Shown one piece after another: positions 1-64,000 of a DNA stretch of 64,000 bases. The position numbers and the translations under genes were made by a program. How positions within the stretch are numbered: the first letter of the stretch is position 1; each line of letters begins with the position of its first letter. This DNA comes from Oscillospiraceae bacterium (GTDB lineage: Bacteria; Bacillota; Clostridia; Oscillospirales; Ruminococcaceae). The notes under the pieces were generated by a model, which was not told where the DNA came from, did not search any database, and was given only the letters and a program-made list of their open reading frames with translations. The stretch spans positions 1 through 64,000 of the forward strand of contig JAFRJM010000016.1 of NCBI GenBank assembly GCA_017432285.1, read 5' to 3'.

Positions 1-1
1 A

Positions 2-556
2 AATCTGAATCATGCGATCGATGTCAGGAAAGCATTCCGACCGCTTTATGAGATGGCAGATCGAACGAAATGTGCAGTACTGATTATTTCGCACACGAAC
101 AAAATGAAGGGAATTTCATCCCTTTACAGGACAAATGGATCGATCGATGTCGCCGGCGCTGTCAGGTCGATTCTTGCAGTCGGAAAGAGAAAAAATGAAA
201 AGACGGAGCGTATTCTGGTCCAGGTAAAGAATAATCTGGAACAGGTTGGTCCGTCTTTAGTTTATGAACTGACTGATCATATCGAATGGGTGGAACAGTC
301 TGAAATAAATGCGGATGATTTGTTTATGGAGTCCTTTATACCAGCCGGAAGAGCAACGAAGAAAGATAGAGCTAAGGAAGAACTGATAGAACTGCTTATG
401 GAAAAAGACCAGCCGCAGGCATATATCAAAGACTATTTTGAAAAGATGAACATCAGTTTTCGAACAGTACAGGAGGCTCAGAAAGAGCTTGGTATCAAGC
501 CGTACCGTCATCACAATCAGAGCTATTGGCCATATCCCACAACAACGCAACAATGA
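2..556 (+). CDS. Replicative ATPase (RepA/AAA_25-like), 5' truncated
   Basis: The reading frame is open from base 2, before the first ATG at 53, so the gene begins outside the window and only its C-terminal part is present. The segment NLNHAIDVRKAFRPLYEMAD leads into a hydrophobic strand ending in LIISHTNK, as in the Walker B and sensor region of RecA-fold helicase loaders (AAA_25/RepA type). The last ~60 residues look like a helix-turn-helix (YIKDYFEKMNISFRTVQEAQ). Such proteins often sit upstream of MobV and serine recombinase genes in integrative mobilizable elements, where they may support element replication; that role is inferred from context. The family call is by eye from a partial protein. 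Confidence 0.6.
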   Translation, partial: NLNHAIDVRKAFRPLYEMADRTKCAVLIISHTNKMKGISSLYRTNGSIDVAGAVRSILAVGKRKNEKTERILVQVKNNLEQVGPSLVYELTDHIEWVEQSEINADDLFMESFIPAGRATKKDRAKEELIELLMEKDQPQAYIKDYFEKMNISFRTVQEAQKELGIKPYRHHNQSYWPYPTTTQQ

Positions 557-616
557 AATGTGTATCAGAGAACTGCGCAGTAACATAACATCTTTACGAC
601 ACACTTTGCGTTGTTG
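540..616. repeat. 11-bp inverted repeat around the 3' end of the ATPase gene
   Basis: The arm at 540-550 (caacaacgcaa) is exactly complementary to 606-616, with about 55 bases between them. The left arm overlaps the stop of the ATPase gene and the right arm lies in the non-coding stretch before oriT. It may be a weak terminator stem or a binding site for an element-encoded protein. No T-run follows, so a terminator is not convincing. Confidence 0.5.
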
Positions 617-646
617 CGTAGTAGTTTTCGGCCGGTAAAAGGGAGT

Positions 647-699
647 CCAGAGGGAACGTCTGGCCCACAGCCTTGTGTGCAAGGTGTAGTGGGTTACAC
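647..699 (+). other. Putative oriT of the mobilizable element (MobV/pMV158-like)
   Basis: Three short hairpins follow each other: CCAGA/TCTGG (647-651 with 659-663), CCTTG/CAAGG (671-675 with 680-684) and GTGTA/TACAC (684-688 with 695-699, spacer GTGGGT). The last resembles the core origin of transfer of pMV158-type plasmids, where MobM cuts a GTGTG/TTAT site inside an inverted repeat. By analogy the nick would fall near 693/694. The site lies about 250 bp upstream of the MobV relaxase, the usual place for this family. Nothing convincing is encoded between 557 and 946. Confidence 0.6.
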
Positions 700-946
700 A
701 ACATATGCGCCGGAAGAGAAACCTATGGTTTTCTTCCTCACAGACAGTTGTGATGCGAGCCCTGAGATCGAGCAGAACAACTGATTGTGAGAGGACGGCA
801 ATCATAAGAGCGGTTGACGCGATTATGACTGACGGACTGACAGAAAGGCGCAATGTTGGGTTTGTAACAAGAAGGATGAGCGAAAGAAGATATGAAACAT
901 GTTATCTTCTTACATCCTTCCTTGAATATATTGAATGGAGGTAATT

Positions 947-1917
947 ATGGCGAATTACGCAATCATGAGAATTGAAAAAAGAAAGCTCGGAGCGGTCGGC
1001 AGGATCTGCCGTCACAACGAGCGTCTGAAAAAAGAATACAAGAGTAATCCGGACATCGATCTGGAACGAACAAAGGATAACTATCATATTATAGGACCAT
1101 GCCGCAACTACAGAAAAGCAGTGCTTGATAAGATCGAGGTATCCGGGGCAAGGATGAGAAAAGACAGTGTCGTTCTGCAGGACTGTTTTATCGGAGCGAC
1201 ACCGGAATGGATCCGTAATAAACCGTCCGAGGAACAAAGACAGTACTTTGAACATGCAGTCCGATTCTTTGAACAGAAATTCGGAAAACAGAATATCATC
1301 TCTGCAGTGGTGCATATGGACGAGGCGACTCCCCACATGCACCTTTGTTTTGTTCCTCTGACAAAAGATGGCAGGCTTTCATCCAAGGAGCTGATAGGTG
1401 GTCCAAAAGGTTTGAGTGCATTACAGGATCAGTTCTACATTCACATGCATAACAGGTATTTGGATTTGACTCGTGGCATCCCTTCCAAAATATCGAAGAG
1501 AACGCATATACCGGTCTATATGTTCAAAAATGCCGGGATGTTGTATGACCACTATGAGGAGATCCTGAAGGCGATCAATGATATTGGGGTCTTCAATTCC
1601 GGGAAGAAAAAGGAAGAGGCTGTTGCACTTCTGGGACGCTATGCACCGGAAATGGCAAAGCTTAAGAATCAGCTGAAAACAACAGATGAACATATCAAAT
1701 GTTTGGAAACAACTCTTTCTGATGAGAGCGATCGTGTCCGCTACTACAGGAGCGATAACTATGAAAAAGAGCTGACGATAAAGGAGCAAAATCAAAAATT
1801 ATATGAGCTGAATGAAAAACAGAAGCAATTGGAAAAGTTGGTTTCGAAGATACCGCCTGATCTTTTAGAGCAGATCAAGGCCCGTGAACTTGAAGAGAGA
1901 AAAAGGAGAAGAAAAGG

Positions 1918-1930
<13 letters not shown>
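947..1930 (+). CDS. MobV family relaxase
   Basis: This 327-residue protein is a plasmid/IME mobilization relaxase of the MobV (Pre/Mob) family, which nicks oriT and leads the strand into the recipient. The family motifs are visible: an HN pair near residue 23 (ICRHNER) and the metal-binding HMDEATPHMH motif at about 123-132. The C-terminal third is charged and probably coiled coil. An in-frame ATG at 935 exists, but GGAGG at 937-941 sits 5 bases before ATG 947, so 947 is preferred. The gene lies downstream of the putative oriT and overlaps the next small gene by 13 bases, which suggests one transcript with the recombinase. Confidence 0.9.
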
Positions 1931-3889
<1,959 letters not shown>

Positions 3890-3910
3890 ATACATCTGAT
3901 CTTTTGACAT

Positions 3911-3947
3911 AAAAAAGGAAGAAGAGTACTAGCGATACTCTTCTTCC
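3911..3947 (-). terminator. Terminator of the initiator tRNA gene
   Basis: A perfect 12-bp stem (3917-3928 with 3936-3947, 7-base loop) is followed on the minus strand by six T (complement of 3911-3916). It lies 60 bases downstream of the minus-strand tRNA. Because it belongs to the tRNA, the mobile element should end between 3890 and about 3911. Confidence 0.85.
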
Positions 3948-4007
3948 GGTTGAAAGATCATTACTTTAACGTTTTTCGAACTATCAAGTCCTGTATCTTT
4001 CTCACTA

Positions 4008-4083
4008 TGGTTGCGGAGGAAGGACTTGAACCTACGACCTCCAGGTTATGAGCCTGGCGAGCTACCGACTGCTCCACTCCGCG
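4008..4083 (-). tRNA. tRNA-fMet (initiator, anticodon CAT)
   Basis: Reading the minus strand gives a full cloverleaf of 76 bases with an encoded CCA end. The anticodon loop is CTCATAA, giving anticodon CAU. Position 1 (C) faces A at position 72, the mismatch typical of bacterial initiator tRNA, while G2-C71 to G7-C66 pair. The anticodon stem is CCAGG/CCTGG, so two of the three usual G-C pairs next to the loop are kept and the outer one is A-U. The D arm (GGAGCAG...GGTAGCTC) and T arm (GGTTCAAGTCC) are normal. Confidence 0.95.
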
Positions 4084-4182
4084 ATATTTCTGAAGCCTTA
4101 TTATTTTAACATAGAATTAAAACTTGTCAACACATTAATTTCACATTTGGACAAAGCTGTTTCTTGCTGATTTTTTGCGCTT

Positions 4183-4210
4183 TTGCGATACATGTAATGA
4201 ATGGTATAAT
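4183..4210 (+). promoter_or_regulatory. Sigma-A-type promoter for the DUF2461 gene
   Basis: TTGCGA (4183-4188) and a perfect TATAAT (4205-4210) are 16 bases apart, 29 bases before the start codon. This placement rules out the upstream in-frame ATG at 4164 as the start. Confidence 0.7.
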
Positions 4211-4238
4211 ACGGGAAGACAAAGTGAAGAGGGACAAT

Positions 4239-4931
4239 ATGTTTTCTGGTTTTACTAAAGAGACAGTAGATTTTCTGTGGGATATAAAACTGAACAACAA
4301 CCGCTCATGGTATAACGAGCATAAAGAACTATGCAAGCGTGTCCTTTTGATCCCTATGCAGGAGCTCGCAAATGACATCTATGATGCTTTTGAAAGAGAG
4401 CATCCGGAGATGGAATTGAATGTTCACATGAGCAGGATATATCGCGACGCTAGAAGGTTATACGGACGTGGACCTTACAAGGATTACTTGTGGTTCACTT
4501 TATTTGATGCTTCATCGGAGCATTGGTCCGGCAAACCTTCATTTTGGTTTGAGATAGCATCAGACAGATGGAGCTATGGCGTCGGCTGCTATGATGAGCG
4601 GACCGAGATGATGAGGAGATTTAGAAAGAGGATCAATGCCAACCCCGAGCCATTAAGGGAATTGGATGCATTGCTTGCCAGTCAAACCGAATTTGTTCTA
4701 ACGGGGGAAGACTATAAAAAGCAGTATCAGGACTGCAAATACCCGGATCTTCAGAAATGGTATGGGAAAAGGAATTTTGCTATTGACCATACTCAGGCAA
4801 TTGGCCCTGACATCACTTCTCCTGATTTCGGTAACAGGATCATAAACGGATTGTTGTTTTTGGTTCCTTTCTATGATTATTTCTATCCTATCGGAAGAGA
4901 CCTTTCTTCTGATGACGAGGAGAATGAATGA
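4239..4931 (+). CDS. DUF2461 family protein
   Basis: A 230-residue soluble protein. The segments FLWDIKLNNNRSWYNEHKE and MSRIYRDARRLYGRGPYKDY are typical of the DUF2461/TIGR02453 family, whose biochemical function is not established. ATG 4239 is chosen because GAGGG precedes it and the promoter at 4183-4210 excludes the longer frame. Its stop overlaps the next gene's start (ATGA), so it is translationally coupled to the VanZ-like gene. Confidence 0.85.
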   Translation: MFSGFTKETVDFLWDIKLNNNRSWYNEHKELCKRVLLIPMQELANDIYDAFEREHPEMELNVHMSRIYRDARRLYGRGPYKDYLWFTLFDASSEHWSGKPSFWFEIASDRWSYGVGCYDERTEMMRRFRKRINANPEPLRELDALLASQTEFVLTGEDYKKQYQDCKYPDLQKWYGKRNFAIDHTQAIGPDITSPDFGNRIINGLLFLVPFYDYFYPIGRDLSSDDEENE

Positions 4932-5332
4932 AAAGAAAAACTATATGGTGGATCGCTATGGCGATCTATCTGTTTGTGATATTTAGGATAACAGTGTTCC
5001 GTTCCGGCTTTTCCTTTGAAAACTTGTTTGGAGGAACTCTTAATCTGTCTCTGTTTGCGGAGTATATGAGATTTGCCCAGAATGGCTCATGGAGGGTGTT
5101 TCTGTATTATTTCCTGGGGAACATTATCTGTTTTATTCCTTTTGGGGCACTTCTTTGCAGGGATAAAAAAACCGGGGCAGCTGGAGCTTTTATTACGGCT
5201 TTATTGTTTTCCGTAGTTATTGAGATCCTTCAATTTGTTTTTGGTACAGGGGTGACCGAAATCGATGATGTTATCCTGAATACATGCGGATCGATGATAG
5301 GGTATTATTTGGTCAGAAGGATCACAGATTAG
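4928..5332 (+). CDS. VanZ-like membrane protein
   Basis: A 134-residue integral membrane protein with about four hydrophobic segments. It shows the VanZ-family pattern: a charged residue after the first helix (IFRITVFR), a GNIICFIPFGALL segment and an acidic TEIDDVILNTCGSMIGY near the end. VanZ proteins are linked to teicoplanin resistance in some hosts, but most chromosomal members have no known role. The gene overlaps DUF2461 by four bases and probably shares its transcript. Confidence 0.85.
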   Translation: MKRKTIWWIAMAIYLFVIFRITVFRSGFSFENLFGGTLNLSLFAEYMRFAQNGSWRVFLYYFLGNIICFIPFGALLCRDKKTGAAGAFITALLFSVVIEILQFVFGTGVTEIDDVILNTCGSMIGYYLVRRITD

Positions 5333-5387
5333 GCACTAAATTCATGCTATAATGAGTTTATATATTGTGTAGAAAGAAGGAGCAGAC

Positions 5388-7064
5388 ATGGCGTATTTGA
5401 CAGACATTGAGATCGCACAGGCATGCGAAAAAAGACCGATTACTGAAATCGCTGCAAAAGCAGGGATAGACGAGAAGTATCTTGAACAGTATGGCAAATA
5501 CAAAGCGAAAGTAGACTATCAGTTTTTAAAAGACCATGAATCAGACCCCAATGGAAAACTAATCCTTGTTACCGCTATAACTCCTACACCTGCCGGCGAG
5601 GGAAAGACCACAACTACCGTTGGCCTTGCCGATGGCCTAAACAAACTTGGAAAGAAAGGCATCGTCGCACTGCGTGAGCCTTCTCTCGGGCCCGTATTCG
5701 GCGTTAAGGGCGGAGCCGCAGGCGGCGGCTATGCACAGGTCGTTCCGATGGAAGATATCAACCTCCACTTTACCGGAGACTTCCACGCAATCGGTGCAGC
5801 AAATAACCTTTTGGCTGCTATGATTGACAACCATATCCAGCAGGGAAATCAGCTGGGAATCGACACAAGAAGGATCACATGGCACAGAGCGGTCGATATG
5901 AATGACCGTGCCTTGAGGAAGATCGTTATCGGACTTGGCGGAAGATCCGAAGGTGTACCTCGTGAAGACAGTTTCGATATTACAGTTGCTTCTGAGGTAA
6001 TGGCCGTTCTTTGCCTAGCTTCAGACATTACAGATCTCAAAGAGCGTCTTTCAAAGATAATCATTGGATACACATCAAGCAACAAACCTGTTACTGCAGG
6101 AGATCTGCACGCACAGGGCGCTATGGCAGCATTGCTGAAGGATGCTCTTAAGCCGAACCTGGTTCAGACACTGGAAGGAACGCCGGCGTTTGTCCATGGT
6201 GGGCCGTTTGCCAATATCGCTCATGGCTGCAACAGTGTTACGGCCACAAAGATGGCATTGAAGCTTGGAGAATATGTAGTAACTGAGGCTGGATTCGGCG
6301 CTGATCTCGGTGCTGAGAAGTTCCTGGACATAAAATGCAGGATGGCCGGACTCAGACCTGATGCAGTAGTTATCGTTGCAACTGTCCGCGCTCTCAAACT
6401 CCACGGCGGAGTAGCAAAAGACAATCTTGCTGAAGAAAACCTTGAGGCACTTGAGAAAGGCCTTCCCAACCTGCTTCAGCATGTAAAGAATATCACTGAA
6501 GTCTTCGGACTGCCTGCTGTTGTAGCAGTTAACAGATTCCCGACCGACACAGAAGCCGAACTGGATCTCGTCATTGAGAAATGCAAGGAACTCGGCGTGA
6601 ATGTAAGACTGTCTGAAGTCTGGGCTAAAGGCGGTGAAGGCGCCGTTGATCTGGCTGAAGAAGTGATTCGTTTGTGCGAAACTGAGAACCACTTTGAATT
6701 CAGCTATGAAGTCGAGGATTCTATCTCTGAGAAACTCAACAAAATAGCTACTAAGGTATATCATGCTGACGGAGTGGATTTCGTTGGGCAGACTTCGCGT
6801 CAGATGAAACAGCTGACTAAACTGGGATTTGGGGGACTGCCTATCTGTGTTGCGAAGACACAGTATTCATTCTCCGATGATGCCAGCAAACTCGGCGCTC
6901 CTACCAACTTCAGGATCACGGTCAGGGATCTTAAGGTATCTGCAGGTGCAGGATTCATTGTAGCTCTTACAGGGGATATCATGACTATGCCCGGATTGCC
7001 CAAGGTTCCTGCAGCAGAGAAGATCGATGTCGATGAAAACGGAGTAATTACAGGACTGTTCTAA
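5388..7064 (+). CDS. fhs: Formate-tetrahydrofolate ligase
   Basis: This 558-residue enzyme joins formate to tetrahydrofolate with ATP to make 10-formyl-THF, the entry step of folate one-carbon metabolism. Length and sequence match the family throughout, including the phosphate loop [13 protein letters not shown] (about 65-77), the [15 protein letters not shown] segment and [17 protein letters not shown] at 5348-5353 lies upstream, with only a poor -35 before it, and AGAAGGAG precedes the ATG. It heads a tight co-directional run with fchA, folD, folC, folT and a GH2 gene. No THF riboswitch is visible in the short leader. Confidence 0.97.
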
Positions 7065-7065
7065 A

Positions 7066-7683
7066 ATGGAAATGATAGAGTACAATCTTGATGAGTTTAC
7101 AGAAAAACTCGCATCACGAGAACCTGTGCCGGGCGGCGGCGGAGCCAGTGCACTTGTCGCTGCTTTGGGCATCGCACTGGGAAATATGGTCGGTTCACTT
7201 ACAGTCGGCAAAAAGAAATTTGCATCCATTGAGCCTCAGATGCTGGAATGGATGGATAAAGCAGAAGATATCAGGAAAAGAGCACTTGAACTGATAGACG
7301 GTGATGCTGAAGCGTTTTTGCCTCTTGCAGAGGTGTACCGTATGCCAAAGGATGATCCTGAGCGCGAAGAAAAAATGGAAGCAGCTTTATATAATGCTGC
7401 TTCTGTCCCGATGAAACTGCTGAAACTGTGCGGCGAAGCCATTGATCTGCTGTCATTGTTCGCGGACAACGGAAGCAAGCTGGCGATCTCGGATGCTGCT
7501 ACAGGAGCAGTGGCATGCAAGGCAGCGCTTGAAGGTGCATGGATCAACCTAAAGGTCAACACATCATCGTTCAAGAACAGGGAAGTTGCTCTGAAAATGG
7601 AAGAGGAAGCTCTTGCTGTGAAAGAGAAATATACTGCAGAAGCGGATTCGATTTATGAAAGAGTTATGAGGAGGATCGGATAA
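7066..7683 (+). CDS. fchA: Methenyl-THF cyclohydrolase / cyclodeaminase family (FchA-like)
   Basis: A 205-residue member of the formiminotransferase-cyclodeaminase/FchA family. The N-terminal glycine-rich segment PVPGGGGASALVAALG (about 21-36) is the family signature. Next to fhs and folD the likely reaction is interconversion of 5,10-methenyl-THF and 10-formyl-THF, as in acetogens and purinolytic clostridia; formimino-THF cyclodeaminase activity is the alternative. It begins one base after the fhs stop and overlaps folD by one base (TAATG), so the three are coupled. The FolD here seems to lack its own cyclohydrolase lysine, which supports the cyclohydrolase role. Confidence 0.85.
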   Translation: MEMIEYNLDEFTEKLASREPVPGGGGASALVAALGIALGNMVGSLTVGKKKFASIEPQMLEWMDKAEDIRKRALELIDGDAEAFLPLAEVYRMPKDDPEREEKMEAALYNAASVPMKLLKLCGEAIDLLSLFADNGSKLAISDAATGAVACKAALEGAWINLKVNTSSFKNREVALKMEEEALAVKEKYTAEADSIYERVMRRIG

Positions 7684-8543
7684 TGTCTACTTTATTGAAA
7701 GGAGCTCCGGTAGCTTCCGCAATAAATGAAAAAATGAAGGAGACTGTAGCGATTCTTCGTGAGCAGTCTATTGTGCCGACTTTGGCTATTGTACGAGTCG
7801 GTGAGAGGCCTGATGACCTCAGTTATGAACGCGGAGCCATGAAACGCTGTGCGTCGGTCGGAGTCGAAGTGAGAAACGTAGTTTTCCCGGAAGACGTAAG
7901 CAAGGAAGAGTTTTACGATGGTATCGACAAACTGAATAAAGATGATTCTGTTCATGGAATTCTGGTGTTCAGACCTGTACCAAAACATTTGGATAATGAC
8001 AGAGTAAGGAATGCTATCGTTCCGGAGAAGGATGTCGATGGCTGCACAGATGGATCGCTCGCAGGCGTGTTCACCAATACTGAACTGGGATTTACACCGT
8101 GCACTGCGCAGGCAGTAATGGAAGTCCTTTCTTATTACGATATAGACTGCACCGGCAAGGAAGCGGCTGTGATCGGAAGATCCCTGGTTGTTGGAAGACC
8201 TCTTGCTATGCTGCTGATGCATAAGAATGCCACAGTCACTGTCTGTCACACCAGAACAAAAGATGTGGCGAAACACACCAAAGAAGCTGATATTCTGGTC
8301 GTATGCTCCGGCCAGATGGAGTCATTTGGTGAAGAGTATGTCAGACCCGGCCAGACCGTCCTGGATGTCGGCATCAGCTGGAACGAAGAAAAACAGAAAC
8401 TGTGCGGAGACGTAAAGTTTGATGAAGTGTCTCCTATAGTTGACGCCATTACTCCTGTTCCGGGAGGTATTGGTTCTGTTACTACCAGTGTTCTTGTATC
8501 ACACGTAGTGGAATCCGCAAAGAGGATGGCAGATCGGTCATAG
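7683..8543 (+). CDS. folD: Methylene-THF dehydrogenase (FolD)
   Basis: A 286-residue FolD with the usual two domains and the signatures DGILVFRPVPKHL (109-121 region), VIGRSLVVGRPLAMLL and the C-terminal ITPVPGGIGSVTTSVL. It should oxidise 5,10-methylene-THF to methenyl-THF with NAD(P). In bifunctional FolD the active site reads YxxxKxK. Here the same place is Y48-E-R-G-A52-M-K54, so the first lysine, needed for cyclohydrolase activity, is alanine. The enzyme may therefore be a dehydrogenase only, with FchA next door doing the second step. That division of labour is inferred. Confidence 0.95.
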   Translation: MSTLLKGAPVASAINEKMKETVAILREQSIVPTLAIVRVGERPDDLSYERGAMKRCASVGVEVRNVVFPEDVSKEEFYDGIDKLNKDDSVHGILVFRPVPKHLDNDRVRNAIVPEKDVDGCTDGSLAGVFTNTELGFTPCTAQAVMEVLSYYDIDCTGKEAAVIGRSLVVGRPLAMLLMHKNATVTVCHTRTKDVAKHTKEADILVVCSGQMESFGEEYVRPGQTVLDVGISWNEEKQKLCGDVKFDEVSPIVDAITPVPGGIGSVTTSVLVSHVVESAKRMADRS

Positions 8544-8553
8544 GGTACTATAA

Positions 8554-9831
8554 ATGAATATTCAGGAAGTAAATGTTTTTTTAGACAACTATACCCAGCC
8601 GTATAAGCATCTCGGGCTTCACCGCATGAAGGCAATAATGGAGCTTCTTGGAGATCCTCAGAAGAAGATGCATTTCGTCCATGTGGCAGGGACAAACGGA
8701 AAAGGAAGCTGCTCGGCAATGACTGAGAGCATCCTTCGCCATGCCGGTTACAGGACAGGGTTGTTTACGTCACCGCATTTGATCCGTTTCAATGAGCGCA
8801 TGCAGGTATGCGGTGTACAGATCACAGACGACGAGCTGGCTGAGATAATGACTGAAGTGGTCGCTGCAAACGACCAGCTTGAAGAAAAGGTCAACTGGTT
8901 TGAGATCGTGACTGCTGCAGGACTTCTGTGGTTCTATAAACAAAAATGCGATATCGTCGTATTGGAAGTCGGTGTCGGCGGTGAATTTGACGGCACCAAT
9001 GTTATAGACGTACCTGATGTAGCTGTCATGATGAATATAGGTCTCGATCACACGGGACAGCTTGGAGACACTGTAGAGAAGATAGCTACGACCAAGTCCA
9101 AAATAATTAAAGAAAATGGCACAGCGGTAATATACCGCGGCAAGGAATCTGTGGAGAAAGTCATTGAAGACAGATGCGCAGAGGTTAATGCCAGATTGGT
9201 AAAAGCGGATTTTGACAGTATAGTTCTTGTGTCAGAAAACAGTTTCCAGCAGACGTTCGACGTAGGGGAGAGGAAAAACATCCAGATCCCGCTCATCGGG
9301 GAACATCAGAGGAAGAATACGTCTGTGGTCTTGTCGGTAATTGATGTGCTAAGAGAAAAAGGCTTTGAGATCTCAGAAGAAGATGTCTATGAGGGATTGA
9401 AGAACGTTACATGGCCTGCCAGGATGCAGGTGCTACAGAAGGATCCGCTGTTTATTCTTGACGGCGGCCATAATCCTCAGTGCGTTGAAGCAGTGATGGC
9501 AAGTCTTGATGACCTTGTGAGCAGTGGTCAGAAGCTTGTTTTCATGAGCGGGATCTTGAAAGGCAAGGATGCCGATGAGATGATAAAGTCTCTCAGTGAG
9601 CAGAGCAAGGACTTCGTATTCGTAGCTCCGGAAACACATCGTGCTCAGACAGCGGATGACCTGTCTGCTATCGCATTGGCTTTCGGATGTAACACCACAG
9701 TTTGCAGTTCTGTGCCCGAAGCGATACAGACCTCAATATCTCTTGCAGGTACTGACGGAATCGTATGTTGTGTAGGTTCTTTGTATCTTGCAGGTGAAGT
9801 ATTAGACTATTTTTATGGACGCGCATTTTGA
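8554..9831 (+). CDS. folC: Folylpolyglutamate synthase / dihydrofolate synthase
   Basis: A 425-residue Mur-ligase-type enzyme that adds glutamate to folates, keeping them in the cell. The P-loop HVAGTNGKGS (about 43-52), TSPHLIRFNERM and the C-terminal LDGGHNPQ segment are all present. It follows folD by 10 bases in the folate operon. Because the operon also carries a folate-uptake S component, polyglutamation of imported folate is the likely main task. Confidence 0.95.
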   Translation: MNIQEVNVFLDNYTQPYKHLGLHRMKAIMELLGDPQKKMHFVHVAGTNGKGSCSAMTESILRHAGYRTGLFTSPHLIRFNERMQVCGVQITDDELAEIMTEVVAANDQLEEKVNWFEIVTAAGLLWFYKQKCDIVVLEVGVGGEFDGTNVIDVPDVAVMMNIGLDHTGQLGDTVEKIATTKSKIIKENGTAVIYRGKESVEKVIEDRCAEVNARLVKADFDSIVLVSENSFQQTFDVGERKNIQIPLIGEHQRKNTSVVLSVIDVLREKGFEISEEDVYEGLKNVTWPARMQVLQKDPLFILDGGHNPQCVEAVMASLDDLVSSGQKLVFMSGILKGKDADEMIKSLSEQSKDFVFVAPETHRAQTADDLSAIALAFGCNTTVCSSVPEAIQTSISLAGTDGIVCCVGSLYLAGEVLDYFYGRAF

Positions 9832-9845
9832 TTTAGGAGACAGAA

Positions 9846-10361
9846 ATGAAAACACGTAGAATTGTACTTATTGGATTACTTGTAGCGATGTATGTCGTTC
9901 TGAGTTTGTTTCTTACGGTTACCCTGTGGAATTTCAAGATAACCTTTGAAGCACTTCCAATACTTGTAGGAGCATTTTTGCTTGGACCGGTAGATGGACT
10001 GCTTATCGGATTTCTCGGAAGCTTCCTGAATCAGATGCTTACATATGGATTCACACCCACTACACTTCTCTGGGTGCTTCCTCATGCTTTCAGCGGACTG
10101 CTTGTTGGTTTTTTGGCAAAACGCCTGAAGGGTGAATTAACAGTAAAGAATGTAGCTGTTATCACTGTTATAAGCGCGCTGTGCGTTACAGCTCTGAACA
10201 CACTTGCCATGTATGTAGACAGCAAGATGTTTGGCTATTATTCAAAGGCATTCGTATTCGGTGCTTTAGGAGTACGTATCATAACAGGAATCGCGACTGC
10301 TGTGGCATTTGCCTTGATTTTGCCCACACTGCTGACACAGTTGAAAAAGATATTTAATTAA
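9846..10361 (+). CDS. folT: ECF transporter S component, probably folate-specific
   Basis: A 171-residue membrane protein with about six hydrophobic segments. The segment VLSLFLTVTLWNFKITFEALPILVGAFLLGP follows the ECF S-component pattern of a short helix, a conserved loop and GAFLLGPVDGLLIG. S components bind the vitamin and share an energizing EcfAA'T module encoded elsewhere; none is in this window. Its place 14 bases after folC and before GH2 in the folate operon makes folate the likely substrate. The family call is firm; the substrate is inferred from neighbours. Confidence 0.85.
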   Translation: MKTRRIVLIGLLVAMYVVLSLFLTVTLWNFKITFEALPILVGAFLLGPVDGLLIGFLGSFLNQMLTYGFTPTTLLWVLPHAFSGLLVGFLAKRLKGELTVKNVAVITVISALCVTALNTLAMYVDSKMFGYYSKAFVFGALGVRIITGIATAVAFALILPTLLTQLKKIFN

Positions 10362-10375
10362 GTAGGAGATACCAA

Positions 10376-12700
10376 ATGCTGTCTTTGAACAACGGCTGGG
10401 AGTTCACCCCCGAATGGAATGAGGACTTTCTTCATTTCCGCACGAGGGAAGAGAAGGTGCGCCTTCCCCACAATGTGAAAGAGGAGCCGCTTCACTACAT
10501 CGATCATAAGAGCTATGAGATGATCAGCGGGTACCGCAAAAAGGTCACGATCCCCATGGCAGCCGAAGGCAAGAGAGTATTCATCTGTTTTGAAGGTGCT
10601 GCTCATATTGCAACAGTATATGTCAACGGTGAAGAGAAACTGACACATCTGGGAGGATATACTGCGTTCGAGGTTGAACTTACTTCCTACGCGACGGCAG
10701 GAGATACCTTTGAGGTTGCGGTGAAGCTTGACAGCACCGAGAATCCTACGATCCCTCCATTCGGGTATGTAATAGATTATCTCACCTACGGAGGTATATA
10801 CCGGCCAGTATGGATGGATATCAGGGAGCGGGATTATATAACCGATGTTTTTGTTACCACTCCGGACCTTAAGACAGCTGTAGTGCGTTTTGAGACAAAC
10901 AAAAGCACGACTTTGGAGAAGACAGTCAGGATCCTGGACGATGACGGCGGTATTCTTGCTCAGGCATCAACGCTGAGTTCAGAAGTGACACTGGATGTCT
11001 TTGAAGCAAAGCCGTGGGATCTTGAGAGTCCTAATCTGTACAGATGTGTCGTGTCATTGGAGAATGGCGGAGAAAAAACAGTTTGGTTCGGATTCAGGAC
11101 CGCAGTGTTCAAAGCAGATGGATTTTATCTGAATGGCAAGAAGACATTCCTGCGCGGACTTGACCGCCATCAGAGCTATCCCTATGTAGGGTATGCGGTC
11201 CCTGACAGCCTTCAGGTCGAAGATGCAAGGATACTCAAGGAGGAGCTGGCCTGCACCGCAGTCCGCACTTCGCACTATCCCCAGTCTCAGTCTTTCATAG
11301 ATGCATGCGACCGTTTGGGCCTTCTTGTCTTTACTGAGATCCCCGGGTGGCAGCACATCGGAGATGAAGATTGGAAAGATGTAGCCTGCAAACAGGTCGA
11401 GGAGATGGTCCTTCAGTACAGGAACCATCCGTCCATCGTGCTCTGGGGCGTAAGAATAAATGAGAGCCAGGACGACGATGCTTTCTATGAAAGGACGAAC
11501 CGTATAGCTCATGAGCTGGATCCCAGCAGACAGACTTCCGGCGTCAGGTATCTTAAGAAAAGCCATCTGCTGGAAGATGTATATGCGTTCAACGACTTTA
11601 CTCATTCAGGGGACAACGAGCCTATCACGGTAAAGTCAAAAGTCACTCCCGACATGTCGAAAGGACTTCTTATCTCAGAGGCTAACGGACACATGTTCCC
11701 GACAAAATCCTTTGACAAATCCGAAGTGAGGCAGGAACATGCGCTTCGTCATGCACGAGTCATGAACGCCGCGATGGGAACTGGTGAACATGCCGGATGT
11801 TTCGAGTGGTGCATGTTCGATTATCCTACTCACAAGGACTTTGGTTCCGGAGACAGAGTATGTTATCACGGCGTGATGGACGCGTTCCGCAACCCGAAAC
11901 TGGCAGCAAGTGTCTATGCTATGCAGGGCGATGATAATCCGGTCCTGGAGGTCGGGTCATCGATGGACATCGGGGATTATCCGGGAGGAATGCTGAAAGA
12001 TGTATATGTTTTCTCCAACGGTGATTCGGTAAAGCTCTATAAGAACGGGGCTTTTGTAAGTGAATTTACCAAGACAGATTTTACTGCTCTTCCTCATGGC
12101 CCTATGCTGGTGGATGACACGATAGGTGACCTTCTGCGTTCGCAGGAAGGATTTACCGGAAACAAGGAAAAACTGCTGCATGATTGTCTGCTCTCCGCTT
12201 CACGGAACGGCGCTAACGGAATGCCGATAAAGGACCTGCTGAAGATGGGCTGGGCTATGCTCAGATATCACCTGACCTACAGTGAGGGCGTGGATCTGTA
12301 TGGGAAATATGTAGGAAACTGGGGCGGTGAAGCTACAGTCTGGCGATTCGACAGTATTAAAGACGGCAATGTTGTATGTTCAAAAACGTTATGCCCGTCT
12401 GCAGATCTCCATATTGAAGCGAAAACGAGCACGGATGTCCTGACCGAAGGTGATACATATGATATGGCTGCTGTGCGCATTCGTATCATGAACGAATACG
12501 GCAATGTGGCTAGTTATGCACAGCTTCCGATATCTTTCCGCACCGAAGGGGAGATAGAACTTGTAGGCCCAAAAGCAGCGTGTGCCGAAGGCGGTATGAC
12601 TGGAACGTATGTCAGGACCACAGGGAATAAAGGAACTGGCAAACTGTTTATCGAAGCGCCTGGCCTGGATCCGGTCGTTCTTGATTTCAGAGTGAAATAA
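10376..12700 (+). CDS. Glycoside hydrolase family 2 protein
   Basis: A 774-residue GH2 enzyme (beta-galactosidase, beta-glucuronidase and beta-mannosidase family). It has an N-terminal jelly-roll (about 1-160), an immunoglobulin-like domain (to about 240), a TIM barrel, and C-terminal beta domains from about 530. In the barrel the acid/base glutamate is Glu363 in VLWGVRINES and the likely nucleophile is Glu435 in LLISEANGHMF. There is no signal peptide, so it acts in the cytoplasm. The substrate cannot be read from the sequence. It follows folT by 14 bases with its own GTAGGAGATACC site, an unusual partner for folate genes. Confidence 0.9.
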   Translation: MLSLNNGWEFTPEWNEDFLHFRTREEKVRLPHNVKEEPLHYIDHKSYEMISGYRKKVTIPMAAEGKRVFICFEGAAHIATVYVNGEEKLTHLGGYTAFEVELTSYATAGDTFEVAVKLDSTENPTIPPFGYVIDYLTYGGIYRPVWMDIRERDYITDVFVTTPDLKTAVVRFETNKSTTLEKTVRILDDDGGILAQASTLSSEVTLDVFEAKPWDLESPNLYRCVVSLENGGEKTVWFGFRTAVFKADGFYLNGKKTFLRGLDRHQSYPYVGYAVPDSLQVEDARILKEELACTAVRTSHYPQSQSFIDACDRLGLLVFTEIPGWQHIGDEDWKDVACKQVEEMVLQYRNHPSIVLWGVRINESQDDDAFYERTNRIAHELDPSRQTSGVRYLKKSHLLEDVYAFNDFTHSGDNEPITVKSKVTPDMSKGLLISEANGHMFPTKSFDKSEVRQEHALRHARVMNAAMGTGEHAGCFEWCMFDYPTHKDFGSGDRVCYHGVMDAFRNPKLAASVYAMQGDDNPVLEVGSSMDIGDYPGGMLKDVYVFSNGDSVKLYKNGAFVSEFTKTDFTALPHGPMLVDDTIGDLLRSQEGFTGNKEKLLHDCLLSASRNGANGMPIKDLLKMGWAMLRYHLTYSEGVDLYGKYVGNWGGEATVWRFDSIKDGNVVCSKTLCPSADLHIEAKTSTDVLTEGDTYDMAAVRIRIMNEYGNVASYAQLPISFRTEGEIELVGPKAACAEGGMTGTYVRTTGNKGTGKLFIEAPGLDPVVLDFRVK

Positions 12701-12716
12701 CATATTAATACAAGAA

Positions 12717-12762
12717 GTACGGCGATTATCTCATAAGAGATATTCGCCGTACGTTTCTTTTG
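12717..12762 (+). terminator. Terminator of the folate-GH2 operon
   Basis: A 16-bp stem with one mismatch (12717-12732 with 12737-12752, loop ATAA) is followed by GTTTCTTTT. It sits 16 bases after the GH2 stop. Confidence 0.85.
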
Positions 12763-12796
12763 TAACGGAGATCGTATTCTGCCTGCTCGTGAACAT

Positions 12797-12946
12797 CCTC
12801 TTTGCGGACATAAAGACCGGACCGGCAAGGGTCTATAACCTTCACCCTTTTGAATATCAGTCTCTGAAGTGTTGGCATGAGCGCGAACAGCCTCTTTGCG
12901 GATGAAAAGTGCTCAGCCATAAATGGAATCCGCCTCTTTGAGCGGA
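12797..12946. repeat. Three dispersed copies of a CCTCTTTG-centred repeat
   Basis: CCTCTTTGCGGA occurs at 12797-12808 and 12891-12902, each preceded by GNGAACANC. A variant, CGCCTCTTTGAGCGGA, lies at 12931-12946 and folds into a TCCGC/GCGGA hairpin on the minus strand. All lie in a 560-base stretch with no recognisable gene. They may be binding sites, parts of a small RNA, or a decayed repeated coding segment. Confidence 0.5.
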
Positions 12947-12956
12947 AATGATTTGA

Positions 12957-13127
12957 TCAGCCAGCGTGTGGGATGCTGATAGGTTTTGAGACTTGCTGTG
13001 GAGCAAGCTTGATCTTCTTTCTCTCTCTCAATTGAAGCACATAAGCATCGTCCGGGAAGTCACCTTCGAGATCGTCATCAAAGAGAAGGAAGAGAGAAGC
13101 TATAAAACGGTAGATCTTATCTGACAT
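12957..13127 (-). CDS. Putative 56-residue small protein
   Basis: A short ORF on the minus strand begins MSDKIYRFIASLFLLFDDD and ends PISIPHAG. A strong GGAGG (13136-13140) lies 8 bases before the ATG, and a TATAAT on the minus strand (13185-13180) lies upstream. The N-terminus is hydrophobic and then strongly acidic; the second half is basic. I recognise no family. It stands alone between two terminators, so it may be a free-standing small gene or the remnant of a larger one. Confidence 0.45.
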   Translation of the reverse strand: MSDKIYRFIASLFLLFDDDLEGDFPDDAYVLQLRERKKIKLAPQQVSKPISIPHAG

Positions 13128-13186
13128 TCAAGCGCCCTCCTGTTTGAATCTTAATTTTTTGAATTGCTTCTATGCTTATATTATAG

Positions 13187-13218
13187 AAAAAGTACTGTCC
13201 AAAAAAACGGACAGTACT
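13187..13218 (-). terminator. Terminator of the methyltransferase operon
   Basis: A perfect 10-bp stem, AGTACTGTCC (13191-13200) with GGACAGTACT (13209-13218), is followed by TTTT on the minus strand. It lies 48 bases past the methyltransferase stop. Confidence 0.8.
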
Positions 13219-13265
13219 CTGTGATTTTTTGAAAAATTTTTAATCGGGGAAATAGCAAGAAGATC

Positions 13266-13988
13266 TTAAACAGTTGCTTTCAGAAAGCATGCTCCGGAAT
13301 GGGACGATAATGCAGAGCAGGAGGTGAATCCTGCGGATTCCAGAAGATCTGCTTCATGCTCCAGTGTCAAAGGAATATCGAAATGAACGAGCGCATCAGT
13401 GGGAAGATGCTCTTTTTTTCGTTTCTCATCATAAACATTCAGCAGCAGTGTTTCCTCTTCATCGCAGCATGCATAGTAATCGCAGTTTATGAAAACACCG
13501 TTCCCGTTCAGGCAGGATCTGATCTTTTTGTACAGACCCTGCTTTTGTTTGGGAAGAAGATGGTGGAGCGATTCAAATGAGATCACAGCATCATAAATGT
13601 TCTCTCCAAAAGGATATTTCAGATAATCTGCCTGAATGATATTAACCTCCGGGTGTTTTGATAAAAGTTCATTGATCATTGCTGTGCTCAGATCGATACC
13701 GGTGAAGTCAGTGTTCGGGAAACAGGGGATAATCTGATCCAATTCCAGTCCGCTTCCGCACCCGAGGTCCAGAATGACACGAGCATCCGGCGGGATATAT
13801 TTCGGGAATGTCCTGTATGCTTCGTCCCAGCGCTCCATATGCGGAACATAATCATCGATGCGCACATCGAAAAAAGAGGCCATTTCCTCTAACGGGACAT
13901 CCTTCGTTTCTTTCAGCCACCATTTAAGACCGAACATGTGGTCTTCGATGCTGTCGCGTATTCTTATGTCCAGATTTGTCCGTATCAT
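13266..13988 (-). CDS. Class I SAM-dependent methyltransferase
   Basis: A 240-residue methyltransferase with motif I VILDLGCGSG (about 91-100), an acidic strand end FTGIDLS (about 115-121) and IIQADYLKYPF (motif II/III). The ~60-residue N-terminal extension mentions no known domain. The substrate is unknown. Its start overlaps the dehydrogenase stop by four bases, so it is coupled to that gene in a minus-strand operon with a GDPD-like protein at the head. Confidence 0.85.
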   Translation of the reverse strand: MIRTNLDIRIRDSIEDHMFGLKWWLKETKDVPLEEMASFFDVRIDDYVPHMERWDEAYRTFPKYIPPDARVILDLGCGSGLELDQIIPCFPNTDFTGIDLSTAMINELLSKHPEVNIIQADYLKYPFGENIYDAVISFESLHHLLPKQKQGLYKKIRSCLNGNGVFINCDYYACCDEEETLLLNVYDEKRKKEHLPTDALVHFDIPLTLEHEADLLESAGFTSCSALSSHSGACFLKATV

Positions 13989-15151
13989 AAACAGTCATTC
14001 AGTATCTGTACGACGTCTTCGTGAGTAAGAGGCACATATGAATTGCTGCATCTGCCTCTCAAGTCAGCATGGGTTGCTATGTCGTCAAAATCGGTGCTTC
14101 CGATGCCGAGGCTTGTCAGATTTGTAGCGATCCCTATACTTCCAAGAAAATCTTCGAGACAATTTATACTTTCTTCTGCCAGCTGGTATTCATTTTCTCC
14201 GCTAAGATTCCATACGTTTCTGGCGAATCTGGCAAATCTTGGGGCTACAGATGGATCTTTCCTGAGGATGAACCGCATCCATCTGGGAGTCAATATTGAG
14301 AGTATCTCACCGTGAGTTACGTCATATACCGCAGAGAACTCATGGCCGATTGCATGACATGTTTTGCCGGGATACAGCTTGCCGTAATCAAGGATCCCGC
14401 TACAGGCCAGTGAAGAAGCCCACATAAGGTTCGCCCTTGCGTCGTAATTATCCGGGTTTTCGAGAACTGCTGGGAGATCATGTATAACTGTGCGCATTAT
14501 CGTCTCAGCCAGTCCGTCACTGATCTCGCTCGAGTCGGTCCTTGAAAAATACGCTTCCATTGCATGGCTTAAGATGTCTGCGGACCCGCATGCTGTCTGG
14601 TATTTGGGAACAGAGAAGGTATATGTTGGGTCGCAGAATGAAACTACGGGATATGAGAATACGGAGCTGTATTTCTCTTTTGTCGATATGTTGGAGATGA
14701 CACCTTTGTTATCGAATTCGGAACCTGTAGCGCTCAGCGTAAGGATAACGATAACTGGCAGTGACCTTCTGCCTGAGCGGGAATCCAGAACCATGTTCCA
14801 AAGATCCCCTTCGCAGAAAGTACCTGTAGCGATCGCTTTGGCGCAGTCAATGACGCTGCCTCCGCCTACGGCGAGAACTGCGTCGATGCCGTTCTCTCTG
14901 CAAAGAGCTGCTCCGCGTTCAACAGTCTCGATCCGTGGGTTAGGTTCAACTCCGGAGCATTCAGTAATGATGAAACTGTTTGATGACAACAGACCGGTGA
15001 TCTCATCATACAGCCCAGATTTCTTAATGGAACCTCCGCCGTAAGTCAGCAGTATATTCTTTCCAAACCGGTTCAGCACGTCAGGAAGTTGCGAGATCAC
15101 GCCTTTTCCGAACTTTATTTCTGTAGGGATATAATGTTTGAAGTTTTCCAT
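13985..15151 (-). CDS. Iron-containing alcohol dehydrogenase
   Basis: A 388-residue group III (iron) alcohol dehydrogenase, closest in style to NADH-dependent butanol dehydrogenases: MENFKHYIPTEIKFGKG at the start, the nucleotide loop AVGGGSVIDCAKAIA, and the metal ligands in SADILSHAMEAYF and CHAIGHEFSAVYDVTHGE. It would reduce an aldehyde to an alcohol. An in-frame ATG at 15163 exists, but family alignment by eye and GGGGTG before 15151 favour the shorter start. It lies between the GDPD-like and methyltransferase genes; the joint role of the three is not clear. Confidence 0.9.
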   Translation of the reverse strand: MENFKHYIPTEIKFGKGVISQLPDVLNRFGKNILLTYGGGSIKKSGLYDEITGLLSSNSFIITECSGVEPNPRIETVERGAALCRENGIDAVLAVGGGSVIDCAKAIATGTFCEGDLWNMVLDSRSGRRSLPVIVILTLSATGSEFDNKGVISNISTKEKYSSVFSYPVVSFCDPTYTFSVPKYQTACGSADILSHAMEAYFSRTDSSEISDGLAETIMRTVIHDLPAVLENPDNYDARANLMWASSLACSGILDYGKLYPGKTCHAIGHEFSAVYDVTHGEILSILTPRWMRFILRKDPSVAPRFARFARNVWNLSGENEYQLAEESINCLEDFLGSIGIATNLTSLGIGSTDFDDIATHADLRGRCSNSYVPLTHEDVVQILNDCL

Positions 15152-15166
15152 GTTGCACCCCATGTA

Positions 15167-16021
15167 TTAAAACTCTGCTTTTGGCTTTCCGTCTGAGAAA
15201 ATAACGGATTCAACGCCGTAGATCTCCTTGGCATCGCTTCGGCTGGCCTCATCGGTCACTCCTCTGAGGATAACAAAACTTCCCATAGTGACAGGAGCCC
15301 AATAGTAACGGCTGTACAGTTCTTTTGTCGTATCAAAGAACTGGGGTCGTGTTTTCATGTTCGACATCATCCTGTTTACAGACTGGAATTCTTTATCTGA
15401 CAGATCGGATTCCTCTCTGGGAAGCATGAGCATTCCCCGGACGATGTTGGAATAGTTCTTGGCATAGTAATGTATCACGTCCAGGTTATGGCTCTCAACA
15501 GCGCAGAAGAAACGGTACGGATAAAACACGTTTGTGACTGTATCACAGAATGCGGATACCTCTTTGGGATCATGGCTGTCAGGATGCAGGTTAAGCAGGA
15601 GAGGTGCGCGTTTTTCGCGTTGTTCCATTGCGGTAAGCACATCTTCCAGTTTAGTTACGGTCTTTCCGTTATCGTCCTGGATCTCGGACAATTCTTTGAA
15701 CTCGAGATCACGTATCCTATGAACTGAACCATCCTGATCGATGACTGAATCCTCACCAAAAAGGATGGCTTTTCCATCTTTTGTGAGTCTTACATCGACG
15801 CGGCTTCCGTAACTCAGATCAGCTGCATACATCACAGAACTATATGAATTTGGCTCAGCCTTTTCGTCGCCGAACCAGAGACCTTTATCTGCATAGCTCC
15901 GGTGTGTGAATCTGCGTTTTACCCTAGGAAACAGGCCTTCGCCGTTTGTGACTACCACGTATATAGCCAGCAGTATCATTGCCGCGCGTATACCTGTATT
16001 CCATATCTGTTCAAATGACAT
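15167..16021 (-). CDS. GDPD-like membrane-anchored protein, probably inactive as a phosphodiesterase
   Basis: A 284-residue protein with one N-terminal transmembrane helix (about 11-27) and a glycerophosphodiester phosphodiesterase-like TIM barrel. Active GDPDs need HR(G), ExD and HD. Here the places read THRSYADKG, RVDVRLTKDGK and LFGEDSV, so the glutamate and the second catalytic histidine are lost. A canonical relative lies at 27569-28420. AAGGATC precedes the ATG. It heads an operon with the alcohol dehydrogenase and methyltransferase. A binding or regulatory role is possible; enzymatic activity looks unlikely. Confidence 0.7.
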   Translation of the reverse strand: MSFEQIWNTGIRAAMILLAIYVVVTNGEGLFPRVKRRFTHRSYADKGLWFGDEKAEPNSYSSVMYAADLSYGSRVDVRLTKDGKAILFGEDSVIDQDGSVHRIRDLEFKELSEIQDDNGKTVTKLEDVLTAMEQREKRAPLLLNLHPDSHDPKEVSAFCDTVTNVFYPYRFFCAVESHNLDVIHYYAKNYSNIVRGMLMLPREESDLSDKEFQSVNRMMSNMKTRPQFFDTTKELYSRYYWAPVTMGSFVILRGVTDEASRSDAKEIYGVESVIFSDGKPKAEF

Positions 16022-16096
16022 TTTTGATCCTTCCGTGAGAAATAGTTGTATCCATTTTACAACAAACTAAATAAAGTCTGAACGATGCAATGAGTA

Positions 16097-16125
16097 TTGG
16101 CAAAGAAAAAAAGTGAATATATAAT
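16097..16125 (+). promoter_or_regulatory. Promoter of the LTA-synthase-like gene (leaderless arrangement)
   Basis: TTGGCA (16097-16102) and TATAAT (16120-16125) are 17 bases apart. The ATG at 16132 comes after only six further bases, where transcription should begin, and there is no Shine-Dalgarno sequence. The mRNA would start at or beside the start codon. Confidence 0.75.
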
Positions 16126-16131
16126 TTGCCT

Positions 16132-18186
16132 ATGAGCAAAACCAAGACAAAAATCAAATATGTCAATAATAATCAGCCCCGCAGAAGGATGACGGGTTTC
16201 CTACACTCATCTTTTCTTGCATTGGGGCTTGTTTATTTGGAGTTGCTTCTTCAAAAAACAGCTACTAATATGCACGGCGCCGGTCGGTACCCTATCATTA
16301 TCCTTCTTGCAATCGGAACCGGCATGATGATCGAAACTGCAGTCGGTCTGTTGCGCTCCTCGAAAGCAAAAGCTGTTATCAGAGTCATACTGCTTGAGAT
16401 CCTAACACTGTGGTATCTTGTGGCGTATTTCACGGACAACTCATACAGGGTATTCATGGATCTGTCTTCCATAATCAGCGGAGCGAAGGATGTCGTGAAC
16501 GAATTTTCGGATACGCTTTGGATAATCGTGACAGCTGGTTTTCCGAAGATTGTTCTTTACCATATTCCTGTACTGATATATGTGATCCTGCTGCTGTTTG
16601 CATGTGAGCAGAGAAGACGAAAACTGTCTGTATCCGTGCTGCTCTGCCTATTCAGTGTTTTTATGCTGTTCATCGGAACGCTTGTGTTATACAGGAATGC
16701 GGAATCAAGAGCCAAATTAACTACTGATTACAATTATGATACATCAGTCAGGAGCCTTGGTATGATTCCTTCATTTGTAGCTGATATCAGATACAAATTG
16801 TTTGGAAACCCATATGAAGGTACGTTCATAGACAATGAAGAAGAACAAGAAGAGGAAGCACCTACTGAGGAAACCACCGAGACCGAAGAACCTGTAGTCT
16901 ATTTGAGGAATGAGATGCCTGTAGATTTCGACAGTCTGATCGAAGCTGCAGGCAGCGAAAAGCTGAAAGATGTATACAGGTATCTGTCTTCTCAAAAGGG
17001 ATCACTGCAGAATGAATATACAGGTCTGTTTGAGGGGAAGAATCTGATCCTTATCTGTGCTGAGGCTTTTTCGAAAGAAGTTATCGATCCGGAGCTGACT
17101 CCTGCACTGTACAGGATGGCTAATAAGGGGATAGTGTTTGAAGACTATTACCAGCCTGCTTGGGGAGGAAGTACATCTTCAGGGGAGTATTCTGTTTTGA
17201 CAGGTATCATCCCCGTTGATCTTGTGAATTCTGTTTACAGCGCTGTCGGAAAGGATCTCCGGTTCACGCTCGGAAATCAGCTGAGATCTCAGGGCTACTA
17301 CAGCGCCGGGTATCATGACGGCGAGTATACATATTATGACCGGCATAAGACCCATACATGGTTCGGCTACGATACATGGATGGGTAGAGGAAACGGCATG
17401 GAAGCCGGATGTCCGTTTACTTGGCCGGAAAGCGACCTTGACATGATGGAATATACGATTCCTATGTATATCGATCAGGATCATTTCAACATCTACTATA
17501 TGACGATAAGCGGCCACGCTTACTACAGTGTGAGCGGCAATGCCATATCCGACAAGAACTGGGATGCCGTAAAGGATCTTGACTACAGCTATCCGGTGCG
17601 CAGTTATCTTGCAGCGAATCTGGAGCTTGAATATGCGATGGAATACCTTCTCGAAGCTCTTGAAGAAGCGGGCAAAGCTGATGATACAGTGATAGTGCTC
17701 ACTGCAGACCATTACCCGTACGGCCTTGAGGACAGCACGGCGTGGGCTGTATCAGGAGACTGTCTTACAGATCTCTACGGATATAAAGCAGACAGCAATC
17801 CGGCAAGGGATCACAATGCTTTGATCATCTGGAGCGGGTGCCTTGAGGATATGGATCCGATCGTGGTCTCTGAGCCTACATATTCCTTGGATATAGTTCC
17901 TACGCTTTCCAATCTGTTCGGATTTGAGTTTGACTCGAGGTTCTTCGTGGGACGGGATGTCTTTTCTAACGAGGACCCGTTGGTGATATGGCAGGACCGT
18001 TCATGGATGACAGATAAAGGGTATTATGACGCTGTGGACAATACTTTCGTTCCTAAGGACGGGCAGGAAGTAAGTGACTCATACGTCGATACCATTAAAG
18101 CCAGGGTCCAGAACAGGTTCGCATACAGCAGAGTCGCACACGATTATGACATCCTGTCAATGGTATTTGACAGCGAATCAGACTAG
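16132..18186 (+). CDS. LTA synthase / sulfatase family membrane protein
   Basis: A 684-residue protein with five hydrophobic segments in the first ~190 residues and a large extracellular sulfatase-fold domain, the layout of lipoteichoic acid synthase (LtaS) and related phosphoglycerol transferases. Seen in the domain are CAEAFSKEVIDPELTP, the likely nucleophile region WGGSTSSGEYSVLTG, and the metal-binding LTADHYPYG. A Glu/Thr-rich linker (about 240-262) joins membrane part and domain. The TTG at 16126 overlaps the spacer after the -10 box, so ATG 16132 is used. It would polymerise glycerol phosphate or modify an envelope polymer; the exact acceptor is unknown. Confidence 0.85.
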   Translation: MSKTKTKIKYVNNNQPRRRMTGFLHSSFLALGLVYLELLLQKTATNMHGAGRYPIIILLAIGTGMMIETAVGLLRSSKAKAVIRVILLEILTLWYLVAYFTDNSYRVFMDLSSIISGAKDVVNEFSDTLWIIVTAGFPKIVLYHIPVLIYVILLLFACEQRRRKLSVSVLLCLFSVFMLFIGTLVLYRNAESRAKLTTDYNYDTSVRSLGMIPSFVADIRYKLFGNPYEGTFIDNEEEQEEEAPTEETTETEEPVVYLRNEMPVDFDSLIEAAGSEKLKDVYRYLSSQKGSLQNEYTGLFEGKNLILICAEAFSKEVIDPELTPALYRMANKGIVFEDYYQPAWGGSTSSGEYSVLTGIIPVDLVNSVYSAVGKDLRFTLGNQLRSQGYYSAGYHDGEYTYYDRHKTHTWFGYDTWMGRGNGMEAGCPFTWPESDLDMMEYTIPMYIDQDHFNIYYMTISGHAYYSVSGNAISDKNWDAVKDLDYSYPVRSYLAANLELEYAMEYLLEALEEAGKADDTVIVLTADHYPYGLEDSTAWAVSGDCLTDLYGYKADSNPARDHNALIIWSGCLEDMDPIVVSEPTYSLDIVPTLSNLFGFEFDSRFFVGRDVFSNEDPLVIWQDRSWMTDKGYYDAVDNTFVPKDGQEVSDSYVDTIKARVQNRFAYSRVAHDYDILSMVFDSESD

Positions 18187-18229
18187 TGTTGACCGGACGA
18201 TATGAGCGGCTTAGATGTATCAGGGAATA

Positions 18230-18258
18230 TTGAAAACGGCCTGCTGTTGTTCTATACT
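18230..18258 (+). promoter_or_regulatory. Promoter of the ascorbate-type PTS operon
   Basis: TTGAAA (18230-18235) and TATACT (18253-18258) are separated by 17 bases, about 50 bases before the IIA start. Confidence 0.55.
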
Positions 18259-18284
18259 GACAAGTGTTAAAAAATAATTATTTC

Positions 18285-18299
18285 TTGTACTATGTACAA
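18285..18299. promoter_or_regulatory. Palindrome in the PTS leader, possible operator
   Basis: TTGTAC-TAT-GTACAA is a perfect 6+6 inverted repeat just downstream of the expected transcription start and 11 bases before the IIA start codon. It could be an operator; the regulator is unknown and not encoded beside it. Confidence 0.35.
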
Positions 18300-18310
18300 A
18301 AAAGGAAGAT

Positions 18311-18751
18311 ATGCGGGAAGAAGTAATACCACTAAGCAATTTTCGTGTTGGAGTAAAAGCGGAGACTTGGCAGGAAGCGGTTCAGGCTGCAGGTCAGGTA
18401 CTTCTTGATTGCGGAAGCATCACTCAGCAGTATATTGATGAGATGATCCAGGCAGTATATGATCTGGGACCGTATATGGTGCTTATGCCGGGTTTTGCGC
18501 TGGCTCATGCAGAACCTTCACCAGCGGTTCTTAAAGACGATATGTCACTGATTCTCCTGGATAAACCTGTGGAGTTCCACAGTGAAAACGATCCGGTCAC
18601 TATTGTGTTATGTGTTGCATGTGTAAACAGGGACAGCCATAGGGAAGCTCTCATAAGAGTAGCTGCCGCCTTGATGGAAGATGATATCTATGACCGTCTG
18701 GCTTCTGCACAGACTGTAGAAGAGGCATATACGATCCTTCATGAGGACTGA
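18311..18751 (+). CDS. ulaC: PTS IIA component, ascorbate/fructose-mannitol type
   Basis: A 146-residue EIIA protein. The phosphorylated histidine is His66 in GFALAHAEPS, a pattern shared by UlaC and mannitol/fructose EIIA proteins. It passes phosphate from HPr to the IIB protein encoded next. AGGAAG precedes the ATG. The three-gene order IIA-IIB-IIC and the UlaA-type permease point to L-ascorbate or a related acid sugar, but no ascorbate-degrading enzymes lie here, so the substrate is uncertain. Confidence 0.88.
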   Translation: MREEVIPLSNFRVGVKAETWQEAVQAAGQVLLDCGSITQQYIDEMIQAVYDLGPYMVLMPGFALAHAEPSPAVLKDDMSLILLDKPVEFHSENDPVTIVLCVACVNRDSHREALIRVAAALMEDDIYDRLASAQTVEEAYTILHED

Positions 18752-18813
18752 AATAAACGGACAGCCGTTTATATATAATTTCTTTTAAAAAACAGTTAAA
18801 GGAGGAATGAGTA

Positions 18814-19107
18814 ATGGGGGATGATCTTAGAATTCAGGCAGTATGCGGTTTCGGCTGCGGTTCTTCACTGTTTTTGAGAATCAAGATCGACAAGGTCTTG
18901 AAAGAAAACGGTCTTACTGCCAGAACATTTTGCGGAGATGTTGGAACAGCTGCATCAACACCTTGTGATGTAATCTTCTGCTCCGAGGAAATAGCCGAAA
19001 GGCTGGAGAGCAGAGCTACTGTTCCGGTAGTCCGTATCAAGAACTTCCGTGATGAAGCGGAAGTTAAAGAAAAAGTTCTCGAGTTTTATTCGACACTTAA
19101 AGATTAA
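18814..19107 (+). CDS. ulaB: PTS IIB component, ascorbate type
   Basis: A 97-residue EIIB protein of the UlaB/lactose-like fold. The phosphorylated cysteine is Cys11 in AVCGFGCGSSLFLR, where the usual loop reads CGxGxGTS. AAAGGAGGAATGAGTA precedes the ATG. It lies 62 bases after IIA and 28 before IIC. Confidence 0.88.
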   Translation: MGDDLRIQAVCGFGCGSSLFLRIKIDKVLKENGLTARTFCGDVGTAASTPCDVIFCSEEIAERLESRATVPVVRIKNFRDEAEVKEKVLEFYSTLKD

Positions 19108-19135
19108 AGAATTATTTTTTGGAGGAATAATCTTT

Positions 19136-20398
19136 ATGAATCCTATTCTTGACTTTATTATCAACCAGATTTTTGGTCAGGGAGCAATCTTTATTTCCCT
19201 TATCGCATTAGTCGGTTTGATTCTGCAGAAGAAGGATGTATCTGAGATAGTACGCGGCACATTCATGACTGCTATCGGATATTTCGTTCTTACTCAGGGT
19301 AGCTCCATGATTCAGGGAGCAGTCGTAGACGTCGGCAACGCGTTCAGCGCTCTGATGAATTCTCCGGCTCCTGGTGATTCAGTTGATATCGGTGGTCAGT
19401 ATGGTACCCAGATCGGTCTTGTCATGCTGATCGGCTTTATCATCAACGTAATCGTGGCCCGCTTCACAAAGTTTAAAACCATCTTCCTTACCGGACACAT
19501 GCTTTATTGGTTCCCATATGTCTTCGTGGCAGCCGGTGTTGATGCCGGACTGAAAGGCGCAACATTGATCATCTTTGCTGGTCTTTTCACTGCTGTATAT
19601 ATGATCGTGGCACCTAACCTCATGTACCCGCTCGTAAAGAAGGTAACAGGGGATGATAGCTTCTCTGTTGCTCACCCGACGACTCCTTTGTCCTTGGTCG
19701 GCGCTTGGATCGCCAAGGTAACAGGAGATCCCAAGAAGAGCACAGAGGATATCAAGTTCCCGAAAGCATTGAACTTCTGCCGTGAAGTATCAATTATTTG
19801 CTCTATCGTAATCCTGCTCACCTATATCGTCATGGCTGTTCTGCTCGGCGGCAATGCAGATGCAGTTTTGTTCCAGGGAACAAAACCGTTTGTATACTTC
19901 TTCAGCAAGACAATGACATTCGGTGCTGGTGTTACAGTCCTGTTGCTTGGTGTTCGTATGCTTATTGCAGAGATCGTTCCGGCATTCATGGGCTTCTCAG
20001 AGAAGCTCGTCCCCGGTGCTATTCCTGCTCTTGACTGCCCGACATTGTTCCCGTATGGACCGAACGCAAACGTTCTTGGCTTCCTCTGCTCATTGGCAGG
20101 AAGCATCGTTGCTATCCTTCTCCTCAACGGAACAGGTCTGTTCGCAAGCGTCGTAGTACCGCTCGCATTTACATGCTTCTTCGAAGCTGGTACTGCAGCA
20201 ATCGTCGCCAATGCATATGGTGGTGTTCGTGGCTGCGCGATCGCTTCCTTTGTCAACGGTATCCTCATGGTCCTGCTTGTAGGCTTCGGCTCACACTTCT
20301 TCATGAATACCATCAACAACTGGATGCTGGTCTTCGGCGGAAACGACTTCTCTCTGTGGGGCATCATCGCTGGTGCTCTTGCAAGACTCATTGCATAA
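19136..20398 (+). CDS. ulaA: PTS IIC component, ascorbate type (UlaA family)
   Basis: A 420-residue polytopic permease with about ten hydrophobic segments. It has the UlaA/SgaT pattern, including FMTAIGYFVLTQGSSMI, LTGHMLYWFPYVF and VPAFMGFSEKLVPGAIPALDCP. The frame is open from 19049, but GGAGG at about 19121-19125 sits before ATG 19136, which matches family N-termini. It completes the PTS operon and is followed by a terminator. Confidence 0.93.
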   Translation: MNPILDFIINQIFGQGAIFISLIALVGLILQKKDVSEIVRGTFMTAIGYFVLTQGSSMIQGAVVDVGNAFSALMNSPAPGDSVDIGGQYGTQIGLVMLIGFIINVIVARFTKFKTIFLTGHMLYWFPYVFVAAGVDAGLKGATLIIFAGLFTAVYMIVAPNLMYPLVKKVTGDDSFSVAHPTTPLSLVGAWIAKVTGDPKKSTEDIKFPKALNFCREVSIICSIVILLTYIVMAVLLGGNADAVLFQGTKPFVYFFSKTMTFGAGVTVLLLGVRMLIAEIVPAFMGFSEKLVPGAIPALDCPTLFPYGPNANVLGFLCSLAGSIVAILLLNGTGLFASVVVPLAFTCFFEAGTAAIVANAYGGVRGCAIASFVNGILMVLLVGFGSHFFMNTINNWMLVFGGNDFSLWGIIAGALARLIA

Positions 20399-20440
20399 GC
20401 ATATTGATGTCGGTACCCCCTGCTTCTTTATACTGTTTCC

Positions 20441-20470
20441 AGACCGCCTGTTTACAGGCGGTCTTTTTTG
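20441..20470 (+). terminator. Terminator of the PTS operon
   Basis: A perfect 10-bp stem, AGACCGCCTG with CAGGCGGTCT, loop TTTA, is followed by six T. Confidence 0.92.
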
Positions 20471-20499
20471 CGAAAAATGCATGCAGGAGACAGTGTGAT

Positions 20500-20528
20500 T
20501 TGCGAAATAGAGGATGATATGATATATT
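20500..20528 (+). promoter_or_regulatory. Promoter of the ABC exporter pair
   Basis: TTGCGA (20500-20505) and TATATT (20523-20528) with a 17-base spacer, 32 bases before the permease start. Confidence 0.6.
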
Positions 20529-20560
20529 GCACTTGTATTTTCTGAAGGGAAGCAGGCTGA

Positions 20561-21343
20561 ATGTTAAAACCTTATCTAGATACATTCTTGCGGTACAAAT
20601 ATCTTCTGGTTTGCCTTGTCGACCGAGATTACAAGGTAAAATACAGAAGATCTGTGTTCGGAATACTGTGGAGCATGCTCAATCCGATCATGATGATGAT
20701 CATTTTGAATGCTGTTTTTTCACGTGTCTTCCGGGCTGATATAGAAAATTTCCCGGTATACCTTCTTACAGGTCAGCTGGTGTTTTCGTTTTTCAATGAA
20801 GCTTCAAGCAGCGCTATTTTTTCCGTGGTAGAGGCCTCTGCGCTGATTAAAAAGATCTATGTTCCTAAGTATGTCTTCCCGTTGGAGCGGGTGCTTTTTG
20901 GCTTTGTGAACATGGTCTTCTCGCTTTCTGCACTCATAATCCTAATGATCGTTCAGAAGGTACAGGTGACTGCCGTAACACTTTTGTTCCCGCTTCCTCT
21001 GATAGCGCTGTTCCTGTTTACATGTGGATGGAGTTTTCTAATCTCCGCGCTTTGCGTGTATTTCCGGGATCTAAAGCATCTTTATTCTGTGCTTATGACT
21101 GCATGGATGTATATAACTCCCATCATGTATCCGATAGAGTATCTGTCGGGCAGCTGGGTATATAAGATCGTCATGTTAAATCCGCTTACATGGTACGTCC
21201 AATATTTCAGGCAGATAGTGATGTACCATGCTTTGCCAACATTAGAGATGAATATCGTGTGTTTCGGGGAAGCGATCCTGATGATGATCATCGGACTGCT
21301 GTCCTTCCGCAAACTGCAGGATAAATTCATCCTGCACATTTAA
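20561..21343 (+). CDS. ABC-2 type polysaccharide/teichoic-acid export permease
   Basis: A 260-residue permease with six hydrophobic segments. The N-terminal VDRDYKVKYRRSVFGILWSMLNPI is the signature of the TagG/RfbA/Wzm family, which exports teichoic acids or O-polysaccharides on a lipid carrier. The segment FRDLKHLYSVLMTAWMYITPIMYP is also typical. It forms a pair with the ATPase 15 bases downstream. No glycosyltransferases lie here, so the exported polymer cannot be named. Confidence 0.9.
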   Translation: MLKPYLDTFLRYKYLLVCLVDRDYKVKYRRSVFGILWSMLNPIMMMIILNAVFSRVFRADIENFPVYLLTGQLVFSFFNEASSSAIFSVVEASALIKKIYVPKYVFPLERVLFGFVNMVFSLSALIILMIVQKVQVTAVTLLFPLPLIALFLFTCGWSFLISALCVYFRDLKHLYSVLMTAWMYITPIMYPIEYLSGSWVYKIVMLNPLTWYVQYFRQIVMYHALPTLEMNIVCFGEAILMMIIGLLSFRKLQDKFILHI

Positions 21344-21358
21344 AAGGAGGAGAGCAGA

Positions 21359-22099
21359 ATGGACAAGGATCTGATGGTCTCCGTCAAGAATGTGTCGATG
21401 GAATTCAATATGTCCACTGAGAAAGTGGACAGTCTTAAGGAATACACTATGCGCCTGCTGAAAGGCCAGCTGTTTTTTGAGTCTTTCTGGGCGCTGAAAG
21501 ATATATCAGTGGATGTATACCGAGGAGAGACTCTCGGTATAGTAGGGAACAACGGAAGCGGCAAGAGCACTTTGCTAAAGATCATTGCGGGTGTTATGAA
21601 GCCAACTAAAGGGTCATCTGAGATCTATGGGTCATTATCGCCGATGATCGAGTTGGGTGCTGGATTCGATCCTGATCTGACGGGAAGAGAAAATATCTTT
21701 TTAAACGGCGCTATTCTCGGACACAGCAAGGCATTTATGGATTCTGTGTATGATGAGATCGTTGATTTCTCAGAGCTTGGTCCGTTTATCGATACACCGC
21801 TGAAGAACTACAGTTCGGGAATGCAGGCCAGACTGGCATTTGCCACTTCCACTGTAGTCAAACCGGAGATTCTTATCGTGGATGAGGTCCTTGGAGTAGG
21901 CGACTTCCATTTCCAGGAAAAGTGCGAACGCAGGATTCATGAGCTTATGGACAACAACACCACTGTAATTTTCGTCTCTCACTCTATAGAGCAGGTGCAG
22001 AGGATCTGCAGACGCGCTATATGGATCAATAAAGGCGTGTTGATGATGGACGGTCCGGTGAATGAGGTCTGTGAGACGTATCTCAGAGAATCCTCCTGA
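21359..22099 (+). CDS. Polysaccharide/teichoic-acid ABC exporter ATPase
   Basis: A 246-residue ATPase of the TagH/Wzt type. Walker A is GNNGSGKST (about 65-73), the signature motif YSSGMQARLAFA and Walker B ILIVDEVLGVGD are intact. It lacks the C-terminal carbohydrate-binding or membrane extension of longer TagH and Wzt proteins, ending soon after the H-loop (FVSHS). AAAAGGAGGAGAGCAG precedes the ATG. Confidence 0.92.
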   Translation: MDKDLMVSVKNVSMEFNMSTEKVDSLKEYTMRLLKGQLFFESFWALKDISVDVYRGETLGIVGNNGSGKSTLLKIIAGVMKPTKGSSEIYGSLSPMIELGAGFDPDLTGRENIFLNGAILGHSKAFMDSVYDEIVDFSELGPFIDTPLKNYSSGMQARLAFATSTVVKPEILIVDEVLGVGDFHFQEKCERRIHELMDNNTTVIFVSHSIEQVQRICRRAIWINKGVLMMDGPVNEVCETYLRESS

Positions 22100-22117
22100 T
22101 ACTTACTAAAACACAAA

Positions 22118-22141
22118 AGCGCTCCTGACGGAGCGCTAATT
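22118..22141. terminator. Bidirectional terminator between convergent genes
   Basis: AGCGCTC (22118-22124) pairs with GAGCGCT (22131-22137) around CTGACG. AATTTTA follows on the plus strand and TTTTG on the minus strand. It lies between the exporter ATPase and the GH3 gene. Confidence 0.75.
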
Positions 22142-22156
22142 TTATATGCTTTGAGA

Positions 22157-23524
22157 TTATTGGTTTTCCTGGAGAAGACCGTACTGATACTTTAGATTCA
22201 GTATTCTCAGGACACTTTCGTCTAGCCGGTCTTCAGATATCCTTCCGCTCTTAACTGCTTCAACGACTCCGTCGAATGCTTCGACATAATCATATGGCAT
22301 GAGCAGGATATCTATGCCTGCATCAAATGCAAGAACAGCGGCTTCAGCGGAGGAGTAATTCTTTGCGATAGCGCCCATTGCAAGGGCGTCTGTGGTGATC
22401 AGGCCTTCATAGCCGAGTTCGTTTCTGAGTTTTCCTGTGACAAGCTCCTTTGAAAGAGAGGCCGGAAGACCGTCGCTTGTTATTTTGGGAAGAGTGAGGT
22501 GAGCGATCATTATCATGTCTGTCTTCTCAAAGTTTTCCACAAAGGGAATCAGTTCCGCTTCTTTCAGTTGATCCCAGGTCTTCATGACGGAGACATAGTC
22601 CTCATGTGTATCTGCAGAGGTGTCGCCGTGTCCCGGGAAGTGTTTTGTGCAGCCAATCGTTTCTTCGGAATGCAGACCGTCAAGGAACGAACCGACCATC
22701 GATGAGACAAGAGCAGGATCGCTGCCGAAAGCTCTTTTTCCGATAACGATGTTGTTTGGATTGGTATTGATGTCTGCGACAGGAGCGAAATCAAGTTTGA
22801 GATCGAGTGATGACAGGTAACTGCCGATATACTGGCCTGCAGCGTATGCTTTCCCGATGTCTCCGGTTGCCCCGATATTGGCCATGTACCCGATGTTTTC
22901 GACACCGAACGCATCGATCTGGGCTATCCTTGACACGATACCGCCTTCTTCGTCAACAGCGTAAAGAAGAGGGATGCCGGATACCGAAGATAGAGAATCC
23001 ATATATTTTTTCAGTGTGTTGGGACCGACCAGGTTCTTGCCGAAATATACTATTCCTCCTGCGGGATACTTTTTCAGAGTTTCAAGCATGGAACTGCTTG
23101 CTTCAGTGCGTCCGTAAAGGGAAGTCTCATGGACCTGATCCGGTGTCAGGGAAGGATCCAGGCTGTCGGGGCGGATAAGGAACAGTTGCCCGACTTTTTC
23201 TTCCAGAGTCATTTGGGAAAGCAGGATCTCTGTATAAGTTCTGGTATCCTCAGGTTCTTCATCAGGAAAGACTGGTTTTGGCTGATCATCAGGATCAATT
23301 GGTTGGGGCTGGTCGTCTGGGACATCAGGCTCAGGCTGGCTGTCCGGCTCGGGCTGGCTGTCCGGCTCGGGCTGTGCATCTGGCTCATCCGGATTAACGG
23401 GTTCAGGTGGCGTTGTATCATCAGCAGGTGTTCTGTCGTCGGAATCGTCGCTGGGTGCCGGTGTAGTACCGCATGATACCAGTAAGAGAGACATGATGAT
23501 AAGAAGTGCAATAAAACGCCTCAT
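22157..23524 (-). CDS. GH3 family lipoprotein (NagZ-like beta-N-acetylhexosaminidase)
   Basis: A 455-residue lipoprotein with a signal peptide ending in the lipobox LVSC (Cys18). A Pro/Asp-rich linker of about 75 residues follows, then a GH3 domain. The NagZ His/Asp loop KHFPGHGDTSADTH is present, and the nucleophile is probably the Asp in LITTDALAMGAI. It should remove N-acetylglucosamine from muropeptides or related glycans at the outer face of the membrane. TGGAGGAATATCT precedes the ATG. It is the last gene of a cell-wall operon with the L,D-transpeptidase and a HAD phosphatase. Confidence 0.9.
   Translation of the reverse strand: MRRFIALLIIMSLLLVSCGTTPAPSDDSDDRTPADDTTPPEPVNPDEPDAQPEPDSQPEPDSQPEPDVPDDQPQPIDPDDQPKPVFPDEEPEDTRTYTEILLSQMTLEEKVGQLFLIRPDSLDPSLTPDQVHETSLYGRTEASSSMLETLKKYPAGGIVYFGKNLVGPNTLKKYMDSLSSVSGIPLLYAVDEEGGIVSRIAQIDAFGVENIGYMANIGATGDIGKAYAAGQYIGSYLSSLDLKLDFAPVADINTNPNNIVIGKRAFGSDPALVSSMVGSFLDGLHSEETIGCTKHFPGHGDTSADTHEDYVSVMKTWDQLKEAELIPFVENFEKTDMIMIAHLTLPKITSDGLPASLSKELVTGKLRNELGYEGLITTDALAMGAIAKNYSSAEAAVLAFDAGIDILLMPYDYVEAFDGVVEAVKSGRISEDRLDESVLRILNLKYQYGLLQENQ
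23331..23384. repeat. 18-bp tandem repeat encoding the Pro-Asp linker
   Basis: Three 18-base units run head to tail (23331-23348, 23349-23366, 23367-23384); the first two differ at one base. On the minus strand they encode a PEPDSQ period in the GH3 lipoprotein linker. Such repeats can vary in number between strains. Confidence 0.8.
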
Positions 23525-23559
23525 AGATATTCCTCCAGTTTCAGAACGAATATAACAGA

Positions 23560-24681
23560 TCAGTTGTTCCAGGGGTTGTCAGGATCGGGGTCTGTGGGAT
23601 CCCATCCTCTTCGCTCATCTTCAAGATCGATGGTGATCGGTTCGGGCTTTCCGAGCGGACCTGGATCTTCTGCGTCGTCGTAGAATTGGACGGCAGTTCC
23701 CACGTCGCAGTAGTCATAGACCCATTTCACGTCACGTACGCACATGCGCACACAGCCGAGAGAGGCTTTCGTGCCAAGTTTATTGTATTCTTCGTATTCC
23801 AGATTGCCTTTATTGATGGAGTAGTACGGAACGGAGTGGAATAGGATATCGCCCACGATCCCGGTAGCATACTGCCCGTACACGTCGCCGAACAGGCCAT
23901 TCCACTGCCGTTTATAGTAGGTGCGGTAGGTGCCAAGCGGAGTCGCTCTGCCGGTGGAGCAGACCATTGCCTTGAGCGGCGTTTTCGCTCTTCCATCGCT
24001 GTCTGTGCCGAAGACGGTCACAGTATTCATTTCACGGTTGATGCGAATGTAGTAAGGGTAGACCTTGTCTGAGATGTTGCGGTCAAGAACGGTGACTTTG
24101 CACTCGGCTGTGCTCTCAACACCATGCTGGTCTCTGGCGGTTACAAGTATCCGATATTCGCCCGGCGTTTCGGTATCTGCATCGCATTCGACGGTATAGG
24201 TCCCGTCTTCCAGCGCTTCGCTGAAGACAAGATCGCCGTCCACCGGGTCGGAAGCGCCTTCCACATAGACCAGGGGATCGAAAGACATGTCCTCGCTGAA
24301 AAAGACCTCTTCCATGCGCAGTGTGATGTCCGCCGGCGTAGTATCAGTGACTTCCACATCGAAGGAGAATTCTTTCTGGGCGGTCATTCCATATTCGTCG
24401 GTGCCGGTCACGCGGCACTGAACTGTCTGCCGGCCTAGCTGCGATGTGTCGACTGTAGAAAGGATCTCCAGGTCTCCGGTGTGTGCCGCGATGATGTCTG
24501 CCGTATCAAAAGCGGACGCGTATTCCGCAGTGCTGTAGGCTGGATCGAACTGGATGTCCAGTGCATCAGCCATCTCCTGGTATGCGACGCTGCGCCGGTG
24601 CTGATCGTATGCATAAGCTCCCGCGTCTGCCAGCAGCGCGAGAACACACACCAAAGCAGCTATTATAACAGCTTTTTTCAT
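23560..24681 (-). CDS. L,D-transpeptidase (YkuD domain), membrane anchored
   Basis: A 373-residue protein with an N-terminal signal anchor (about 4-24), two Ig-like/DUF5011-type domains (about 60-205) and a C-terminal YkuD domain (about 212-350). The catalytic motif is seen as HSVPYY followed by ASLGCVRM with the nucleophilic cysteine. It would make 3-3 cross-links in peptidoglycan or attach proteins to it. GAGGAATGACCT precedes the ATG. It is 3 bases after the HAD stop and 35 bases before the GH3 lipoprotein start. Confidence 0.92.
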   Translation of the reverse strand: MKKAVIIAALVCVLALLADAGAYAYDQHRRSVAYQEMADALDIQFDPAYSTAEYASAFDTADIIAAHTGDLEILSTVDTSQLGRQTVQCRVTGTDEYGMTAQKEFSFDVEVTDTTPADITLRMEEVFFSEDMSFDPLVYVEGASDPVDGDLVFSEALEDGTYTVECDADTETPGEYRILVTARDQHGVESTAECKVTVLDRNISDKVYPYYIRINREMNTVTVFGTDSDGRAKTPLKAMVCSTGRATPLGTYRTYYKRQWNGLFGDVYGQYATGIVGDILFHSVPYYSINKGNLEYEEYNKLGTKASLGCVRMCVRDVKWVYDYCDVGTAVQFYDDAEDPGPLGKPEPITIDLEDERRGWDPTDPDPDNPWNN

Positions 24682-24684
24682 AGG

Positions 24685-25563
24685 TCATTCCTCATTAAGA
24701 AATAGTTTTTCGGCCATGAGGGCGGCTCCGTCCTCGTTGTTTCCGTATTCTGTCAAAAGGTCAGATGCTTCCTTTGCAATATCATATCCGCTGATCATGG
24801 CGACAGACAATCCCGCTGCCTGAAGGATAGGAAGATCGTTCTCGCTGTCTCCGAAGACACAGCACTCAGCACAGGATACGCCAAGATATTCGGCGATTCG
24901 TGCCAGAGCAATCGCTTTATCCACATCGTTTGTCTGAACTTCCATCAAACTGAATCCGGAAGACTGGTAGTGAAGTTCAGGGTGTTTCTCGAACCATGGA
25001 TCCATCTTGTGGAACTGTTCTTCTGTTTCGAACCATAGCATAGGCTTCATGACAGTTCCGTCATTCACGATATCGATATTGCTGAGATTGACCGGATGAG
25101 GTTTCGGGAAGAAAGCACCGCATTGCTGTGCAAGATTATAGTTTCTCATATATGTGGATGCGTACTCCAGATTTTCCGATGTATAGAGGGTTCCGTGTGC
25201 ATCAAGAGAAAAATTCAATCCGATGCTTAGCGCGAGCCTCAGCATCTCAACGAGCGTATCGCCCGGGAAAGGATGGAGGTAAACTGCATTTCCAGGAGCG
25301 GTTCCTGCGGGCCCTATTTCAGCTCCTGCGCAGCCGATAGACATCGTATTTGTGCGGAGGTTTACTGGTTTTACCAGAAAGCCTAGTGATGTCAAGGCGC
25401 GTCCGGTGGAAAAGCCCACATAATAACCCTTATCCTGAAGTCTGTTCAGCACATCTGCCGAATACTGGGAGATAAAGGTCGGATGAGCGTGCATCAGAGT
25501 GCCGTCCAGGTCAAAGAGAATGCACTTTATCCTGTTGATCTTTTCTTTTATCGAATAGTCCAT
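24685..25563 (-). CDS. HAD-superfamily hydrolase, Cof type
   Basis: A 292-residue haloacid-dehalogenase-like phosphatase. Motif I is CILFDLDGTLMHAHP with the two aspartates, motif II is GFSTGRAL, and motif IV is VFGDSENDLPIL. The large C2 cap of Cof/YbiV-type sugar or cofactor phosphatases lies between. The frame extends up to 25626, but a TATAAT on the minus strand (25575-25570) lies inside that extension, so the start is the ATG at 25563 with no leader. It heads the operon with the L,D-transpeptidase and GH3 genes. Confidence 0.88.
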   Translation of the reverse strand: MDYSIKEKINRIKCILFDLDGTLMHAHPTFISQYSADVLNRLQDKGYYVGFSTGRALTSLGFLVKPVNLRTNTMSIGCAGAEIGPAGTAPGNAVYLHPFPGDTLVEMLRLALSIGLNFSLDAHGTLYTSENLEYASTYMRNYNLAQQCGAFFPKPHPVNLSNIDIVNDGTVMKPMLWFETEEQFHKMDPWFEKHPELHYQSSGFSLMEVQTNDVDKAIALARIAEYLGVSCAECCVFGDSENDLPILQAAGLSVAMISGYDIAKEASDLLTEYGNNEDGAALMAEKLFLNEE

Positions 25564-25569
25564 GTGACA

Positions 25570-25599
25570 ATTATAGTTAGAATTGAGAGCTGTGCGCAA
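25570..25599 (-). promoter_or_regulatory. Promoter of the HAD-LDT-GH3 operon (leaderless arrangement)
   Basis: On the minus strand TTGCGC (25599-25594) and TATAAT (25575-25570) are 18 bases apart. The ATG at 25563 follows after six bases and has no Shine-Dalgarno site, the same geometry as at 16097-16134. Confidence 0.7.
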
Positions 25600-25624
25600 C
25601 AACAGAATTCTGACAAAGGAGCGC

Positions 25625-25652
25625 AAAAAAACTGCCGGATGTAATCCGGCAG
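25625..25652 (-). terminator. Terminator of the ribosomal protein operon
   Basis: CTGCCGGAT/ATCCGGCAG (25644-25652 with 25632-25640) with a 3-base loop, followed on the minus strand by TTTTTTT. It comes right after rpsT. Confidence 0.92.
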
Positions 25653-25660
25653 CTTCAAAA

Positions 25661-25915
25661 TTATTTATTAGCGGCTTTTGCGATCGCTGCTTTGCGGCGA
25701 TTGGCTGTGTTTTTCTTTAAAGCGCCTTTGCGGACGGCTTTATCGATTGCAGAGAATGTATCAGATACGATAGCGTTCTTGTCTGCACCTTCAGCGTTCA
25801 GAGCTGCGTTTGCCTTTTTGATGGTAGTGCGAAGTTCGGAACGATTTGCGCGGTTAACAGCGTTTGCCTTGCGGCTGGTGATAATGCGCTTTTTCTGAGA
25901 TTTAATATTAGCCAT
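25661..25915 (-). CDS. rpsT: 30S ribosomal protein S20
   Basis: An 84-residue basic protein with the S20 N-terminus MANIKSQKKRIITSRKANAV and the ending NRRKAAIAKAANK. GGGAGGATATT precedes the ATG. It lies 12 bases after rpsI on the same strand, an uncommon placement, since rpsT usually stands alone. Confidence 0.97.
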   Translation of the reverse strand: MANIKSQKKRIITSRKANAVNRANRSELRTTIKKANAALNAEGADKNAIVSDTFSAIDKAVRKGALKKNTANRRKAAIAKAANK

Positions 25916-25927
25916 AATATCCTCCCA

Positions 25928-26326
25928 TTATCTCTTGGAGAACTGCGGAGCGCGACGGGCAGCCTTGAGACCGTATTTCTTACGCTCTTTCATTCTCGGG
26001 TCGCGGGTCAGGAAGCCCGCCTTCTTCAGATCGCCGCGGAGATTCTCGTCAAAGAGAAGCAGTGCGCGGGAGATTCCGTGACGGACTGCGCCGGCTTGGC
26101 CGGAGAGACCGCCGCCGTTGACGTTGACAACAACGTCAAACTTTCCGGTAAGGTTTGTCAGTTCAAGCGGCTGACGTACGATGTATTTCAGAGTATCAAG
26201 TCCGAAATAATCGTCTATGTCACGGCCATTGACTGTGATTGTACCAGTGCCGTTGTAGAGACGGACACGTGCAACGGATGTTTTTCTACGTCCGGTACCT
26301 GCGTAATAAGGTCTAGATTCGTACAT
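25928..26326 (-). CDS. rpsI: 30S ribosomal protein S9
   Basis: A 132-residue S9 protein with [15 protein letters not shown] near the start and the conserved basic tail RRAPQFSKR, which reaches the ribosomal P site. AAAGGAGTCGAAC precedes the ATG. It follows rplM by 14 bases. Confidence 0.98.
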
Positions 26327-26340
26327 GTTCGACTCCTTTC

Positions 26341-26769
26341 TTAACCTTCATAGACTTCGGGCTTCTGTGCAGCATTCTTGTGATCTGCACCAGCATATGC
26401 GTGAAGTCTTGTGAGAGCTTTGCGTCCGAGAACGTTAGCAGGCAGCATACCTTTGACTGCGAGATACATAGCGCGCTCAGGGCGGGTTGCCATCATTTCG
26501 CGTGCCTTGACTGCTTTCAGGCCGCTGAGGTAAGCACTGTGATGATAATATGTTTTCTGATCCAATTTTCTGCCGGTCAGAATGGCATCTTTGCAATTGA
26601 TTACGATAACGTGATCACCGCAATCCACATTAGGGGTAAATGTAGCTTTATTCTTGCCGCGGAGCAGGTTCGCGACTGTGGTAGCTGTACGTCCTAATGG
26701 TTTGCCAGCAGCGTCGATAACATACCAACGACGTTCAACTGCTGTGGGTTTCTGCAGTGTAGTGGACAT
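26341..26769 (-). CDS. rplM: 50S ribosomal protein L13
   Basis: A 142-residue L13 protein with [28 protein letters not shown] and the signature [33 protein letters not shown] precedes the ATG. The leader between its promoter and start (26770-26835) can form two hairpins, TGCGC/GCGCA (26821-26835) and GGCTG/CAGCC, a possible autoregulatory leader like those found before L13-S9 operons. Confidence 0.98.
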
Positions 26770-26841
26770 TGAGTTCCTCCTGTTATAGTGTGGCTGAAAC
26801 AGCCGATTTCAATAAATAAATGCGCTTGACGCGCAAGATGA

Positions 26842-26870
26842 ATTATAACCTTGGCCATTATCCGTGTCAA
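26842..26870 (-). promoter_or_regulatory. Consensus promoter of rplM-rpsI-rpsT
   Basis: On the minus strand TTGACA (26870-26865) and TATAAT (26847-26842) are exactly 17 bases apart, a perfect consensus, as expected for a ribosomal protein operon. Confidence 0.92.
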
Positions 26871-26972
26871 CATGAAAATACAGAATTTTTAAAATAATAT
26901 TTAAGAGCTTCAAATATCTCCATTTTTCTTCGTTTTGCTCTGTTTTACTCACTTTCTATTTTTGCTTTTTTG

Positions 26973-27001
26973 TTGTTGATTATTCTTTAACGTGGTAGAA
27001 T
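26973..27001 (+). promoter_or_regulatory. Promoter of the Nudix-GDPD genes
   Basis: TTGTTG (26973-26978) and TAGAAT (26996-27001) with a 17-base spacer. The ATG at 27000 falls inside the -10 box and so cannot start the Nudix gene. Confidence 0.6.
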
Positions 27002-27032
27002 GTACGCAATCATTAGAAAGGATCGGTTTGAT

Positions 27033-27572
27033 TTGGAAAAGCAGATCTCATCTGAACTTATATATTCGGGGAAATTACTAAATATATACCGCGATTCAGT
27101 TTCTCTGGAAAACGGCAGGACCTCTGTCAGAGAGATAGCAAAGCATCCCGGCGGGGTATGCGTTGCTGCGCTTGAAGATAACGGGGACATGTGGTTCGTT
27201 AAGCAGTTCAGATATGCAGTAGGCGAGGATATCATCGAGCTGCCTGCTGGAAAGCTGGAACCTGGTGAGGATCCGGATGAAGCGGTAGTGCGGGAACTCA
27301 AGGAGGAGACAGGATGCACTGCAGATCATATAGAGAAACTTGCTGCTGCTTTTCCGTCTCCGGGATACACAAGCGAGATCCTTCATTTGTATTTTGCTCA
27401 CGGTCTCCATCACGGTGAGCAGCATCTTGATATAGACGAGGATCTTGATGCGTTCAGGATACCACTTGATAAGGCGGTCGAAATGGTCATGTCGGGACAG
27501 ATCTGTGATTCAAAAACACAGACATTGATCCTTATGGTCAACAATATTGTGGATAAAGGTGAATTGAAATGA
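27033..27572 (+). CDS. Nudix hydrolase, ADP-ribose pyrophosphatase type
   Basis: A 179-residue Nudix protein that probably splits ADP-ribose into AMP and ribose 5-phosphate. The Nudix box is complete: GEDPDEAVVRELKEETGCT (about 82-100). ELPAGKLEPGE before it is typical of the ADP-ribose subfamily. I place the start at TTG 27033, ten bases after AAAGGA, giving MEKQISSELIYSGKLL as in relatives. The last four bases overlap the next start (ATGA). Confidence 0.88.
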   Translation: MEKQISSELIYSGKLLNIYRDSVSLENGRTSVREIAKHPGGVCVAALEDNGDMWFVKQFRYAVGEDIIELPAGKLEPGEDPDEAVVRELKEETGCTADHIEKLAAAFPSPGYTSEILHLYFAHGLHHGEQHLDIDEDLDAFRIPLDKAVEMVMSGQICDSKTQTLILMVNNIVDKGELK

Positions 27573-28420
27573 CTTTAGGTGAGTCTTTGCTTCTTGCGTT
27601 GGAATTGTACTGCCTGGTTATGGCGGTGTATCTGTTCCTGGTTTTTCCGGGAAGAGCTCGGAAGGAAGAGAGAGAAAAATTTGAGAGACGCAATTTCGCT
27701 CACAGAGGCTATTATGATAATGACGGCGGAGTCCCGGAAAATTCTCTTCTTGCCTTTGAAGCTGCAATGCAGGAAGGATATGGATGCGAGCTGGATGTTC
27801 AGTTTACAAGAGATAAAAAGCTGATCGTGTTTCACGACAACGACTTCCTGAGGATGTGCGGTGTTGACAAGAAAGTCTGGGAGATGGATTGGGCTGACGT
27901 GCAGCAGTTGCGTCTTGCGGGCACAGATGAAAGGATACCGACATTCCGTGAAGTTCTGGATACAGTAGCCGGAAGGAACCCTCTTATCGTTGAGATCAAG
28001 GCAGAGGGTATAGATATGAAGTGGTATACAGAGGTATGTGAAGCTACCGCCAGGGAATTGGAAGGATATGACGGAGATTACTGTATAGAGAGTTTTCACC
28101 CGGGTCCTGTGAGATGGGTATGGAAGAATCTTCCAAATGTCACAAGAGGACTTCTGGTGAACGGACCGGCGGAACCCGGTTCAAAAAATGTGCTGTTAAT
28201 AAATGCAATATCTGAGCTGCTTTGTGACTTTTATTGCAGACCTCAGTTCATTGCATACAGGTGGGATTGCAGAAATCTGGCTCTAAAGATAGTCAAAAAG
28301 CTTGGAGCATTTTCTGTTATGTGGACTGTTCCCAACGAAGAGAAGCAGGAGATCATGGAAAAAGAGGAGGATTGCATCATTTTTGAGCATTACCACCCCG
28401 ATACGAGATTTACACATTAA
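27569..28420 (+). CDS. Glycerophosphodiester phosphodiesterase, membrane anchored
   Basis: A 283-residue GDPD with one N-terminal transmembrane helix (about 5-24). The catalytic set is complete: FAHRGYYDN, CELDVQFTRDKK and VFHDNDF. It would release glycerol 3-phosphate from glycerophosphodiesters such as lipoteichoic acid or phospholipid breakdown products. It is coupled to the Nudix gene by a 4-base overlap and is the intact relative of the degenerate protein at 15167-16021. Confidence 0.92.
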   Translation: MTLGESLLLALELYCLVMAVYLFLVFPGRARKEEREKFERRNFAHRGYYDNDGGVPENSLLAFEAAMQEGYGCELDVQFTRDKKLIVFHDNDFLRMCGVDKKVWEMDWADVQQLRLAGTDERIPTFREVLDTVAGRNPLIVEIKAEGIDMKWYTEVCEATARELEGYDGDYCIESFHPGPVRWVWKNLPNVTRGLLVNGPAEPGSKNVLLINAISELLCDFYCRPQFIAYRWDCRNLALKIVKKLGAFSVMWTVPNEEKQEIMEKEEDCIIFEHYHPDTRFTH

Positions 28421-28432
28421 AGGAGGATTATC

Positions 28433-29302
28433 ATGTTTGGTTTTCGCAGTGACGGAAAGAATGCCGCGAAGGAAATGGACATCTTTACCCGCGTGACACC
28501 GTACATCATGCCTACACGCGCAGATGCGCAGAACTTTAACACTGTTTATATTGATGAGCATACTATCACAGAATATGTCCGTGAGAAACGAGCTGAGGGA
28601 CACACGATGTCCACTTTGGCAGTTGTTATTGCAGCTTATGTGCGCGCAGTTGCAAGCATGCCTGAAATGAACAGGTTTTGTGTAGCCAGAAAAGTATATG
28701 CGAGAAATTATCTAAGTGTATGTTTCGTAGCAGTACATCAGCCGGAACGTGCAAAATTCGAGGAATCTACTGCAAAAGTGTATTTTACTCCAAGAGATAC
28801 TGTTTTTGAGGTCGCAGATAAGGTCGAAGAAGCAATAGCTAAGATCAAAGCTACCACGAAAGACAACAAAACGACAAAACTTGTCAACACATTGCTGAGT
28901 TTTCCAGGTTTACTTTCTATTGGAGTTCCTATTCTGAAAGCAATGGATTATTTCGGAATACTACCAAAACCCATCATTGAAGCTTCTCCTTTCCACACCA
29001 GCATGTTCATCACTAACATGGCATCCATTCGGTTGCCGAAACTGTATCACCACATTTACAATTTCGGAACTGTAAGCCAGTTCCTGAGTATCGGTGCTAA
29101 AGAGAAGAAGATAGAGATGGACAAAGACGGAAATGCTGTAGTTCGTACGGTATATCCCATTGGTGTTGTTACCGATGAACGTGTCGCTTCGGGAAGTTTC
29201 TATGCCATGGGGTTCAGAGAGATGAGCAAGTGCCTCAGGGATCCTCATATCATGGAGACTCCTCCGGAATCTGTCCGTTTTGAAGCAGGTGTTGAATACT
29301 GA
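28433..29302 (+). CDS. E2-like acyltransferase-domain protein (CAT fold), catalytic His altered
   Basis: A 289-residue protein related to the catalytic domain of 2-oxoacid dehydrogenase E2 subunits. TRADAQNFNTVYIDEHTI and a long central region fit, but there is no lipoyl domain and no E1/E3 gene nearby. The E2 active site DHRxxDG reads TDERVASG here, so the general-base histidine is glutamate and the aspartate is serine. Relatives are often annotated simply as 2-oxo acid dehydrogenase subunit E2. Activity as such looks doubtful. AAAGGAGGATTATC precedes the ATG, 12 bases after the GDPD stop. Confidence 0.75.
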   Translation: MFGFRSDGKNAAKEMDIFTRVTPYIMPTRADAQNFNTVYIDEHTITEYVREKRAEGHTMSTLAVVIAAYVRAVASMPEMNRFCVARKVYARNYLSVCFVAVHQPERAKFEESTAKVYFTPRDTVFEVADKVEEAIAKIKATTKDNKTTKLVNTLLSFPGLLSIGVPILKAMDYFGILPKPIIEASPFHTSMFITNMASIRLPKLYHHIYNFGTVSQFLSIGAKEKKIEMDKDGNAVVRTVYPIGVVTDERVASGSFYAMGFREMSKCLRDPHIMETPPESVRFEAGVEY

Positions 29303-29305
29303 AAA

Positions 29306-29330
29306 ATCGGCAGGTCATCGACCTGCCGAT
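29306..29330. terminator. Bidirectional terminator
   Basis: A perfect 11-bp stem, ATCGGCAGGTC with GACCTGCCGAT, loop ATC. TTTTTC follows on the minus strand (nagA side), and ACTGGTTATTT on the plus strand. Confidence 0.85.
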
Positions 29331-29347
29331 ACTGGTTATTTGGATGA

Positions 29348-30472
29348 TTAACGGATCTGCTTGCCGCCCAGGACGACTGCATAAACCGTAAGATCATCAT
29401 TGAGGATCGTGAAGTCTGCTCTCAGACCGGGAGCGATGCTGCCGATCTCATGATCCATATGGATAGCTCTTGCAGGAGTATGCGTAGCAGCTATGACTGC
29501 CTGTTCAAGCGGTACTCCAAAAGAAACAAGCCTGCGGAATGCCTCGCTCTGGCATATTGCCGCGCCGGCGATAGTCCCGTCTTCTAGAGTGGCCTTACCG
29601 TCTTTTACAAAAACAGTCTGGCCGCCAAGCTCATAGACACCATCTGAAAGACCTGCTGCGCGCATACTGTCGCTGATTATGCAGACCCGCTCATCTTTTC
29701 CCATGAGGCGGAATATCGTGCGCAGGACTGAAGGATGGAGGTGGATGCCGTCGCATATCATCTCAACCTGATCTGCATAATCCAGAGCGGCGCCGATCAG
29801 CCCGGGCTTTCTGTGGTTGAATGGCATCATAGCATTAAAGATATGAGTCAGATGAGTTGCGCCTGCCTCATAAGCCTGTTTGCCCAGATCATAATCAGCT
29901 GAACTGTGCGCAAGAGACACAGTGGCGTACTTGGATATATCTCTGATCGCTTCCATCGCTCCTTCGTACTCAGGGCAGATATCAAAGATCAGTACATGAT
30001 CACGGCAGGCAGCGCGAAGTTCATCATACCAGCCTTTATCAAAGGGAATGCAGCATTCTTCGATATGTGCGCCTCTTTTCTCCTTTGAAAGGAACGGGCC
30101 TTCCATGTTTATGCCGCGCATGACAGCGGCGTCAGGTTCAGGATTCTCTATGAACTCGCCTGCTGCTGTGAATGCTTTCAGAAGCACGTCGCGGTATGTT
30201 GCCATGCATGTCCCCAAAAAACTGGTGACGCCTTGCTGGGCTTCATAGAGACCTATAGTGGACAGAGCTTCTCTTGTACCGTCGCAGAAATCAGCATTGT
30301 TGGCTCCGTGCATATGGATGTCAACAAAACCCGGAAGGACATATTTGCCAGAGGCATCGAGCTCCTGGCCGTTTCCAGATCCCAGTGCGGTGATGCAGTC
30401 TCCCTCTGTCCCAACAGAAATATCTGTGAAACCTGTTTCTTGCAAAAATACGCGGCCGTTTCTTATAATCAT
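29348..30472 (-). CDS. nagA: N-acetylglucosamine-6-phosphate deacetylase
   Basis: A 374-residue amidohydrolase that deacetylates GlcNAc-6-phosphate to glucosamine-6-phosphate during amino sugar recycling. Seen are GFVDIHMHGANNADFCDG, EGPFLSKEKRGAH, LTHIFNAMMPFNHR and CDGIHLHPSVL with the expected metal and substrate residues. The frame stays open to 31027, but AGGAGG lies 7 bases before ATG 30472 and the protein then matches family length. The gene is divergent from the HAD gene with only 30 bases between starts. It could use GlcNAc released by the GH3 lipoprotein; that link is inferred. Confidence 0.95.
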   Translation of the reverse strand: MIIRNGRVFLQETGFTDISVGTEGDCITALGSGNGQELDASGKYVLPGFVDIHMHGANNADFCDGTREALSTIGLYEAQQGVTSFLGTCMATYRDVLLKAFTAAGEFIENPEPDAAVMRGINMEGPFLSKEKRGAHIEECCIPFDKGWYDELRAACRDHVLIFDICPEYEGAMEAIRDISKYATVSLAHSSADYDLGKQAYEAGATHLTHIFNAMMPFNHRKPGLIGAALDYADQVEMICDGIHLHPSVLRTIFRLMGKDERVCIISDSMRAAGLSDGVYELGGQTVFVKDGKATLEDGTIAGAAICQSEAFRRLVSFGVPLEQAVIAATHTPARAIHMDHEIGSIAPGLRADFTILNDDLTVYAVVLGGKQIR

Positions 30473-30502
30473 GTTATATCCTCCTGGAGATATATAGAAA
30501 TA

Positions 30503-31351
30503 GTGAAAGAAAGAAAAACAAGGATCAAACTCTTTGCTACCGACCTGGACCGGACTTTGGTTGACGATTCGGGAAGGATATCCGCGTTTACGATGGATAC
30601 CATACGGAATTGCATGGGAGAAGGATTCCTGTTTACATTCGCTACGGGGCGCCAGGCTTCTGCTATGTGGCGCCTGCGTGATATTATTCCGGTAAATGCT
30701 CCTGCGATTTGCTCGAATGGAAGCGAGATAGTGGATGTTTTCACAGGGAAAGTATATCACAGAGAGACTGTTCCCAGCGATTTCATTTTGGAGTTTGTAG
30801 AATTTTGTTTGAAGAATGGAATAGATTTTGACTGCAGAGCAGATAAATACGAATGTGCAAATGTGGAGTGCGTATATCTTCCTGTTATGTTGAGAAGGCA
30901 GAAGGAAGCACTGGCTGCAGGAAGGGATCCCCAGGGTATCTTCTATATACGTGATGTCAGTGAACTGCCTAATGGCGGGGAATATGTGAAACTTCTGGCA
31001 TGGACTCCGAATGATAGGATTTTGCACATGGTCAGGGAGTTCTGCGACGGATATCCTGAAGTGACGACGACATCGTCAGTTAAAGGCCTGTTTGAGATAG
31101 CACCTGCCGGAAACAGCAAGGGCTCGGGAGTCACACATCTCTGCGAGGTCCTCGGCTTGAATAAGGATGAGGTGTGCGTGTTTGGAGATTATATCAATGA
31201 TCTTCCGATGTTCAGGGCAGCAGGGATGTCTGTTGCGGTAGGCAATGCTGACGATCAGGTAAAGCAGAGGGCGACTTTCGTAACTGATTCTAATAACGAT
31301 GACGGTGTTGCAAAAGCCGTGCTGCGAATATGCAGCGGAGAATTCGGATAA
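30503..31351 (+). CDS. HAD-superfamily hydrolase, Cof type
   Basis: A 282-residue HAD phosphatase. Motif I is LFATDLDRTLVDDSG, with Arg in place of the usual Gly between the aspartates; motif II TFATGRQ, and motif IV VFGDYINDLPMF are present. The start is taken as GTG 30503 (VKERKTRIKLF), because upstream frame extends antisense into nagA. GGAG at 30485-30488 is rather far upstream (14 bases). The substrate is unknown. Confidence 0.8.
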   Translation: MKERKTRIKLFATDLDRTLVDDSGRISAFTMDTIRNCMGEGFLFTFATGRQASAMWRLRDIIPVNAPAICSNGSEIVDVFTGKVYHRETVPSDFILEFVEFCLKNGIDFDCRADKYECANVECVYLPVMLRRQKEALAAGRDPQGIFYIRDVSELPNGGEYVKLLAWTPNDRILHMVREFCDGYPEVTTTSSVKGLFEIAPAGNSKGSGVTHLCEVLGLNKDEVCVFGDYINDLPMFRAAGMSVAVGNADDQVKQRATFVTDSNNDDGVAKAVLRICSGEFG

Positions 31352-31386
31352 TTATATTAGGGTATTAATACGCAGTTAACAAATTA

Positions 31387-31415
31387 TTGGTATTAATAAT
31401 TAAGTGTGCTAAAAT
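31387..31415 (+). promoter_or_regulatory. Promoter of darA and the CBS gene
   Basis: TTGGTA (31387-31392) and TAAAAT (31410-31415) with a 17-base spacer, followed by a small GGGCACTGCCC palindrome and the Shine-Dalgarno site. Confidence 0.65.
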
Positions 31416-31450
31416 GACGGTAGAAAGGGCACTGCCCAAGGAGGCAAAAA

Positions 31451-31783
31451 ATGAAGTTATTGGTAACGATCGTTCAAAATGATGATGTCAGCGCATTGAT
31501 GGAAGAGATAGTCAAGAGCGGACACAGCGCGACAAAGCTTTCTTCCACAGGCGGTTTGCTTCGCAGCGGCAACACTACTCTCCTGATCGGTGTTCAGGAT
31601 GAGGAACTTGATGAGCTTATGAACATCATAAGATCCACATGCCGCGAAAGAAAAGTTCATATTCCGGAGTCTGTTGGAGTAGGCGATGTAGGAATGGCAT
31701 ACAGATTCCAGGGCAGCTACGAAGTTGCAGTAGGCGGAGCCACTGTCTTCGTGCTGAATGTTGAGGAATTCATTCATCTCTAA
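31451..31783 (+). CDS. darA: Cyclic-di-AMP receptor, PII-like (DarA/PstA)
   Basis: A 110-residue PII-like protein. TKLSSTGGLLRSGNTTLLIGV (from about residue 28) is the c-di-AMP-binding segment of DarA/PstA, and the small B-loop region plus the C-terminal GGATVFVLNVEEF also fit. DarA binds cyclic di-AMP as a trimer; its target is not settled in the family. AAGGAGGCAAAAA precedes the ATG. A CBS-pair gene follows 47 bases downstream. Confidence 0.92.
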   Translation: MKLLVTIVQNDDVSALMEEIVKSGHSATKLSSTGGLLRSGNTTLLIGVQDEELDELMNIIRSTCRERKVHIPESVGVGDVGMAYRFQGSYEVAVGGATVFVLNVEEFIHL

Positions 31784-31830
31784 TCTTCGAGCATAGTTCT
31801 TAAAAAACTCAAAGATTGAGAGGGCAGATT

Positions 31831-32247
31831 TTGAATATTGCATATTTTCTCACGCCCAGACAAGAAGTGCAGGCGCTGTATGACGATAACACGCTCCGTA
31901 AAGGATTGGAGGTTATGCGCAACAGCACATATTCTGCCATGCCTGTAACTACCAGGGATAATATTTATCTGGGGACAGTCAGTATTGCGGATTTTTTGTG
32001 GTATCTATTTGATGACATAGATGATGATGGCAATATCCGGACCAAAAATGCCAGTAAAGCGCGGGTGCAGCAGATCATGAAGAGAAACACTTATCCTGCT
32101 GTCAATATCACTGCTACCGTAGAGGAATTAATGGGTAGGATCGTGGATCAGAACTTCGTTCCTGTAGTGGACGGAAGAGGAGCGCTTATGGGTATTGTGA
32201 CACGGCATAAGGTCATGGATTATTTCAACAATTCGGGTGTTCTATAA
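31831..32247 (+). CDS. CBS-domain pair protein (CbpB/DarB-like)
   Basis: A 138-residue protein that consists of two CBS domains: about 10-60 (TYSAMPVTTRDNIYLGTVS) and 75-136 (FVPVVDGRGALMGIVTRHK). Stand-alone pairs of this size, such as CbpB/DarB, bind cyclic di-AMP or adenine nucleotides. Start is TTG 31831 with GAGAGGG six bases upstream; the frame opening at 31816 lacks a ribosome site. It is co-directional with darA, so both may be c-di-AMP sensors; ligand identity is inferred. Confidence 0.8.
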   Translation: MNIAYFLTPRQEVQALYDDNTLRKGLEVMRNSTYSAMPVTTRDNIYLGTVSIADFLWYLFDDIDDDGNIRTKNASKARVQQIMKRNTYPAVNITATVEELMGRIVDQNFVPVVDGRGALMGIVTRHKVMDYFNNSGVL

Positions 32248-32253
32248 AAATAT

Positions 32254-32318
32254 GGCTGGCCGACATTAAGTCGGTCAGCCTTTTCTGATGTTGCTGCCGG
32301 GAATACCCGGCATTTTTT
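32254..32318 (+). terminator. Two tandem terminators after the CBS gene
   Basis: The first stem is 32254-32264 with 32270-32280 (one G-T pair) followed by TTTTCT. The second is GCCGGG/CCCGGC (32296-32301 with 32306-32311) followed by ATTTTTT. The second ends two bases before the convergent PIG-L stop. Confidence 0.85.
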
Positions 32319-32319
32319 A

Positions 32320-33102
32320 TCAATAATGGATCCCCTCTGAATAGACATGCTGACAAATAGGAACTATGACTTGATAGTCTTCAGCAAGACCGGTCGGTAC
32401 ATTTTTGCCCAGCTCCATAGCTTTCAGCTTGAAGTAATTGAGCAGCAGATCGACCGAGTCATCCTGCATTTGTGAAGTGTGAAAATACAATGATCTGATC
32501 TTTGCTTCCAGATGAGACGGCTCTATCGCTTCCAGTGTGTTTGCGTCATCCGTAGCGTAAAAAGCCAGTGTGATGTCGGATGGGAATGTATCGATGCCGT
32601 CAGTGGAGATCCCGTATCTTCTTACAGATTCGGGATATGGGACCATTTTTGTGATCCGCCTGACGGCTTCTCCTATCTTCAGGTGATCTGCGTGGCATTC
32701 TGTCTTAAGCTTTGGATCCGGTCCGAAAAGTATATCGGGCTGATACTTGAGAACGTAAGGAGCGATTGCTCTCATGGCATCTTCAACAGAGTAAGGACCA
32801 CCGTCTTCAAGTCTGCAGAATTCAATATTTTTTACTCCGAGCGAAGCTGCAGCAGCGAGGGACTCCTTTTCTCTGATGTCTCTCATCATCTGAGGAGTGA
32901 CAGACGGATCATTTGTCCCTGCGGCGCCGTCAGTTGCTATAAGGAAGGTGACAGGAATGCCTGCTTGGACTATCTTAGAAACAAGAGCGCCGCAGCAGAA
33001 CTCTATATCGTCCGGGTGAGGCCCTATGAACATTGGCCTTTTAAATGAAGTAAGTTGGGGAATAGCACCATATGTGTGGATGATGTCGCTCAGTGTAGGC
33101 AT
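32320..33102 (-). CDS. PIG-L family deacetylase
   Basis: A 260-residue zinc-dependent N-acetyl sugar deacetylase of the PIG-L/LmbE family. The metal motif GPHPDDIEF (PHPDDxE) is at about 27-35 and the distal histidine segment TECHADHLKIGEAV near 137-150. Family members deacetylate N-acetylglucosamine conjugates, for example in bacillithiol or antibiotic synthesis; the substrate is unknown here. It is the last gene of a three-gene operon with a DUF218 protein and a GPH-type transporter, starting directly after the DUF218 stop. Confidence 0.9.
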   Translation of the reverse strand: MPTLSDIIHTYGAIPQLTSFKRPMFIGPHPDDIEFCCGALVSKIVQAGIPVTFLIATDGAAGTNDPSVTPQMMRDIREKESLAAAASLGVKNIEFCRLEDGGPYSVEDAMRAIAPYVLKYQPDILFGPDPKLKTECHADHLKIGEAVRRITKMVPYPESVRRYGISTDGIDTFPSDITLAFYATDDANTLEAIEPSHLEAKIRSLYFHTSQMQDDSVDLLLNYFKLKAMELGKNVPTGLAEDYQVIVPICQHVYSEGIHY

Positions 33103-33531
33103 TTAATAATCCTCCGTATACATCGTGAGGTGAATGGAAGGGAACTTCTTGGCAACTTCCGTGAAATTCAGGACCGCGTTCTTCGGGAACAGTCTCCCGA
33201 AATGCTCGATTGAAGATATGACTACCACTTCGTCTGCTCTGTCATCCTGCGCTATCTTCAAAGAGAAAAGTGCGTTCTCTTCTGTAGTTGTAGATCTGTT
33301 TTCCAGAATGAAGAGATCAGGATCCATGTATAGATCAGCAGTAAGGTGGCGGAAAAGCGCTTCGGCTTCAGATATGCCCGCTTTCGGATTGGCGATTCCT
33401 CCGGAAAGAATAATCTTGTCAGGGTGGAATATGCTGAAGGCCTTTTTGGTGATATCACATCGCTTGAGGCCTTTTGCAGAAAGCGAGGAATCATCATTGA
33501 GCTGATTTCCTAAAACAATGAAGTACTGCAT
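33103..33531 (-). CDS. DUF218 (YdcF/SanA-like) protein
   Basis: A 142-residue protein of the YdcF/ElyC/SanA family: FIVLGNQLNDDSSLS at the start, IILSGGIANPKAGISEAEAL, and FILENRSTTTEENALFS. There is no transmembrane helix, so it should be cytoplasmic. The family has a nucleotide-like fold with poorly known function. It lies 3 bases after the transporter stop and ends one base before PIG-L. Confidence 0.85.
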   Translation of the reverse strand: MQYFIVLGNQLNDDSSLSAKGLKRCDITKKAFSIFHPDKIILSGGIANPKAGISEAEALFRHLTADLYMDPDLFILENRSTTTEENALFSLKIAQDDRADEVVVISSIEHFGRLFPKNAVLNFTEVAKKFPSIHLTMYTEDY

Positions 33532-33534
33532 GGC

Positions 33535-34938
33535 TCAAACCTTATTCTGTTTTGCAGGTTTTCCGAATTTAGAGGACAGTTTTTCTTCCGCTTCTTCATA
33601 TGACAGTTCAAGGTTGTTGTATGAAGCCATCAGCTGTACGCTGCTGTCACGCAGATCATAGAATTTTAAAAGGACTGCGATACCGAGGATATATCCGATC
33701 ACGGGCATCATAAGGAATACTGTCCAGATCTTCCTGGTCACTTCCGCAGTCTGTACAGCAGCAGAAGCATCGTATCCCGTCCAAGCTATACAAAGCAGCA
33801 TAAATGAGTTGACAACAGCGTTCTTCAGCTTAGCGACAAAAGTCTGCAGTGAAAAAGTTATACCGGTTGCATGGGTTCCTGTTTTATAGACGCCGTATTC
33901 AGTCGTATCAGCGACAAGCATATAAATAATGACCTGCCAGCTTGCCAATCCTATACACTTCAATGCAACAAGGATGATAGCGGGCAAGAATTTTTCGTAT
34001 CCGACGAACAGAGCTATCACGCTGATCACAGCTGAGAATACGAGACCTCCTATAAGGAGATAGAACTTATCTATCTTGCGTGCGGCAACAGGGAGCAATG
34101 ATGATACCAGAATGACGGGAAGAGCTGCGGCAGCTGCGATGAATAACTGTTTGCCGGTGTCTCCGAAGCATATCTTTGCAACATATAAACTCATGCTGGA
34201 TTCAAAAGCAGTCATGCCAAAGATAACGAATGCTAAAAGACATGCCAGCAGGTATTTGTTGGTTTTCAGATAATTGAACATCTGGTTGAAAGTGAAGGTC
34301 TCTTCTTTATCGCTTTCATCCTGTTTTCTGCGTTCTTTTCCGCAGAAGAGGAAGGGGATCATTAGCAGGCATCCGAGTCCGCAGAAAATGATCGCTCCGA
34401 TGAACCATCCGAATTTATCGGTAACAGTACCGACCAGTACGACAGGAACGATTCCACCAAGCATTGCAAACAGTTTATTGCCTGAGATGAAGCTTGTGCG
34501 CTCCTGAATGTTGTCCGTCATGACTGTTGCCATAGCGAAGGCAGGTGCATCAAGGAAAGTGTACATTGCATCAAAGATGACATATGCGATGATGAACCAA
34601 ATTACTTTTGTTTTTTGCTCCAATGACGGAGGGATAGCGAACATGACTATGGTGGCAACACCTATGCCGAATGTGCCTATCTTGACCCAAGGCATGAACT
34701 GCTGACCATTCTTGAAACGGAAGCGGTCAACGATGTAACCGAAAAGGGTATCGTTGATGGCGTCCCAGACCTGAGGGGCAAATATTACTGATGCAGCGAC
34801 TGCCGCGTCGATCCCAAGACCCATAGTGAGATATGTGGCAAGGAATCCGGCATATCCCCACAAGAGGTTTTGTCCGAACCAGAACAGATTATATGTAGCA
34901 TGTTCTGCTCTTGTGGCTATAAAGCCATTCTTATTCAT
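33535..34938 (-). CDS. GPH-type (MelB-like) sugar:cation symporter
   Basis: A 467-residue major-facilitator protein with twelve hydrophobic segments. QVWDAINDTLFGYIVDRFRFKNGQQFMPWV is the hallmark cytoplasmic loop of the glycoside-pentoside-hexuronide symporter family. GGAGAACGGTC precedes the ATG. The operon partners (DUF218 and a PIG-L deacetylase) suggest uptake and deacetylation of an N-acetylated sugar or glycoside, which is inference only. Confidence 0.88.
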   Translation of the reverse strand: MNKNGFIATRAEHATYNLFWFGQNLLWGYAGFLATYLTMGLGIDAAVAASVIFAPQVWDAINDTLFGYIVDRFRFKNGQQFMPWVKIGTFGIGVATIVMFAIPPSLEQKTKVIWFIIAYVIFDAMYTFLDAPAFAMATVMTDNIQERTSFISGNKLFAMLGGIVPVVLVGTVTDKFGWFIGAIIFCGLGCLLMIPFLFCGKERRKQDESDKEETFTFNQMFNYLKTNKYLLACLLAFVIFGMTAFESSMSLYVAKICFGDTGKQLFIAAAAALPVILVSSLLPVAARKIDKFYLLIGGLVFSAVISVIALFVGYEKFLPAIILVALKCIGLASWQVIIYMLVADTTEYGVYKTGTHATGITFSLQTFVAKLKNAVVNSFMLLCIAWTGYDASAAVQTAEVTRKIWTVFLMMPVIGYILGIAVLLKFYDLRDSSVQLMASYNNLELSYEEAEEKLSSKFGKPAKQNKV

Positions 34939-34994
34939 GACCGTTCTCCTTTTTGCATACGAGAAAATAGTTTTTTCGATTCTAAAACTAGTAT

Positions 34995-35025
34995 ATCAAA
35001 AAACGACAGCTTAAGACTGTCGTTT
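34995..35025 (-). terminator. Terminator of the adenosine deaminase gene
   Basis: AAACGACAG (35001-35009) pairs with CTGTCGTTT (35017-35025); on the minus strand a T-run follows the stem (complement of 34998-35003). Confidence 0.85.
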
Positions 35026-35036
35026 CTACTAACAAA

Positions 35037-36044
35037 TTAACCTTTGCGGAGATCTTCTTCCAGACGGTCCAAAAGCCATTCTCTGGTCTCATCATCACAG
35101 AACGCAGCCTGCGCGGCGTTGAAAGTGCACTGTGACAGCTGTTCATCTGTAACTCCGATCATTCGGAGCAAAGCATGTTCATTCAGAGTGTTGGTGCGGG
35201 CGAAGATACGGTTGTCTGTGTTTATGGTGATATTGGCTCCCTGATCGATAAGGAATCTGACAGGGTGGGCGGCATAGTCCAGATCTCTCTTCACATTAGA
35301 TGAAACACATACTTCGAGAGGAATGTGAGAATCAAGGACAGCGTCCAGATAGGATTGATCCTGCACACAGTTGACTCCGTGTCCAATGCGGTCCGCACCC
35401 ATGCTTAGAGCGTCCAGTACGTGTTCACCTATGCCCATCTCACCGGCATGGATCGTGTATGGTATCCCAAGGCGGCATGCTTCGTCAAACAGGGGAGCGT
35501 ATGCCAGAAAATCACCGTTGTTTTCAAAACCGGCAAGATCCAGCCCTACAGCGCCTTTTCCAAGCATTTCTTTCGTAACGCGTATCGTTTCAAAGTTTTC
35601 ATCCATGTTGGCTGCTGCACCGTCTCCCTTATGCATAAGGCAGTTGATTATCCCGATGCGGATCCCCGGATACCGGTCCATGGCATCCCCAGCGCCGTCA
35701 ATAACAGCTTTCAGAGCGTCCAATTGGCTCAGGCCGCGTGAAGTGTGCTGCTGGCTGGCAAAACGGATCTCTGCGTAATACATGCCTTCCTGCCAAAGGG
35801 TCTGTACAAGGTCTTTGGTTGCCTCTACTAGATCTTCGCGATACTGGAGCACATCGCACATAAGCTCAAATTTGCGGATGCTCAGTGCCCGGTCTTTCGT
35901 GTTGTTGGCGTAGACTATATGGTAGAAATCCTCGAAAGATGTTCCGTCTGATATCGCGCCATATCTGATAGCTCTGTCGTAGACCCATTTCAGATTCAGT
36001 GAGCCGTCAAGATGAAGATGCAGGTCTATTCTTGCAGTTTGCAT
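35037..36044 (-). CDS. add: Adenosine deaminase
   Basis: A 335-residue amidohydrolase turning adenosine into inosine. The zinc motif DLHLHLDGSL (about 7-16), the HAGEMG segment, RIGHGVNC and NINTDNR-type strand (ITINTDNRIF) are all present. AGGAGGCATG includes the ribosome site directly before the ATG, and TATAAT lies at 36078-36073 on the minus strand. It is transcribed alone and feeds purine salvage. Confidence 0.92.
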   Translation of the reverse strand: MQTARIDLHLHLDGSLNLKWVYDRAIRYGAISDGTSFEDFYHIVYANNTKDRALSIRKFELMCDVLQYREDLVEATKDLVQTLWQEGMYYAEIRFASQQHTSRGLSQLDALKAVIDGAGDAMDRYPGIRIGIINCLMHKGDGAAANMDENFETIRVTKEMLGKGAVGLDLAGFENNGDFLAYAPLFDEACRLGIPYTIHAGEMGIGEHVLDALSMGADRIGHGVNCVQDQSYLDAVLDSHIPLEVCVSSNVKRDLDYAAHPVRFLIDQGANITINTDNRIFARTNTLNEHALLRMIGVTDEQLSQCTFNAAQAAFCDDETREWLLDRLEEDLRKG

Positions 36045-36241
36045 ATCATGCCTCCTGATAATTCTTAACTATATTATACATTAAGAAAAAGAACTGTTGG
36101 GAAGAAGGTACGAAGATCAGATACTTTCTTTTCAGTTCCTGGTGAACAGCTATGTACAAAAGAGGTATAATTAGGGCATAAAGAACCGACACGAAGCCGG
36201 TATTTAGTTTATGTAGATAATAATGATAAGGAGATACTGCT

Positions 36242-36643
36242 ATGGAAGGAATCGAAAAAGTATATCAGTTTTTAGATGAAGCAAAAACATATTATCTTGC
36301 GACCGTGGAAGGCGATCAGCCAAGAGTGCGTCCGTTCGGCACTGCTTTGCTGTATAACGGAAAGCTGTATATTCAGACAGGGAAGATAAAGCCTGTGTCC
36401 AAACAGCTTGCAGCAAATCCAAAAGCGGAGATCTGTGCATTTCACAACGGAACATGGGTACGTATAGCGGGAGAGCTGATCAATGATGACGACCGCGATG
36501 CCAAAGTAGCTATGCTGGAAAAGAACCCGAACCTGAAGAACATGTATAGTGCTGATGACGACAATACTCAGGTGCTGTATTTCAGGAATGCTACAGCGAC
36601 ATTCAGTTCTTTCACAGCACCTCCGGAAGTAATCACGTTCTAA
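36242..36643 (+). CDS. Pyridoxamine 5'-phosphate oxidase-like (FMN-binding split barrel) protein
   Basis: A 133-residue protein of the PNPOx-like split-barrel family: YYLATVEGDQPRVRPFG, LYNGKLYIQTGKIKPV and AEICAFHNGTWVRIAGE. Such proteins bind FMN or F420 and act as small reductases; the substrate is unknown. AAGGAGATACTGCT precedes the ATG and TATAAT lies at 36166-36171. It is a single-gene unit convergent with clpB. Confidence 0.85.
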   Translation: MEGIEKVYQFLDEAKTYYLATVEGDQPRVRPFGTALLYNGKLYIQTGKIKPVSKQLAANPKAEICAFHNGTWVRIAGELINDDDRDAKVAMLEKNPNLKNMYSADDDNTQVLYFRNATATFSSFTAPPEVITF

Positions 36644-36675
36644 ACGAATTGTTTTTTAAACGTTAGAAAAGCAGT

Positions 36676-36711
36676 ACAGGCGCAGTATGAAACTGCGCCT
36701 GTATATCTTTT
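36676..36711. terminator. Terminator between convergent genes
   Basis: A perfect 11-bp stem, ACAGGCGCAGT with ACTGCGCCTGT, loop ATGAA. ATATCTTTT follows on the plus strand and ACTGCTTTTCT on the minus strand, so it can serve both the PNPOx-like gene and clpB. Confidence 0.85.
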
Positions 36712-36719
36712 GTGAGATG

Positions 36720-39323
36720 TTATCTTATCGAAGCGATGATCTCCTCGCCTTGAGCATCCAATACGATAGTAGAATCCGGAGAAGGATCCTGCATCAGTAT
36801 GCACTTTGCGATCGCCGTTTCAACTGCGGACTGCAGATAACGTTTCAGCGGACGTGCGCCGAATATAGGATCGTAGCCTTTGTCAGCAATGAGTCTCTTT
36901 GCAGCTTCGGTAGTCTCGAGCTTGAGCTGACGCTCAGCAAGACGTTTTGCAAGCGCGTTGAGCTGCAGATCAGCGATCTGACTTATCTCATCAGCAGACA
37001 GAGGTTTGTAGCATACAGTTTCATCTATCCTGTTGAGGAATTCGGGGCGGAAGCTGCGCTTGAGAAGCGTGTCGATCTGCTGACGAGCGTCTTCTCTAAT
37101 TTCTCCGTTCTCAATACCATCCAGCAGTATGTCGCTGCCCAGGTTGGAAGTCATGATAAGAATGGTATTTTTGAAGTCGACCGTACGTCCCTGACTGTCC
37201 GTAATGCGTCCGTCGTCAAGCACCTGAAGAAGCACATTGAATACATCCGGATGAGCCTTTTCTATCTCATCGAAAAGGACAACACAATATGGTTTGCGTC
37301 TGACGGCCTCTGTTAACTGGCCGCCTTCATCATATCCTACATATCCTGGAGGCGCTCCGATGAGTCTGGATACGGAGAATTTCTCCATATACTCGCTCAT
37401 GTCGATGCGGACCATGTTCTTTTCGTCATCGAACAATGATTCGGCTACTGCCTTTGCAAGCTCTGTTTTGCCTACACCGGTAGGACCAAGGAACAGGAAG
37501 GAACCAATAGGTCTGTTTTCATCGCGGATACCAGCACGGGAGCGGAGAATAGCCTCTGACACTTTCTGAACTGCCTCATCCTGACCGATGACCCGTTTAT
37601 GAAGTATCTCTGGAAGACGCAGGAGTTTCTCGCGTTCGCCTTCAAGCAGCTTGGATACCGGGATCCCGGTCCAACGTGATACGACATCAGCAATCTCCTC
37701 ATCTGTTACACGGTCGCGGAGGAGTTTGTCTGCTTTGCCTATGCGGTCTTCTGCTTTTTGCTCTTCCTCCTCAAGATGTTTCTGGAGTTCAGGAAGCCTG
37801 CCGTATTTAAGCTCTGCCGCGCGGTTCAGATCATATTCGCGCTGTGCCTTGTCGATCTCAGCATTTGTCTGCTCTATCTGTGTACGCAGATCCTGAACAG
37901 CTCCTATGGAGTCCTTTTCATTCTGCCAGCGCGCTTTCATCTCGTTGAACTGATCGCGCAGATGGGCGATATCTTTCTGGATCTCTTCCAAATGGGAAGC
38001 AGACAGTTTATCTGTTTCTTTCTTAAGGGCTGCTTCCTCGATCTCAAGCTGCATGATCTTTCTGGATATCTCATCCATCTCTGTCGGCATGGAATCCATC
38101 TCCGTACGGATCATTGCGCAAGCCTCATCCACCAGGTCTATTGCCTTATCCGGGAGGAAACGGTCAGAGATGTATCTGTTTGAGAGGACTGCTGCAGCGA
38201 TAAGAGCGCTGTCTGTGATCTTCACTCCGTGGAAGACTTCATATCTTTCTTTAAGTCCGCGGAGGATGGAGATGGCATCTTCAACAGAAGGTTCATCGAT
38301 CATTACCGGCTGGAATCTACGTTCCAGAGCAGCATCTTTTTCCACATACTTGCGGTATTCGTCAAGCGTTGTGGCTCCTATACAGTGTAATTCACCGCGC
38401 GCAAGCATAGGCTTCAGAAGGTTGCCTGCATCCATACTTCCTTCGGTTTTTCCTGCACCGACGATGGTGTGCAGCTCATCGATGAAGAGGATTATCTTTC
38501 CGTCGCTCCTCTTGATCTCAGCCAGTACAGCTTTGAGACGTTCCTCGAATTCACCGCGGAATTTCGCTCCCGCAATAAGGGCTCCCATATCAAGAGAGAA
38601 TATCCTGCGGTCTTTAAGCGATGTCGGAACATCTCCGCGGACTATCCTCTGTGCAAGGCCTTCCGCAATAGCAGTTTTGCCTACACCTGGTTCACCGATA
38701 AGAACAGGATTGTTCTTGCTCTTTCTTGTCAGGATTCGTATAACGTCTCTGATCTCACTGTCCCTGCCTATGACCGGATCGAGTTTCTGCTGTTCAGCGA
38801 GGGATACTAGATCCTGGCCGTATTTTTTTAGAACATCATAGGTGTCTTCAGGGTTGTTGCTTGTGACACGGGTTCCGCCGCGTACCTCAGACAGCACCTG
38901 AAGGAAGATGTCCTTGGTTATGTTGTTCCGCTGCAGGAACTGCGCTACTGCTCCGGATGCATTCTCTATCAGTGCAAGCATTACATGTTCAACTGATACA
39001 TAATCATCCTTCATGTTGGATGCGGACTTTTCGGCCTGCATCAGTATCTGCTCTACGTTTCTTGATACATATACATTTGATATATCACTGACAGAGCCTG
39101 ATACTCTCGGCAGTCTTCCGCAGAGTTCCTCTGCCTGTTCGGTCAAAACGGAAACGTTCTGATTCATTTTTGTCAGTAACTGTGGGATCAGACCGTCATC
39201 CTGAGTGAGCAGTGAAAGCAAAAGATGTTCTGTCTCGATCTGTTGGCTTCCGTACTCCTTGGAGATTGTCTGCGCGGAGCGGATCGCCTCTAACGTTTTT
39301 TCTGTGTATTTTTCAGCGTTCAT
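36720..39323 (-). CDS. clpB: ATP-dependent disaggregase ClpB
   Basis: An 867-residue AAA+ chaperone that pulls proteins out of aggregates together with DnaK. The N-domain starts [14 protein letters not shown]. Walker A of the first ATPase domain is GEPGVGKTA; a long coiled-coil middle domain follows (about 405-525), and the second Walker A is GPTGVGKTE. The frame continues to 39383, but GGAGG lies just before ATG 39323 and the promoter and CIRCE operator are upstream. No IGF/IGL tripeptide for ClpP binding was noticed, as expected for ClpB. Confidence 0.97.
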
Positions 39324-39354
39324 ACGATCGCCTCCTTTTCTCTTATTCGACAGT

Positions 39355-39383
39355 ATTCTAACACCAAAATTAGCACTCGTCAA
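39355..39383 (-). promoter_or_regulatory. clpB promoter
   Basis: On the minus strand TTGACG (39383-39378) and TAGAAT (39360-39355) are 17 bases apart. The -35 box lies within the CIRCE element, so a bound repressor would block polymerase. Confidence 0.85.
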
Positions 39384-39396
39384 TAGAGAGTGCTAA
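39370..39396. promoter_or_regulatory. CIRCE operator (HrcA binding site)
   Basis: TTAGCACTC - 9 bases - GAGTGCTAA (39370-39378 and 39388-39396) matches the CIRCE consensus exactly. HrcA repression of clpB during normal growth and release on heat shock is expected. Confidence 0.95.
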
Positions 39397-39432
39397 TTAT
39401 TTTTGATATTTATTTTTTGAGTGTGACAACTG

Positions 39433-40395
39433 TCAGACTATGATGCCGTCCCTCATAATGCAGATATCATCTGCCCAGATTGTCGGTCTGTGAGTGACTA
39501 TATCGAAATGACCGGCGGCCTGCTGCTGTCCTCCTAAAGTGATATTGCGGCCCATCCCTATGTGGAAAGTACCATATGTTGATTCATCTTCGATATAGGA
39601 GACTCCGCGGCATTTGGAAAGCGCATTGAGCCCGATTCCCAGTTCACCGTTGATCCACATAGTGTCATCCCCAAAGGATTCGATGTATTCCTTGAGTCGT
39701 ACAGCATCATAATGGTCGTCCAGGATATGAAGCCTGCCATCGTGGAATTCGATATGGATCGGCTTTTCTACTGTACCGATATATCCCAATGACCCGTCAA
39801 GGATAAGTGTGCCTTCAGTGGCATTCTCTATTGGTGCGACATAGACCTCGAAACTGCTACTGCTTACCTGACCGGCTTTGTTCGTCATGCCATTGTAAAG
39901 TCCAGGTTTTCTTCCTTCGATCCTGAACGTGATATCGGTACCAAGTTCAGTAGTGATGTGGACGCTTTTGGCTTTGCGAAGATTCTTTAGAAGTTTTTTG
40001 CCCATCTTTGCCGCCCATCTGCAGTCCATGGCTATGAAATCGTTCTCCAAAAGCGATGTTCCGTCGGAGCAGGAGAGGGGGAGAGATAGAAATCTGACTC
40101 CTTTTGATGTGGCAGTTTTGACCGCAGGAGCTGTGATAAATGAGTTGTCAGTTGCACCTATGATCGCATTTGCTCTGCAGAATTGCTCCTCAAGATCCTG
40201 GATGACAGTACCTTCCTGAACATCATCGGCATCCAGGATTATTGTTTTTACCACTGCGTCGCTGGATCTTGCCCACCGGTCAACGGCATCCGCTTCGCGG
40301 GTGTGCGTTTCATCCGTGACGAAGAGGATAAGCTCGTCCCGATCCACCTCCAGCCAGCGGTTCATGATTATCGATACGCCGGTCTCAATATACAT
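39433..40395 (-). CDS. M29-like aminopeptidase (COG2309)
   Basis: A 320-residue protein resembling the leucyl aminopeptidase/aminopeptidase T (M29) and NicX-like family. Seen are IIGATDNSFITAPAV, TTELGTDITFRIEGR, INGELGIGLN with a likely metal-binding glutamate, and AAGHFDIVTHRPTI with a likely metal-binding histidine. GGAGGACGCC precedes ATG 40395; the frame opening upstream at 40434 lacks a site. It is a single minus-strand gene between clpB and the DUF969 cluster; the substrate is unknown. Confidence 0.7.
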   Translation of the reverse strand: MYIETGVSIIMNRWLEVDRDELILFVTDETHTREADAVDRWARSSDAVVKTIILDADDVQEGTVIQDLEEQFCRANAIIGATDNSFITAPAVKTATSKGVRFLSLPLSCSDGTSLLENDFIAMDCRWAAKMGKKLLKNLRKAKSVHITTELGTDITFRIEGRKPGLYNGMTNKAGQVSSSSFEVYVAPIENATEGTLILDGSLGYIGTVEKPIHIEFHDGRLHILDDHYDAVRLKEYIESFGDDTMWINGELGIGLNALSKCRGVSYIEDESTYGTFHIGMGRNITLGGQQQAAGHFDIVTHRPTIWADDICIMRDGIIV

Positions 40396-40499
40396 GGCGT
40401 CCTCCGTGTGTATATGTAATGTTATAATAAACAAATAGTATGATGTGTTTTACAGCAAATATGTCTGTCGTTCACAATTTATTCAAAAACGATTGATTT

Positions 40500-40528
40500 T
40501 TGACCTTAACAATGGTATATTGTATCAT
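40500..40528 (+). promoter_or_regulatory. Promoter before the 138-residue membrane protein
   Basis: TTGACC (40500-40505) and TATCAT (40523-40528) with a 17-base spacer. A GCGC-N6-GCGC stem lies in the short leader. Confidence 0.65.
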
Positions 40529-40565
40529 ATCTTTTTAGCGCATTAAAGCGCAGAAAGGGTATTTG

Positions 40566-40982
40566 ATGGCACAAAAGAAGCAGGTGCTTCCTGTTTACGA
40601 CTTTGATAAGCCTATCAGGATCACCAGATTCCGTTCAGGTGGGCTGGATATACTGTTTTATTCCGCACTGCTTGGGATCATAACTACAGTGATGATGTTC
40701 ATCCTGTTCTGGAGAGAAGGACACTTCGTCTTTGAGTTTACTCTCGGAAGGACACTTATCTGCCTTCCTTTGGCTATGATAGCATTGATCCTTATCCAGA
40801 TGCTCCGGGAGATACGCACGTTCACAACAGCATTGCTCAAGAAAAGCACATGGTCCATTGAAGAGCTGATGGAACTTACAGGAAAAGATCGGAAAGAAAC
40901 AGAGAGGATAATATCAAGAGTCCTTGAAGTGAGCTTCGTCGTCGAGATGTCCTGCATCAAGAATGCGGACGAATTAGGTTAA
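40566..40982 (+). CDS. Membrane protein with a C-terminal winged-helix-like part, unknown
   Basis: A 138-residue protein with two transmembrane helices (about 30-50 and 63-83) and a cytoplasmic C-terminal region (STWSIEELMELTGKDRKETERIISRVLE) that looks like a small helix-turn-helix. I do not recognise a family. It lies 47 bases upstream of the DUF969-DUF979-pcp genes and may share their transcript. AAAGGG precedes the ATG. Confidence 0.7.
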   Translation: MAQKKQVLPVYDFDKPIRITRFRSGGLDILFYSALLGIITTVMMFILFWREGHFVFEFTLGRTLICLPLAMIALILIQMLREIRTFTTALLKKSTWSIEELMELTGKDRKETERIISRVLEVSFVVEMSCIKNADELG

Positions 40983-41029
40983 TCAACGCAATTGTGCGCG
41001 GATTATATATTTTAAAAAGGAGTGAGAGA

Positions 41030-41713
41030 ATGGAAATCATTAAACTCATCGGTGTTGTGATCGTTGTTGTTGGCTTCGCGCTTAAATTCGACACAATCGC
41101 AACCGTTGTCGTTGCCGGTATTGCCACTGGTCTGGTAGCCGGAATGACTCCCATGGAGATTCTCACTACTCTGGGAACCTCCTTTGTCAGCCAGAGAACA
41201 GCGACATTGTTCGTCCTTACTCTGCCTGCAATTGGTATCTGCGAGCGCTATGGCTTGAAAGAGAAAGCCATCGACTTCATTCGCAGTATCAAGAATGCAA
41301 CGACTGGCCGTGTCATTATCATTTATGAATTGATCCGTACCTTTGCTGCTGCATTCTCCGTCCGTCTTGGCGGCCACCCGCAGTTCGTCCGTCCTGTTGT
41401 CGTTCCGATGGCAGAAGGTGCTGCAGCTGCTAAATACGGTGAAATCACTGACGACGTTTCCGATATGATTCGCGGTGCATCTGCTGGTTCAGAAAACTAT
41501 GGTAACTTCTTTGCACAGAACTGCTTCATGGGTGCCTCCGGAACATTGCTGATCGTTTCTACATTGGTAGAGCAGGGATATGATGTCACTGCAGCCCAGA
41601 TCGCAGCATGGTCCTGGCCGATCGCAATCATCTCTATCGTAGTCGGCGCAGTCCGCGCTTTCCTGCTTGACAAGAAGCTTGAGAAGCTCGCCGGAGAAAG
41701 GAGTGCAAAATGA
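41030..41713 (+). CDS. DUF969 family membrane protein
   Basis: A 227-residue polytopic membrane protein with the DUF969 pattern: IGVVIVVVGFALKFDTIATVV, LTLPAIGICERYGLKEKA and SVRLGGHPQFVRPVVVPMAE. DUF969 and DUF979 proteins occur as adjacent pairs beside pyroglutamyl peptidase or 5-oxoprolinase genes, which has led to the idea that the pair transports 5-oxoproline or related compounds. AAAAGGAGTGAGAGA precedes the ATG. It overlaps DUF979 by four bases. Confidence 0.9.
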   Translation: MEIIKLIGVVIVVVGFALKFDTIATVVVAGIATGLVAGMTPMEILTTLGTSFVSQRTATLFVLTLPAIGICERYGLKEKAIDFIRSIKNATTGRVIIIYELIRTFAAAFSVRLGGHPQFVRPVVVPMAEGAAAAKYGEITDDVSDMIRGASAGSENYGNFFAQNCFMGASGTLLIVSTLVEQGYDVTAAQIAAWSWPIAIISIVVGAVRAFLLDKKLEKLAGERSAK

Positions 41714-42651
41714 ACGCTGGACAAATTTTAGCTGAAGTTTTTTACACCCTTATCGGTATCGTCTTCATCCTTGTCGGCCTTAAGGCTCTTAAGGATCCCG
41801 GTGCTCAGAAGAAGGGCACAACTGCTGCTTTCTGGTTCCTGTTGGCTTTCACATTCATTTGTGGCAACTGGATCCCCAAGTGGCTCGTAGGCCTTGCAAT
41901 CGTTGCTATGGCTGTTTTGACCGGAATTAAAGGCGTCGTACAGAGCGCAAGCGATGTACCGGATCCAAAAGTAGTCCGTGAGCGCGCCGACAAATTCGGT
42001 TACAAGATCTTCATCCCCGCTTTGAGCCTTGCTCTTTCCGCTGTTGTTCTTTCAACACTCGGATCCAAAGTACCGGCTCTCAGCTGGATCACAGCAAACA
42101 ACTCCATCTGCCTTGCAGGTCTTATCGCACTTTGCGTAGTACTTGCAATGACAAAAGCAGATCCCAAGTATGCAGTTGTTGACGGAACACGCCTTATGGA
42201 CAACGTTGGTCCTACAGGTATCCTCCCGCAGCTCCTGTCTGCTCTTGGTTCTCTGTTCACCGCAGCTGGTGTTGGCACTGTTATTGCAAACGGCGTTGCT
42301 GCTGTTGTTCCTGAAGGAAACAAATTCATTGCCTGCTTGGTATACTGTGTCGCAATGGCACTGTTCACCATCATCATGGGCAACGGCTTCGCAGCATTCT
42401 CCGTTATCACAGTTGGTATCGGTATTCCGTTCCTTATCATGCAGGGTGCAAACCCCATCGTTGTCGGTGCTCTTGGCTTGACAGCAGGATATTGCGGAAC
42501 ACTTTGCACACCAATGGCTGCAAACTTCAACATCATGCCTGCAGCTTTGCTGGAAGTTAAGAATAAATATGCGATCATCAAGAGCCAGGTGCCGGTTGCA
42601 CTTTGCATGCTTGCGATCCATGTAGTTCTGATGTACCTGTTTGCATTCTAA
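41710..42651 (+). CDS. DUF979 family membrane protein
   Basis: A 313-residue polytopic membrane protein matching DUF979, with about nine hydrophobic segments and conserved stretches such as NSICLAGLIALCVVLAMTKA, GVGTVIANGVAAVVPEGN and MGNGFAAFSVITVGIGIP. It is the partner of DUF969 and probably forms one permease with it. Pyroglutamyl peptidase follows 71 bases later. Confidence 0.9.
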   Translation: MNAGQILAEVFYTLIGIVFILVGLKALKDPGAQKKGTTAAFWFLLAFTFICGNWIPKWLVGLAIVAMAVLTGIKGVVQSASDVPDPKVVRERADKFGYKIFIPALSLALSAVVLSTLGSKVPALSWITANNSICLAGLIALCVVLAMTKADPKYAVVDGTRLMDNVGPTGILPQLLSALGSLFTAAGVGTVIANGVAAVVPEGNKFIACLVYCVAMALFTIIMGNGFAAFSVITVGIGIPFLIMQGANPIVVGALGLTAGYCGTLCTPMAANFNIMPAALLEVKNKYAIIKSQVPVALCMLAIHVVLMYLFAF

Positions 42652-42665
42652 TCTATTGACATTAG

Positions 42666-42700
42666 ATACCGCGCGCGGAGTTACATCCGATGCGCGGTAT
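42666..42700 (+). terminator. Hairpin between DUF979 and pcp (weak terminator or processing site)
   Basis: ATACCGCGC (42666-42674) pairs with GCGCGGTAT (42692-42700) around a 17-base loop, followed by TTGTC rather than a long T-run. It may attenuate or punctuate the transcript between the permease genes and pcp. Confidence 0.5.
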
Positions 42701-42722
42701 TTGTCAAAAAAGGAGAAACCTT

Positions 42723-43364
42723 ATGAAAGTATTATTGACTGCTTTTGATCCATTCGGCGGCGAACCTGTCAACCCTGCACAGGAAGCTGTGGAAGCTGTT
42801 GCTGATTGCGTTGCTGGAGCAGAAGTTGTGAAATGCATCGTCCCGACTGTTTTCGGAAGATCCGTTGAAACTGTTTACGAAGCGATGAAACGTGAAAAAC
42901 CGGATGTCACGTTCTGCATTGGCCAGGCAGGCGGCAGGATCGGCCTTACTCCGGAGCGCGTAGCTATCAACCTCAACGATGCGAGGATTCCGGATAATGA
43001 CGGCCAACAGCCGCTGGACGAGGTTATTTTTGAAGATGGTAAAAACGCATACTTCACTTCTCTTCCGGTAAAGGCTATGGTTGAGAAGATCAAGGAGGCA
43101 GGAATTCCTGCAAGTGTTTCCTATACAGCAGGTACCTTTGTGTGCAACCATCTTATGTATGGTGTCCTGTACCATATCTCCAAAGAGTTCCCCGGAATGC
43201 GCGGCGGATTCATGCATGTTCCGTATCTGCATGAGCAGGTCCTTAAGAAACCCAACACCCCATCTCTTTCCAAGGATGACATCGTGAAGGGTATCGAGGC
43301 CGCGATCACAGCGATCGTAGAGAACACGAAGGATGCTGCAGTTCAGGGCGAAAATCTTGACTGA
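42723..43364 (+). CDS. pcp: Pyrrolidone-carboxylate peptidase
   Basis: A 213-residue cysteine peptidase that removes N-terminal pyroglutamate. The catalytic triad is visible as Glu78 (TPERVAIN), Cys141 ([15 protein letters not shown]) and His165 ([12 protein letters not shown]). AAAAAAGGAGAAACC precedes the ATG; the upstream frame from 42690 lies in the hairpin. Together with DUF969 and DUF979 it suggests uptake or release of pyroglutamyl compounds. Confidence 0.96.
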
Positions 43365-43385
43365 TATTTAAATTGTTAATAAAGA

Positions 43386-43425
43386 AGATGCTCAAGGATC
43401 AGATCCCTGAGCATCTTTTTTTCTT
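43386..43425 (+). terminator. Terminator after pcp
   Basis: AGATGCTCA (43386-43394) pairs with TGAGCATCT (43408-43416), extended by an inner GGAT/ATCC, and is followed by a T-rich run. The convergent DUF1015 gene ends at 43426. Confidence 0.92.
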
Positions 43426-44667
43426 TTAGATCTCGTGTATAAACAAGCCGCTTCGAAGTTTTGGTTCAAACCAGGTAGATTTTGGAGGCATCACTTCACC
43501 TGAATCCGCTATATCCATGAGGTCATCGATACATGTAGGATACATGGCAAATGCGATGGCGCCGTCGTAGCGATCCGCAGTCTCTTTAAGTGCAGAGATC
43601 CCTTTTATCCCGCCGACGAACTCGATACGTCTGTCTGTCCGAGGATCTTTTATCCCAAGGATAGGGGACAGGACCAGTTCCTGCAACATCGATACATCCA
43701 GCCTGTCTACCGTAGACTTCCTTTCATTCAGTACTTCTTCCTTAATAGTAATGCAGTACCATTTTGAACTCATATACATATGCGCTGAGCCCCTGGTTTG
43801 AGGTTCACACATTTCCCGAAGCGGAGTTACATCATAGTTTGCTTTCAGCTGATTCAGCAGATCCTCGTCAGAGAGATCGTTATGATCCAGAACGACCCTG
43901 TTGCAGGAAAGGATCTCCAGTTCGTCGCTGGGGAAAAGAACAGAAAGGAACCAGTTGAACTCTTCTTCACCTGTATATCCGGGGTTCTGTTTCCTCATCT
44001 CGACTGCTGTCCTTACGGCAGCAGCGCTTCTGTGATGCCCGTCTGCGATATAAGTGTATGGGACCTGCTCAAATAGTTCTGTTATCTGCCTGCATAACAG
44101 AGGATCAGAAACTTTCCACACAGTGTGACAGATCCCATAATCTGCAGTGAAATCAAAGAGCGGTGCATCTTCCTGTATCGCTGCAAAAAGCTTTTTCAAT
44201 TCAGCAATCGGGCGGTATGTCAAAAAAATCGGACCGGTCTGTGCATGACAGGCATTTATGTGACGTACCCGGTCATCTTCCTTCTCAGTAACTGTATGCT
44301 CGTGCTGTTTGCATATCCCGTTGAGATAATCATCCACTGAAGAAAGCGCTACTAAACCGGTCTGAGAATGGCCGTTTCTGATAAGCCGGTAAAGATAGAA
44401 CGCCCTGTCATTATCCTTTTCCAGTATTCCGCTGTTTTTCCATTCGCTAAGGAGACTCGCAGCTTTGCTGTAGACCTCATCGGAATAAGGATTCGTTCCA
44501 ACAGGGAACATGGTCTCGGGCCTGACTATCTTTATAAAACTTAGCGGATTCGCTGCTGTGATCTCTCTTGCTTCTTCTTCGGTGATGACATCATTGGGAA
44601 GCGAAGAAACTACAGCTGCGTTGCCTGGGGAGGGCGCGAGAGCATAGAAGGGGCGAATTTGAGCCAT
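43426..44667 (-). CDS. DUF1015 family protein
   Basis: A 413-residue protein of the DUF1015 family (FYALAPSPGNAAVVSSLPNDVIT, LYRLIRNGHSQTGLVALSSVDDY, YIADGHHRSAAAV). The family's activity is unproven, though it commonly follows serine-biosynthesis genes, as here. Its start abuts the serA stop, so the three genes serC-serA-DUF1015 are coupled. A role in serine or phosphoserine metabolism is inferred. Confidence 0.88.
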   Translation of the reverse strand: MAQIRPFYALAPSPGNAAVVSSLPNDVITEEEAREITAANPLSFIKIVRPETMFPVGTNPYSDEVYSKAASLLSEWKNSGILEKDNDRAFYLYRLIRNGHSQTGLVALSSVDDYLNGICKQHEHTVTEKEDDRVRHINACHAQTGPIFLTYRPIAELKKLFAAIQEDAPLFDFTADYGICHTVWKVSDPLLCRQITELFEQVPYTYIADGHHRSAAAVRTAVEMRKQNPGYTGEEEFNWFLSVLFPSDELEILSCNRVVLDHNDLSDEDLLNQLKANYDVTPLREMCEPQTRGSAHMYMSSKWYCITIKEEVLNERKSTVDRLDVSMLQELVLSPILGIKDPRTDRRIEFVGGIKGISALKETADRYDGAIAFAMYPTCIDDLMDIADSGEVMPPKSTWFEPKLRSGLFIHEI

Positions 44668-45864
44668 TTAAAAGACCTCCTGGATTCTTTCTTTACCTTT
44701 AAGTACACGAACGCGCAGTACGCCGTTTATAGACTTGAGCTCCTTTACAGTATTTTCAGGAAGAGGATAAGACAAATCTATGATTGTATACGCATATTCA
44801 CCTTTTGCTTTGTTTTGCAATGTTTCAATATTGTGGTTTAGATCACCGAAAAATGTTGTGAACTGACGAAGCATATTCGGTATATTTCGGTGAAGAATGG
44901 CAACACGGGAAACTGTCTGGCATACTCCTGCATTTAAGTCAGGATAATTAACTGAATTGGTGATATTACCATTGTCAATATATTCCTGGAGCTGTCTTAC
45001 CGCCATTACTGCACAGTTGTCCTCAGATTCTTCTGTGGATGCACCTAGGTGAGGAAGGACAATGGTGTTGGGAAGATTTGCGACTACAGGAGTGGCAAAA
45101 TCTGTCACATATCTTGACACTTTTCCGGAGATTATTGCATCAGAAAGGGCATCCTCATCTACAAGTGTGTCTCGTGCAAAATTCAGTACACGCACTCCAT
45201 CCTTCATATGTGTGAAAGCAGTTTTATCGAGCATTCCTACAGTAGAAGAGGTGGCAGGCACATGTATCGTCACATAATCGCTGTTCTCGAACAATTCGGT
45301 CAATGAATCAGCAGGTTTTACATGACCAGAAAGTTTCCAGGCTGAGGAGACAGAAAGGAATGGGTCATAGCCGATGACTTTCATGCCAAGATCTAATGCC
45401 GAATTAGCTACAAGGACACCAATCGCCCCAAGGCCGATCACACCAAGAGTTTTCCCCAGGATCTCATTTCCGGCAAATGCTTTTTTTGCTTTTTCAGCAT
45501 CTTTAGAAATGTTGGGATCCTCTTTATTTTCTCTGATCCATTGAACGCCGCCAAGGATATCGCGTGAAGCCAGCATCAAGCCGGCAATGACCAATTCTTT
45601 AACACCGTTTGCATTGGCACCAGGCGTATTGAATACGACGATTCCTTCTTCTGAACAACGATTAAGAGGAATATTATCTACTCCAGCCCCTGCACGTGCG
45701 ATAGCACGGATATTTCCGGGAAAGTCCGTTTGTTTCAGATCTGCAGATCTTACAAGGAGCGCATCGGCCTCATCGATGGAAGAAACCAGACTGTAGTGTG
45801 AGGGCAATTCCTGAAGACCGACTTTGCTGATAGGATTACAGCAGTAGACTGTTCGTTTATCCAT
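44668..45864 (-). CDS. serA: D-3-phosphoglycerate dehydrogenase
   Basis: A 398-residue NAD-dependent dehydrogenase making 3-phosphohydroxypyruvate, the first step of serine synthesis. The Rossmann motif LGVIGLGAIGVLVAN (about 133-147), IARAGAGVDNIPL and LPHLGASTEESEDN with the catalytic histidine are present. A C-terminal ACT domain (about 325-398) may mediate serine feedback. Its start overlaps serC's stop by one base. Confidence 0.95.
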   Translation of the reverse strand: MDKRTVYCCNPISKVGLQELPSHYSLVSSIDEADALLVRSADLKQTDFPGNIRAIARAGAGVDNIPLNRCSEEGIVVFNTPGANANGVKELVIAGLMLASRDILGGVQWIRENKEDPNISKDAEKAKKAFAGNEILGKTLGVIGLGAIGVLVANSALDLGMKVIGYDPFLSVSSAWKLSGHVKPADSLTELFENSDYVTIHVPATSSTVGMLDKTAFTHMKDGVRVLNFARDTLVDEDALSDAIISGKVSRYVTDFATPVVANLPNTIVLPHLGASTEESEDNCAVMAVRQLQEYIDNGNITNSVNYPDLNAGVCQTVSRVAILHRNIPNMLRQFTTFFGDLNHNIETLQNKAKGEYAYTIIDLSYPLPENTVKELKSINGVLRVRVLKGKERIQEVF

Positions 45865-46952
45865 CAGGTGTTCTCCTCCTCAAACTTTTTCATGAACTCA
45901 ACAAGATCTGCTACTCCCTGTAAAGGCATAGCATTGTAGATGCTTGCGCGCATACCTCCTACGGTACGATGGCCTTTGAGGTTTTTAAAACCTGCTTTAG
46001 AAGACTCAGAAACAAATCTGGCGTCTAGTTCTTTGTTTCCGGTAATAAATGTCACATTCATCAAAGATCTGTCTTTTTTACTGACGGTACCATGGAACAG
46101 TTTAGATGAATCCAAATAATCATAGAGGATAGAGGCTTTTTTGATGTTTCGTTCTTTCATTGCTTCCAGTCCGCCGATGGATTTCAGCCATTTAAATACT
46201 TTTCCGCATATGTAAATACCATAACAGGGAGGAGTATTATACATCGATCCGCTGTCAGCATGAGTTTTGAACCGTAACATAGTAGGAGTGCCTGGTAGCA
46301 CATCCTCTGTGATCAGATCTTCCCTTATGATGGATATTACTACTCCTGCAGGACCTATATTTTTCTGAACGCCACCGTAAACTATACCATACTTATTTAC
46401 GTCCATAGGTTCAGACAAAAACATGGAAGACACATCTGCTACAAGATCTTTTCCTTTGCAATTGGGAAGGGTTTTGATGGTAGTTCCGTAAATAGTATTG
46501 TTTTGACAGATATAAACGTAATCTGCGTTTTCAGTAATTGGAAGGTCGGACAGATCAGGGATATAAGAGTAATTCTTGTCCTTTGAACTGGCTATGACAT
46601 TGACCTCGCCATATAATGAAGCTTCTTCGGCAGCTTTCTTAGCCCAATTGCCCGTAACTATGTAATCTGCAACTCTGTTTTTCATCAGATTCATAGGTAT
46701 CATTGCGAACTGTTGGCTTGCCCCTCCCTGAAGGAAGAGTACTTTATATTTTTCGGGTATGCCAAGGAGATCGCGCAGATCCCGTTCTGCTTCATCGATT
46801 ATCTGCTGGAAATCAGAAGATCGATGGCTCATCTCCATTACAGACATACCGCATCCGCGGTAATTCAGCATCTCATCCGCAGCTTCCTTTAGCACTTCTT
46901 CAGGAAGAACAGCAGGACCGGCACTGAAGTTATAAACACGATCCAAAGCCAT
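45864..46952 (-). CDS. serC: Phosphoserine aminotransferase
   Basis: A 362-residue PLP enzyme converting 3-phosphohydroxypyruvate to phosphoserine. MALDRVYNFSAGPAVLPEEV, the GGASQQFAMIPMNL segment and the PLP lysine in YGGVQKNIGPAGV are typical. AAAGGAGAAGCGCAAA precedes the ATG. No serB phosphatase is in this operon; one of the two HAD phosphatases in the window might serve, but that is speculative. Confidence 0.97.
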   Translation of the reverse strand: MALDRVYNFSAGPAVLPEEVLKEAADEMLNYRGCGMSVMEMSHRSSDFQQIIDEAERDLRDLLGIPEKYKVLFLQGGASQQFAMIPMNLMKNRVADYIVTGNWAKKAAEEASLYGEVNVIASSKDKNYSYIPDLSDLPITENADYVYICQNNTIYGTTIKTLPNCKGKDLVADVSSMFLSEPMDVNKYGIVYGGVQKNIGPAGVVISIIREDLITEDVLPGTPTMLRFKTHADSGSMYNTPPCYGIYICGKVFKWLKSIGGLEAMKERNIKKASILYDYLDSSKLFHGTVSKKDRSLMNVTFITGNKELDARFVSESSKAGFKNLKGHRTVGGMRASIYNAMPLQGVADLVEFMKKFEEENT

Positions 46953-47023
46953 TTTGCGCTTCTCCTTTCATAGTTCTCGTTATTGTTGCAGTATTGAAGG
47001 AATTATATCACTTTAAATTGCTA

Positions 47024-47060
47024 AAAAGGAACTGAGATCCCGATCACGGGATCTCAGTTC
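47024..47060 (-). terminator. Terminator of tyrS
   Basis: A perfect 14-bp stem (47029-47042 with 47047-47060, loop ATCA) followed on the minus strand by TTTTT. A plus-strand T-run also follows the stem. Confidence 0.9.
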
Positions 47061-47094
47061 AAGTTTTTTTGTAGTGTTGTAGAAAAAATACTAC

Positions 47095-48309
47095 TTATTT
47101 CAGTATGGCTTTGTGGAATATTTTCTTGCCTTTCTTAATAACAATGCCATCTTTAAGGTCATCAGCCGTAAAACATAGGTCAAATGATGTAACTTTTTCT
47201 CCATTGACAGATACACCGCCCTGTTGAATAAGACGACGTATCTCGCCTTTGCTAGCTCCAAGTCCACATGCAAGCATAAGGTCTATGATGTTAACGGTTT
47301 CATCAACAAGATCAATTTCCGTTGAAGGCATGTTTTCCGTATCTCCAGCACCAGAGAACAGGCTGCGTGCAGATGCCTGCGCCTTATCTGCTTCTTCTTT
47401 TCCATGGACCAACTCTGTCAGTTCATGAGCCAAGATCTCTTTCTTCTCATTAATCCGGCTGTCGTCCCATTTTTCCATCTCCTCGATCTGTTCAACAGGA
47501 ATAAACGTCAGCATACGAATGCATTTCATTACATCCGCGTCTCCAACGTTTCTCCAATACTGATAGAACTCATATGGGGTAGTCTTGTTGGGGTCGAGCC
47601 ATACTGCGTTGCCAGCAGTCTTTCCCATCTTATGACCTTGAGAGTCTGTGAGAAGAGTGATCGTCATGGCATGAGCGTCTTTGCCGAGTTTCTTGCGAAT
47701 GAGCTCGGTGCCTGCGAGCATGTTGCTCCACTGATCATCTCCGCCGAACTGCATGTTGCAGTCCTTCGTCTGGAAGAGGTAATAGAAGTCATATGCCTGC
47801 ATGATCATGTAATTGAACTCAAAGAAACTAAGACCTCTCTCCATTCTCTGTTTGTAGCAATCTGCACGGAGCATATTGTTGACCGAAAAGTGTGGGCCGA
47901 CTTCACGGAGGAATTCGATATAGTTGAGATCAAGCAGCCAGTCCGCGTTATTGACCATCTGGGCTTTTCCCTCACCGAATTCGATGAAACGCTCCATTTG
48001 TTTGCGGAAACATTCCGCATTGTGATTGATGTCATCGATGGTAAGCATCTTGCGCATGTCGGTTCTTCCTGACGGGTCACCTATGAGAGTTGTTCCGCCG
48101 CCGATTAAGGCGATGGGACGGTTGCCGGCAGACTGCAGCCTTTTCATGAGCGTAAGCGCCATAAAGTGCCCTGCGGTAAGGCTGTCAGCAGTGCAGTCAA
48201 ATCCAATATAGAAGGTAGCTTTTCCGTTGTTGACCATTTCTCGGATGAGCTCCTCGTTAGTGACCTGCGCGATAAGGCCGCGTGCCTTAAGTTCTTCGTA
48301 GATTTGCAT
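47095..48309 (-). CDS. tyrS: Tyrosyl-tRNA synthetase
   Basis: A 404-residue class I synthetase. The HIGH-type site is ADSLTAGHFMALTLM, the KMSKS-type loop is KMGKTAGNAVW, and the tyrosine pocket FNYMIMQAYDFYYL is present. A C-terminal S4-like RNA-binding domain (about 340-400) follows. It is controlled by the T-box riboswitch directly upstream. Confidence 0.96.
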   Translation of the reverse strand: MQIYEELKARGLIAQVTNEELIREMVNNGKATFYIGFDCTADSLTAGHFMALTLMKRLQSAGNRPIALIGGGTTLIGDPSGRTDMRKMLTIDDINHNAECFRKQMERFIEFGEGKAQMVNNADWLLDLNYIEFLREVGPHFSVNNMLRADCYKQRMERGLSFFEFNYMIMQAYDFYYLFQTKDCNMQFGGDDQWSNMLAGTELIRKKLGKDAHAMTITLLTDSQGHKMGKTAGNAVWLDPNKTTPYEFYQYWRNVGDADVMKCIRMLTFIPVEQIEEMEKWDDSRINEKKEILAHELTELVHGKEEADKAQASARSLFSGAGDTENMPSTEIDLVDETVNIIDLMLACGLGASKGEIRRLIQQGGVSVNGEKVTSFDLCFTADDLKDGIVIKKGKKIFHKAILK

Positions 48310-48324
48310 TTGTTTCCTCCAAAT

Positions 48325-48594
48325 AATAAGTCCTCTGTCCCCAACACAGGGAACAGAGGACGATGTTTCTATCGTGGTACCACCTCTGGTTCAGACAGGA
48401 CTCACATCCTGTCCCTTTGCGTGTGCAATTACACACTGGCGCTATATCGGGCGCGCCCGTCAGCCCCTACTTTGACGTTCAGGGAGCAGCTCCCGAGTGT
48501 ATTCCGTTCCGATGTTCCGCATCCTTTCACCAGCCGGATGCTCTCTGAAGAAACCTGTCAGGACGTACTTGTCTCGTTCACAGCCTTATGAAGA
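48325..48594 (-). ncRNA. T-box riboswitch (tyrosine) before tyrS
   Basis: Minus strand. The conserved T-box AGAGGTGGTACCACG lies at 48387-48373. It is followed by a terminator stem, GTCCTCTGTTCCC with GGGGACAGAGGAC, and TTATTATTT. In Stem I the specifier loop reads GGAATACACTC; the UAC tyrosine codon is at 48501-48499. Uncharged tRNA-Tyr would pair with the T-box and favour the antiterminator, turning tyrS on when tyrosine is short. Confidence 0.93.
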
Positions 48595-48623
48595 TTTATA
48601 GCATATAAGAAAGGGAAAAACAA
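48595..48623 (-). promoter_or_regulatory. Promoter of the T-box-tyrS unit
   Basis: On the minus strand TTGTTT (48623-48618) and TATAAA (48600-48595) are 17 bases apart, just past the stop of the M18 peptidase gene. It would start transcription about six bases before the T-box leader. Confidence 0.65.
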
Positions 48624-48625
48624 GC

Positions 48626-49915
48626 CTACTCCACAAAATGATATCCGTTTTCATCTTTTATGAGTGCAGTAGAGAAATACTTTGTAAGCGCGCGTGCCAT
48701 ATACTCAGTATCTTCAGCGCCGGCTGTCTCGAAACATGAATGCATGGCTATTTGGGCGCATCCAATATCCACTGTTGGGATAGATACCTGTGTAGTGGCG
48801 ATATGACCTAATGTGCTGCCACCACGGAGATCCGCACGGTTTGCATAGACCTGTACCGGCACATCTACCTGCTCACAGATGAGGCGTATAACAGCAGCAG
48901 ATATTGCGTCTGAAGCATATGACTGTCTTGCATTGTATTTGATCACGACACCCTTATTCATATATACGGAATTGTTGGGGTCGCGGTATTCTGGATGATT
49001 GGGGTGTACAGCGTGTGCATTGTCTGCAGATACCATAAAACTGTTGGCCATCTTGTGCATGCGCTCTTCTCCGCTGAGACCAAGATCTGCGCAGATCCTG
49101 TCAAGCAGGTCTATCAGAAATGTGGATGCGGCGCCTTGACGTGTCTCGCTCCCGACTTCTTCATTATCAAATAGACAGTATACAGGAATCGAAGCACTGT
49201 CTTCTGCATGGATGATGCCCTGTACTCCGGCAAAGGCACACTGCAGATCGTCAAGCCGAGGAGCGGAAACATAATTGCTCCATACCATACCTTTCTGGCA
49301 GTTATACATATACAGCTCAGTTGTGAGGATGTCGGTATCCTTGATGCCAAGCTTTTCCGCGATCCGTGCCCGAAGATCCGGAACACCATCTCCTCGCTCG
49401 CCTATCAACGGAAGCATATCGACGGCCATGTTGTAAGACGCTTTGTCGTTGGCTTCGCGGTTCATATGGATAGCTAGACTAGGTATTACTGCTACTGGCT
49501 CCGCCATGTCAACTAAACGCTCTGTGAAACCTTCCTTTGTTCGAATCAGTACCCTGCCGGCAACAGAAAGCGGACGGTCGAACCAAGGAGCCAGTAATGG
49601 GCTGCCGTATCTTTCAACAGAAAGGCGGACATAATGCTCATCGAACTGTTCTGCGTTCTCTTTCAGCTTCAGGAAGGGGCTGTCACTGTGTGCAGCCATT
49701 GCCATGAATCCTGTGAACTCACCTTTGGGCATACGCCATGCAAGCAATGAAGAGCTGTTGCGTGTAGTATAGTACTTTCCTCCGGGAACCAAAGTCCAGT
49801 TAGAGGATTCGTCCAGATAAGTAAAACCATTTTCGGACAACAGACGTGCAGTCGTCTCCGCAGCATGAAACATGGAAGGAGACTGCTCTATGTAAGTCAA
49901 TAATTCTTGATTCAT
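48626..49915 (-). CDS. M18 family aminopeptidase
   Basis: A 429-residue zinc aminopeptidase of the M18 (aspartyl aminopeptidase) family. Metal-site segments are MAAHSDSPFLKLKENA, CLFDNEEVGSETRQGA and SADNAHAVHPNHPEYRD, and the C-terminal GGSTLGHIATTQVSIPTVDIG is typical. It trims N-terminal residues from peptides in the cytoplasm. It is 31 bases after mtnN, the third gene of the ychF-mtnN operon. Confidence 0.93.
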   Translation of the reverse strand: MNQELLTYIEQSPSMFHAAETTARLLSENGFTYLDESSNWTLVPGGKYYTTRNSSSLLAWRMPKGEFTGFMAMAAHSDSPFLKLKENAEQFDEHYVRLSVERYGSPLLAPWFDRPLSVAGRVLIRTKEGFTERLVDMAEPVAVIPSLAIHMNREANDKASYNMAVDMLPLIGERGDGVPDLRARIAEKLGIKDTDILTTELYMYNCQKGMVWSNYVSAPRLDDLQCAFAGVQGIIHAEDSASIPVYCLFDNEEVGSETRQGAASTFLIDLLDRICADLGLSGEERMHKMANSFMVSADNAHAVHPNHPEYRDPNNSVYMNKGVVIKYNARQSYASDAISAAVIRLICEQVDVPVQVYANRADLRGGSTLGHIATTQVSIPTVDIGCAQIAMHSCFETAGAEDTEYMARALTKYFSTALIKDENGYHFVE

Positions 49916-49946
49916 AAATAAGACCTTTCAAAAAGGGTTTGGATGA

Positions 49947-50618
49947 TTATAGTGCTTGTGCGAACCGTTTTATGAAGTTTGTGGAGGTATCAAGATACTC
50001 CGCAATAGTCAGTGTGTCATGGAACTGCTCTTCCGCTTCCTCATCTGCGCTGTCTGAAATGATTTTTACAAGACAGAAGGGGATATCGTTTTTGGCAGCA
50101 ATATGAGCTATAGCACATCCTTCCATCTCAACAGCGCTGCAGTTAGTGCGGGAAATGATATCTTGCTTTGTTTCAGAGTTTGAAATGAATTGATCACCTG
50201 TCGCGACTATGCCCTTTGTATATACAACACCCATATCAGAGAGGATTTTTTCTGCGATATCAGAGAGGCGTTTATCAGCCGGGAAGCTTGTAAGATTGGG
50301 ATAGTCTTCTGCAACGAAGTCGATGGGGTACAGGTCATGATAAGTTGCTTCTGTCACAAGGACAGCACCGCCGATCGGGATATGGCATGCGCTACCCGCC
50401 AGTCCTATGTTCAAAACAGCATCCACATGCTGATCACTGATGAGCAGCTGTGTGCACGCTCCGGCGTTAGCTTTTCCGATTCCGCACAGTGCCAGAACGA
50501 CTTCATTGTCACCGAGAGTCAGGCTGCACATCCTGCAGCCGCCTAGACAGAATTCTTTTCCATTAAGATTCAGAAGATCTATCTCTTTATCGAATGCTAC
50601 CAACACACCTAGTTTCAA
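49947..50618 (-). CDS. mtnN: MTA/SAH nucleosidase-like protein
   Basis: A 223-residue nucleoside phosphorylase-fold protein. GLAGSACHIPIGGAVLVTEA, ATGDQFISNSE and the catalytic-type SAVEMEGCAIAHIA segment match 5'-methylthioadenosine/S-adenosylhomocysteine nucleosidase. The start is TTG 50618, eight bases after AAGGAGG; an ATG at 50639 would overlap ychF and put the ribosome site inside the gene. It would recycle by-products of SAM-dependent reactions. Confidence 0.85.
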   Translation of the reverse strand: MKLGVLVAFDKEIDLLNLNGKEFCLGGCRMCSLTLGDNEVVLALCGIGKANAGACTQLLISDQHVDAVLNIGLAGSACHIPIGGAVLVTEATYHDLYPIDFVAEDYPNLTSFPADKRLSDIAEKILSDMGVVYTKGIVATGDQFISNSETKQDIISRTNCSAVEMEGCAIAHIAAKNDIPFCLVKIISDSADEEAEEQFHDTLTIAEYLDTSTNFIKRFAQAL

Positions 50619-50631
50619 AGTTTGTTCCTCC

Positions 50632-51726
50632 TTAAACATTGAATCGGAACAGAGTTACATCTCCGTCCTTCATTACGTACTCTTTGCCTTCGCTTCGGAC
50701 AAGTCCCTTTTCCTTGCATACCTGCATACTTCCGAGTTCTTTTAACGTCTCAAACGGGACTATCTCAGCGCGAATGAAACCGCGCTCAAAATCGCTGTGT
50801 ATCTTTCCAGCAGCCTGAGGCGCTTTTGTCCCTTTACGGATCGTCCATGCGCGGACTTCATCTGCACCTCCGGTGAGGAAACTGATAAGCCCGAGCAGAG
50901 AATAGCTTTCCTGAATTAGTTTTTCCAGGCCGCTCTCTTGGATTCCTAGATCGGCCAGAAACTCCTTTTTCTCTTCAGGATCAAGAGAAGCAATCTCTTC
51001 CTCAGCTTTTGCGGATATGACAACAACGCCGCTGCCTTCTTTTTCCGCATATTCGCGGACTGTGCGGACATAATCGTTTTCGCCACCGTCCATCAGGTCA
51101 TCTTCTGAGATGTTGGCTGCATATATGACGGGTTTTGCGGACAGAAGCGGGATGTCATTGAAGATGGCCTGTTCCTTATCCGTAGCTATTTCGAAAGCTC
51201 TGGCATTGTTTCCGGCTTCCATGAATGAAGAGAGCCTTTTGAGAAAATCGAGCTCCGCAGCTAATGTCTTATCTCCCTTGAGGTTTTTGGAGGTCTTGTC
51301 TATTCTTCGCCCTAGGATCTCCAGATCCGAGAGAAGAAGTTCATAGTCTATCGTCTCTATATCCCTGAGAGGGTCGACAGAACCTTCCACATGTATGATC
51401 TCCGTAGAGTCAAAACACCTGACAACATGTACGATAGCATCACACTGGCGGATATTTTCAAGGAATTTGTTCCCAAGGCCTTCTCCTTTTGAAGCTCCTT
51501 TGACCAGACCTGCGATATCTACGAATTCTATGGTGGCTGGTGTGAACTTTTTCGGATGATAGTAATTCTCCAGCCAAGTAAGGCGATCATCAGGAACTGC
51601 TACAGTGCCTACATTGGGCTCTATAGTACAGAAAGGATAGTTTGCTGCCTGAACGCCGGCGTTTGTGATAGCGTTAAACAGTGTGCTTTTTCCAACATTA
51701 GGAAGGCCTACGATTCCTAATTTCAT
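50632..51726 (-). CDS. ychF: Ribosome-binding ATPase YchF (Obg family)
   Basis: A 364-residue Obg-family P-loop protein that prefers ATP. G1 is [16 protein letters not shown]2/G3 [16 protein letters not shown], then a coiled-coil insertion and the C-terminal TGS domain ending [18 protein letters not shown]. The frame opens at 51813, but AAGGAG before ATG 51726 and the MKLGIVG start fix the true start. Confidence 0.97.
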
Positions 51727-51799
51727 TAATATTTTCTCCTTAAACTTTGACATCGAATGTCCACAATACAGACTGTGTTTTTCTTTGCCGATTACCACT

Positions 51800-51828
51800 A
51801 TTCTAGCATGCAATCCGCTTCACCTCAA
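51800..51828 (-). promoter_or_regulatory. Promoter of ychF-mtnN-M18
   Basis: On the minus strand TTGAGG (51828-51823) and TAGAAT (51805-51800) are 17 bases apart, about 75 bases before ychF. Confidence 0.55.
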
Positions 51829-51836
51829 ACTGTTTA

Positions 51837-51869
51837 GAAGAAAGCCGCCGGAATAAAAATACCGGCGGC
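51837..51869 (-). terminator. Terminator of the tandem esterase genes
   Basis: GCCGCCGG (51844-51851) pairs with CCGGCGGC (51862-51869), then TTTCTTCT on the minus strand. It overlaps the upstream flank of the ychF promoter. Confidence 0.75.
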
Positions 51870-51898
51870 AATGTTTGTTTGAGGTGTTTTTGAAACAG

Positions 51899-52720
51899 TT
51901 ATTCCAGGCCTGCTTCTTTGCGGCATTCCTGGATGAATTCGAACACTTTCGGGATGTAGATGTTCCAGCTGTTCCAGTCATGTATACCGTGTTCTTCGTA
52001 CCAGTCGATATGAACACCTAAAGATTCTGCAAAGTGGTAGAACTCCAGGTTTCCGTTTCTGGTGAAGTCTTCAAGGCCTACGCAAAACTCAAGTTTTGGA
52101 AGTTCAACACCGTTTCTAACATTCTTTTCCAATTGCCAGTAGATGTCTTCTTCAGTCTTAAGAATGCCTGCGTGGTCATCTTCATGGCCATAGATATTCT
52201 CAAAGAAAGGATTGGATGTTGCCCTTCCTGTCCCAGCAGCATAATTAGGAACGACTTCTACACCGGAAGAAATGGGTACACAAACGCTGTATCTTTCAGG
52301 ATTCAGCATAGCAAATTTGAGAGCTCCTGCACCGCCCATAGACATACCGGAGATGAAGTTGTCCTCTCTCTTTCTGGATACAGGGAAATGGGAGTAAATA
52401 TATTCAGGCAGTTCTGTTTGGAAATAATCCCGCCAGTTTGGTCCGTGAGCCATGTTTGCATAACTGGACATCTGGGCGTCTGGCATCACGACCGCATAAT
52501 TGTATTTGTCGGCAAGGACCTGCACTGTGGTGCAGTCATGCCAGTCAGCATAATTATCTGATCCGCCATGTAAGAGCCATAAAACAGGAAGCAGTTCTTT
52601 TGTGCCATACAGTTTTTCAAAATCGGTGTCCGGCGCATGGATACCAGTCGGGAGTATGATGCGGACCTGCGTTGCGAGTCCGATGGTCGAGGGGTTGAAA
52701 CGCAATGTCATTACTGCCAT
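51899..52720 (-). CDS. Alpha/beta-hydrolase, esterase D-like (first of a tandem pair)
   Basis: A 273-residue cytoplasmic esterase of the tributyrin/feruloyl esterase-like family. The nucleophile is Ser127 in FISGMSMGGAGALKFA; LWLLHGGSDNYADW provides the oxyanion region, and His263-type segment (EEHGIHDWNSW) the histidine. No signal peptide is seen. It starts two bases before the stop of its upstream neighbour's 3' end, and the two look like duplicated copies. The substrate is unknown; acyl sugars or acetylated glycans are possible. Confidence 0.85.
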   Translation of the reverse strand: MAVMTLRFNPSTIGLATQVRIILPTGIHAPDTDFEKLYGTKELLPVLWLLHGGSDNYADWHDCTTVQVLADKYNYAVVMPDAQMSSYANMAHGPNWRDYFQTELPEYIYSHFPVSRKREDNFISGMSMGGAGALKFAMLNPERYSVCVPISSGVEVVPNYAAGTGRATSNPFFENIYGHEDDHAGILKTEEDIYWQLEKNVRNGVELPKLEFCVGLEDFTRNGNLEFYHFAESLGVHIDWYEEHGIHDWNSWNIYIPKVFEFIQECRKEAGLE

Positions 52721-52721
52721 A

Positions 52722-53495
52722 TCAGTTCACTCCTTTCGGAATATCGAGCCAGTCAAGGAAGGCTTCGACATAATGATCCCACATATCGAATGAATGCCCG
52801 CCTTCACCGTATAGATCTGTCATATCACAGCCGACGGCTTTGAATTTGGCGATCGCGCCGGTTACCTGTTTAACCCCGAAATCTTTATCGCCTACAACAG
52901 ACCACAATCTCGGACATTTGCCTTCTTTTACAAGATTGGATGCCATCCAGATAAGATCGCCGTCTGTTTCTCTGATATGATCTGCGTTTCCAAACGCGTT
53001 CACAAATGTAGGGGTGAGTCCGACGCTTCCATCATTAGCTGTATTAGACAGTATGCTGATGATGTCCAATGCGCCTCCAAAAGCTCCTGCGGCACAGTAT
53101 TTATCAGGATTGTTGAGTGCAAGTTTATATGCTACATAACCTCCCATGGAAGCACCGCCCGTATAGTTTTCCTCTCTTTTTGTTGAGAGACACGGAAGCA
53201 TATAATGCATCGCTGCAGGTAATTCCTTATTGACCATATTCCAGTAGTTGGATCCGTGAACCATGTTCTGACCGTGTCCGTTGGACATAGCCGGCATGAT
53301 TACAGCAAGACCTCTGTTGTTTGCATAACGGTCAATAGATGTTAATCTGAGCCACTCTGTGCAGTCCTGATTTGCACCGTGGAACAGCCACAGAACGGGA
53401 AATGGTTCTTTTACCGGTTTGTCCGGCAGGGAAACTATGACTTCTTCATGGAACCCGAGTGCTCCGGATCTGAAGTCCATCTCAAGAAGAGCCAT
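52722..53495 (-). CDS. Alpha/beta-hydrolase, esterase D-like (second of a tandem pair)
   Basis: A 257-residue esterase related to its downstream neighbour: VLWLFHGANQDCTEWLRLTS, nucleophile Ser116 in TGGASMGGYVAYKLA and the histidine segment GEGGHSFDMWDHY. AAAGGAGATCAATGAT precedes the ATG. It is transcribed first of the pair, from a promoter back to back with that of the type-B carboxylesterase. Confidence 0.85.
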   Translation of the reverse strand: MALLEMDFRSGALGFHEEVIVSLPDKPVKEPFPVLWLFHGANQDCTEWLRLTSIDRYANNRGLAVIMPAMSNGHGQNMVHGSNYWNMVNKELPAAMHYMLPCLSTKREENYTGGASMGGYVAYKLALNNPDKYCAAGAFGGALDIISILSNTANDGSVGLTPTFVNAFGNADHIRETDGDLIWMASNLVKEGKCPRLWSVVGDKDFGVKQVTGAIAKFKAVGCDMTDLYGEGGHSFDMWDHYVEAFLDWLDIPKGVN

Positions 53496-53535
53496 ATCAT
53501 TGATCTCCTTTCACAAAAGAATAGGTCTAACACAA

Positions 53536-53564
53536 ACTGTAGAGTCACAGAAAGACATTGTCAA
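53536..53564 (-). promoter_or_regulatory. Promoter of the tandem esterases
   Basis: On the minus strand TTGACA (53564-53559) and TACAGT (53541-53536) are 17 bases apart. Confidence 0.7.
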
Positions 53565-53566
53565 TA

Positions 53567-53595
53567 TTTACATTTTTGAAGGCCGGGAATACAAT
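53567..53595 (+). promoter_or_regulatory. Promoter of the type-B carboxylesterase
   Basis: TTTACA (53567-53572) and TACAAT (53590-53595) are 17 bases apart. Its -35 box stands only two bases from the -35 box of the divergent esterase promoter. Confidence 0.7.
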
Positions 53596-53647
53596 TTTCA
53601 CATAGGAAACAGCTATGTTTTCACAAGAATCATTCTGGAGGTTATCA

Positions 53648-55228
53648 ATGTTCGTACGCGAAAAAGAACCGGTCGTTATGACTAAAGCAGGTAAGCTCAG
53701 AGGATCTTATATCGATGGAGTTTACCGTTTTCTAGGCGTTCACTATGCTCAGGATACGTCAGGAGATAATAGATTTATGCCCCCAAGACCAGTAGAGCCG
53801 TGGGAAGGTGAGAAATTGGCCCAGGAGTACGTTGCAAAGTGCTGGCAGTATGATCTTCCCCGCGTTGAGGATGTGGAGATCACGAGCACCCCGATGTTCC
53901 GCCGTCAGCAGAAACTTATGGAGCGCAGCAGCGAGATGGGCGTAGGACGTCAGACTGAGGACTGTCTGGCATTGAATATCTGGACACAGGGTGTTGAAGA
54001 TGGAAAGATGCGTCCCGTTATGGTGTGGTTCCATGGCGGCGGAGATTTCGCAGGCGCAGCGGAAGCAGACTGGCACGACGGATACAAGATGTCAAAAAAA
54101 CAGGATGTGGTCATGGTGACTGTAGGGCACAGACTGGCTATGTTCGGTTATCTGGACCTGCGTGATTACGGTGAGAAATACAAGGATTCCGTCAACATGG
54201 GCCATCAGGATATGGTAGCTGCATTGCAGTGGGTCCATGATAACATCGAAGCATTCGGCGGCGATCCAGGTAATGTTACGATCTTCGGACAGTCAGGCGG
54301 CGGCGGAAAAGTCTCTGCATTGATGGGCATGCCTGCTGCGAAAGGCCTTTTCCAGAAGGCTATAGTTCAGTCAGGCGGCTTCCAGGCAGAAGATCCCCAG
54401 AATGCCAAGGATATTACGAAAGAGTATCTGGAATATCTTGGAATCAGCAAAGAAAATATAGATGATATTCAGAAGATACCTGCGGCGGATCTTATCAAGG
54501 CTATCCGTGAGATCAACAAGACCCGTACGCTCGGCACATATATGATGAACTCATCTGTCGTTGACGGAAAACATATCGTATACAATCCTTATGACGGAGC
54601 GGAAGGATCAGAGTACAGCAAGGACATCATCATGATCAACGGCTACACCAAAGATGACGCCTGCTTGTACTCGCTCTTGGATCAGGCCATGCTGGATTAC
54701 AAACGCGCGGACAGTGTCGGTGCGATCGCAAAATACGGCTATACCGATGAGCAGTCGGAGAAGATATTCGATATTTATCAGGAGATGCTGGGCGGAGATG
54801 CAAGTCCCTATGATGTCTTTACTGCTTTCATGAATGATCAGGTGCATCTCAAGCAGAATATTCTTCGCTATCGTGCCCGCTCGAAATTCGGAGCCGCACC
54901 GATGTACAACTATGTATTCGCATTTGAGGGACCTTATCCGGAGATGAAGGCTATCCACGGCGTGGACGTGCCTTTCTTCTTCGACAACGGCCAATATGCA
55001 ACCGGAATTTGGACAGCAGACACATATGTTGATGCTATGAATCTGTCAGAGAAGGCCGGCGCAGCGTGGGCGGCATTTGCCAGAACCGGAGATCCCAGTT
55101 GCCCGGGTATCGGAACATGGAAACCCTTTGACGAGGGAAATTATTACACCATGGTGTTCGATGCAGAGTGCAAGCTGGTGAGCGATTACCGCGCTCCCGG
55201 ACGCAGAGTCGCACTTGGCGAAGTGTAG
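53648..55228 (+). CDS. Type-B carboxylesterase
   Basis: A 526-residue carboxylesterase/para-nitrobenzyl-esterase family protein. TEDCLALNIWTQ, MVWFHGGGDFAGA and the nucleophile Ser216 in FGQSGGGGKVSALM are seen; the usual GESAGG is GQSGGG here. A histidine in KAIHGVDVPFFFDNG completes the triad. No signal peptide is seen. GGAGGTTATCA precedes ATG 53648. It is divergent from two smaller esterases and may act on the same kind of ester. Confidence 0.92.
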   Translation: MFVREKEPVVMTKAGKLRGSYIDGVYRFLGVHYAQDTSGDNRFMPPRPVEPWEGEKLAQEYVAKCWQYDLPRVEDVEITSTPMFRRQQKLMERSSEMGVGRQTEDCLALNIWTQGVEDGKMRPVMVWFHGGGDFAGAAEADWHDGYKMSKKQDVVMVTVGHRLAMFGYLDLRDYGEKYKDSVNMGHQDMVAALQWVHDNIEAFGGDPGNVTIFGQSGGGGKVSALMGMPAAKGLFQKAIVQSGGFQAEDPQNAKDITKEYLEYLGISKENIDDIQKIPAADLIKAIREINKTRTLGTYMMNSSVVDGKHIVYNPYDGAEGSEYSKDIIMINGYTKDDACLYSLLDQAMLDYKRADSVGAIAKYGYTDEQSEKIFDIYQEMLGGDASPYDVFTAFMNDQVHLKQNILRYRARSKFGAAPMYNYVFAFEGPYPEMKAIHGVDVPFFFDNGQYATGIWTADTYVDAMNLSEKAGAAWAAFARTGDPSCPGIGTWKPFDEGNYYTMVFDAECKLVSDYRAPGRRVALGEV

Positions 55229-55252
55229 GATCAAGCTATTTTACAAAAACAG

Positions 55253-55281
55253 AACAGCCGCCTAACGGCGGCTGTTTTTGT
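55253..55281 (+). terminator. Terminator of the type-B carboxylesterase
   Basis: A perfect 10-bp stem, AACAGCCGCC with GGCGGCTGTT, loop TAAC, followed by TTTG. It overlaps the stop region of the convergent zinc-ribbon gene. Confidence 0.88.
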
Positions 55282-55531
55282 CGAATATACAGACTTTTTT
55301 GTTCTCATCTATTTCTTCACCGCAGTGGGGGCAGTATAATTCGGGACCTCTGAGATGACCTTTGCATTCGGGACATCGGTTAAAGATATTGTAAAGGATC
55401 CAGCCCAAAGCCATTATATAGATAAATACCATAGCAACCTTTACCATCTCGAAGAAGGCAAAAACAAGGGCGAAGATAGCGCCTGCAGCGGTTATCGATA
55501 AAGATACGATTCTGACAGTCTTTAGAGTCAT
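55262..55531 (-). CDS. Small membrane protein with a C-terminal zinc ribbon
   Basis: An 89-residue protein with two transmembrane helices (about 8-27 and 30-48) and a zinc ribbon, CPECKGHLRGPELYCPHCGE, with four cysteines. GGAGGTCGAAAGCG precedes the ATG. No function is known. Its end lies inside the neighbour's terminator. Confidence 0.8.
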   Translation of the reverse strand: MTLKTVRIVSLSITAAGAIFALVFAFFEMVKVAMVFIYIMALGWILYNIFNRCPECKGHLRGPELYCPHCGEEIDENKKVCIFDKNSRR

Positions 55532-55669
55532 CGCTTTCGACCTCCCTATATCTGTAAGTGTTTCTATATTCTATATATCACATTTTTGGATTATGTGAGA
55601 AAAGTGTTTTCAAATAGTTCATTATTTGTATGATACAATTAAAAAAATGGGCCATAAGGAGGATATATT

Positions 55670-56350
55670 ATGGCAAAGCCCAACATTATGGTAGTAGATG
55701 ATGAGAAGAATATCTGCGAATTGATCCGCCTCTATCTGGAAAAAGAAGGATTCGCTGTAACTATAGCCAATAACGGATCTGATGCTATCGCCATGATACG
55801 TCAGAACCGTCCGGACCTCGTATTGCTTGATATCATGATGCCGGTAATAGACGGGTGGGAAGTCTGCCGCCAGGTCAGGGAATTCAGTCAGGTCCCGATC
55901 ATTATGCTTACCGCAAAAGGCGAAACTTTTGATAAGGTAATGGGACTTGATCTCGGAGCAGATGATTACATCGTCAAACCGTTTGATACCAAGGAAGTCG
56001 TAGCCAGAGTCAAAGCCGTCCTTCGCAGGACTGCCACCGAAGAAGAAGAGGGCGAGGTTGTATACGACAAACTGGTTGTCAATATAGACCGCTATGAACT
56101 TAGGGTAGACGGTAAAGTCATAGATACTCCGCCAAAAGAGTTGGAACTGCTTTACCATTTGGCAAAGAATCCAAACAGAGTGTATACGAGAGATCAGCTT
56201 CTCGATGAGGTCTGGGGTTTCGAGTATTTCGGTGACAGCCGCACTATCGATGTGCATGTAAAGAGGCTTCGTGAGAAACTAGAAGGGGTATCGGATCAGT
56301 GGAGCCTTAAAACGGTTTGGGGCGTAGGTTATAAATTCGAGGTGAAATAG
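55670..56350 (+). CDS. OmpR/PhoB-family response regulator
   Basis: A 226-residue regulator with a receiver domain (phosphoacceptor Asp54 in LVLLDIMMP, Lys in YIVKPFD) and a winged-helix DNA-binding domain (about 130-225, ending WGVGYKFEVK). AAGGAGGATATATT precedes the ATG. The histidine kinase follows at once and is translationally coupled. Targets are unknown. Confidence 0.95.
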   Translation: MAKPNIMVVDDEKNICELIRLYLEKEGFAVTIANNGSDAIAMIRQNRPDLVLLDIMMPVIDGWEVCRQVREFSQVPIIMLTAKGETFDKVMGLDLGADDYIVKPFDTKEVVARVKAVLRRTATEEEEGEVVYDKLVVNIDRYELRVDGKVIDTPPKELELLYHLAKNPNRVYTRDQLLDEVWGFEYFGDSRTIDVHVKRLREKLEGVSDQWSLKTVWGVGYKFEVK

Positions 56351-56353
56351 TTC

Positions 56354-57907
56354 TTGCGGGACGGTCTGTTCAAACAGTATTTTTTGATTTTTATGGTAAC
56401 GCTGCTCACGTGTACAGCGCTGCTTGGTCTTGCTCTGCTTGCTTTTACGGGAGTCAACTATTCATCCCAGAAGCAGCAGATGCTTGCCGGAATCGTTGAG
56501 AATGCTATAGCACTGACAGAAAAGTCATGGTCTTCGAACGGACTTACCGGATCGCTGGTTTCTTCATTAGGCGCACGTCCCAGTGATGCTTCAGATACAT
56601 GCATATATGTGACTGATGTCTCTGGAAAGATACTGGAATGTTCCGAAGACGAATGCCACCATGGCGAGAGAGCACCTGAACACGCTGTAGACCAGATACG
56701 TAAGGATGGATCCTATTTTTCTGCGAGTTATTTTTCAGGTCTGTTCAGGAACAACGGAGACTATGTATATGGCGCAGCTATCAGGCGCAACGATATTATA
56801 GCCGGGTATCTGTTTGCGACTACGCCAGTCGGGCCTTTGTTCTCATATCTTTATGAGACATTGTTCAGCTATCTGTTTTCTGCTGGTGTTATGATGCTCG
56901 GTGCATTCGTGGTCATTTATACGACTACATTGCGTCTTACTGCTCCTTTGCAGGAGATGAGCAAAGCAGCCGAAAGTTTTGGACGTGGTGATTTCTCCGC
57001 CAGGATCAATGTCACCGGAAACGATGAGATCGCTGTTTTGGCGGATTCCTTCAATAAAATGGCAGAATCTCTGGACGAGTTTGAACAAAACCGCAGATCA
57101 TTTGTAGCTAACGTTTCTCATGACCTGAGGACCCCTATGACAACGATAGGAGGATATATCGACGGAATACTGGACGGTACGATCCCCAAAGAGGATGAAA
57201 GGCGTTATCTTGAGATAGTTTCCGAAGAGGTCAAGCGGCTCTCACGTCTTACATCATCGTTGATTTCCGCCATGCGCGTGGAGGAACAGAAACAGGATGT
57301 CAATCTTGTGTCTGTTGATGCATGGGATCTTATACTCAACATTATGTTCAATCTCGAGGGAAGGATCGAGGAAAAGAAACTTTATGTTCCGGACTTTGAG
57401 ACTGAAGAACTGTATGTCAGCGCAGACAAAGATATGCTGCATCAGGTGGTCTACAACCTCATTGATAACGCAGTGAAGTATACGCCGGTAGGCGGTGAAC
57501 TGCTTGTTACTGCTAAGAAAGACGGGAAATATGCTCTTATCTCTGTTCAGAACAGCGGAAATGGTATATCGCCTGAAGAACAGCCGTTTATTTTCGAAAG
57601 ATTCTATAAGACTGACAAGTCAAGAGGTCTTGATAAATCCGGAACCGGGCTGGGACTGTATATCGTAAAGATGCTCACAACGGGTATGGGAGGGGACGTC
57701 TCTGTAGAAAGTGACGGTGAAAGCTACACAAAGTTTACTGTACGGCTTTTGCAGGCATCAGCTCCTGTGGAGAAGGTGCAGAAAGAGAAGAGCCACAGAG
57801 AGAAACCCAGTAAAGAAAGCAAAAACAAAGAAAATACTATTTCTTTCTGGATCCCATGGAACAGAGTGAAGGAAGCAAAAGAACAAAAAGAGCAAAATGA
57901 TGCATAA
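56354..57907 (+). CDS. Sensor histidine kinase (HAMP, HisKA, HATPase)
   Basis: A 517-residue kinase: helix 1 (about 10-32), an extracellular sensor domain to about 165 with the pair Cys96/Cys101, helix 2 (about 172-192), HAMP (to about 245), HisKA with His256 in VANVSHDLRTPM, and HATPase (N-box NLIDNAVKYTP, G-box GTGLGLYIVK). The last ~50 residues are a Lys/Glu-rich tail. Start is TTG 56354, nine bases after GAGGTG in the regulator's last codons. Confidence 0.95.
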   Translation: MRDGLFKQYFLIFMVTLLTCTALLGLALLAFTGVNYSSQKQQMLAGIVENAIALTEKSWSSNGLTGSLVSSLGARPSDASDTCIYVTDVSGKILECSEDECHHGERAPEHAVDQIRKDGSYFSASYFSGLFRNNGDYVYGAAIRRNDIIAGYLFATTPVGPLFSYLYETLFSYLFSAGVMMLGAFVVIYTTTLRLTAPLQEMSKAAESFGRGDFSARINVTGNDEIAVLADSFNKMAESLDEFEQNRRSFVANVSHDLRTPMTTIGGYIDGILDGTIPKEDERRYLEIVSEEVKRLSRLTSSLISAMRVEEQKQDVNLVSVDAWDLILNIMFNLEGRIEEKKLYVPDFETEELYVSADKDMLHQVVYNLIDNAVKYTPVGGELLVTAKKDGKYALISVQNSGNGISPEEQPFIFERFYKTDKSRGLDKSGTGLGLYIVKMLTTGMGGDVSVESDGESYTKFTVRLLQASAPVEKVQKEKSHREKPSKESKNKENTISFWIPWNRVKEAKEQKEQNDA

Positions 57908-57923
57908 TTGCAGCATTGCGTTC

Positions 57924-57952
57924 TTGACTGAAAAAGTCCTATGTGTTAGCAT
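57924..57952 (+). promoter_or_regulatory. Promoter of the riboswitch-ATPase unit
   Basis: TTGACT (57924-57929) and TAGCAT (57947-57952) with a 17-base spacer, placing the start of transcription at the 5' end of the riboswitch. Confidence 0.7.
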
Positions 57953-57960
57953 TTAGACGC

Positions 57961-58085
57961 GAAACAAAGGGGAGTAGCTAAACACAATTTTGTGGTTTCG
58001 GTTTCGTCAAGCCGACGATTTTCGTCCGGGCCGAAAGAGATAGCAAGACTTTTGTCGTATATGTACGGCAGAAGTCTGTTTTTTT
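57961..58085 (+). ncRNA. yybP-ykoY (Mn2+-sensing) riboswitch
   Basis: The conserved 5' segment AAAGGGGAGTAGC is at 57966-57978 and the matching 3' segment AGCAAGACTTTTGT is at 58042-58055; their ends pair to form P1. Next comes a terminator: 58046-58058 pairs with 58065-58077 over 13 bp (two G-U), followed by a T-run. CTTTTG belongs to both P1 and the terminator, so Mn2+ binding, which stabilises P1, should allow read-through into the ATPase gene. Confidence 0.9.
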
Positions 58086-58110
58086 ATTTGATGTTTTGGA
58101 GGGATGCGTT

Positions 58111-60720
58111 TTGGAATGGTTCGTCAAAAAACCTGATGAAGTACTTAAGGACCTTGATACTGATGTTGCCAGAGGTCTTAGCAACGGTCAGGTTTCAGAA
58201 AGAAAACAGCGATACGGTGAGAATGCTCTGGCGGCAAAGCCCGGAAAGACGTTGCTGCAGAGATTCATTGCTCAATTTGCGGATATTCTGATAATTATTC
58301 TGCTTTTATCTGCTGCTGTATCTTTCGCTATTGCTCTCATGGATCCGGATGGAGAGGGATTCTTTGAACCGATCCTTATATTAGTTATTGTCATTATTAA
58401 CGCCTGCGTAGGTGTTTATCAGGAGAGCAAGGCGGAGAAAGCTCTCGATGCTCTTAAAAAAATGGCTTCACCGCATGCGCGGGTGATCCGTGACGGCGAA
58501 GAACAGATGGTCGAGACAAAGGAACTTGTTCCGGGAGACATCGTCCGTCTGGAAGCAGGTGACTTTGTCCCTGCAGATTCAAGGCTGCTTCGTGCGACAA
58601 ACCTTAAAGTAGATGAATCTGCACTCACCGGAGAATCTCTGCCTGTAGAGAAGGACGCTTCTGCTGATATAGCAGAAGGGGCACCTCTGGGCGACCGTAT
58701 CAATATGGTATACAGCGGGTGTTCAGTAAGCTACGGCACCGGACTTGCTGTTGTTACCGCTACAGGAATGAATACCGAGATGGGCAAGATAGCTTCTTTG
58801 CTCAATGAAGAGACTGAGGAGGAAACTCCCCTGCAGCAGAAGCTGGCTCAGTTGGGGAAGATCCTTGGATATATATGCCTGGCGGCATGTGCAATTGTTT
58901 TCGTCGTCGGTCTGATGGATGGAATGGCACCGCTGGAGATTTTCATGGTCGCGGTGTCACTGGCAGTATCTGCTATCCCTGAAGGACTTCCTGCCATCGT
59001 TACGATCGTCCTTTCCATAGGCGTTCAGAGGATGGTCGATCATAATGCTATCATCCGCAGTCTTCCTGCTGTTGAGACTTTGGGCAGTTCATCTGTTATC
59101 TGTTCAGATAAGACAGGCACTCTGACTCAAAACAGGATGACACTTACTAAGGCATGGGTGAACGGGACTGCTGAACCTGAGGTCATTACTGCAGATAACA
59201 GCGATGAAGTTAAGAGACTGCTGCTTTGCGGTGCTCTGTGCTGTGACGGATCCGTGGTCTTCCTTGAAGATGGAGAGAAGCATATAGGCGATCCTACAGA
59301 AACCAGTATCGTGCTTGCTGCTCACCGCAACGGAATGCCTAAGGATGAGATCAACAGGCTGCATCCTCGTGTTGCTGAGCTGCCGTTTGACTCTGACCGC
59401 AAGATGATGACTACGGTAAATATGTTTGATGGCAAGCCGGTAGCTATCGTTAAAGGTGCATTTGATAAGATAGCAGAGCTCTGTGTGACCGGCGATATCG
59501 ATATGGGAGCCAGAATAAACCGTGAGATGGGTGAAGCTGCTTTGCGCGTTATCACGGTAGCATATAAAGAATTAGACAGTGTTCCTGAGAAGCCTACTTC
59601 AAAAGAGCTTGAATCAGGATTGACTCTCCTGGGATTGGTCGGAATGATAGATCCTCCGAGAGAAGAAGTAAAAGATGCTGTTGCTCTGTGCAGACAGGCA
59701 GGGATCAAACCGGTGATGATCACGGGTGACCATGTCGTCACGGCATCTGCAATTGCAAAAGAGATCGGTATCCTTGAAGAGGGTGACGAATCTGTTACCG
59801 GACTGCAGGTCGATGCTATGTCCGATGAAGAACTGCTTGAGAGAGTGCGCCATATCGCAGTCTATGCCAGGGTTACGCCGGAGAATAAGATCCGGATAGT
59901 AAAAGCCTGGCAGAAACTCGGTGAGGTAGCTGCTATGACAGGCGACGGTGTCAATGATGCTCCAGCCTTGAAAGCTGCAGATATCGGCTGCGCGATGGGT
60001 ATCACAGGTACTGATGTTGCCAAAGGTGCTGCTGACATGACGCTTACTGACGACAACTTTGCTACTATTGTTGAGGCAGTAAGGCAGGGAAGAGGAATAT
60101 TCGACAATATCCGAAAGGTCGTAGGGTACCTTATAGGCACAAATATCGGCGAGATTTTGGTCGTGTTCTTTGCAATGATCCTTTGGAGAGTGGCACCGCT
60201 TCTTTCAATGCAGCTTCTGTGGCTTAACCTCCTCACAGACAGCCTTCCGGCTATTGCCCTTGGAATGGAGCCTGTAGATGAAGACGTTATGACAAGAAAG
60301 CCTAAGGCAAGATCAGAAGGTATCTTTGCCGGTGGGTTTGGGCTAAGAGTCGGTCTTCAGGGATTGTATTTCGGAGCTGTTTCCCTGTTCGGATTCTGGC
60401 TCGGCAAACATGCAACTGGAACGGATATTGGCGGACAGACATTGTGCTTCATGGTTATGGCTACAGCGGAGATAGTACAGAGCTTCAATATGAGATCACA
60501 TCATTCGCTTTTCCATGAAAATCCGTTTGCGAATAAGATGCTTGACCTGGCTGCAGTACTGTCATTTGCTCTTACAGCAGTCGTCTTGTTTACTCCTCTC
60601 AGAACGCTGTTTGAGATGACCGTGCTGCCAACAGAGTACTATCTGTATGGCCTTGGACTGGCTTTGCTTTCGATTCCGCTTATGGAAGCTGGAAAGGCTC
60701 TGGGACTGGAAAAAGAATAG
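58111..60720 (+). CDS. P-type cation ATPase (P2A-like), probable Mn2+ (or Ca2+) exporter
   Basis: An 869-residue P-type ATPase with ten predicted helices. The phosphorylated aspartate is Asp333 in CSDKTGTLTQN, the actuator motif is TGES, and MTGDGVNDAPALKAADIG is complete. AIPEGLPAIVTIVLSIG in helix 4 has the PEGL of Ca2+/Mn2+ pumps. The Mn2+ riboswitch upstream points to manganese export. Start is TTG 58111, seven bases after GGAGGG; the frame opening at 58096 contains the ribosome site itself. Confidence 0.93.
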   Translation: MEWFVKKPDEVLKDLDTDVARGLSNGQVSERKQRYGENALAAKPGKTLLQRFIAQFADILIIILLLSAAVSFAIALMDPDGEGFFEPILILVIVIINACVGVYQESKAEKALDALKKMASPHARVIRDGEEQMVETKELVPGDIVRLEAGDFVPADSRLLRATNLKVDESALTGESLPVEKDASADIAEGAPLGDRINMVYSGCSVSYGTGLAVVTATGMNTEMGKIASLLNEETEEETPLQQKLAQLGKILGYICLAACAIVFVVGLMDGMAPLEIFMVAVSLAVSAIPEGLPAIVTIVLSIGVQRMVDHNAIIRSLPAVETLGSSSVICSDKTGTLTQNRMTLTKAWVNGTAEPEVITADNSDEVKRLLLCGALCCDGSVVFLEDGEKHIGDPTETSIVLAAHRNGMPKDEINRLHPRVAELPFDSDRKMMTTVNMFDGKPVAIVKGAFDKIAELCVTGDIDMGARINREMGEAALRVITVAYKELDSVPEKPTSKELESGLTLLGLVGMIDPPREEVKDAVALCRQAGIKPVMITGDHVVTASAIAKEIGILEEGDESVTGLQVDAMSDEELLERVRHIAVYARVTPENKIRIVKAWQKLGEVAAMTGDGVNDAPALKAADIGCAMGITGTDVAKGAADMTLTDDNFATIVEAVRQGRGIFDNIRKVVGYLIGTNIGEILVVFFAMILWRVAPLLSMQLLWLNLLTDSLPAIALGMEPVDEDVMTRKPKARSEGIFAGGFGLRVGLQGLYFGAVSLFGFWLGKHATGTDIGGQTLCFMVMATAEIVQSFNMRSHHSLFHENPFANKMLDLAAVLSFALTAVVLFTPLRTLFEMTVLPTEYYLYGLGLALLSIPLMEAGKALGLEKE

Positions 60721-60727
60721 TGTGGAT

Positions 60728-60756
60728 TTGCTTTCCTATATCAGTTTGAATATAAT
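60728..60756 (+). promoter_or_regulatory. Promoter of rpe and the Rnf-like genes
   Basis: TTGCTT (60728-60733) and TATAAT (60751-60756) are 17 bases apart, between the ATPase stop and rpe. Confidence 0.65.
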
Positions 60757-60785
60757 GAAGTGTACTTTAAAGTGCACTTCATTTT
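60757..60785 (+). terminator. Palindromic hairpin after the ATPase gene
   Basis: GAAGTGTACTTT (60757-60768) faces AAAGTGCACTTC (60769-60780) with a G-T pair, followed by ATTTTT. It looks like the ATPase terminator, yet it immediately follows the -10 box of the next promoter, so the new transcript would begin within it. Confidence 0.65.
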
Positions 60786-60804
60786 TGCAAGGGAGGGAAC
60801 GCAA

Positions 60805-61476
60805 ATGAGTCTGATCTGTCCGTCTGTTTTGTCTGCAGATTTTTCCAAGCTAGGCGCAGAAGTGGAAGATGTTCTCAACGGAGGAGCGGACTGGATCCAT
60901 TACGATGTAATGGACGGACGTTTTGTCCCCAATATCTCCATAGGCATTCCTGTGCTGAAAAGCCTCTCAAAGGCAGTAAAAGCTTTTTATGATGTGCATC
61001 TTATGATAGAGGAGCCTCACCGCTATATTGCCGGTTTTGCCAAAGCGGGAGCGGACATGATATCTTTTCATGTTGAAGCCGAGGAGGATTGCTCAGGTAC
61101 ATTGGACCTTATTCACTCTTATGGCATAAAAGCCGGTATTGTAGTAAAGCCCAATACTCCTGCAGAAGAAGTGTTCCCGTACCTGGACAAGACTGACATG
61201 GTCCTTGTTATGACAGTGGAACCGGGGTTCGGCGGACAGAAGTACATGGCCGACATGTGCCCAAAGATCCGCGCTATACGCGATGAGGCGAAACGAATCG
61301 GAAAAGAAGATCTTCTGATCGAAGTGGACGGAGGGATTGCATCAGACACGGTAGGATTTACCGCCGCAGCCGGAGCGAACGTGTTTGTCGCAGGAAGTTC
61401 TGTTTTTGGAAAGAAAGACCGTGCAGCGGCTATTGAGAGCATTCGCAATGCCGCTGATGCTGCACTGGTTCAGTGA
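60805..61476 (+). CDS. rpe: Ribulose-phosphate 3-epimerase
   Basis: A 223-residue TIM-barrel enzyme interconverting ribulose 5-phosphate and xylulose 5-phosphate. CPSVLSADFSKLGAEV, HYDVMDGRFVPNISIG, VHLMIEEPHRYI, VMTVEPGFGGQKY and EVDGGI are all present. GGGAGGGAACGCAA precedes ATG 60805. The Rnf-like genes start 5 bases after its stop, so they share the transcript. Confidence 0.96.
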   Translation: MSLICPSVLSADFSKLGAEVEDVLNGGADWIHYDVMDGRFVPNISIGIPVLKSLSKAVKAFYDVHLMIEEPHRYIAGFAKAGADMISFHVEAEEDCSGTLDLIHSYGIKAGIVVKPNTPAEEVFPYLDKTDMVLVMTVEPGFGGQKYMADMCPKIRAIRDEAKRIGKEDLLIEVDGGIASDTVGFTAAAGANVFVAGSSVFGKKDRAAAIESIRNAADAALVQ

Positions 61477-61481
61477 GTTAT

Positions 61482-62435
61482 ATGAAGGAAACAACAGTAA
61501 GAAAAACTACATTGCACCCAAGTTTCAGACCATTCAGAGACTACCTGGTCACTATGGTGCCGTTGGTTCTGCTCGCGACCTATGTGTATGGGTTGCGTGT
61601 TGTTGTTATGCTCGCGATTGCAACTGCCACATCCTCGCTCTGTGACCTTCTGGTAGCTGCACTGAGGGGAAGACATATCCGTCTTTCAGATATCTCCAGT
61701 TTTTGCTTTGCATGGACTGTAACGCTTATGCTGCCGGTCTCAGTTTCATACAGCGTGGTCATTTTTGCAGTATGTGCTACGCTGCTTCTTGGGAAACATC
61801 CTTTTGGAGGTTTTGGAAACTATCCGCTGCATCCTGCAGCATTTGGTTTTGCTTTGACTGCAATAAGCTTTTCTGATCAGGTGTTTATGTATCCTCTCAA
61901 ACCTGCAAGGCTTGGACTTGGATGGAAATTGGATATAGCTTTGTACCAGTCTCCTGCAGGTATCCTGCATGATGGCGGTGTTCCTCTGGTGGACAGAACA
62001 GATCTTATTCTGGGAAATTTCACCGGAGCGGTCGGAGGAACCTTCTGCCTGATCATTTTTGCGTGTTTGTTCCTTCTGATAATGCACAGAGCTGTGTGCT
62101 GGCAGATACCTGTATTTTATCTGGCTACCTGCGCAGCTTGGGCATTTTTCCTTCCTAGGATCCCTGCTGCAAAGGAAGATTCAGTTTTGTTTGAGATGTT
62201 CTGCTGCGGTATCCCGTATGCAGCGTCTTACCTTGTTGCAGAAGTTACTTTGATTCCCCAAAAACCGGTTGCAAGATGTCTGTATGGCATTGTCGCCGGG
62301 GTTTTGACCATGCTTATCTCTACATACGGCATATATGAAATAGGCGCTCCATTTGCAGTCTTGCTGGCTACTCCTATCGGATACTGGCTTGACCGCCTTC
62401 TTTCCAAGCGCAGAGAGGAGGTAAAGAATGGCTAG
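61482..62435 (+). CDS. RnfD/NqrB-like membrane protein without the FMN-attachment threonine
   Basis: A 317-residue polytopic membrane protein with about nine helices. Family marks are FGGFGNYPLHPAAFG (about 108-122) and TDLILGNFTGAVGGT (about 173-187). In RnfD an FMN is bound to a threonine in a (S/T)-x-A-T-P stretch before the second mark. Here that place reads ALYQSPAGIL, so serine (about residue 157) replaces the threonine. ATG 61482 follows the rpe stop by 5 bases; a GTG at 61473 is the other possible start. It overlaps the RnfE-like gene by 8 bases. Redox function is doubtful. Confidence 0.75.
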   Translation: MKETTVRKTTLHPSFRPFRDYLVTMVPLVLLATYVYGLRVVVMLAIATATSSLCDLLVAALRGRHIRLSDISSFCFAWTVTLMLPVSVSYSVVIFAVCATLLLGKHPFGGFGNYPLHPAAFGFALTAISFSDQVFMYPLKPARLGLGWKLDIALYQSPAGILHDGGVPLVDRTDLILGNFTGAVGGTFCLIIFACLFLLIMHRAVCWQIPVFYLATCAAWAFFLPRIPAAKEDSVLFEMFCCGIPYAASYLVAEVTLIPQKPVARCLYGIVAGVLTMLISTYGIYEIGAPFAVLLATPIGYWLDRLLSKRREEVKNG

Positions 62436-63093
62436 AGCTAACAGAAAAGTGCGCGCCAAAGGCCGTTTGGCCAGGAACGCCAGGGAGACCCAAGCAACAG
62501 ATTACTTCTTCTTTAACAATGCTGTTCTGGTTCAGGGGTATGCCATGGCGCCGCTGATAAGCGGAGCAATTAACCTTCGCTCAGCAACAATACTTGCCTT
62601 GGCAGGTATCATTCTGATCATTCCTATCGGCGTTCTCGGTGAGGTTCTTACAGGTGTTCTTAATAAGCATCTCAGGTTAGGTATCTGTGTATTTGTCACA
62701 TCTATCCTTATCATTCCGGAAATGGTCGTGCTTTACAGAGTATTTGGGGGAGATGCAATAATCATCGGACTTTATCTGCCTTTGTTGTTTGTGGAACGGA
62801 TAATCACGTTCAGAGCAACTGATGAAGTCAGGGAAGGCTTCCTCCGTTCACTCAACAGAAGTTTAAGTCTTGCTTTAGGCTATGCTCTTGTTATGCTGGC
62901 CTGCGGTGCCTTGAGAGAGGTGCTGGGAGCGGGCACTTTATGGGGGACCTCATTATCTATGAAACCTTTGTGGCCGGCGGCGAGTACTGCTCCTGCGGGT
63001 CTGATCATAGTTGCTTTGTTTGCCGCATTTTGGAATCTTATATGCAGATTCTTTAGGAGAATGCTCTTTACAGAGGAGGATCTCAATGATTGA
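62428..63093 (+). CDS. RnfE/NqrD-like membrane protein without the Fe-S cysteines
   Basis: A 221-residue protein with about six helices. ALREVLGAGTLWG (about 161-173) is the RnfE/NqrD signature near the end. In RnfE two cysteines, in GLCP of the first half and VNC of the second, hold half of an intramembrane [2Fe-2S] cluster. The corresponding places read YAMAPL (about 39-43) and FVERII (about 121-126), so both are lost. An extra basic N-terminus of ~25 residues precedes helix 1. GAGAGGAGG lies before the ATG. It overlaps both neighbours by 8 bases. Confidence 0.75.
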   Translation: MARANRKVRAKGRLARNARETQATDYFFFNNAVLVQGYAMAPLISGAINLRSATILALAGIILIIPIGVLGEVLTGVLNKHLRLGICVFVTSILIIPEMVVLYRVFGGDAIIIGLYLPLLFVERIITFRATDEVREGFLRSLNRSLSLALGYALVMLACGALREVLGAGTLWGTSLSMKPLWPAASTAPAGLIIVALFAAFWNLICRFFRRMLFTEEDLND

Positions 63094-63736
63094 CGGACTG
63101 TTTGAAGGAATTATGGAATTTGCCGTTATCGCTTTCGGTGCGGCCACTCTTCAGAATCTGCTTCTCACCCGTATGCTGGGAGGAGATCACGTTCCAAGAC
63201 AGAGCTCTCTGGTAGCGGAGCGGGTTTTCTGCATATCGCAGGCGATCTGCACTTTCCTGAGCTCTATCGGATTCTGGCTTGTACATAATTATCTTCTTCC
63301 TCAGGTGTCTCTGCTGGAGAGGTTCGGGATTTCTCCTTATTATGCCAGAGCATATCTGTGGCCGTTCTGCGCATCACTTGTCTGTGTTTTGATCTACTTT
63401 GTTCTTTACAGCCTGGCGCAGGAAATACTTAAATCTGACTTGTCCAAACGTGTTCGCAGACAGTTGCCGTATGCTTGTTTCAACAGCTTTGTGTGCGCTG
63501 TGCTTTTCCGCGCAGCAGCTAATGATTACGACTTGGCCAGAATGCTGGCTTTTGCGGTAGGAAGCGCTATTGGCTATTATCTTGCAGACCTTCTGATATG
63601 GGAGGGGAAGCAGAAGATGGAGAAAGCGGATATCCCTGAGGCTTTCAGGGGAATGCCTGCTGTTCTTTTATATATAGCTGGCCTTGTTATGGCGTTCTAT
63701 GCGCTGGCGGGCAGGGGAGTTGTCACACTTCTTTGA
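63086..63736 (+). CDS. RnfA/NqrE-like membrane protein without the Fe-S cysteines
   Basis: A 216-residue protein with about six helices. The first helix, IAFGAATLQNLLLTRMLG, follows the RnfA pattern VNNFVLSRFLG, and RRQLPYACFNSFVCAVL (from about 124) corresponds to the second conserved helix. RnfA carries LGLCP and TNC there; this protein has LGGDH (about 31-35) and FNS (132-134), though Cys131 and Cys137 are close by. GAGGAGGATCTCA precedes ATG 63086, and its first 8 bases overlap the RnfE-like gene. Assigning RnfA rather than a second RnfE copy is by pattern only. Confidence 0.65.
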   Translation: MIDGLFEGIMEFAVIAFGAATLQNLLLTRMLGGDHVPRQSSLVAERVFCISQAICTFLSSIGFWLVHNYLLPQVSLLERFGISPYYARAYLWPFCASLVCVLIYFVLYSLAQEILKSDLSKRVRRQLPYACFNSFVCAVLFRAAANDYDLARMLAFAVGSAIGYYLADLLIWEGKQKMEKADIPEAFRGMPAVLLYIAGLVMAFYALAGRGVVTLL

Positions 63737-63757
63737 AAACAGCATGAAAGGTTTTTC

Positions 63758-64000
63758 ATGACATTTTACACTGAAAAAGGGAGCCCTTCATTTAATCGTG
63801 CCAGGGAAGCAGCTTGCTTAAGTCTGGAGAAGACTTTAGTCGAGATGCATGGTGAGGCTAATGTCACAGAACTGATGTTCAGGGACAGGTGGTTTGATAA
63901 CATGCGCGGAACCGGTGATGTGCTGGCAGACGGATGGTATTCGCCTCCTCCGAAAGGTGCGGCGGTACTGACAAACGACAGAGTCAATTTCGATTCTTTG
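63758..64000 (+). CDS. Unknown protein, 3' truncated by the window end
   Basis: The frame from ATG 63758 stays open for 81 codons to the window end. GAAAGG stands about 6 bases upstream, and the gene follows the RnfA-like gene by 21 bases, so it may belong to the same operon. The visible part includes REAACLSLEKTLVEMHGEA and DGWYSPPPKGAAVL. This faintly recalls N-terminal parts of M24-type peptidases, but I cannot support a family. It is not RnfB, RnfC or RnfG. Confidence 0.6.
   Translation, partial: MTFYTEKGSPSFNRAREAACLSLEKTLVEMHGEANVTELMFRDRWFDNMRGTGDVLADGWYSPPPKGAAVLTNDRVNFDSL

Follow-up and report, generated by a model that had tools for sequence, protein, structure and literature searches.

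The systems closest to the locus presented here are the Rnf complex (RnfABCDGE) and the Na+-NQR, whose membrane subunits RnfD, RnfE and RnfA or NqrB, NqrD and NqrE are homologous to the three membrane proteins of the locus. The ion route in Rnf and Nqr is under debate and is placed either in RnfD or in the RnfA-E pair (PMC12174285, PMC11889175). RnfD and NqrB are related to ammonium/urea transporters, and RnfA-E are described as an alternating-access pair that opens to either side around the cluster; no structural homologue is given for RnfA-E (PMC12174285). The nearest variant that we met in the literature is the two-subunit Nqr/Rnf-like complex. It likewise has an RnfD/NqrB-like membrane domain that lacks the covalent FMN site, but it carries a fused NAD-binding domain, has a flavinylated RnfG-like partner and consists of only two apparent subunits without E and A, whereas the genes studied here keep E and A and are without G (PMC11334425).

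Here, we analysed a stretch of 64,000 nucleotides from an Oscillospiraceae bacterium (contig JAFRJM010000016.1 of assembly GCA_017432285.1, positions 1 to 64,000), which is called the window. A preliminary description had pointed to a trio of RnfD-, RnfE- and RnfA-like genes in it, named D', E' and A' in the following. In the titles and abstract beginnings that were covered, with most subscription journals outside the coverage, we recognised no description of such a D-E-A trio.

Gene order and family assignment in the window

The trio is encoded on the forward strand, directly downstream of rpe for ribulose-phosphate 3-epimerase (60805..61476, forward strand; PF00834, E 1.9e-73). The start of rpe at the ATG at 60805 is our choice; the listed open reading frame begins at the GTG at 60760. 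The end of rpe at 61476 lies 5 bases before the ATG of D' (61482..62435), an RnfD/NqrB-like membrane protein of 317 amino acids. This is followed by E' (62428..63093), an RnfE/NqrD-like membrane protein of 221 residues, and A' (63086..63736), an RnfA/NqrE-like membrane protein of 216 residues. D' overlaps with E', and E' with A', by 8 bases each, as had been described. An AGGAGG stretch was found upstream of E' and of A', and no obvious AGGAGG-like stretch was seen ahead of D'.

The membership in the RnfD, RnfE and RnfA families was confirmed, since D' matched PF03116 (E 1.3e-46) and both E' (E 5.1e-15) and A' (E 8.1e-11) matched PF02508, all above the curated Pfam cut-offs. The top NCBIfam matches were rnfD for D', rnfE for E' and rnfA for A', with 110.6, 45.3 and 44.7 bits, far below the respective cut-offs of 207.05, 213.4 and 229.3 bits. 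The trio differs from the Na+-NQR in that the best Nqr profiles scored below the best Rnf profiles for all three proteins and in that its cluster cysteines are gone; NqrC and NqrF were not noticed. The best PDB match of D' was the RnfD chain 7zc6_D (E 3.6e-14). The hydropathy plots gave five segments each for D', E' and A' at the threshold used, which is too crude for a topology.

The draft genome of the host has 2.13 Mb and is 54.6% complete, and the trio is located on a contig of 104,442 bases. The order of this genome we take to be Oscillospirales, by its GTDB name. The nearest named relatives by D' identity include an Oscillospiraceae MAG from roe deer jejunum (73%) and an uncultured Faecalibacterium MAG (67%).

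The genes rnfC, rnfG and rnfB had not been noticed on either side of the trio. When the contig was searched from 60000 to 76000, which extends to 12.3 kb past A', neither rnfC nor rnfG gave a profile match, and the idea that these two subunits lie just outside the window was therefore rejected. No rnfB was seen by eye in the same region, nor in the open reading frames back to 56354. Downstream of the trio follow an M24-peptidase-like gene, a gene for a 1237-residue coiled-coil-like protein, a membrane protein gene and a large open reading frame, which we read as pyruvate:ferredoxin oxidoreductase (PFOR). In the locus L033 (4725-9325), an open reading frame for a 1237-residue coiled-coil-like protein and then a 296-residue membrane protein, which had no NCBIfam match, lie between the trio and a PFOR-like gene. 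Two genes ahead of rpe, a sensor kinase was read in the window at 56354-57907. In three loci of one genus (L036, L037 and L049), the genes upstream of rpe were read as those of a two-component system and an HtrA-type protease.

A conserved locus in related genomes

The E' protein was searched in 197 genomes of the order and found a match in 161 of them. Among the best 30 loci, 15 were of the cysteine-less type, including the window, and 15 were canonical. The search with D' gave a match in 136 of 148 genomes of the family; by our count, 95 genomes reached E 1e-30, so that the trio type would be present in roughly this number or more. We then inspected the gene content of 57 trio loci (4 to 17 kb each), all from the window's order. 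The order rpe-D-E-A, for which a search in other genomes had been proposed, was recovered in these related loci as rpe-(mecA)-(RnfC-like)-D-E-A-(DUF4015), with the variable genes in brackets. With our own profiles, rpe, D and E were detected in 57/57 loci, always with rpe preceding D, and A was detected in 56, the exception stopping at a contig end. Ahead of D, a mecA-like gene in reverse orientation is present in 26 loci and an RnfC-like gene in 22, and a DUF4015 gene follows A in 44; some of the other 13 loci end at contig ends. The neighbours rpe, mecA and DUF4015 point to no pathway.

An rnfG was detected in none of the 57 loci with a profile built from one sequence, which found G in 23/24 and in 7/13 non-trio loci, some of the six missed loci being incomplete. 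The trio thus resembles the Rnf complex in its homologous membrane subunits and, in 22 of the 57 loci, in an RnfC-like partner, but differs from it by the undetected rnfG, by the order D-E-A beside rpe and often by the DUF4015 gene. RnfC of the Rnf complex has an NADH/FMN site and two 4Fe-4S clusters. No such protein was found at the window locus, whereas the 22 RnfC-like proteins of the relatives all keep the eight 4Fe-4S cysteines, with the GGAGFPT stretch lost or altered. Cofactor-bearing rnfC, rnfG and rnfB genes just beyond the window, which had been named as a possible objection, are thus partly matched in the relatives by the RnfC-like gene, but in the window neither rnfC nor rnfG was matched.

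When four DUF4015 proteins were tested, all exceeded the Pfam cut-off. One aspartate and one tryptophan, at positions 198 and 219 in the protein of L042, are conserved in 98% of 46 sequences. Judged by its sequence, the DUF4015 protein appears to resemble RnfG in its architecture, with a single membrane helix at the N-terminus and an outer domain.

Another 20 loci were taken from the weak end of the D' matches. They included 14 trios, 13 of them with rpe; the other six were one C-D-E set split from A, two lone D genes and three loci of the canonical type. A class-wide search in 291 genomes gave a match in 209, and the best 30 loci were six trios, including the window, one mixed locus and 23 canonical loci. 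All six trios among these best 30 belong to the window's own order.

Cofactor positions of the trio

The cofactor sites were assigned by alignment to the solved Rnf chains 7zc6 D, E and A, and to 8ahx A for the first RnfA cysteine. The counts refer to 65 distinct trio loci, or 64 for A since L046 ends at a contig end without it; four duplicate copies of loci (L124, L125, L126 and L133) were omitted. In the window, the replacements that had been read by eye were recovered. The FMN threonine of RnfD is a serine (D' Ser157, codon at 61950..61952). The two cluster cysteines of RnfE are an alanine (E' Ala41, 62548..62550) and an arginine (E' Arg124, 62797..62799), where Glu123 ahead of it replaces an asparagine, and those of RnfA are an aspartate (A' Asp34, 63185..63187) and a serine (A' Ser134, 63485..63487), all codons being on the forward strand. 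None of the conserved cysteines or the threonine was therefore found at these cofactor positions of the window trio.

The same was largely observed in the relatives. At the FMN position, the 65 D' proteins have serine (33), glycine (18), threonine (4), alanine (4), isoleucine (3), leucine (2) or asparagine (1). Cysteine is present in 0/65 at either site of E' and in 0/64 at the first site of A', but is kept in 31/64 at the second site of A'. The 14 further trios had no cysteine (0/14) at either E' site or at the first A' site. For a yardstick, 13 non-trio loci were aligned in the same way. They have the FMN threonine in 9/13, the first and second cysteine of E in 10/11 and 8/11 and those of A in 8/10 and 9/10, the missing residues being confined to a few distant loci. 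Chance or misalignment was rejected as a cause, as the motif windows in the 65 loci concur with the solved chains. In the E' alignment, cysteine stays below 40% in every column. Column 270 of the A' alignment, which is not a cluster site, has cysteine in 53% of the trio, and cysteines are common in several D' columns, up to 74% in one. As far as these alignments tell, the known electron path across the membrane is gone from the trio. Fd:NAD activity was abolished in variants of the A. woodii Rnf from which the cluster cysteines had been removed (PMC11889175), so a cluster-less core would hardly be able to pump by the redox route.

N123 and D249 are riboflavin ligands of A. woodii RnfD (PMC11889175). 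In the window, these positions are occupied by His117 (61830..61832, forward strand) and Glu254 (62241..62243, forward strand) and appear altered rather than plainly erased. In the 65 trio loci, the first position is N in 38, H in 22, S in 4 and D in 1, and the second is D in 40, E in 20 and another residue in 5, such that the riboflavin site may persist in a part of the clade. Since these ligands are kept in many D' proteins and the RnfC-like gene present in 22/57 loci encodes both 4Fe-4S motifs, the view that the trio had lost every cofactor site was too strong, and a residual redox role is possible.

We also analysed the residues for which a role in the Na+ path of A. woodii has been proposed. 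RnfA E88 and Q85 are kept in 0/64 trio A' proteins and T111 is replaced by phenylalanine in 55/64, which disfavours a leftover Na+ pump. RnfE E115 is kept in 39/65 and is a threonine in the window, and the path residues R67 (54/65) and N112 (60/64) are mostly retained. RnfD was argued to take no part in Na+ transport (PMC11889175), which weakens a transport role for D'.

Phylogeny and selection

A tree of the joined D, E and A sequences separated 60 trio rows from 25 others across one branch with an SH-aLRT support of 100. The tree is unrooted and was calculated by a quick method. It omitted L046, the near-copies or short sequences L037, L039, L048 and L089, and the non-trio loci L139, L140 and L144. 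On this tree, the trio sequences form a single group that is distinct from canonical Rnf. Together with the profile matches and the wide spread of canonical Rnf, the tree argues that the trio was derived from Rnf. By parsimony on this tree, the distribution of the RnfC-like gene requires at least four changes, and so does that of DUF4015. The subclade of the window comprises 10 rows, and neither the RnfC-like nor the DUF4015 gene was found at the locus in any of them; DUF4015 also had no match anywhere in the assemblies of the window genome and six others of its subclade.

The dN/dS ratios were determined by the Nei-Gojobori method for 14 locus pairs. In 35 of the 42 D, E and A comparisons, the values were between 0.04 and 0.26, and seven comparisons were saturated. 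The trio genes are under purifying selection.

Canonical Rnf, RnfC and the small genomes

In 16 of 20 chosen genomes, four PF02508 genes were found, consisting of the trio pair and a second pair of 185-238 bits that was taken for canonical Rnf. When the second pair was opened in two genomes (G170 and G191), the gene order was C-D-G-E-A. Only the trio pair was found in the window genome (a 54.6% complete draft), in its two nearest relatives and in G237, which is 89% complete. ApbE matches were obtained in all 20 genomes, one of them a fragment.

The window genome has one RnfC above the cut-off, on contig 3. At 6939-10554 of this locus (L145), we read a fusion of a MetV-like protein to RnfC (693 residues), followed by MetV-like and MetF genes; by this reading, it is a methylene-THF reductase cluster that includes an RnfC2-type subunit. 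The trio accounts for all Rnf membrane genes that were found in this draft of 54.6% completeness. Two RnfC-like matches in other genomes adjoin, by reading, propanediol-type microcompartment genes.

Two small genomes (0.7 and 0.9 Mb, 97% complete) encode D', E' and A' at three separate places. All four cluster cysteines are absent, and the riboflavin-ligand positions are still N and D. Apart from E' and A', PF02508 was matched in neither genome up to E 1, and DUF4015 gave no match; for RnfC, one genome had no match and the other a single unconvincing one of 17 bits. In a genome of 1.0 Mb, mecA-C-D-E are on one contig and rpe-A on another. Since all three genes were retained after the operon had broken up, the data suggest that D', E' and A' work together and matter. 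Scattered D', E' and A' genes were noted in genomes of only 0.7-1.0 Mb from the same family (L182, L192, L193, L199-L201, L211 and L212). The gene after A' in the two smallest of them (0.7 and 0.9 Mb) encodes a lipoprotein-like protein of about 480 residues.

A non-redox reading and its alternatives

We give a probability of roughly one half to the reading that, in the trio, an Rnf core has become a non-redox module for transport or trans-membrane signalling. The preliminary description had proposed a non-redox Rnf membrane core serving as a channel, transporter or scaffold. The clade-wide loss of the cysteines, the purifying selection and the rnfG count of 0/57 bear out the part on an Rnf-derived core that would be unable to pass electrons through the membrane along the known path, whereas the channel, transporter or scaffold went further than these data. 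The sequences themselves show which sites are lost, how the trio groups, in which order its genes lie, that they are under selection and that tiny genomes retain them; we infer that the three proteins form one complex, that it changes its conformation and that something crosses the membrane, and any name given to the latter would be conjecture.

By this proposal, an Rnf operon would have been duplicated in the ancestry of the Oscillospirales. The duplicate would have lost rnfG, apparently rnfB, and the intramembrane [2Fe-2S] cluster, and in most lineages also the covalent FMN site. What remained would be a D'E'A' membrane set with the signatures of the Rnf core. In its fullest form, the set would work with the cytosolic RnfC-like partner and with the DUF4015 protein, which may stand in the place of RnfG, and in the subclade of the window the module would have been cut down to D'E'A' alone. 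The A'/E' pair, which in Rnf is alternately open to the two sides, would now act without electrons, and so would the ammonium/urea-transporter-like D'. By analogy, such a core has the parts that could serve gated transport or pass on a conformational signal. The likeness of D' to the ammonium/urea transporter fold comes solely via its kinship with RnfD (PMC12174285). In the gut bacteria that conserve it, the trio probably serves to move something, or to pass a signal, through the membrane independently of electrons. More tentatively, D'E'A' may be a stand-alone transporter family of this order, with the redox control by the RnfC-like protein and the DUF4015 arm being droppable as in the window lineage. 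If so, a membrane core of Rnf/Nqr would work without any electron carrier and would be needed enough to survive in genomes of 0.7 Mb.

Rather improbable, to our judgement, is a redox sensor facing the cytoplasm, in which electrons pass only between the 4Fe-4S clusters of the RnfC-like protein and the riboflavin in D' and gate the membrane part or the DUF4015 protein; in the window subclade, the partner would then have been lost and the membrane part alone kept. Such a sensor agrees with the complete set of FeS cysteines in 22/22 RnfC-like proteins, though their GGAGFPT stretch is altered. It also agrees with the riboflavin-site asparagine, which was found in 22/22 loci with the RnfC-like gene versus 16/43 without it (Fisher 3.4e-7 before the correction for kinship). 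After this correction, however, one to four independent pairs are left, too few for a test, and the link between the RnfC-like gene and the asparagine fails. In the riboflavin-site comparison, 8 of the 13 non-trio loci served as canonical; L136, L137, L139, L140 and L144, some of which are also without cluster cysteines, were left out. Moreover, an RnfC-like partner was found neither in the window, nor in its nearest kin, nor in the two smallest genomes, the latter two of which keep N and D. A scaffold or assembly platform in the membrane for an envelope process, with the DUF4015 protein and its putative glycosyl hydrolase domain as the working part, is unlikely. It would account for the DUF4015 gene after A' in 44/57 loci and for the 98% conserved aspartate and tryptophan, but the set does not need DUF4015, which had no match in the assemblies of the window genome and of nine other genomes that keep D'E'A'. 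Much of the data behind the non-redox module would also be compatible with a scaffold or a sensor.

That the trio is still a redox-driven Rnf pump, using other cluster ligands or subunits encoded elsewhere, we regard as very unlikely. One of the four cluster cysteines is kept in 31/64 A' proteins, the cysteine-rich columns of A' (53%) and D' (up to 74%) might offer ligands, and ApbE is matched in 20/20 genomes, once as a fragment. No column of E' reaches 40% cysteine, though, and rnfG was detected in 0/57 loci. In addition, the sole RnfC above the cut-off in the window genome belongs to the cluster read as MetV-RnfC2-MetV-MetF, and absences from this 54.6% complete genome weigh little. Hardly credible is a decaying Rnf remnant on its way to pseudogenes. 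The high divergence, the uneven loss of sites and the locus L043, in which E' has only a short open reading frame of 134 residues, would suit it. Against decay stand the open frames in many genera and the retention in genomes of 0.7-1.0 Mb, and because dN/dS is at most 0.26 in the 35 finite comparisons, pseudogenes were rejected as a general account.

If the non-redox module is the right reading, the trio would be a natural core with both parts of the debated ion route but no electron path, and would let one ask what the core does without electrons and which of its residues selection still holds. For annotation, it is a warning that genes carrying the names of the Rnf subunits A, D and E do not necessarily indicate an electron-driven pump in the Oscillospirales.

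A possible salt bridge at the former cluster sites, and Rnf-like loci with altered sites

A salt bridge in place of the cluster, formed by the acid before the second cysteine site of E' and a base after the first cysteine site of A', was considered. The base is present in 31/33 loci with the acid versus 16/31 without it (Fisher 1.5e-4 before the correction for kinship). Corrected for kinship, one independent pair was left; the acid arose once on the tree, and coevolution is not claimed.

Altered cluster sites were also observed in Rnf-like loci apart from the trio. The locus L154 (genome G018, of the same order and another family) has rnfG and keeps the first RnfE cysteine; the second is replaced by glycine, and the first RnfA site is not aligned to a cysteine. 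It is a possible intermediate or a separate case of erosion. In two proteobacterial MAGs (L136 and L137), Rnf-like A-C-D-E genes with several cluster cysteines missing form a long branch inside the non-trio set, perhaps a second, independent loss of the cysteines.
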